DNA of 33,698 nucleotides, taken from positions 1-33,698 of the forward strand of contig CAJXVR010000037.1 of the NCBI GenBank assembly GCA_913061285.1, read 5' to 3'. The DNA is from an uncultured Verrucomicrobiota bacterium (GTDB lineage Bacteria > Verrucomicrobiota > Verrucomicrobiia > Limisphaerales > AAA164-E04). The notes under the pieces are model-generated. The model did not search any database. It saw only the letters and a program-made list of their open reading frames with translations, and was not told where the DNA came from. The position numbers and the translations under genes are program-made. Positions 1-33,698 of this stretch are shown piece after piece (the stretch's first letter is position 1; every line of letters begins with the position of its first letter).

Positions 1-50
1 TACGAGATGTAGAGAGGTCTCGTGGGCTCGGAGATGTGTATAAGAGACAG
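1..50 (+). other. Illumina Nextera library adapter contamination (P7 tail + i7 index GTAGAGAG + read-2 transposase adapter)
   Basis: 1-8 TACGAGAT is the 3' end of the P7 primer CAAGCAGAAGACGGCATACGAGAT; 9-16 GTAGAGAG is an index; 17-50 GTCTCGTGGGCTCGGAGATGTGTATAAGAGACAG matches the full 34-nt Nextera read-2 adapter. Confidence 0.98.
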
Positions 51-52
51 CC

Positions 53-541
53 GACGGAGAGCTCGAGACCGGTATCCTGGCAACCCCAGTGAATGATAGT
101 CTGCTTGAGGAACTCGAGCTCTTCGAAGAACCCTTTTTCCTAGCGGTTCCTACACGGCACCGCCTTGCACGTCAGAACAAGGTTGAGGTGCCAGATCTCG
201 GGACCGATCAACTCCTCCTACTCAAAGACACCCACTGCCTCAAGGAACAGGTAGTTGGGTTTTGCACCGCCCATCGTGTCGATGGAAACCAGCAGTCTGC
301 GGCCTCGAGTATCGCCACTCTGCTGGCCCTCGTCAGATCTCACGGCGGAATCACTTTCCTCCCACAGATGGCAATCGAGCATCCAAACAAACCGACGGGC
401 ATTCGCTGCCTTCCAGTCACCCCCTCTCCCACACGAAAAATTCGTCTTGTTTTCCGCAAGACGTCTCATGTCGGACGCCGGCTTGCAGAGGCCCTTCAGT
501 TGTGTCTCGATCCTCAGTCAAACGCATTAACCATAAGTTAG
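53..541 (+). CDS. oxyR: OxyR-like LysR-family regulator, C-terminal effector domain (5' truncated by contig end)
   Basis: Frame is open upstream of the GTG at 89 to the adapter junction (DGELETGILATPV...). 'LLLLKDTHCLKEQVVGFC' matches the OxyR redox-cysteine region, with the two Cys 9 residues apart, followed by 'GGITFLP'. Confidence 0.8.
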   Translation, partial: DGELETGILATPVNDSLLEELELFEEPFFLAVPTRHRLARQNKVEVPDLGTDQLLLLKDTHCLKEQVVGFCTAHRVDGNQQSAASSIATLLALVRSHGGITFLPQMAIEHPNKPTGIRCLPVTPSPTRKIRLVFRKTSHVGRRLAEALQLCLDPQSNALTIS

Positions 542-626
542 TGACTAAGCATGACACCTCTACATAGACGGCTTGTTATCGAGCCCAAATCTGTCATGAT
601 TCCGCCACAAGCTCTCCCACACGAAA

Positions 627-2234
627 ATGAACATGAAGACGCTGTCCATTCGAATCCTCTTTCTCGTCACGTTATTGGCACCTCGCTTCGGCTACGCTGA
701 AGCGAATCGTCCCAACATCGTCTTTCTTTTTAGTGACGATCTGACCACCCAAGCCATCTCTGCCTACAATTACGGCCTAAAACTTCCGCCGACACCCAAT
801 TTTGATCGTCTGGCACGCGATGGGATGCTCTTCGAGAACAGTTTTTGCGGGAACAGCATTTGCACGCCATCACGAGCAACCGTGATGACCGGTCTCCACA
901 GCCACAAGAACGGCATCGTCAATCTAGGCGGCGCGCTCGATCCACATCGCCCATCGTGGCCGAAGAAACTCAAGCAGAGCGGCTACACCACTGCCGTCTT
1001 CGGTAAATGGCATATGAAGACGAAGCCAAACGGATTTGACGATTGGGAAGTTTTCAGCGGCCAAGGCAGCTACTACAACCCCGATCTTTTTAGCGCCAAA
1101 GGCAACCGACGCGTGGAAGGACATTCTACAGATGTTGTTACCGACGTCGCTTTGAATTGGCTGGATAACCGGGATCACTCTAAACCCTTCGCCCTCCTAA
1201 TTCAGCACAAGGCTCCCCATCGAAACTGGAAACCCAGCATCAAGGAACTCGAACTCTATCGCGACATGACGTTCCCCGAACCTCCGAGCCTTTTTGACAA
1301 CTACGAGAGCCGCATTGCCGCCAAGAACCACAAGATGGGAATCGACGAGCACATGCGCATGGACTCGGATCTCATGATGTTCCGAGGCGACCAAGCCAAT
1401 AGAGTTCTGGGCCGCTTCACCCCAGAACAGCGTGAAGCCTATCTCGCCGCTTTCCAAGAAGAGAATGATGCTTTCATAGCAAATCCGCCAACGGGCAAGG
1501 CATTGGTTCGCTGGAAATATCAACGCTACATGAAGAATTACCTCCGCTGTGTCGCCGGGGTGGACCGCAATGTAGGCAAGGTGCTTGATCGTCTTGACGA
1601 GCTGAATCTTACCGAGAACACGATTGTTGTCTACTGCGCCGACCAAGGCTTCTACCTGGGCGAACACGGATGGTTTGACAAACGATGGGCCTATGAAGAA
1701 TCCCTCCGCATGCCTCTCATCGTCCGATGGCCTGGCACAGTGAAGAAAGGCAGCCGTTCTTCGGCGATGGTTCAAAACATCGACTACGCCCCCACGCTCC
1801 TCGACATGGCCGGAGTCAAACTCGACTGGGAGGTCCATGGCATCAGCCTTCTCCCTTTGCTAAAAAATGGAGGCGCAGCCCCCGAGAACTGGCGCTCAAC
1901 GATCTACTATCGCTACATCGATGGCGGCCACGGAGTCCCGCAACATAGTGCGATTCGAACGAAGGACTTCAAGCTCCTCCATTTCGATCAACCAAGAAAC
2001 GCGGCGGAAGAAGCCAGTATCTGGGAACTCTTCGATCTCAACCAGGATCCTCAAGAGATGCTCAATCTTGCCGGAAAGAGAACCCATGCAACCAAACTTA
2101 AGTCAATGAAGGCGCTCTTTCACAAGACCAAGCAGTATTACGGTGATTCGGACGAAGGAGTTTGGACAAACCGACGAGGCGTGCGATTCGCCGACGAAGA
2201 CTACATTCGCCCTCCTCGTCCTCGACGTCGATAA
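627..2234 (+). CDS. Secreted S1-family sulfatase
   Basis: N-terminal signal peptide; 'NIVFLFSDD' metal site; 'CTPSRATVMTG' formylglycine motif; 'FGKWHM'. Confidence 0.93.
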   Translation: MNMKTLSIRILFLVTLLAPRFGYAEANRPNIVFLFSDDLTTQAISAYNYGLKLPPTPNFDRLARDGMLFENSFCGNSICTPSRATVMTGLHSHKNGIVNLGGALDPHRPSWPKKLKQSGYTTAVFGKWHMKTKPNGFDDWEVFSGQGSYYNPDLFSAKGNRRVEGHSTDVVTDVALNWLDNRDHSKPFALLIQHKAPHRNWKPSIKELELYRDMTFPEPPSLFDNYESRIAAKNHKMGIDEHMRMDSDLMMFRGDQANRVLGRFTPEQREAYLAAFQEENDAFIANPPTGKALVRWKYQRYMKNYLRCVAGVDRNVGKVLDRLDELNLTENTIVVYCADQGFYLGEHGWFDKRWAYEESLRMPLIVRWPGTVKKGSRSSAMVQNIDYAPTLLDMAGVKLDWEVHGISLLPLLKNGGAAPENWRSTIYYRYIDGGHGVPQHSAIRTKDFKLLHFDQPRNAAEEASIWELFDLNQDPQEMLNLAGKRTHATKLKSMKALFHKTKQYYGDSDEGVWTNRRGVRFADEDYIRPPRPRRR

Positions 2235-2262
2235 CAGGCAAACTACCCCGAGCGCACCCGAC

Positions 2263-3237
2263 TTGAATGCTCTGCAAACAGTCAGTGCGACAGGCCCTCG
2301 ATTCATTCGCACAGCCGTCGCCGTCGCCCTAGCTATCCTCGCATCGACGGTCGCTCCAACCTGCCATATGACGGCAGCGGAGCAAAATAAAGGGGCCGCC
2401 CTTGGCATCGGCCCCAGCAATGTTGAGCGAACCTTAACGGCGATCCGCGATCCCAATTCCTCGGTCGTTCTTGTGGCAGCCCACCGAGGCGGCTACAAGA
2501 ACGACAAACTTGACCTCGCTCCAGAGAACTCGATTGAGAACATTCTAAATTGCCAGCGGAAGGGATACGATCTCTACGAAACCGATATTCAGCGCACGAA
2601 AGATGGTCACTTTGTCATCATGCATGATCCGACCATCGACCGAGAGACCAACAGCCATGGGGAGGTTCGCAACCATTCTCTGAAGGCGCTCAAACAGCTC
2701 CACAAGCGATATCGCGATGGCACCTTGTCGACAGCAAGAATGGCGACCTTAGCGGAGTTTCTGACGCAAGGGGATGGACGCACAATATTCAAGGCAGACC
2801 TCAAACCAGGTGTCAGCACCTACTTTAAAGAACTCCTCACGCTTATCGAGGAGCAGGATGGCTTTGACAAAGTCATCTTTCGGGTGCCCTACCATGAACT
2901 GCCGCGATTCATTCAGTACAAGACCGACGGCCTCGTTTGGCCCCGTCACAGCCTCATGTTCCGAATTAAGAATCGATTCGAGTTGGACCACGTCATTAAG
3001 GAATTCAATCCCTCACTCATCCATATCGATGTGAAACGCAACGACCCAGCAAACGACGAAACCCTCGATCTCATTCGCGATGCCCGAGACCGCGGGCTTC
3101 ATATTCAAACCCACGCCGAGGGTGAGCCCGAAGATTGGTCAAAACTTGTCTATGCTGGGGTGCGTATGTTCCATACGAGCGCCCCAGACCAACTCGCGCT
3201 CTTCTGTCGGACACTCAACGCATCAGCCCACCGATGA
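2263..3237 (+). CDS. Glycerophosphodiester phosphodiesterase-like (GDPD) protein
   Basis: 'AAHRGGYKN..LAPENSIENI..GYDLYETDIQRTKDGHFVIMHDPTIDRETN'. The tracked ORF starts at 2143 and overlaps the sulfatase. TTG at 2263 keeps the hydrophobic leader; ATG at 2368 would remove it. Confidence 0.8.
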   Translation: MNALQTVSATGPRFIRTAVAVALAILASTVAPTCHMTAAEQNKGAALGIGPSNVERTLTAIRDPNSSVVLVAAHRGGYKNDKLDLAPENSIENILNCQRKGYDLYETDIQRTKDGHFVIMHDPTIDRETNSHGEVRNHSLKALKQLHKRYRDGTLSTARMATLAEFLTQGDGRTIFKADLKPGVSTYFKELLTLIEEQDGFDKVIFRVPYHELPRFIQYKTDGLVWPRHSLMFRIKNRFELDHVIKEFNPSLIHIDVKRNDPANDETLDLIRDARDRGLHIQTHAEGEPEDWSKLVYAGVRMFHTSAPDQLALFCRTLNASAHR

Positions 3238-3299
3238 GCCACGCCGTCTGCGCCGCCCGAGGGCGAGACAATTCTGCCCAACCCGTCCCAAGAGAATCA

Positions 3300-4736
3300 A
3301 TGAAACCGACTCGATCTAAACTCGCCGCCATTCTACTGTTGGCCCTACTACTCTCCGTCACTGGGCAAGGCGCAGATCGCAAATCGCAAACCGCCCCAAA
3401 CAGACCAGCCAAACCCAACATCATTTTCATCTTCATCGATGACCAAGGTTACTACGACCTCGCTTGCTACGGCGCAACCGAGGTCAAGACTCCGCGAATC
3501 GACGCGATGGCAGCGTCCGGGACACGCTTCACCGACTACTACGCAGCGGCACCCATTTGTAGCCCCTCAAGAGCCGGTCTTTTGACGGGGTGCTACCCCA
3601 GACGAATCGGCAACGAGATTTGGGTACACCGCGCCGATTCCCGCTCAGGAATTCATCCCGACGAACTAACCATTGCCGAACTGCTAAAGGAGAACGGTTA
3701 CACCACTGCCTGCGTCGGAAAATGGCATCTCGGATTTCGCGAGCCATTCCTCCCGCGCAATCAAGGCTTCGATCACTACTTCGGCTTACTTCACAATCTA
3801 GACCCGGTTGAGATCATCTACTTTAAGGACACAGGCGGCGTTCCATTGATGCGCAACGACACCGTTATCAAACGCCCAGCCGATCCCGCCGAACTGACAG
3901 AGCGATATACCGATGAAGCGATTCACTTCATCGAAAAAAATAAGAATCACCCCTTCTTCCTGTATCTTCCACACACCATGCTACATAATCCGCTTGGCGT
4001 TAGCGACGCGTTCAAGGGTAGCTCAAACTGGGGCGAATACGGCGACGCCATCCAAGAACTCGACTACAACGTCGGCCGCATCTTCGATTCGCTAACGCGC
4101 TTCGACATCGATGAGAACACCATAGTGATCTACGCGTCAGACAATGGCCGAGGTCCCGGAAGAACTCCGGAACAGAAGATTCGGGGACGAAAACTTTCAA
4201 CCTATGAAGGCGGTATTCGAGTTCCTGCGATCGCCTGGGGTCCCGGCTTAGGTTTACAAGAAGGGCAAGAATCATCCACTCCTGTTCGTGCCATGGACTG
4301 GTATCCAACACTGGCGACCTTTGCTGGCATACGTGTCCCGGAAGGCAGAACTATTGACGGACGTGATATCAGCCCCTTACTCAAAGGGGAGACTCGCAGT
4401 GTGCCTTCCCCCATGGCAAATCAGTCACTGAACGCCTCCATACCACTACGACGACGATGGGATCCAGCGGGCGAATGGGCGCCCCTCTTCAGCCGCGAGG
4501 AATACAACGATGCTTTTTTCTATCATGGAAGCCACGGTGCACTCGCAGCCGTCCGATGGAGTCATTGGAAACTCACGCTCCACCCAACGCTCCAACTCTT
4601 CGACCTCACCAAAGATCCGGGAGAATCCCAGAGCATGCGCAATCGCGAAATCTCGCGCAAGCTACGCGGCATGACAGTCTTGTTTCAGGAAGAAATGCGT
4701 CTTGACGCTCGCCCCGCAGGAGACGCCCTCGATTGA
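3300..4736 (+). CDS. Secreted S1-family sulfatase (arylsulfatase-like)
   Basis: Start trimmed to ATG 3300 (MKPTRSKLAAILLLALLLSVTGQG signal peptide); 'NIIFIFIDDQG'; 'CSPSRAGLLTG'; 'CVGKWHLG'; 'ASDNG'. Confidence 0.93.
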   Translation: MKPTRSKLAAILLLALLLSVTGQGADRKSQTAPNRPAKPNIIFIFIDDQGYYDLACYGATEVKTPRIDAMAASGTRFTDYYAAAPICSPSRAGLLTGCYPRRIGNEIWVHRADSRSGIHPDELTIAELLKENGYTTACVGKWHLGFREPFLPRNQGFDHYFGLLHNLDPVEIIYFKDTGGVPLMRNDTVIKRPADPAELTERYTDEAIHFIEKNKNHPFFLYLPHTMLHNPLGVSDAFKGSSNWGEYGDAIQELDYNVGRIFDSLTRFDIDENTIVIYASDNGRGPGRTPEQKIRGRKLSTYEGGIRVPAIAWGPGLGLQEGQESSTPVRAMDWYPTLATFAGIRVPEGRTIDGRDISPLLKGETRSVPSPMANQSLNASIPLRRRWDPAGEWAPLFSREEYNDAFFYHGSHGALAAVRWSHWKLTLHPTLQLFDLTKDPGESQSMRNREISRKLRGMTVLFQEEMRLDARPAGDALD

Positions 4737-4758
4737 AGCTTCAAACTCGAATTGAAGC
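4732..4758. repeat. Nested inverted/direct repeat: palindrome TTGAAGCTTCAA followed by TTGAAGC
   Basis: TTGAAGCTTCAA (4733-4744) is a perfect palindrome spanning the sulfatase stop codon. GCTTCAA (4738-4744) also pairs with TTGAAGC (4752-4758). Confidence 0.7.
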
Positions 4759-4827
4759 GACTCATCCGACTATTTTCTATCGTTTCGCTCTCGAGTCCCC
4801 TTGGGCTCGTCCGCTACACTCGCTGAA

Positions 4828-5832
4828 ATGGCAGGAACGGACGCAAAGAAATCAGACGATCGAGACACGTGGAATCACACGACTCCCGTGACGTTCTCGC
4901 CCCTATTTGATTGGCCTCCAAGCCCAAAGGATATTCTCCTCACCCTAACGAAACGTTGGGTCACACTGACGCGAAATGTCCTCTTTCTCTTGATGGCGTG
5001 GTTGGTCTATCGAGTTTCGCTCCAAGATTTGACAACCTTTCAGTCACTGTCAGCGAACTGGATCCTCCCAGTTTTCTTGAGAAACTTCCTTTTCATGACA
5101 CTGATCGCGGGCGGACTTCATCTCTACCTTTTCACCCTGAGAGCCCAGGGAAAGAAGCTCAAATACGACCACCGTGACGATCTAGAAAAAAGCGGAAAGT
5201 TTTCGTTTCGAAATCAAGTCTGGGACAATGTGTTTTGGTCCCTGGCAAGTGGTGCGACAACGTGGTCACTCTATGAAACCTTCTATTTATGGGCCCTAGC
5301 AAATAGAATGGTGCCGAGCTTTGCTATCACTGATCATCCTTTCATCTTTGTCGCCTGGCTCCTCATTCTCCCCGTTCTGACCTCCTCGCATTTTTACCTC
5401 GTGCATCGCTTGCTTCACTGGCCTCCCCTTTACAAACGTGTCCACCGCCTCCACCATCGCAACATACACATCGGCCCCTGGTCGGGGATGTCAATGCACC
5501 CTGTCGAGCACGTCATCTATCTCTCATCCGTCCTCGTGCATTTCGTCCTTCCATCGCATCCCGTGTTGATGCTCGTACACCTGTATAGCCGTTCCCTGGG
5601 GCCCGCGTTCTCTCACTCCGGATTTGAGAAACTATTAGTCAAAGATACCGCCATTTTTGATTCCGCCGATTTCCACCACCAACTGCATCATCGCTTTTTC
5701 GAATGCAACTACGGCACCGTCGACGCTCCCTGGGACCGATGGTTTGGTTCCTATCACGATGGATCCGACGAGGCAACCCGACGGGTTCGGGAACAGAGAA
5801 AGCGCATGTATCGCAGCAAGCCCGCAGACTAA
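4828..5832 (+). CDS. Fatty acid hydroxylase / sterol desaturase superfamily membrane protein
   Basis: Several TM segments plus His-box motifs 'HRLLH', 'HRLHH', 'HHQLHHR', and 'GTVDAPWDRWFGSYHDG'. Start could be TTG 4801 or ATG 4828. Confidence 0.85.
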   Translation: MAGTDAKKSDDRDTWNHTTPVTFSPLFDWPPSPKDILLTLTKRWVTLTRNVLFLLMAWLVYRVSLQDLTTFQSLSANWILPVFLRNFLFMTLIAGGLHLYLFTLRAQGKKLKYDHRDDLEKSGKFSFRNQVWDNVFWSLASGATTWSLYETFYLWALANRMVPSFAITDHPFIFVAWLLILPVLTSSHFYLVHRLLHWPPLYKRVHRLHHRNIHIGPWSGMSMHPVEHVIYLSSVLVHFVLPSHPVLMLVHLYSRSLGPAFSHSGFEKLLVKDTAIFDSADFHHQLHHRFFECNYGTVDAPWDRWFGSYHDGSDEATRRVREQRKRMYRSKPAD

Positions 5833-5883
5833 GAACACTCACATCGGCGGTGAAACCGCTGGTAGATTGATACAAACAGAACG

Positions 5884-7308
5884 ATGAAAACCCTTTTCCT
5901 ACTTCTCTTGTTTTTGCTGGCCAGCCCGATTGCAACGGCACGAGACCACGCAAGACCAAATATCATATACTTGATGCTCGACGAATGGGGCTATTTCGAG
6001 TCGGGCCACATGGGGCATCGTGAACTACTGACACCCAACATTGACCGATTCGCGAGTGAAGGAATGCGCTTTACAAACGCCCTAGCCGGCGCCCCCGTAT
6101 GCGGCCCCACTCGTTGCACTCTACTCACAGGCCTTCATTCAGGCCACACATCCATGCGTATCAACAACGGCTTCGCTCCAATCCGAGAAGAGGAACCAAC
6201 GATTGCGAGCATGTTAAAGAAACGCGGTTACGCAACCGGCGGATTCGGCAAGTGGGGTATCGGAGGTCGCGGCACCTCAGGCGTCCCTGAGAAACATGGC
6301 TTCGACGAATTCTTTGGCTACTACGATCAAGTTCACGCCCACACATTCTACCCCAAGTATTTGATCCACAACAGCGAGGAAGTCCCACTCAAGGGCAACA
6401 AAGGAACGAGCTTCTACGAAGGAGAAACACATGCTCAAACTGAAATATTCAAAGAGTCCGTACGCTTCATTCGCGAGAACAAGGACACGTCCTTCTTCTG
6501 CTACCTCCCCTGGACACCACCCCACGGTCTCTGGGGCATCGACGAAGACGATCCGTCCTGGCAACTCTTCAAGGACAAACCCTGGAAAGCGGGGCAACGA
6601 ACCGAGAACGACGCCAAAGTCTACGCCGCATTCATCCATATGATCGATCGGCAACTTGGAAAGATTATCGCTCTCCTCAAAAAACTCGGGATCGACAACA
6701 ACACCCTCTTCATTCTCTGTGGCGACAACGGCGGCCAAGACTACTTTAAGAGCGCAGAACGCCCTCACGGTTTCTTTGGGCCCAACCTCAACCCAAACAC
6801 CGGAGAACGATTTCGAGCCGGTAAAGGCTCTCTCTACGAAGGCGGGCTCAGAGTTCCCTTTCTAGTGCGTTGGCCCGGACATATCAACGCCGCGTCCGTT
6901 TCCGACCACCTCCTTTACTTCCCTGACGTGATGCCGACCCTAGCGGCCCTCACCCAATCGAAGAGCCCTAAAACGGACGGCCTTTCTTTCCTTCCCACGC
7001 TCCTTGGCAAACCCGGGCAAGCAGAGCACGAATACCTCTATTGGGAATATCAGGGACAAACAGCAGTTCGCGCGAGAAACTGGAAGGCCTATCACTCAAG
7101 AAATGGCGATTGGGAGCTCTACAATCTCGCGAACGACATCGAAGAACAAAACAACCTCGCAGACACCGAGCCAGGAACATTAAGCCGCCTCACAACATAT
7201 GCCAAAATCGCCCATGAACCAGTGAGAGCAGGCAAGATCTACAATCGCACCCTCACGGAAAAAGATCACCGCCAGGCCCCGCACCAGAGAAACCAAAAAA
7301 GGCGTTAA
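5884..7308 (+). CDS. Secreted S1-family sulfatase (CGPTR subtype)
   Basis: Signal peptide MKTLFLLLLFLLASPIATA; 'NIIYLMLDEWGYFESGHMGH'; 'CGPTRCTLLTGLHSG'; 'FGKWGIGG'; 'CGDNGG'. Confidence 0.9.
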   Translation: MKTLFLLLLFLLASPIATARDHARPNIIYLMLDEWGYFESGHMGHRELLTPNIDRFASEGMRFTNALAGAPVCGPTRCTLLTGLHSGHTSMRINNGFAPIREEEPTIASMLKKRGYATGGFGKWGIGGRGTSGVPEKHGFDEFFGYYDQVHAHTFYPKYLIHNSEEVPLKGNKGTSFYEGETHAQTEIFKESVRFIRENKDTSFFCYLPWTPPHGLWGIDEDDPSWQLFKDKPWKAGQRTENDAKVYAAFIHMIDRQLGKIIALLKKLGIDNNTLFILCGDNGGQDYFKSAERPHGFFGPNLNPNTGERFRAGKGSLYEGGLRVPFLVRWPGHINAASVSDHLLYFPDVMPTLAALTQSKSPKTDGLSFLPTLLGKPGQAEHEYLYWEYQGQTAVRARNWKAYHSRNGDWELYNLANDIEEQNNLADTEPGTLSRLTTYAKIAHEPVRAGKIYNRTLTEKDHRQAPHQRNQKRR

Positions 7309-7478
7309 CATCTGCCGAGCCTTATCGTTTCATGCGCTCCGGATGCGAAGGCGCATCGCTCAGGCTAACGGGACTCGGTAATCGACAAGCTTGTGATTTC
7401 TTCCAGAGAATCAGATAAGGCTGATTTGAAATTCCCTTAGATCTAGCCCCCCCACGCTTACATTGGTCGAGACAAGAA

Positions 7479-7700
7479 ATGAAAATTGCCAAAACACCCT
7501 TAGAATCAATCCGAATCAAGTGGACAATCTACGGCATCCTTACGGCAGCTATTCTCCAAGGATCAATCGCGGTAATCAACTTCTTCCTCGGTAGACCAGT
7601 CGATGGACAGGACGTCATTCCTTCTATTGGGGCCGTATTTGCCATTATTTTTGCTGTTCACGGAGCCACCTATTCAGCAGCAAGGACACAGAAGAAATGA
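7479..7700 (+). CDS. Small two-TM membrane protein of unknown function
   Basis: 73-aa ORF with two hydrophobic segments (IYGILTAAILQGSIAVINFF; IGAVFAIIFAVHGATYSA) and a basic C-terminus. Confidence 0.55.
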   Translation: MKIAKTPLESIRIKWTIYGILTAAILQGSIAVINFFLGRPVDGQDVIPSIGAVFAIIFAVHGATYSAARTQKK

Positions 7701-7772
7701 CCACTCACAACAAAACGACAAGGGGCGTTTCCGGAGTGGGAAAACCCAGGGAGAATTTCAGGGAGTAGACAA

Positions 7773-7952
7773 ATGAAAGCAAAGCAGAAAAGCAACAGGT
7801 CTGCATTTGGACTTGGCTTCGGAATACTAGTGGGAGCACTCGTCGGCCTAGCCATTGGGCATCTCGTTTGGGGGCTGCTTGGAGGGATGATGTTCGGTTT
7901 GGTATTCGGGGCAAGATCAGGCGATAAGACAAACGACGATCGAGGCATCTGA
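7773..7952 (+). CDS. Small glycine-rich membrane protein (59 aa), absent from the supplied ORF track
   Basis: MKAKQKSNRSAFGLGFGILVGALVGLAIGHLVWGLLGGMMFGLVFGARSGDKTNDDRGI*; SD-like AGGGAG a few nt upstream; GxxxG-rich hydrophobic core. Confidence 0.6.
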   Translation: MKAKQKSNRSAFGLGFGILVGALVGLAIGHLVWGLLGGMMFGLVFGARSGDKTNDDRGI

Positions 7953-8250
7953 GTTAGGACCTCAAACTAGCCAGAAACCCAAGTCGATCGCCTTCGCTAT
8001 TCAAGGCACGGCAATGACACATTGATCTCGAGGAACAAATGAAACAAAGAATTAAGGACATAGATCTAGGCAACCAAAGGATTGATTCGATTCAGATGTG
8101 AGTACAAGTATCAACTCCCAGTGGGCTATATTACGTCACCGCCTTCAGCACTGTGGTGCCAATAACGATGCCAAAGCAACCACATTTTCCATTGAAAACA
8201 ACCAGCTAGCAACCTACCTTTTCGCCCACTAGCAACCCACTTTCGAACCA

Positions 8251-8475
8251 ATGAACAAACCCATCAAAATTGCTCTTTTGTCTACTGGAGTAGGAACTGC
8301 TGTCGTCATTGCAATCGCTTCGGTTTACCGGTTCACCGATATCAGCGACGACCCGATGCCAGTCGGTGTCGCGGTAGGAGTGTTTGTCGGCATGATCTTT
8401 TCATCGACAAACGCGGCCTACATCCAAGGAAAAAAAGACGCCATAAAGGACGCGAAGACTGTAGATCAAACCTAG
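8251..8475 (+). CDS. Small two-TM membrane protein of unknown function
   Basis: 74 aa; same layout as the 7479 ORF (TM1 - short acidic loop - G-rich TM2 - basic tail 'AYIQGKKDAIKD'). Confidence 0.55.
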   Translation: MNKPIKIALLSTGVGTAVVIAIASVYRFTDISDDPMPVGVAVGVFVGMIFSSTNAAYIQGKKDAIKDAKTVDQT

Positions 8476-8849
8476 CCCCCCCCTCTCGAGAGAAAATCAA
8501 TTGGCTCCTCAATGGAATCAATGGCAGGACGCCATAACCCCTTTGAGAAGGTCTACGGTTGAACTACCCCACTACTCTGGTTTCGTGAAAGAACCGGGCT
8601 CCAGAGGCAGATCTTCGGCCTTCAACCCACTGGTTAACCACCAGCTCATCCCGATCACTCCAACGCGGACGAGAACACTCATCGAAAAATTCCGTCGAAC
8701 CGCATGGATGGAGTTACCTGTGTGCTTAAGCTTAAGCCAGGCAAACGCTTCCTTAGCATTTTCTAGATTTCAAAAGCCCTGCGCACTACCGCTCCACGCG
8801 GCGTTCGTTATCATCTGATGAATTCTTGGCGAAGCTTTAGATCGCTACC

Positions 8850-10346
8850 TTAGACCAGACCGAAGATTTTCGCAGCTAACCACAAACCAACCACCAGCAA
8901 GGCAAACGAAGACAGCCACAGAAACACATCCCAGATCAACCGAGGTTGAAAGTTCTTGGAGGTACAGCGATAGCGGTAGTAGAGCGCAGCAAATCCTAGA
9001 ATGGGCAGTAAGAAGGTGTTCATCATTCCGGCTAAGAGGATCAAGAACTTTGGCTCTGGGAAAAAGACGAACATCACAAACGAGACGACCGGCAGCCCCA
9101 AACTCAGCCAGGGACGAAACCATTCTCGTTCGATCGGCTTCCGCCCCGCTTTGGTAAACAACGAAAGCGCATCCGAGAAGACTAGCACAATGCTGGCAGT
9201 TCCGACAAAGAAGGTGGAGAACAGAACAGCAATGGACCCAAAAAGGAATAGCGTCACCCCGGCATCATTAAAGGCGGGTTCATACATCGCAGCGAGTGTC
9301 CGGATCAAATCAAGCCCTTCTGGTCGCAAATCTGCGCGACTCAGAACCGCCGCCCCCATGAGGTAGAAAACGACCGTAGAGAAAGTATAGACGACCATCG
9401 AAAGCCAGGCGTCCCATCGCATGACTCGATTCCACCCGATCGCCCGCGCTTCCCACTCAGCGGAGTTCTCAGGCGGTCCGATAAACCGAGCGTACCCCTT
9501 CTCCAAACACCAATAGGGATAGTAGACAAGCTCCCCGGCTGCCATGCCGATAATTCCAAAAGTGGCGAGCGCCGTCGCAATCGGTTGGAGGCCTTCCCTT
9601 GCTGGTGGCAGCCGAAAGCTCAAGCCATTCAAGATATCGGACATTTGAACCGCCCAGGTCGCATTCTGCTGTAGCAAGACCAGATTGCCGATGGAGAGCA
9701 CGGTAAAGCCTCCAACCATGATCATCACTGTTTTCTCGATCACCCCATACCGCCCCCAGAACAGAATACCACTAGTAAACACCGTCAATAGGAAGGCCCA
9801 ATAATAGGCGTCACGCCCGGAATCTAACGGCTCTGCGGAGGTCACCGTTTCTTCCGTTGATTCCGCCGCCACCGCAGCCCCCTCACCTGTCACCAGAGCG
9901 ATCTGAGCCTTCACCTTGGCATCAGCAGCTTCGTTGAACGCTTTTCCTTCCTCAGAAAGTGGCACTGCAATCGTTACCGATTGCCCAATGGACCCAACAA
10001 TCCCCCCGTACTGTCCCACGCTCGCGATTAACATTAATAGCCAAAGCCAAACCGCCCAGTGAACCCCTCTCGGCTTTGCCCCTGGCAGTTGGGAGAGTCC
10101 CTCCAGAGCGGTCTTCCCAGTAGTAATCGTATAGCGCCCGATCTCTAGTTGAGCAAACACCTTGATCACACAGCCAACCAAGATCAACCACAACAGCCAG
10201 AATCCCGCTTCCGCCCCCGTCAAGGTGGTCGCGATCAACTCACCGGATCCCACAATCGACCCGGCAACAATCAAGCCAGGGCCGAGCTCTTTGAGAATCC
10301 CTATTACGGTCGTCGGAGCGGGGCGAACCCCTTCTCTACTTTTCAT
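8850..10346 (-). CDS. Nramp-related transporter, divergent (GSGEL/AAGEL motifs)
   Basis: Nramp-like TM3 'AQLEIGRYTITTGKTALEGLS'; 'GPGLIVAGSIVGSGELIATTLTGAEAGFWLLW'; many TM segments. Confidence 0.8.
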   Translation of the reverse strand: MKSREGVRPAPTTVIGILKELGPGLIVAGSIVGSGELIATTLTGAEAGFWLLWLILVGCVIKVFAQLEIGRYTITTGKTALEGLSQLPGAKPRGVHWAVWLWLLMLIASVGQYGGIVGSIGQSVTIAVPLSEEGKAFNEAADAKVKAQIALVTGEGAAVAAESTEETVTSAEPLDSGRDAYYWAFLLTVFTSGILFWGRYGVIEKTVMIMVGGFTVLSIGNLVLLQQNATWAVQMSDILNGLSFRLPPAREGLQPIATALATFGIIGMAAGELVYYPYWCLEKGYARFIGPPENSAEWEARAIGWNRVMRWDAWLSMVVYTFSTVVFYLMGAAVLSRADLRPEGLDLIRTLAAMYEPAFNDAGVTLFLFGSIAVLFSTFFVGTASIVLVFSDALSLFTKAGRKPIEREWFRPWLSLGLPVVSFVMFVFFPEPKFLILLAGMMNTFLLPILGFAALYYRYRCTSKNFQPRLIWDVFLWLSSFALLVVGLWLAAKIFGLV

Positions 10347-10389
10347 ATCTGGATTAGTTATTTCGATTCGCGGCCGTCTCCAACATCAC

Positions 10390-11496
10390 TCAAGTGACCT
10401 TGGTCTCATCTTTCAAGTATGGCGCCAGTTTGTCCCAATCGAACGAAACTCCGATCCCCGGTTCATCGGGCGCAATCGCACGATGATTACGAATCTGGAC
10501 CGGTTGCTTGGTATACTGGTCAATCGGAAAACTATGGTACTCCATCCATCCTCCGTGGGCCTGAGAAGAAACGAGACTCACCGCTAGCTCTTGCATCCCG
10601 TGGGAACAGACCGGAACCTTATGCTTGGCGGCCAAGGCAGCTACTCTGAGCCATCCCGTAATCCCCCCACAATTCGATGCATCGGGCTGAATGAAGGAGA
10701 GCTGTGATTGATCGAAGGCGTAGCCAAACTCATGGATCGTATGAAGATTTTCCCCCATCGCCAAAGGAATCTGAGTCCGGTGGGCGATCCGAGCGTAGCC
10801 CTGATAGTCGTCAGGAAGTGTGGGCTCTTCAAACCACATAATATTGAATGGTTGAAACCGCGTGGAGGCCTCAATCGCTTGCTCAACGCTCAGTGAATAG
10901 TTCGCATCAACCATGAAGACGATTTGATCACCGATCAAGTCGCGTACCGCCCTGACCCGCTCGACATCTTCGTCCAAGGATTCTCGCCCAACTTTGATCT
11001 TAACGGCTTCAAAGCCTTGTTCTAGATACGAACGAATATTGTTGAGGAGTTTTGGCAAGGGAAACATGAGGTCTATCCCACCGGCATAGGCTCGGCAAGA
11101 ATTCCCGGCTCCACCAGCCCGTTGCCATAGAGGGCGACCTTCTCGACGGCAGCGAATATCCCAGAGACTGATATCAATGGCCGAGATGGCAAACGAAGCA
11201 ATGCCTCCACGCCCGACATAGTGAATTCGCCATTCGCAGAATTCATTGATCGCTTCTACCTCTGATCCGTTGCGACCGATAAGGTCTGGAGCCAGATCAT
11301 AGTCGATCATCGCCTTGATCGCGCGCCCGCCTTTCCCCCCTGTATAGGTGTATCCCGTGCCTTGGCTCCCATCGGATAGCTCAATTGTGGAGGTAACGAG
11401 CTCGAAATGACTATGGGCAGGATGCTTCGCATCCATCAGAACTTCGGCAAGGGGCACCTCAAACCGTTGTGTCCTGATACTAGTAATTGTTGCCAT
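10390..11496 (-). CDS. Mandelate racemase / muconate lactonizing enzyme family protein (enolase superfamily)
   Basis: 'AVKIKVG' (KxK), 'FMVDANYS', 'WFEEPT', 'MGENL', 'CSHGMQEL'. Start trimmed from 11532 to the [10 protein letters not shown] Met. Confidence 0.9.
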
Positions 11497-11696
11497 ATCG
11501 ATTCCCGATCCCCAATTCACAGAGCCCCCCAATAATGAGCTGAGGTTAGCGTCGGCGGATAAGCTCCCACCTTGCCGGATTCACGGATCGGAATCAAGTA
11601 TCACCCGCATCAAGGTTCTGCAACACCCGCGCGAACCAAGTCGGGCAAAGGTGCCACATCACGAAGCGCCTCCGTTATCTTAGACCGAAGCCGCAC

Positions 11697-12887
11697 TCAA
11701 ATCGTGAGCTCTATCCCACCGATGAAGCTACGATGCACATTCAGTCCTTCGTCCAAGACAAGAAGATCGGCTCTTTTCCCAACCGAAAGACTACCCAGCT
11801 CGGTATCCATACCTATGCGAGAAGCGGGCGTCAGGCTTGCCATTCTTACTACATCCGGAATCGAGGCACTGGTATCCTTGACCATCGTTCGGACAAGATG
11901 CGCCATCCCTGATACGGAGCTTGCCAATGAGCCGTTCTCAACAAAGCCCACGTTGCCATCGCTCTCAAACCAGGCCCCATCCTCTTGGGGACCAAAGCGA
12001 TACTTGCCTGGAACGAGATCAAGTGCTCGATTCGCATCCGTAACCAAACAAAGTCTGTCGGCCCCGATCATTCGATAAGCAAACTCCAATAGATCAGGAG
12101 CTAAATGCTGGCCATCCGCAATGACCTCCGTGCTCATTTCGCGATTCATCAAGACGAACTGTTCCATACTCGCCTGGAACGGAGCTCCCAATCGCTGACG
12201 AATCGTTGAAACGCTGCTCATCGCACACCAGAAATGATCCACATGACGCATCCCGGCATCGAAGGCAGCTTGCATCTCTTGAAAACTGGCATTCGAATGA
12301 CCGCAGGTCACCAAGCACCCGCGCGCCTTGGCTTCTCGATAAAAGGCCTCTGCTCCAGGGAGCTCGGCAGCACAAGTGGCTACTTTGATGATTTCGAAAT
12401 CAAAGGCAGCCTGATACTCATCGGCCGAAGGATCTCGCCTTCCTTCCACCGAGTGACACCCAACCTTGTCGGCGGCAAAATATGGCCCATAGTAGTGAAC
12501 ACCACCAATCCGCGCGCCCTGACTAGTCCCCCAAGCGGCTTTGACATCCACACAGGCTTGAAGCATTCGTTCAAGTTGAACCCGCGAGCCAGTCGTTGTG
12601 GTAGGAAAGATGGTCGTTGTCCCATGGCGGGCATGAGCTCGGTTCGCCGTGATCACGGCATCGGGCGTGCCATCCATATAGTCCGCTCCATTCCCGCCAT
12701 GGACGTGCAAGTCGACATATCCAGGACCGAGAAAGGCGCCTGCCAGATCAATCCGCTCACCAGCAGTCCGAGACAAGATACTCTCGGATGAACCGACTTC
12801 TAGAATGCGCCCCTCAGAAACAACCAGGGCCGCATTGTCAAGGAGGCGATCCTCCAAGATGATGCGGCCCTGGTGAAAAACGATCAC
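11697..12887 (-). CDS. nagA: N-acetylglucosamine-6-phosphate deacetylase-like amidohydrolase
   Basis: 'YVDLHVHGGNGADYMDG', 'CGHSNASFQE', 'DHFWCAM', 'IADGQHLAPD', 'LCLVTDANRA'. Start trimmed from 12953 to GTG 12887, just after the upstream gene's stop. Confidence 0.85.
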   Translation of the reverse strand: MIVFHQGRIILEDRLLDNAALVVSEGRILEVGSSESILSRTAGERIDLAGAFLGPGYVDLHVHGGNGADYMDGTPDAVITANRAHARHGTTTIFPTTTTGSRVQLERMLQACVDVKAAWGTSQGARIGGVHYYGPYFAADKVGCHSVEGRRDPSADEYQAAFDFEIIKVATCAAELPGAEAFYREAKARGCLVTCGHSNASFQEMQAAFDAGMRHVDHFWCAMSSVSTIRQRLGAPFQASMEQFVLMNREMSTEVIADGQHLAPDLLEFAYRMIGADRLCLVTDANRALDLVPGKYRFGPQEDGAWFESDGNVGFVENGSLASSVSGMAHLVRTMVKDTSASIPDVVRMASLTPASRIGMDTELGSLSVGKRADLLVLDEGLNVHRSFIGGIELTI

Positions 12888-12894
12888 GGAACGA

Positions 12895-13629
12895 TCAATC
12901 GCGACGTTGCAGTTTTGAAAGCAATCGGAGAATTTCCAGGTAGAGCCAGACAAGGGTCACGAGCAGCCCAAAGGCCCCATACCACTCCATATACTTTGGA
13001 GCACCCGCCGCAGCTCCGTTCTCGATGAAGTCGAAATCGAGCACGAGATTCAATGCCGCGATCACCACCACCACCAAACTGAATCCAATCCCGAAAATTC
13101 CTGTCGAATGAATCAAGGGAACATCCACACCGAACATTCTGAGAATCATCGCGACGAAGTAAAACATCATGATGCCCCCCGTCGCAGCAAAAAGACCGAG
13201 TCTAAAATTCTCCGTCACTTTGATCCAACCGGTTTGATAGACGAACAAGAGACTGAAGAGCGTACCGAAGGTCAGACAAACGGCATTAAAGACAATCCCT
13301 GGAAATCGCATCTCGAACACCGCTGAGATCCCGCCCAAGAATAGCCCCTCAAGCCCCGCATAGAGAGGCGCTGTGAACGGAGACCACTCTTTCTTAAAGG
13401 CCGTCACCAAAGCCACAATAAAGCCACCAATGGCCCCTGCGATCACCCACCCCGAGGATTGCCCCGTAGCCATGGCCCGGTTCCAAGTAAAGATGGCACC
13501 GCATACGACCAGGAGCAGCAAGGCCCCGGTCTTCAAAGCCGTGCCATTGATCGTCATGGTATTGGTATCACCAAACGACCGCATCCCTGAAAAGGTCTTG
13601 GCGTTTAGAATTGGATTGGCTGTTCTCAT
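12895..13629 (-). CDS. Bax inhibitor-1/YccA family membrane protein
   Basis: About seven TM helices; 'YAGLEGLFLGGISAVFE', 'VIAALNLVLDFDFIENGA...EWYGAFGLLVTLVWLYLEILRLLSKL'. Confidence 0.9.
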   Translation of the reverse strand: MRTANPILNAKTFSGMRSFGDTNTMTINGTALKTGALLLLVVCGAIFTWNRAMATGQSSGWVIAGAIGGFIVALVTAFKKEWSPFTAPLYAGLEGLFLGGISAVFEMRFPGIVFNAVCLTFGTLFSLLFVYQTGWIKVTENFRLGLFAATGGIMMFYFVAMILRMFGVDVPLIHSTGIFGIGFSLVVVVIAALNLVLDFDFIENGAAAGAPKYMEWYGAFGLLVTLVWLYLEILRLLSKLQRRD

Positions 13630-13659
13630 AAAATCAATTTCGACTCAACTTCGATCAAA

Positions 13660-14748
13660 CTACAACTGGGCCAAGCCTTTGTCTAGAGCCGTATAGAGAG
13701 CCTGCATTGTTTCTTCAGTCTCATCTCCCATGTTCGACAGCCGGAAGGTCGTTCCCTTCACTTTCCCATAACCGCCGTCGATGAGAATTCCCTGCTCCTT
13801 CACATTCTTTTGCAATTGCGCCACATCAACGACTCGACCACCGCTTCGAGCACCATTGTTGATACACGTCAAGGTCTGCGACTCATAGCCCGATTCAGGA
13901 AAGAGGGTGAATTCATTCTTCGCTGCCCACTCCCGAGTCAGCGCTGAGAGCTGTGCATGGCGCTGATAGCGGTTTTCGAGTCCTTCACTAAAGATGTCTT
14001 CAAGCTTCGACCGCAAGGCGTAGATATGCCCAATCGAAGGAGTACTCGGCGTCATGTTTTTCTCGGCGTTTTTCTGGAACTCGAGAAAATCAAAGTAATA
14101 GCCGCGATCATTAAGGGTCGCCGCTTTTTCTAAGGCAGCAGGAGAAACTGCGAAGACGCCAAATCCGGGCGGTAGCGCCAGTGCCTTCTGGCTACCAGTG
14201 AGGAGCACATCTATCCCTAGCCGATCGAACTCGATCTTCACGGCAGAACAGGACGTCACGGAATCAACAATGAACATCACGTCGGGATATTTCTTTTTCA
14301 ACGCCATGATATCCTCCAGGGGATTCATGACACCGGTCGACGTTTCGTTATGAACCAAGGTGATCGCATCGAACTCACCCGTCGCCAATTTCTCATCGAT
14401 CTGATTCGGCAGAATTGGTGACCCCCAATCCACTCTGAGGGCGTCCGCCTCCTTACCGCAGCGCTTGGCCACATCTAACCACTTATCCGAAAACGCACCA
14501 CACATGCAGCAGAGCACCTTCTTACTCACCAAATTGCGAAGAGAGCCTTCCATCACCCCCCAGGCAGAGGAGCTGCTGAGAAAAACCAGCTGTTCGGTGT
14601 AAAATAGTTTCTGCAGCTGTGGCTGAATCTCACCATAGAGATCCTTAAAATCCTGGCTGCGGTGTCCGATCATCGGAGTGCAGAAGGCGCGATAAGTTTT
14701 CTCGCTCACTTCAACAGGCCCGGGGATGTGTAATTTCAGATTTCCCAT
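13660..14748 (-). CDS. Class V PLP-dependent aminotransferase (alanine-glyoxylate/phosphonopyruvate aminotransferase-like)
   Basis: 'HIPGPVEVSEKTYRAFCTPMIGHRSQDF', 'HNETSTGVMNP', 'DSVTSCSA', 'LTGSQKALALPPG'. Confidence 0.88.
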   Translation of the reverse strand: MGNLKLHIPGPVEVSEKTYRAFCTPMIGHRSQDFKDLYGEIQPQLQKLFYTEQLVFLSSSSAWGVMEGSLRNLVSKKVLCCMCGAFSDKWLDVAKRCGKEADALRVDWGSPILPNQIDEKLATGEFDAITLVHNETSTGVMNPLEDIMALKKKYPDVMFIVDSVTSCSAVKIEFDRLGIDVLLTGSQKALALPPGFGVFAVSPAALEKAATLNDRGYYFDFLEFQKNAEKNMTPSTPSIGHIYALRSKLEDIFSEGLENRYQRHAQLSALTREWAAKNEFTLFPESGYESQTLTCINNGARSGGRVVDVAQLQKNVKEQGILIDGGYGKVKGTTFRLSNMGDETEETMQALYTALDKGLAQL

Positions 14749-14859
14749 AAGAAAGGGAGCAAATCTTCCACATCGAAAGAGTCATGGCAAGGGGGGAATG
14801 CTTCTGGTTTGGCGGAGCTTTTCGCCATTATCAGCCACAATGCAGCCCCCTTGCAGCCC

Positions 14860-16377
14860 TCAACCCCACTCTCGAAGCGCAGGAAACACCCGAGAAACGG
14901 CAAGCCAGGCGCCTGCCAATAACATCCCCAGCGCCGACAGCCAAAGAAAGCAGTCCCAAAGCCGCCCCGGCGTCAAACGCGCATCCGTTCGCCGATATCT
15001 GAAATACAATGCCGCTCCAGAGAGCATCGGAAGCAATAAGGCCTGAGTAAATCCCGCGGCCAAAATCAGCTGCGTGGGTTTTGCGAAGCAGGCGTAAACG
15101 ACAAAACAGGACAACGGGAAGAAGGCGCTGAAGAACATTAACCATCGCTTATGAGACACAGCCCCCTGGCTTCTGAGGCCTAGCACACTTAAGGCATCGG
15201 TTGCCAAACGAGCCTTGCTGGCATTGGTAACGAAGAAGGTCGAATACAACACCGCAAACGAACCAAATAACAATACGGTTCCCGCCCAGTCCCCAAACAC
15301 AGGACGATACATCACAACGAGGGTCGAAATCAATTCCATCCCTTGCGGTTTCATCCCGACCCGATGAAGGATCGCTGCCCCGAGAAGATAGAAGGCAACA
15401 GTTGAAACGGTATACACCACCATCGAGCAAAAGGCATCCCAACGAAGCACACGTAGCCATCCTTCTGCCCGACGATACCAGGCCTCACTCCCATCCCGGG
15501 GACCGACGAAGCGCCCATAGCCTTTCTCTTGGCACCAATAGGGATAGAAGACGAGCTCCCCCGCACCGACACCAATGATACCGAAGGTCGCGAGTGCCGT
15601 GGCCAAGGGATAGAGATCGCCCGTTTTCGGCGGGAGGCGAAAGCTTAAACCGGCAATAATGTCAGACCACTGAATCGCCCATCCCGAATGACTTTGAAGG
15701 AGAAAGACATTGATGACCGTCATCAATGTGAAGAAGGCGACCAAGGTCGTCGCCAAGGCTTCGATAAACCGATAGCGACCAAATACTAAGAATGCCGCGG
15801 TCAGAACTGAAATAATGCCAGCCCAGATGTAGTGATCTTTGACCTGGGTTTTAAGACGCCCCACCTCCCCCGCATAAGAATCTCCCTCAGAAATACTTCC
15901 CGTCTCCGTTGCGCTGGCAACTAATGCCTGGGTTTTCTGGGCAACGAGTTCATTGTAGGCCGTTCCGCTCTCCGTCAATGGGGCAGCAATCTGCAGCGCT
16001 TGCCCAACGCCCCCGACGATTCCCCCAAGCTGTCCGACACTGAACAGAAACATGATAAACCACAAGAGAACGAGCCAGTTCAGACGTCCCACCCGCGGCC
16101 CAGGAATTTCCGAAAGAGCGGACAAACTCGTCTTCCCTGAGACGATCACATAGCGGGCAATCTCAACTTGGACAAAAACCTTGACGACGCAACCGAGAAT
16201 TATAAGCCAAAGCAACCAAAACCCCGCCTCCGCGCCGGTCACCGTCGTCGCAATCAATTCGCCCGATCCCACAATCGCCCCAGCAACCAACAAGCCGGGC
16301 CCGAGCGATCGGAGAATCCCTCCCACGGTAGAAGGTGCTTCTTTGTAGTCACGATCGGATGCCGGGGTCTTTGCCAT
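14860..16377 (-). CDS. Nramp-related transporter, paralogue of 8850..10346
   Basis: 'GPGLLVAGAIVGSGELIATTVTGAEAGFWLLWL', 'GVGAGELVFYPYWCQEKGYGRFVGP'; alignable over most of its length with the first copy. Confidence 0.8.
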   Translation of the reverse strand: MAKTPASDRDYKEAPSTVGGILRSLGPGLLVAGAIVGSGELIATTVTGAEAGFWLLWLIILGCVVKVFVQVEIARYVIVSGKTSLSALSEIPGPRVGRLNWLVLLWFIMFLFSVGQLGGIVGGVGQALQIAAPLTESGTAYNELVAQKTQALVASATETGSISEGDSYAGEVGRLKTQVKDHYIWAGIISVLTAAFLVFGRYRFIEALATTLVAFFTLMTVINVFLLQSHSGWAIQWSDIIAGLSFRLPPKTGDLYPLATALATFGIIGVGAGELVFYPYWCQEKGYGRFVGPRDGSEAWYRRAEGWLRVLRWDAFCSMVVYTVSTVAFYLLGAAILHRVGMKPQGMELISTLVVMYRPVFGDWAGTVLLFGSFAVLYSTFFVTNASKARLATDALSVLGLRSQGAVSHKRWLMFFSAFFPLSCFVVYACFAKPTQLILAAGFTQALLLPMLSGAALYFRYRRTDARLTPGRLWDCFLWLSALGMLLAGAWLAVSRVFPALREWG

Positions 16378-16475
16378 GGTGCAGGAGTTGCGATGGTTCG
16401 AGTGCTAATGAGAACTACAAACGTTCGAATGAGTCTTAGAACATGCCAGTCGCTCGATGGAAACGACATCCCACG

Positions 16476-17906
16476 CTATCGCCATTGGGCTGCCCAGGTT
16501 GACGTTTGGAATTGGCTTCGAATATTCCACTCACGTAGCTCTGCAAGGAGTCGCTCCTTCTCACCCTTGACGTCCTTTTGGTTCCAAAGATTCTCTAGCT
16601 CGTTGGGATCGTTCTGTAGGTCAAACAATTGCCCCCAGGGCTCATCAAGAAAATGGACGAGTTTCCATTGCTTATCTCGAACCATCGTCATGAATTGTGA
16701 GGTCGTAAAATTGCCATCGCCCGATTGTTCGGCATACACATAGGAGCGCCCGGCATCGCTCTCACCCTCCAAGGCCGCGCGTAATGAAAGGGCTTCAAGT
16801 GGCTCAGGCTTCTTCGCGCCCGCTAACTCCAGCAGGGTCGGGCCGATATCCATCTGCTGGCAAAGGGCCTCCACAACTCGACCGCCACTAAATCGCTTTG
16901 GAGCCCAAACAATCATCGGCACCCGGGTCACCAAATCGTACATCGTCCACTTCTGGCTATGCCCGTGATCCGTCAAACAGTCGCCATGATCTGAAGTAAA
17001 TACCACAATCCCGTTCTCCAAGTATCCCTGCTCTTCCAAAGCCGCCAGGATCTCGCCAATCTTCTCATCGATCATCGTCACGTTGGCCGAATAATAGGCA
17101 CGCTGCCGATGGCGTTGCTCGTCACTCGGCTGCAACAGATGGACCACCGAGTCATGATCGACTTCGGTGTTGTGACGCCTCATCCCGTGAAAAGGTTTCG
17201 GTTGCCCCGCTAGTTCCTTCTCCGTCACCGGCAATATGGGTAGTTGTTTACTCAGATAGCGCTCTGCATACCGAGGGATCGGATCATACGGGGGATGGGG
17301 GCCAGGAAAACCAATCTGTAGAAACAGAGGATCCTTCTTAGGATAATTCTTAATCCACCAGGTCGCCAAATCCCCAACAAAGAAATCGGGATGCGAATCT
17401 TCAGGCAATTCCCACTCAAAGGCACCCAATCGCTCCCGATAGTCGGGGAGCTGACGGTAGAGTTCACGCTGTTGTTTCACCAATCCACGTGCCCGTAAGG
17501 CTTTGTCCCACTCATCGAGATAATAGCGCCCTTCCAAGTAGCGATCTTTATTCTCCACAACAAAGCGCTGATCAAATCCCAGGGGCGTCTCAAATGGCCA
17601 GGTATGCATCTTCCCAATGTTAGTACAGTGGTAACCCGCCGAATTGAGCGTTTCGACCCAGGAATGCCGCCACTCGTCGGCGTTCTTCAGAATGCCTGTT
17701 GTGTGGGGATATAATCCAGTGAAGAGACTCGCGCGCGCGGGAGCGCAGGAAGCAGCGCTGACGAAACAATGCTCGAAACTAACCCCTTCCCGAATCAAGC
17801 GATCGAGCACAGGAGTCTCCATGTGATCAAAGCCTAGTCCATTAATGGTATCGTACCGTTGCTGATCGGTAATGATGAAAATGATATTTGGTTGCTCGGA
17901 GGCCAT
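16476..17906 (-). CDS. S1-family sulfatase without signal peptide (CAPAR motif)
   Basis: 'PNIIFIITDQQRYDTING', 'SCAPARASLFTGLYPH', 'NIGKMHT', 'FTSDHGD'; the N-terminus MASEQPN begins directly at the catalytic domain. Confidence 0.9.
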   Translation of the reverse strand: MASEQPNIIFIITDQQRYDTINGLGFDHMETPVLDRLIREGVSFEHCFVSAASCAPARASLFTGLYPHTTGILKNADEWRHSWVETLNSAGYHCTNIGKMHTWPFETPLGFDQRFVVENKDRYLEGRYYLDEWDKALRARGLVKQQRELYRQLPDYRERLGAFEWELPEDSHPDFFVGDLATWWIKNYPKKDPLFLQIGFPGPHPPYDPIPRYAERYLSKQLPILPVTEKELAGQPKPFHGMRRHNTEVDHDSVVHLLQPSDEQRHRQRAYYSANVTMIDEKIGEILAALEEQGYLENGIVVFTSDHGDCLTDHGHSQKWTMYDLVTRVPMIVWAPKRFSGGRVVEALCQQMDIGPTLLELAGAKKPEPLEALSLRAALEGESDAGRSYVYAEQSGDGNFTTSQFMTMVRDKQWKLVHFLDEPWGQLFDLQNDPNELENLWNQKDVKGEKERLLAELREWNIRSQFQTSTWAAQWR

Positions 17907-18191
17907 AGCAGATACACCCCACCCAATCTACAAACCCTCAACGACTGCACAGAATCGTCAACATAAACCCGGCGACGTAAGGCACGACTCTAGACGCTTC
18001 TGCCCTCACCGTCGAGTAGGATCCGCGGTTGAAGAATCACCTCGAGCCCCCATTGCTCCAACGATCGTCACAACCAAACACGCGATTCAGTGAATGGGAA
18101 CCGACCGTGAGAAGAACCCGCCTTAACGAGCCTCGGAATTTCCGGAACATGTCGTGTTGGCATCGGAGCAGAACCATGCTAAGTCTCATAC

Positions 18192-18539
18192 GTGCAAGTT
18201 GAGAAACTCAAATACATCATCTGGGCCAAGGATCTGGATCGCGCCGTCTCGTTCTACCAGAGCGTCTTCGACGCCGAGGTCGTCAAACAATCCGAGGTCA
18301 TGGCCGAGCTCTCAATTGCCGGGACGCTGATCGGCATCCACAGTGGCGGTGAGGGCAAGAGGACTTGGACAGGCATGAGTTTTCAGATCAGTGATCTCTT
18401 TGCCGGTTGCGAATTACTTCAAGCCCAGGGCGGTACCGTGATCCGCCCGCCAGAAGACACCCCAGAAGAACCGGCCCATCTCGCAATGTGTGCCGACACG
18501 GAAGGGAACGAAATCATGCTGACGAAGAAGCGAGGTTAG
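18192..18539 (+). CDS. VOC/glyoxalase family protein
   Basis: 'YIIWAKDLDRAVSFYQSVFDAEVV...DTEGNEIMLTKK'; GTG start. Confidence 0.85.
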   Translation: MQVEKLKYIIWAKDLDRAVSFYQSVFDAEVVKQSEVMAELSIAGTLIGIHSGGEGKRTWTGMSFQISDLFAGCELLQAQGGTVIRPPEDTPEEPAHLAMCADTEGNEIMLTKKRG

Positions 18540-18719
18540 CACTCCGGGAGAGCCCCCCGGGGACGAGACGTTTTTCTCGCACTGGGCACCGTCACACGAC
18601 ACATCTTCCAGGCGAGGCACAATGCATTGCGATAAACAAAGGGAGCATTCATTACCAGGGGGAGGTACAGACCTGAACAATCCCCCCAACAAGGTGATGA
18701 GTGAGCACAGCAGCAAGAT

Positions 18720-20246
18720 ATGACGGAGAGCATCGGTAATTCCCGCAATCAAAAAATCTCCCCCCAGATCGTAGGCAGAGAGACGGTGCCCAGTCCCGAG
18801 GCGGCAAGATCATTTCCGGTCTGCTTGCTTGGCCTACCGCTCTTTGCCCCGGTTACTGAAATTCTAACCTCAGCTATCCGCCGAACCAATTCATCGAAAA
18901 CGCAGCGTGCTAAGTATTTTGCTACGGCCTGCTTCGAAACCTTGTTGACAGCCGCGGAAGACAGCGAAATCCATCGCTTCTTGTCCAACGCCGACCATCT
19001 CTTTCCCAGTGGTCTTCCTGCCCGTTTCGCGAGCAAACAATTCGGCTTATCCTTTCAGAATAGTCACTCGCAACGAACGATTACGAATCAGCTACTCGAC
19101 TATGCAGAAGCCAACGACAAGTCACTCTTTATCGTCGGGCAACGACCACAAAAACACGCCAAACCGGCGAGCAATATCTCAAAGCGCCGACCTCAACTCA
19201 AACTTGCCGGTGAGCGCTGGATCTGGCCAAAGGATTGGACAAACAAAGACGCGTTTGAACTCAACAAGCTACTGCAAGAGCGACGCCCGGATATCATTCT
19301 TTGCTCTCTAAAATACATCCCGGCAAAATCATGGATGGCTGAAAACGGCCGAGCCTTAGCAAAATCGATTGTTTTCGAACTTGGCTCGAGCGACCTTCTT
19401 TTCGAATCCATCACTGGGGTTCGTTACCAAAACAACTTCCACTCGTGGCTCCTACGTCCCTTCAATCGCTTTAAATTCCTTGCTCGATTTAATCTCCAGT
19501 ACTTCAAGCGACTAGGAAAATTCATTGCCCAAAACTTCAGCCAACGACAGGTTCTGCGAAGCTGCCAAAGAAGAACGCAAGCCCATCCCAAGGACGCCCT
19601 CTTTCCTAGGGTTCCTGCCGAGGAGTTTGATCTCATTACCCTCCCCAGCCGATTCGACATATCGTTTCTACGGCGATTTCATTCAGAGTGGCACCAGCTC
19701 GCAAACGCGACCCAGGGGGTCGTTCTCAACGCGGCAGCTGTCGAGTCATTTGATATGATGACGCTAGGGACCCTCCTACACCTCACCCAAGCCCTCCAAC
19801 AAGCAGGCCATCACCTTGTCATCCAAGACCCACCTCTTTCATTGGTTCGATTCATACAACACGCTAAACTCTCTTCAAGCCTGCATACTCGATACAATCA
19901 AGCTTCCGCAGAAGAGCTTGCTAGAGAAAGTGCATGGACCAGGGCCGGCGCTGTCGATCCCACAAGTGAAGCGATCGTGTGGAAAGGCAACGTTACCGCG
20001 CAGACCATCGATCGTATCTGGGAGGATACAACAGGAACGATCAAGCGGAAGGAACAAACCACCCAAAGCTTTCAAGTCGACCTAAACAAAGTCACCCTGC
20101 TAGATAGCACAGGCATTGGCACGATGATTAAGTTGAAAAAGCGTCTGAGCAAACAAGGATACCGCATCGCTTACGTTAACCCGAATCAGAACGTCCGAAA
20201 GGTTCTGGAGATGACCCAGCTTTCTGAATACCTCCTCAAGGACTAA
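18720..20246 (+). CDS. Degenerate WecG/TagA-like glycosyltransferase domain fused to two STAS domains
   Basis: N-term 'LLGLPLFAPVTEIL..KYFATACFETLLTAAEDSEIHRFLSNADHLFPSGLPARFASKQFG..RPDIILCSL' follows the TagA/WecG pattern. C-term has a degenerate STAS (VVLNAAAVESFDMMTLGTLLHL) and an intact one (FQVDLNKVTLLDSTGIGTMIKLKKRL). Confidence 0.75.
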   Translation: MTESIGNSRNQKISPQIVGRETVPSPEAARSFPVCLLGLPLFAPVTEILTSAIRRTNSSKTQRAKYFATACFETLLTAAEDSEIHRFLSNADHLFPSGLPARFASKQFGLSFQNSHSQRTITNQLLDYAEANDKSLFIVGQRPQKHAKPASNISKRRPQLKLAGERWIWPKDWTNKDAFELNKLLQERRPDIILCSLKYIPAKSWMAENGRALAKSIVFELGSSDLLFESITGVRYQNNFHSWLLRPFNRFKFLARFNLQYFKRLGKFIAQNFSQRQVLRSCQRRTQAHPKDALFPRVPAEEFDLITLPSRFDISFLRRFHSEWHQLANATQGVVLNAAAVESFDMMTLGTLLHLTQALQQAGHHLVIQDPPLSLVRFIQHAKLSSSLHTRYNQASAEELARESAWTRAGAVDPTSEAIVWKGNVTAQTIDRIWEDTTGTIKRKEQTTQSFQVDLNKVTLLDSTGIGTMIKLKKRLSKQGYRIAYVNPNQNVRKVLEMTQLSEYLLKD

Positions 20247-20360
20247 CCAAGAGAAGAGCGGCTCGCTTCGATTTCATTCGGGGTCAACAAATTTTAAAAT
20301 TCTATCGTGGTTCCCACCAGGTTCGCTGTATTATTCCCAGAAATCCGAGCGATAAGGACA

Positions 20361-20681
20361 ATGCAACTAGAAACTCAGGGCACCAAATTGGTTGTCTCAA
20401 AGGTTCCGGAGCTGACGGCGAGCAACGCGTCAGACATCAAGACGGAAGTTAAGGCTGCGATCGAGGACACGCATACTCAGATCGACATCGACCTTTCAAC
20501 AACGGGCTTCGTCGATAGTAGTGGCCTCGGGGTGCTAATTGGGCTGCACAAGGCGATGGTAGCGAAGCAGGGATCGATCCGAATTCTCAATCCGGGCGAG
20601 AGCGTTCAGCAAGTCCTGGAGCTCACGCGCCTCCACCGCCTCTTCGAAGTCGTCATTTCAAATCCGAATGCTACCGAGTAA
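20361..20681 (+). CDS. STAS-domain protein (anti-sigma factor antagonist-like)
   Basis: 'IDIDLSTTGFVDSSGLGVLIGLHKAMVAKQGSIRILNPGESVQQVLELTRLHRLF'. The tracked ORF starts at 20307; the STAS fold begins near Met 20361. Confidence 0.9.
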   Translation: MQLETQGTKLVVSKVPELTASNASDIKTEVKAAIEDTHTQIDIDLSTTGFVDSSGLGVLIGLHKAMVAKQGSIRILNPGESVQQVLELTRLHRLFEVVISNPNATE

Positions 20682-20762
20682 GGCACCCGTCAGATCTTGA
20701 GTTCGTGAGCGTGTCAAACCTCCTGAGCAATCAGATCTCAAACACCTCACACGCCCCCACAA

Positions 20763-21992
20763 ATGGAGGAAGAACCTACGAACAAGCCCCGAATCCTCAT
20801 CGGTGGCGTTCCCTTCGGGCGCGGCAATGTTGCTGATGAAGCGGTTGCGGAAGCGGTCGTAACGATCGTCCGTGAACTCTGCCCAACGGCAGAAATATCC
20901 GTCAGCACAGATCAGGAAGCTCCAACGCGGAAAAGGCTTAGCATAAAAACCAGCCCACTGATTGAGTTTCCGGATTCAAAGATCAGCCAGGAAATGACCC
21001 GTGAAATCATACGGGACCAGGACTGGATTATTTGGGCTGGCGCGTTTGGGCTTTCCGATTATCCGCTCGAAGCGCTGAGCCTCCTCGATCAGGCGCAGCA
21101 GGAAGGTGTCAAAACCATTATTTTCTGCGTTGGCCAGGACTCTCGGGCAACACGCCCCACTACGTCAGGCGCGAAGAAAGCACTCTTCGGAACGATTCGC
21201 TTTCTCACCGCTGGAATCGTCGATCTCAACGCAGAATCAGAGGCGAAGCGGGATGCGTCCCTCGTTGAAATAATAAACCGAGTGATCCCCAAGACGGATC
21301 TCGTCATCTTGAGAGATCACGCAACGGCCAACGAACTCGGCAAGCTCCTCGATGCACCGGAACCAAAGCTGATTGGGGCTGACCCGATGATCTCATTGAC
21401 TTGTCAGGACATCGACACCTGTCGTTTTCCACGAGATACGATGGACTTTCTCGAACGATCCGATTTCAAGATCGCGCTCAGTATTTCTAGCGATTATCCT
21501 GCGGCCTCTTTGCGGAGAATCAAAAGCACACTGGATTCACTCATCACGAACAAGCAAGCCAAGTTCCTCGGTATCCCCTTGAATCCATCGACGGATACTC
21601 AGGCGCTTACCGAACTTCAATCCCAACTTGAAACTCCAGCAGCCATGCTTGTCCTCAAGGGAAGCTATGACCCGGACGAAATCATGGCGGCTACAAGCAG
21701 AGTTGACGTAGTGATTAGTGACCAACGCGAACTCCTCTTCCTAGCAGCGAACACGTTGACTCCCTTCGTCAACCTTGGACCTCACTCGTCTAGCAAAACG
21801 TTGGCCGAGCAATTTGGTCTTCCGACTGTTAACAATTGCAGCGATGTGGAATCCGAAATCTTCGCAAAGGAGATTGCGGAGCTCACGGAGATTCGAGCCT
21901 CCTTTCGAAAGAAAGCCATCACGGTGAAACTCGACATGCTCGCCCAGCTCAAAGCCGCAAAACAGCAGTTGAGTGATACGCTTAACCGCTAG
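20763..21992 (+). CDS. Polysaccharide pyruvyl transferase family (CsaB-like) protein
   Basis: 'ILIGGVPFGRGNVADEAVAEAVVTIVRE', 'DWIIWAGAFGLSDYPLEALSLLDQAQQEGVKTIIFCVGQ', 'TDLVILRDHATANELGKL'. Confidence 0.75.
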   Translation: MEEEPTNKPRILIGGVPFGRGNVADEAVAEAVVTIVRELCPTAEISVSTDQEAPTRKRLSIKTSPLIEFPDSKISQEMTREIIRDQDWIIWAGAFGLSDYPLEALSLLDQAQQEGVKTIIFCVGQDSRATRPTTSGAKKALFGTIRFLTAGIVDLNAESEAKRDASLVEIINRVIPKTDLVILRDHATANELGKLLDAPEPKLIGADPMISLTCQDIDTCRFPRDTMDFLERSDFKIALSISSDYPAASLRRIKSTLDSLITNKQAKFLGIPLNPSTDTQALTELQSQLETPAAMLVLKGSYDPDEIMAATSRVDVVISDQRELLFLAANTLTPFVNLGPHSSSKTLAEQFGLPTVNNCSDVESEIFAKEIAELTEIRASFRKKAITVKLDMLAQLKAAKQQLSDTLNR

Positions 21993-22083
21993 CAGCAAGC
22001 CACCCTTTTCCCTGGCTCCATAACCTTTTGAGGTCGGCACCACACGGTTGCCCCGTCCAACGAAGGTCTCTTGTCCTACAAGA

Positions 22084-22125
22084 ATAAAAAAAGGATGAGA
22101 ACCTAAGTTCTCATCCTTTAAAATG
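22084..22125 (-). terminator. Rho-independent terminator of the minus-strand pseudopilin gene (possibly bidirectional)
   Basis: Perfect 13-bp stem AAAGGATGAGAAC-CTAA-GTTCTCATCCTTT (22090-22119). Read on the minus strand it is followed by a T-rich run (CCTTTTTTTATT). Lies between convergent genes. Confidence 0.88.
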
Positions 22126-22176
22126 ATTGCCACTAACCTGAAAGGACAGCGGCGGCTGTCAAATCCCTATGAGGGA

Positions 22177-23034
22177 TCAACGTGCTGGAAGTGAGTGACC
22201 GGTCTTTCGCTGCGTGCGAAGAGCCAACCACAAGATATCGGCATCCGTCGTTGACTGTGGCGTAGGCTTGACCCAACGGAATCGAACAGGGTTGATTCCT
22301 TGAGAGGCAGAAGCACTCCACTTATGAATCTCTGCATGTCCGTCAGCGAAGGCCAATCCACCAGCACTGTTATGATAGCTAGCAGGAAGGTCAACCCAAG
22401 GGTTGCCACGTTCCAATTCAGGAGTAAAACAACCAGCATCATTGATGCTATCTGGGTTCTCATCCATGTATACCCATGTTTGCGATGGTCCTGGATCGTT
22501 CAATCCTGAAGCCTTAGCAGTGTAGGTAGGATAATCGCGGGATGCCCAAGCATTGGTGTCATCACCGATGCGGATATTCCCAGAGATACTTCGAACACGC
22601 TCTGTCCAACCGAGACCACGTTGAGTTGGGCTCACTTTGTTGTCAGAAGGGCACTTGAATATATTTCGTGCGTTGGAGAAGTAGGTCGCGAGGACGGAAT
22701 ACTTCGGATCCAAGAGGAAGTTGACATTGGTGTTGTCTTGCCGGCTATCCCACGTCAACCAACCAGTGACCCAAGCACCTTGAGCGGTTGATCCACCATG
22801 ACGAGCAGTAGGAAAACTGTCCTCGTTGTCACCCAAATACATGTGACAAGCAAGCATGAGCTGCTTGTTGTTGCTCATACAAGAAACGCCCTTGGCTTTT
22901 TCCTTGGCTTTGCCCAAAGCAGGCAAAAGCATTCCAGCTAGAATCGCAATAATCGCGATCACGACGAGCAGCTCGATAAGCGTAAAAGCTCCTCGGGCCC
23001 CGATTGACCATTTTTTATTCTTCAAGTTTTTCAT
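22177..23034 (-). CDS. Type II secretion-like pseudopilin, H-X9-DG family
   Basis: '[34 protein letters not shown]' prepilin cleavage/methylation segment; C-terminal '[20 protein letters not shown]'. Confidence 0.92.
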
Positions 23035-23268
23035 ACGTACGAATAGAAAAAATCTACAGCTTTTCCTTCTAGACTTGGCCGGAAATTACACAGCGGAAGG
23101 GCCAAAGGCAAGTGTGCATTTAGCCGCACATGGAGTTTGACTAGGCTTTCAGGCCTCAGCAAGGCCCATTCCGCTACGTTCCGGCTCAGGTTTCTCATGC
23201 ACCGCAATATTCGACGTGAGCCGGGAAAGTCAAATGGATCACCCGCTGTTCTTCGCTCCATTTGAATA

Positions 23269-23310
23269 TTGCATTTGCAAAATACTCACGATAGAAACAG
23301 TGCAATTGCA
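23269..23310. promoter_or_regulatory. Pair of TTGCA/TGCAA inverted repeats upstream of the sigma-54 activator gene
   Basis: TTGCATTTGCAA at 23269-23280 and perfect palindrome TGCAATTGCA at 23301-23310; centres 31 bp apart; the second abuts the annotated ATG at 23310. Confidence 0.5.
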
Positions 23311-24665
23311 TGATTGTAGCTATTTTTGAAGGAGCATCAAGCGGGCAGATTACCCATCAGATCGAAACGCTGGGTCATCGGCATCAAACATGTGATGAAG
23401 CTGGGATCAGTGAACTAAGCCACCATTCTACCGGCCTGGTCTATGTGTTTCCCATCGCTGTCACCCAAACCTCCCTTTGGCCCAGCCTCCGAGTCCGACT
23501 TGCTCACACGAATCGGCTTTATATCGTTGCTGGCGAGAATGCGCCGACGGACCAAATCGTCTCAGCAGTCAGGGACGGTGCGTACGACTATTTAGACCTC
23601 AACGACAGCGATACCCGTTGGAATAAGGCCCTCGAAAAGGCGGTGGAATCCCAAAGTCTTTGGATCCAACTCTATGGTGGAGCCCCGATGGAGACGGAAG
23701 ATATGTTGATTGGACAGTCTCCCGGTATGCAACATCTCAAAGAGGCGATTTCTCGACTTGGGCCAACGGACGCTACCGTGTTAATCCTTGGAGATTCAGG
23801 CGTCGGCAAAGAACGGGTCGCCGAGGCCCTTCATAAGGCGAGTGGGAAAGGTCCCTTTGTCCCCATTAATTGTGCTGCGATCCCCAAAGACTTGATTGAA
23901 GCCGAACTCTTCGGCGCAGTTAAAGGGGCCTACACGGGAGCTCTCAAAGACCGCCAAGGCCTGGTAGAACAAGCCCGTGGGGGAACCCTTTTCCTGGACG
24001 AAATCGGTGAATTCGATATCAGCCTCCAACCAAAGCTGCTCCGCTTCCTCGAAACGAGAATGGCAAGAAAGGTGGGTGGAACGAGTGAGTACAAAGCAGA
24101 TCTACGTTTGATCTCAGCAACCAATCGCAATCTCCAAGATGATATCGACTCAAATAGCTTCCGAGCGGACCTTTATTACCGTCTGTCAGAAATCACCCTC
24201 CGCGTTCCTCCCCTTCGGCTTCGACTGGAGGACATTCCATTGTTCACGATTAGCTTCATGCAGAAAGCTGGGGAACGTTTCGGCAAAATGTTTGATCAAG
24301 TCGAACCAGGCCTAGTCAAACGATTTCAAAGCTACGATTGGCCAGGGAATGTGCGGGAGCTTAAAAGTCATATAGACCGAATGGTTATCCTGTACGATGG
24401 ACCGATTCTCAGGGAGGCATGGTGGGATCAACCCCAGAGCGGGCAGGCTCGGGCCCAACAAGCCGCAGGAACGACCGATCCAGCAAAAACCAGATTTCCA
24501 CACGACCTTTCCGCCCCCCCCACGAGAATCCCCTCACAAAAGGAGCGAATCGAGCGAGCCAAGGAACTCTTGGCCAACGACGACCAGAATTTGAGCTGGG
24601 TATCAGCTCAGCTAGGAATCCACCCCACGACGCTCTATCGCTGGAGAAAACAAGGCAAAGTATAG
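23310..24665 (+). CDS. Sigma-54-dependent transcriptional activator with degenerate receiver domain
   Basis: Walker A 'GDSGVGKE', 'ELFGAVKGAYTGA' (GAFTGA variant), 'GGTLFLDEIGE', 'FRADLYYRL', 'YDWPGNVREL'; C-term HTH 'VSAQLGIHPTTLYRWRKQGKV'. Confidence 0.95.
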   Translation: MIVAIFEGASSGQITHQIETLGHRHQTCDEAGISELSHHSTGLVYVFPIAVTQTSLWPSLRVRLAHTNRLYIVAGENAPTDQIVSAVRDGAYDYLDLNDSDTRWNKALEKAVESQSLWIQLYGGAPMETEDMLIGQSPGMQHLKEAISRLGPTDATVLILGDSGVGKERVAEALHKASGKGPFVPINCAAIPKDLIEAELFGAVKGAYTGALKDRQGLVEQARGGTLFLDEIGEFDISLQPKLLRFLETRMARKVGGTSEYKADLRLISATNRNLQDDIDSNSFRADLYYRLSEITLRVPPLRLRLEDIPLFTISFMQKAGERFGKMFDQVEPGLVKRFQSYDWPGNVRELKSHIDRMVILYDGPILREAWWDQPQSGQARAQQAAGTTDPAKTRFPHDLSAPPTRIPSQKERIERAKELLANDDQNLSWVSAQLGIHPTTLYRWRKQGKV

Positions 24666-24688
24666 CCAATCGGCCCACAAGGAAGCCT

Positions 24689-24880
24689 TCACACCCCGTT
24701 GGAAGCCATCTCGAGGGAGGGAATTCGCAGATCCCAACCGTCCTCGGCACACTCACGGCAAACAGCGAGCGAGTCTTGGAACCGACCGCAGATGGGACAG
24801 GTTCCCTTCCAGATCCGATTCTTGTCCGCGGGTTCGCTATTTGATTCTAAGGACAACAGTTGGAATAGGTTACCTTTCAT
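24689..24880 (-). CDS. Small putative zinc-ribbon protein (63 aa)
   Basis: 'GTCPICGRFQDSLAVCRECAEDGW' has paired CxxC motifs. No clear SD, and an overlapping ORF on the opposite strand. Confidence 0.4.
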   Translation of the reverse strand: MKGNLFQLLSLESNSEPADKNRIWKGTCPICGRFQDSLAVCRECAEDGWDLRIPSLEMASNGV

Positions 24881-25016
24881 CGCGATCTAGATTCCCAACA
24901 AATACCGACGATTCATCGTCAAGCGGGAAACAGATGAGTGACATTCTCTAGAATCGATCCATTGCCAACACCCTCGTCCTAGCTCAGACTAGACCGTTCA
25001 TTCACCCGAAATCGGC

Positions 25017-25859
25017 ATGAAATTAAAGACGATGAATCCCCGTGTTTTTCTTTCGACGAAGCAGCGCGCCTTTACGCTCATCGAACTCTTGGTGGTGATC
25101 GCCATCATTGCCATTCTTGCAGGGATGCTGCTTCCGGCTCTCAGCAAAGCCAAAGGTAAGGCCCACGGCATTTTCTGCATGAACAATCAACGCCAGATGA
25201 CCCTGAGTTGGATGATGTATGCTGACGACAACGATGATCGGATTCCACCGAATCACATCAATGGACGAAATCGAAACGTCACCTGGGTGCAAGGATGGCT
25301 GGATAACGCCTCTCCTGTCTCAGATAACACCAATACCGTTTTCCTCATGGAGAGCCATCTCTGGCCATACCTCAACTCTATTAAATCCTGGCGCTGTCCC
25401 GCAGATAAGAGCCTTTCCAAACACGGAGGAAAACAGATTCCGCGTGTCCGGAGTGTTTCTATGAACAACTGGCTCAACCCCAATCAGATATGGTCCGGCC
25501 AGACAGAATTCAAAGCCTACCGAAAAATCGCGGATATGACGCGCCCTTCACCCACCGGCATTTGGGTCGTTCTCGATGAGCGGGAAGACCGGATCAACAA
25601 TGGCTTCTTCGTAGTCGATATGCAGGGATTTAGCCCCCAAAACCCCCGCCATTACGAAATGGTGGACATGCCGGCAAGTTATCACAATGGAGCGGCTGGG
25701 GTTGCCTTTGCTGATGGACATTCCGAAATTCACAAATGGAGGGATTCCCGAACAACGCCCCCAGTGAGAAAAGGGCGTAATCTTCCTCTTACCGCAGGAT
25801 CAAGAGACAATGTGGACGTCGCCTGGCTTCAACAGCGTAGCACAGGACTTGTCCGTTAG
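25017..25859 (+). CDS. Type II secretion-like pseudopilin, H-X9-DG family
   Basis: '[34 protein letters not shown]'; '[20 protein letters not shown]'. Confidence 0.92.
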
Positions 25860-25944
25860 CAGCACTGCAGCGCTGAAGAGAGAACCGATTTTTTTCACCC
25901 CGCGCTTGGCCCAAGCAGGCAGACCCCCTAGGCTCGCCCAGCCA

Positions 25945-26808
25945 ATGACGGACTCATCAAAGTATCTGCCAAAACGTGAAATCGGATGTTCGGAACATGG
26001 TCTTCGTGCCCTTTCGCTTCGCGAACGATTCGAGCTCCTCAAAAACCTAGGGATTGAAGCACTCGAACTTCGACTGGGAAAAGAACTGTCGGAGGATGCC
26101 GCCAAGCTTGCGAACGAAGAACAGCTCGCCGCGCTACGCAGCCTCCGCGACCAATTCAAAATCAGTACCCCCTTTTGCTCCGTCGAGTGCGATCTCACTT
26201 CAATCAACTCGGCCGATTCGAATCAAAATCTGCCCCAAGCCATTGAACACTTTCGGACCGCAGCAAGCATTGGAGCGAGGACAATAAATCTCACCGTCAC
26301 ACAGGTTCCTACGATCGAAGTGACTGAATCGATTTGGGAGCGTTTCGTTGAGTCCCTTTGCCAACTCGGTGAAGAAGCGAGTCAGCTAGGCCTCAGTATC
26401 GCCCTTAAAACCAACGGACACATCGAAGAAGAAACTCAGTCCGGTCTTTTTATTGTCGAAACGCTGATGACAAATCGAAGCACATTGACTCGACTGATGC
26501 CGACACTCCCGAGCAACGTTGGATTCGGATACAGTCCAGGAATGTTCAAGGCGGTCAATCCCAGCGACCTGCGATTCGGAATCGATATCATCGAAGAACG
26601 AACTGAAACCTGTTTTCTCCAAGACTGGAGACAGCAGAATCGCAGTCTCACAGGCGCGGTGATTGGCGCCGATGATCTCGACTATCGCTCTCTCTTGCGA
26701 CGGCTTCCAACCAATACCCCTTGCCTTATTTCGCTCCCGTCAATCAAGTCGGCCAAAGTAGAAATCGAAACGAGCATGGCCTATCTCAATAGAATTCTCG
26801 CCCCATGA
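25945..26808 (+). CDS. Sugar phosphate isomerase/epimerase-like TIM-barrel protein
   Basis: 'LRERFELLKNLGIEALELRLGKEL', 'FCSVECDLTS', 'HFRTAASIGARTINLTV', 'IALKTNGH'. The tracked ORF start (25810) overlaps the pseudopilin; ATG 25945 preferred. Confidence 0.65.
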   Translation: MTDSSKYLPKREIGCSEHGLRALSLRERFELLKNLGIEALELRLGKELSEDAAKLANEEQLAALRSLRDQFKISTPFCSVECDLTSINSADSNQNLPQAIEHFRTAASIGARTINLTVTQVPTIEVTESIWERFVESLCQLGEEASQLGLSIALKTNGHIEEETQSGLFIVETLMTNRSTLTRLMPTLPSNVGFGYSPGMFKAVNPSDLRFGIDIIEERTETCFLQDWRQQNRSLTGAVIGADDLDYRSLLRRLPTNTPCLISLPSIKSAKVEIETSMAYLNRILAP

Positions 26809-28430
26809 AGAAGCCCGCAACGAGAAAGGCAAGGTTCTGGCGAGGACAAGAGCCCTGGCCTGTCTCTCTACTACACAGGTTCCTTGCAGTCATCTCGCTT
26901 AGCCTTGGGATTGCGACCAATATTGCCCTTAGCGCTCCTGCGGAAGCGCCCGCCAACATCGCACCACCTCAGTTCACATCCATTTCCGTCAATGCTGAGT
27001 CCTCCGGGATCGAACTCAAGTGGATCTCAGCAAACGGCTCACGCTACAATCTAGAATCCTCCTCTGATCTAATCTCGTGGTCACGCGGAACAACGGTCAC
27101 AGGGGGGACCCATTTCATTGACACCACCGAAGAGTTCTTCGAACAGCGATTCTTTCGTCTCACTCTAACCAGCACCCCAAAGCTACATAATATTCTCCTT
27201 ATCATCGTGGATGATTGGGGCATCGATTCTAGTCCGATCGACAACCCTACAGGGTCCAACCTGCCCCTAATGCCGAATCTCGAATCACTGGCCGAAACCG
27301 GAATCCGGTTTCAAAATGCCTACGCCCTCGCCAAGTGTTCACCAACTCGGGCGAGCATCATGACAGGGCGGTATCCCTTCAGACACGGCATTGGTAGTCC
27401 CGCTGGAGCAGTGCTCCCGGTCTCGGAACTCACGCTTCCCGAGGCCCTAAGCGACTGTAGCGCCTATGCACTGGGCAGCTTTGGAAAATGGCATCTCGGA
27501 GGGGGCAATTCAGGACCAAGAAACAATGGAGGATGGCCGACCTTCGCTGGAGGCCTCGGTTCGGGAGTCGCAGATTACTACAATTGGCAAAAGACAATTC
27601 TTACTGACAACGAACCGCCCCAAACGTTGGCCACGACGAGCTACACTACGACCGACACCACAAACGATGCGATTAAATGGATTGCGGACCAGGAAGACCA
27701 GCCTTGGTTCTGTTGGCTTGCCTACAACGCAGCTCACTCACCCTTTCACGCCCCACCGATCACGGTAGCCGGACAGACTAATCCAAACCCCACTGCGCGC
27801 AATAATCGTGATCGATTTGAAACCATGCTCTGGGCAATGGATGCCGAAATCGGGCGTCTCATCGATACCATTGACCGCACCAATACCAATATCATTCTCC
27901 TCGGCGACAATGGCACTCCCGCAGGGGTGATCCAACCCCCCTTCGATCGCACACACTCAAAGGGAACTCTCTACGAAGGCGGCACACATGTCCCCATGAT
28001 TGTTACCGGGCCCATCGTTTCTACCCCCGGTAGCGTCAATGAACAACTGGTCCATTGTGTCGATGTCTTCCCGACGATTTTAGAATTGGCCGGAGGCGAT
28101 CCCAAAAGCCTTACCACAACTCTCGATGGCATCAGCCTCATTCCGAACCTTCAAGATCAGGGCCAAAGCAATCGAGCAATCGTCTGCGAAGCCTTTGGGC
28201 GCACCGAAAGCAGCCCCGGTAGAGCAATCAGAAACGGTGACTACAAACTGATTATCTTCGACGATCCGAGCCGCTCGACGGACACGGCTGCGCTAGAGCT
28301 CTACTATCTTCCTAGCGACCCCAACGAGTCAAACAACCTCCTGTCGAGAGAGCTCACGGACGTTCAGCGAATTGCCTACGACCAGCTCCTCGAGATCAAC
28401 CTAGAACTTGGGGGCAATTTCAACCAATAA
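26805..28430 (+). CDS. S1-family sulfatase with an N-terminal FN3-like/'ExSxDLxxW' accessory domain
   Basis: 'GIELKWISANGSRYNLESSSDLISWSRG...QRFFRLTL' then 'NILLIIVDDWG', 'CSPTRASIMTGRYPFRHG', 'FGKWHLGG', 'LGDNG'. ATGA overlap with the upstream gene. Confidence 0.92.
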   Translation: MKKPATRKARFWRGQEPWPVSLLHRFLAVISLSLGIATNIALSAPAEAPANIAPPQFTSISVNAESSGIELKWISANGSRYNLESSSDLISWSRGTTVTGGTHFIDTTEEFFEQRFFRLTLTSTPKLHNILLIIVDDWGIDSSPIDNPTGSNLPLMPNLESLAETGIRFQNAYALAKCSPTRASIMTGRYPFRHGIGSPAGAVLPVSELTLPEALSDCSAYALGSFGKWHLGGGNSGPRNNGGWPTFAGGLGSGVADYYNWQKTILTDNEPPQTLATTSYTTTDTTNDAIKWIADQEDQPWFCWLAYNAAHSPFHAPPITVAGQTNPNPTARNNRDRFETMLWAMDAEIGRLIDTIDRTNTNIILLGDNGTPAGVIQPPFDRTHSKGTLYEGGTHVPMIVTGPIVSTPGSVNEQLVHCVDVFPTILELAGGDPKSLTTTLDGISLIPNLQDQGQSNRAIVCEAFGRTESSPGRAIRNGDYKLIIFDDPSRSTDTAALELYYLPSDPNESNNLLSRELTDVQRIAYDQLLEINLELGGNFNQ

Positions 28431-28460
28431 AGAGCCTCGGCGTCATAAACGGCATCCTGG

Positions 28461-29573
28461 CTAAGGCGTGGGTCTTACCACAATAACACGGTGGTTCTCA
28501 CTATCGCCAACATAGACACTCCCATCCTGATCAACATAGATGCCGTGAGGACGGTTCGACTCGCAATGGAGCGGATCGACGGAAAAGGCAGCCCCTCGTT
28601 TTCCTGTCCCCAAGAACAATTCGATTGTCCCTGTCGACCGGTCAAGATAGCGAACAGAATGACTTTCCGTATCGGCGAAATAAACATCACCGTTAGGCGC
28701 GATCGCAATCCCCTTTGGGCCTGATAAGGTTGCTTCCTTAGCCGGTCCACCATTCCCTGAAAAACCCTTCTTTCCAGTTCCGGCTTCGTGATGAAAGAGC
28801 TGACGATCTAGATCGAGACGAAAGATCGCATTTCCTTCGCGCAGGGCCAACCAAAGGTTACCCGCTGAATCGAAATCCGAAGCCCTCGGTCCATTGACCG
28901 AGCAACCGACAAATGATGCCCCATCGGGGGTTGCGCGCTTTCGCCCGTCTCCAACGAGTGTATGAATCAATCCGGTTGCAACATCGATTCTTCGCACACG
29001 ATGATTGCCGATGTCACAAATATAGAGTCCCTTTCCATCCGGACTGAATTGGATACTGTGGGGACGATTTAGCATCGCTGAAGAAGCGGCACTACCGTCA
29101 CCCGAAAAGCCAGATTCCCCAGTGCCAGCGATTGTCGCAATACGATTACTTATCGCATCGACCCGCCGAATCAGATGGTTCGGCATCTCCACAAAGAACA
29201 AATTCCCTTCCCCATCAAAGCGGATCTCATAAGGTTGATTGAGTCGAGCTGCCGTCCCCAATCCACCATCACCAGAATACCCTTGTTCACCCGTCCCCAC
29301 CACCGTGGAAATCAGCCCCGCGGAATCAATCCGACGAATAACATGATTATCGATATCACAAACATAGAAAGCATCATCGGGGCCTCTAACGAGTCCATAA
29401 GGATTATTGAGTCGGGCACGGGTCGCCGCCTCCCCATCCCCAGAATAGCCCTTCTCGCCGGTTCCGGCAAAGATCGACGCACGCCAAGACTCGGCCGCTT
29501 GAGAAACGAAAGACTGCAAGCCACTGAGAAAGACAAAGACCGCAAAGAGAGCTGAAGAATAAGTCCGTTTCAT
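28461..29573 (-). CDS. Secreted NHL-repeat (six-bladed beta-propeller) protein
   Basis: Signal peptide plus about six repeats of the type 'GTGxxGYSGDGxAxxARLNxPYGL...DxxNHxIRRID'. Confidence 0.9.
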   Translation of the reverse strand: MKRTYSSALFAVFVFLSGLQSFVSQAAESWRASIFAGTGEKGYSGDGEAATRARLNNPYGLVRGPDDAFYVCDIDNHVIRRIDSAGLISTVVGTGEQGYSGDGGLGTAARLNQPYEIRFDGEGNLFFVEMPNHLIRRVDAISNRIATIAGTGESGFSGDGSAASSAMLNRPHSIQFSPDGKGLYICDIGNHRVRRIDVATGLIHTLVGDGRKRATPDGASFVGCSVNGPRASDFDSAGNLWLALREGNAIFRLDLDRQLFHHEAGTGKKGFSGNGGPAKEATLSGPKGIAIAPNGDVYFADTESHSVRYLDRSTGTIELFLGTGKRGAAFSVDPLHCESNRPHGIYVDQDGSVYVGDSENHRVIVVRPTP

Positions 29574-29650
29574 AAATAATGAGAATAAGAACCCTCGACT
29601 AAGACATTCACCGTCTTACGAACCCATGAAAGATCCATACTACCCGTCAT

Positions 29651-30418
29651 TTAATAATAGCTATGCCAATTACCAGAGTAACGCCACCTTAGTTTTGCGC
29701 GGGGCCGTGTTTCGACGTGACCGTCACCAAAGAGTAAATTCACCGAATCTACCCTGCCCTGATAGGGATGGCCGTCCCCCGCATCCTCAATATTCGGCGC
29801 TCCGTCGGCGGCGGCGTTCTGACACCGGTCCGTCAATATTGGTTGTGATGAAACACGATAATCATCCTGCCTCAACGGCCATCCCCGTTCGTCGAGATGT
29901 TTATTCGCTCCCCTCACCCCTTCTGGAGCCGGGAACCAGTTATTCCCGCCCGCCGCGCGCGGCACCCACCAGCTATGGAAGAAGATGGCAAAGTTACCAA
30001 AACTTCGGCGATGGAAATCATTGAGATCCGAGACCGTTTGAATACTGTGTCCGTCTCCGTTGTTCTCCTTGAACCACTCGTTAGCAGCACGAAAATTGGC
30101 GGGCCGTGTCGGGCAGAACCACATTGGCACGGTCAAGCCATAGGGCTCAAGGAGCAGAGGAAAATCGACCCCAACATCCCAAGGATTGAGTCCTGTATTT
30201 GGCATCTCCGCAGAAGGAAACCGCCCCTGAGCATCGTCCCCAGCATACATCACCACCGCCAAGGCCCACTGCCGATAGTTGGATGTGCAGTTGGATACCT
30301 TTGCCTTAAACTTTGCCTTTCCGAGCGCGGGCAGCAGCATACCGGCAAGAATCGCAATGATAGCAATCACGACGAGCAGCTCGATCAAAGTAAACCCGGA
30401 ATGGCGAACGCTTCTCAT
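29651..30418 (-). CDS. Type II secretion-like pseudopilin, divergent C-terminus
   Basis: '[34 protein letters not shown]'; '[17 protein letters not shown]'. Confidence 0.9.
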
Positions 30419-30455
30419 AACGAAACAATTCCTCCCGGACTTACTTCCAAGAAAA

Positions 30456-31988
30456 CTAGAGAACGCCCCGGGGAATGTAGTTCAAGGTATAGTAGGCTGT
30501 AGCATGGAGCAAGGGGTTTCCTGAAAGCGACCGAAGCCCGGGCAGCTTTAACTCGTGCACGTGCCCGATCTGCAGACTATCAAGATACAACCGCGCTCTC
30601 AATCCATCCTCGGAAACGACAACCTTCTCGATCTTAGGTTTCGTTTGATCCACTTCAGGACTGCCGTAACTACTTTGATAAATGTAGGTATACGTTTCGA
30701 TCTTGTAGCTGTCCAAAGATACGGCAGATCGCCGATCCACGGGTTCTGTAAAGACCAACTCAAAGCCATCTTCTTGAGCCCTCATTTCTTTCACTTCAAA
30801 GGGAGTTTTCCCAGTCCATACCGCGCGCTGAAGTGCAAAGGGCTTTCCTCCCCGAGCGCCCCAACCTCGATCGGTTCCACCAACAAAAAGTGATCCGTCG
30901 TCAGCAAATTCTAAGCTAAGATTTCCGGAATCAAACCCACTCATGAAGGGAAACAAGGCTCCCTGGTAACGCCCGTTTACCTTCTCTAAGAAAACTCGCA
31001 TCACCGTACTATGCGTTTGATCTCCAACATAAAGCTGATTTTCGAAAGGCCCGAACTTGCCTCCACTCAGATCACAGGCGATGCCGCTCGCCGATTGCCC
31101 CATTTTTCCATAAGGGAAATAGATCGCCGTGGGAACGAGTTCAGGAATCTTCGCCGCCTCAATGTGCATCCGACTTCCGCTGATCGGATCATCCGGCCGC
31201 GGCCCTAAGGCGTCCGTCAAGGAATACCACTTATTTCCCGTGGGGTTTCCCATGAACCCACCCGGCTCAAGATACTTCAAACCCGAGGTTCCATTCCAAA
31301 CACCTTGGTTATCGGTATAGAACATATCGCCATCGGCATTCATTCCGATGCCACCGGGGGAACGAATCCCACTGCAGGTTGGCACCATGGTTCCATCAGG
31401 CTTAATACGGAGGCACCAGCCTCGATACTCGGTCTCACTGGTAAAAGAACCCGTCAAACAATGCACCACCCAGAGATCCCCATTACGGTCAAATTTGGAA
31501 CCAAAGGCATACTCGTGGTAGTCCCCGGTGATTCCCCAATCGTCATTAACCGTCTCGAAGACATCCGCACGTCCGTCGCCGTCCTCATCCTTCATTCGGG
31601 TCACCTCACATCGTTGAGTGCAATACAGCCATCCATCACGATAGGCCAATCCCAATACCTCATGTAAGCCAGATGCAAAGGGTTTGAAACGAACCTCTTC
31701 AGCTGGATCTCCAAACCCGCCTTCGACAACGTAGATATCTCCTAGACGGGTCGAAACGGCGATTTTCTGATCCTCAAGAATCTGAATAGCGCCCGCTTCC
31801 AAGACAATTCCTTCCGGAATGGAAAGCGTCAAAATACGATAGTAGTCTGACTCGGTCGCCTCAGCGCCTCCCACCGAGACAGACCAAGACAGCCCCGCCA
31901 ACACCGTAAGCAGCCATGAACCAAATCCGCACCGCCCCACTCTCTCAACACTCTGTTTCATCATCGTCATTCGTGTTTTGAAATTCAT
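30456..31988 (-). CDS. PVC-type glucose/sorbosone dehydrogenase-like (DUF7133-like) secreted propeller protein
   Basis: Signal peptide; '[51 protein letters not shown]', '[21 protein letters not shown]'. Confidence 0.75.
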
Positions 31989-31990
31989 TC

Positions 31991-33697
31991 TTACCAGACT
32001 ATGTCGACATCGATGCGACCCTCACCGTTCACGAACTCGACCGGAACGAGCAGCTCACTTCCCGTCTCTTTCTCTCGTATGATCGGCTTCATTTTGCCTG
32101 GTAAGTCGATCGAAAGCTGGAGTTTCCCATCAACCGTGAAAGCCCCATTATTCTTACGGCTGATCCGATCCCCGACAGCGAGTCGCATCCAAACGTCCAC
32201 GACCCGTGCTTTGGAACGAAACCGCAGTTGCCGATGAAACGTCGCGTCCAGCTCCGTATCAACGGCAACGGAATAATCTTCAACCTCAATGTTTCGGAAC
32301 GAATAGAGAAACGTTGGCCGCCGTTTTTCATCCAACCGATATCCTCTAAATTGGTATCCTCCCGCTTTCCCGACCGCCTCAGGCCACTTGATATCGCGGT
32401 CTGGAAGAATCGCGAGCGGAGGCCCCTCGGGCAACATGAGCTTATTGTGACCAAGAGGCGGTTCAAATCCTTGACCACGCCCAGAGCTATGACGGGCCGC
32501 ATCAATAAAGGGTCCATGCCAAATCATGGCCACTCGCATGGTCGAGGCATCGAAGGAGAGATTGCCTTTTTCTGGGTAACCTACCCCAATGGATCGAGGC
32601 CCTGAACCGGCGATAAAGTTTCGATAGATAACAGCCTCGTCGGAGGCGACGATTTCCTTCGTTCCCTGTACAAGCCCGTCGGGCGGATTGGTCGCATCGG
32701 CGATCTCAAGAAATCCCCAAAGGGCTTGAATCTGTCGCTCGGTATCGCCTTCAAAGATTTCTTCGTTCACGCTCTTTCCCTCCGGAAAAAACGATGGCAT
32801 CCGTGTCCCCGGTCGAAGTGAGGCCGGGTGGATCAAATAATCTCGAAACCAACTTCGTTTCAATCGATGACTCATCTGGGTTAGATCGATGGCAGGAACC
32901 CCCAATGACGGATAAGGACCATAGGTATGGCAGGTGATACAAGCCATACCCTTGATCCCCAAGAGGCGGCGTCCGTATTTCGTATCCATCAATGACACCT
33001 CAGTCGTGGGATCGTCGGGACGAGGATCATCAACACGATTCAACAACTCCGGCAGATGCCCAACGTTTGCAACACCAAATTGAGGCATGCGGGTTGCCAT
33101 ATAGGGACGGACCGCCCCCCCCTCAAGCAATACCTTCTCAATCCATTCGGGGCGAAGTTTGGCACCAACCCCATTGAGATGCGGCGGCAATCGACCTTCA
33201 TCTCCCAGGTCTACTTCAGCGGTCGTTCCAAAGAAGGCCGATCCGGCAATCGACGGCCCACCGAATCCTTCCCGTTCGTGGCAGGCATAGCAATTGAGTT
33301 GATTCAAGGTCTGCGAGACTTTGACGCCATCGGAATGGGCGACGGCTAATCCTTGGGGGTCGTCCAAGACCTTTCTTATTGCAACACGCTCCGTTTCCCG
33401 GAGAAAGTAGCGGCTCGCCCGGCTCGATGGGACACTACTCAAACATCCTTCTCTTTTTGTGGAGGCAAGCGTCGCTAACGATGCCGCATACTCACTCGTC
33501 CCCTTAACTGAATCCCCAATATCGTGGCATTGGACACAGCCGTAGCTCACGAAATGGCGCCTTCCAATTCTAGCCTTCTCCAAATCGACAGCAAACCCTT
33601 CATCCCCCAAAGGCTTCATGAGTTGACCAAGATAAGAAAACCGTTCGGCAGGAATCAATTGCTTTGGAATCCCTGGCCCCTCAAACAAGGCCGTCAA
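31991..33697 (-). CDS. Multi-heme c-type cytochrome protein (5' end outside window)
   Basis: Three CxxCH sites: 'GCVQCHD', 'CYACHE', 'CITCHT'. Ends 2 nt before the downstream gene's start codon. Reading frame runs to the window edge. Confidence 0.85.
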
Positions 33698-33698
33698 T

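Follow-up and report, generated by a model that had tools for sequence, protein, structure and literature searches.

A divergent WecG-STAS-STAS copy in a Verrucomicrobiota genome is a candidate pseudoglycosyltransferase with a possible role in exopolysaccharide control

What does a cell retain when it keeps a glycosyltransferase gene whose catalytic residues have mostly been replaced, and whose product still carries an intact phosphorylation site? This question is raised by an open reading frame of the window, by which we mean the whole 33,698-nucleotide stretch of DNA analysed here. As an earlier note made from the sequence had proposed, this single frame of 508 amino acids joins a WecG/TagA domain to tandem STAS domains. 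Indeed, Pfam finds PF03808 (WecG) at residues 91-224, with 38.8 bits for a cut-off of 27.4, and two STAS matches at residues ~306-380 and 423-504. The NCBIfam model TIGR00696 scores 22.2 bits on the same frame against a cut-off of 69, and TagA crystal chains are matched by phmmer (E 3e-4). The layout, WecG and then two STAS domains in about 500 amino acids, is that of the WecG-STAS-STAS proteins of Verrucomicrobiota. No promoter was identified upstream of the frame, where the hits of a promoter/terminator scan did not rise above those of shuffled sequence. The features of the frame are the following.

18720 to 20246, + strand: pseudoglycosyltransferase-STAS-STAS candidate frame, 508 aa, ATG to stop
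18813 to 19415, + strand: residues 32-232, a domain of predicted TagA/WecG fold that has lost its catalytic residues (Pfam, Foldseek, residue mapping)
18930 to 18932, + strand: Cys71, which replaces Asn39 of TagA (alignment)
19008 to 19010, + strand: Ser97, at the position of the TagA catalytic Asp65 (alignment)
19416 to 19604, + strand: residues 233-295, corresponding to the C-terminal appendage of TagA and a helical linker, with the Arg221 and Arg224 positions lost
19605 to 19904, + strand: STAS1 (residues 296-395), whose phosphosite loop reads DMMT and not DSTG (codons 19752-19763)
19962 to 20243, + strand: STAS2 (residues 415-508), which retains the DSTG phosphosite (codons 20103-20114)

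The N-terminal part is predicted to fold like TagA, and the AlphaFold comparison suggested in the earlier note bears out its assignment. In the AF2 model of the window protein (pLDDT 81.9), built on a 43-row alignment which holds intact relatives only and may lead the predicted fold, residues ~30-232 have TagA as their best PDB match in Foldseek, with a TM score of 0.82-0.86 by TagA length and an E value of 7e-10. The appendage, which in TagA is required for catalysis and membrane binding, is poorly predicted: pLDDT is 55-66 over residues 231-260, versus 88-92 in the intact copy that the same genome carries on contig C6.

When TagA numbering is transferred through the alignment of this intact paralogue, 7 of the 9 pocket residues taken from PMC6493773 are changed in the window copy (N39 to C71, D65 to S97, R83 to S115, Q167 to A202, E168 to K203, R221 to F253 and R224 to Q260), T37 (T69) and R214 (R246) being kept. 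The Asp-to-Ser and Asn-to-Cys losses noticed earlier thus map to D65 and N39. In TagA itself, the Asp65Ala substitution lowers the activity from 1.5 to 0.052 uM/min (PMC6493773). The pocket residues are retained in 42 of 42 aligned relatives, save for a Q or an A at the Q167 position; among 90 other aligned family members the Asp65 position holds Asp in 87 and Glu in 3, and PK.E is present in all 90. The motifs RVxGxDL and PKQExW had been described as not recognisable. Their letters are indeed lost, but both sites can be aligned in place with the intact relatives, GCPKQEKW reading KYIPAKSW and ERVAGSDL reading NSHSQRTI. The family alignment also agrees with the earlier reading of the STAS sites: STAS1 reads FDMMTLG at the DSTG site of the family and lacks the phosphoacceptor Ser, and STAS2 retains LDSTGIG, with the Ser of the D-S-[ST]-G motif present. 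On these residues, canonical glycosyltransferase chemistry has very probably been lost from the window copy, and we infer that the protein probably keeps the TagA fold without the ability to transfer sugar.

The intact WecG-STAS-STAS copy (C6:33412-34902, Pfam 207 bits) lies in a complete exopolysaccharide (EPS) cluster together with an initiating sugar transferase, Wzx-like and Wzy-like proteins, glycosyltransferases, export proteins, an exosortase, a pyruvyltransferase and a single STAS protein. Sequence comparison indicates that the window frame is a divergent duplicate of this enzyme. Constraint on the duplicate is asymmetric, STAS2 having evolved at the rate of the C6 copy and the glycosyltransferase (GT) domain far faster. 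In the STAS2 tree the window and C6 copies are sisters (98/92), with tips of 0.96 and 0.95, respectively; they are 38% identical over this domain and keep 17 of 24 and 17 of 23 conserved columns. The GT tree gives tips of 10 for the window copy and 0.77 for the C6 copy; the former branch is so long that the placement of the window copy is unsafe, the contrast in length being unaffected. Furthermore, the window copy keeps 25 of 81 conserved GT columns, versus 75 of 84 in the C6 copy, and its GT identity to the family is 24%, where the lowest canonical pair reaches 52%. The same genome has a third, stand-alone WecG-like gene (G000:C273:4007-4705), and a WecG match without the fusion occurs in 9 of 10 other genomes of the family.

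Could the catalytic loss go with the fusion to STAS domains, as the earlier note had suggested checking? The fusion is an ordinary, order-wide family in Verrucomicrobiota, with matches in 53 of the 321 genomes of the order (E<=1e-25). Among the best 80 of 198 relatives kept in the alignment-based pattern search, the named ones belong to Verrucomicrobiota, mostly to subdivision 3/Limisphaerales, and also to Opitutales and Verrucomicrobiales; the isolate Rubritalea marina has a shorter fusion match. These patterns demand intact motifs, so that this search is uninformative on degenerate copies; when the genome collection was searched with patterns from one sequence, no match was obtained. Shorter WecG fusions with one STAS domain are also found in the order (L020:1492-2652 and L021:1405-2574). 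All seven tallied fusion neighbourhoods contain group-1 glycosyltransferases and polysaccharide export (SLBB) proteins, and some contain Wzy. Since fusions with an enzyme that looks active are common, as the Asp and Glu counts at the Asp65 position attest, the idea that the loss goes with the fusion is wrong. Only the window duplicate has lost the site, and by this alignment the loss is peculiar to it.

Two further genes follow the window frame in the same orientation.

20361 to 20681, + strand: single STAS protein in which DSSG is preserved; identity with its counterpart in the C6 EPS cluster, 60-61%
20763 to 21992, + strand: protein resembling a polysaccharide pyruvyltransferase, its RLH and GTK motifs changed; identity with the C6 copy, 43%

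The ATG at 20361, preceded by AAGGA, is a better fit for the start of the single STAS gene than the GTG at 20307. Fusion, single STAS and pyruvyltransferase form three adjacent frames, all of them open, and the identities indicate that the last two are also copies of C6-cluster genes, in an order that differs from that of the cluster. The PEP-site residues of CsaB are R148, H308 and K328 (PMC10435577). In the window pyruvyltransferase, mapped by motif only, RLH is replaced by QRE and GTK by HSS, LRD being kept; a homologue in genome G003 is also without the His, with RLP instead of RLH. Two enzyme copies in the row are therefore changed, STAS2 and the single STAS being intact. Elsewhere in the 34 kb, five sulfatase genes are found (627-2234, 3135-4736, 5884-7308, 16476-17906 and 26805-28430), and two DUF1559 pseudopilin-like genes (22177-23034 and 25017-25859) flank a sigma-54 activator (23310-24665) in which no receiver domain was recognised. 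G003 has counterparts of the activator (77% identity) and of the second pseudopilin (85%).

Which kinase and phosphatase could act on these STAS domains? The window locus is without a kinase of its own. The genome has one strong HATPase_c_2 (RsbW-type kinase) match, of 77 bits, the next being 32; this match lies in a 603-aa protein that also carries a GAF and a SpoIIE (PP2C) phosphatase domain. Its gene, at C6:8660-10468, shares a contig with the EPS cluster and is followed by that of a receiver protein. Of 97 genomes, 27 have a homologue of this kinase-GAF-PP2C protein, and in at least 19 of these a STAS match accompanies it. They co-occur with the fusion (15 of 20 versus 12 of 77 genomes, p 8e-7; 13 of 18 versus 5 of 44 at family level, p 5e-6), in tests whose lists were compiled by hand, which handle kinship by counting families only and which include two one-STAS GT-STAS proteins and two kinases matched in pieces. 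A row of STAS, kinase-GAF-PP2C, REC and WecG-STAS-STAS genes is found at L116:5163-9449 and L152:5317-9218; the same row is present at L134:4992-9353, where the single STAS was not detected, and in Rubritalea marina (L150, 3468-9185) the module adjoins the fusion on the opposite strand. This module resembles the Vibrio SypA-SypE pair, and in Verrucomicrobiota it is linked to EPS genes. Gene neighbourhoods and co-occurrence thus uphold, for the family, the link proposed for this locus with partner switching and with the synthesis of envelope polysaccharide; the sensor role also put forward in the earlier note is hypothetical.

Has the degenerate copy been under selection? Neutral drift would break the frame, which was therefore kept open by selection: in simulations starting from the C6 frame, 30 of 2000 frames were open at 81% identity and 0 of 2000 at 67% or below. 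A long-neutral pseudogene is rejected on this basis, and a recent decay is compatible with the simulation. Furthermore, identity to C6 at second codon positions is 0.52 in the GT domain, 0.53 in STAS1 and 0.70 in STAS2, versus 0.26 by chance, the linker being near chance. These figures show selection for a folded protein over most of the history of the window copy, a selection that may since have ceased. The assembly counts 570 contigs and 8.0 Mb, versus 4.8-4.9 Mb in three same-genus genomes, an excess that may come from the co-binning of two strains. A foreign contig was considered and rejected: the aminotransferase, the Bax inhibitor, the sigma-54 activator and one DUF1559 gene of the window are 77-87% identical to same-genus genomes, so that the contig belongs to the genus. 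The backbone around the three-gene row is common to the genus. Searches free of the motif requirement, run on overlapping sets of 321 genomes from the order, 385 from the class and 390 from the phylum, gave no orthologue of the degenerate form, and same-genus genomes were among those that lacked it. A decaying relic is consequently the main rival explanation.

According to this rival, the row is the remnant of an earlier, second EPS locus that is losing its enzymes, and the open frame records past selection only. The confinement of the degenerate form to one genome among those searched fits such a history, as do the altered pyruvyltransferase next to it and the lost phosphosite of STAS1. However, no simulated frame survived at or below 67% identity, second codon positions stand well above chance in all three domains, the constraint on STAS2 and on the single STAS matches that on intact copies, and three adjacent frames are open together; we therefore consider a relic unlikely. 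With catalytic residues mostly lost, and the fold and one switch domain kept, the window protein is probably a regulator of the polysaccharide pathway and not an enzyme. The best single explanation, to which we give somewhat better than even credence, is that it is a pseudoenzyme paralogue kept for a regulatory role borne by STAS2.

Other readings give the GT domain a different part. It could be a folded spacer in a plain STAS regulator, for instance of a sigma factor or another non-EPS target, as might be expected from STAS2 being the sole part conserved at a normal rate and from the location outside an EPS cluster; but the next two genes derive from EPS-cluster genes and the GT part is still under constraint at the level of the fold, which makes this quite unlikely. 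It could also be an enzyme with a new chemistry, its pocket remodelled for another substrate or around another catalytic residue. The fast change could then be adaptive, and the predicted fold and the T37 and R214 positions are kept. Against this stand the loss of Asp65, Asn39, Arg83, Gln167-Glu168, Arg221 and Arg224, the poorly predicted appendage and the small share of GT columns conserved, and we hold a new chemistry to be improbable.

How might a pseudoenzyme kept for its STAS2 act? STAS2 and the neighbouring single STAS would be substrates of the SypE-like serine kinase/PP2C phosphatase of the cell. The dead copy might compete for this kinase/phosphatase, or pair through the conserved fold with the active WecG-STAS-STAS protein, and in either case it would tune the committed lipid-linked step of EPS assembly. 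More specifically, and only tentatively, a STAS-regulated glycosyltransferase may have been duplicated and its dead domain kept as a dedicated subunit, a pairing or titrating surface; if true, a SypE-like kinase/phosphatase would here drive a post-translational brake on EPS assembly. Regulation by pseudoenzymes is well established in other enzyme classes, and we found no report of a STAS-borne pseudoglycosyltransferase in the open-licence literature searched. The wider family matters more, as it has STAS switches physically joined to a glycosyltransferase of the kind that commits a lipid-linked sugar to EPS assembly, and its intact members are genetically linked to a SypE-like kinase/phosphatase.

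In comparison with known systems, the window copy shares with TagA/TarA of the WecB/TagA/CpsF family (GT26; PDB 7mpk, 7n41 and 5wb4) the fold, as predicted over residues ~30-232, and the residues Thr37 and Arg214, and differs from it by the seven changed residues and the two appended STAS domains. With the WecG-STAS-STAS fusions of Limisphaerales, Opitutales and Verrucomicrobiales, including the C6 copy, it shares domain order, length and the STAS2 phosphosite; the intact fusions keep the active site that it has lost, and the C6 copy and the seven tallied relatives sit among EPS genes, a setting that the window copy does not share.

In Caulobacter, the WecG/TagA enzyme HfsJ is a control point for surface polysaccharide and is inhibited by the protein HfiA (PMC3900383), so that an enzyme of this type can be a protein-controlled gate; that source does not present HfiA as a STAS protein or as a dead enzyme copy. 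Anabaena all4160 likewise joins a STAS domain to a glycosyltransferase (PMC8256260, citing Wang et al. 2007, whose title concerns heterocyst envelope polysaccharide), but its STAS is N-terminal, at the other end, and the review does not describe the protein as inactive. Another regulatory parallel is SypA/SypE of Vibrio fischeri, where a STAS protein and a joined serine kinase/serine phosphatase control polysaccharide below transcription (PMC10120452). The Verrucomicrobiota module likewise has a STAS protein plus one kinase-phosphatase protein; unlike SypE, the latter has a GAF as its middle domain, the receiver is a separate gene, and STAS is also fused to a glycosyltransferase. This fusion suggests the kind of protein on which SypA-type STAS proteins may act and, as it puts the STAS on the same chain as its presumed target, makes the question of that target directly testable.
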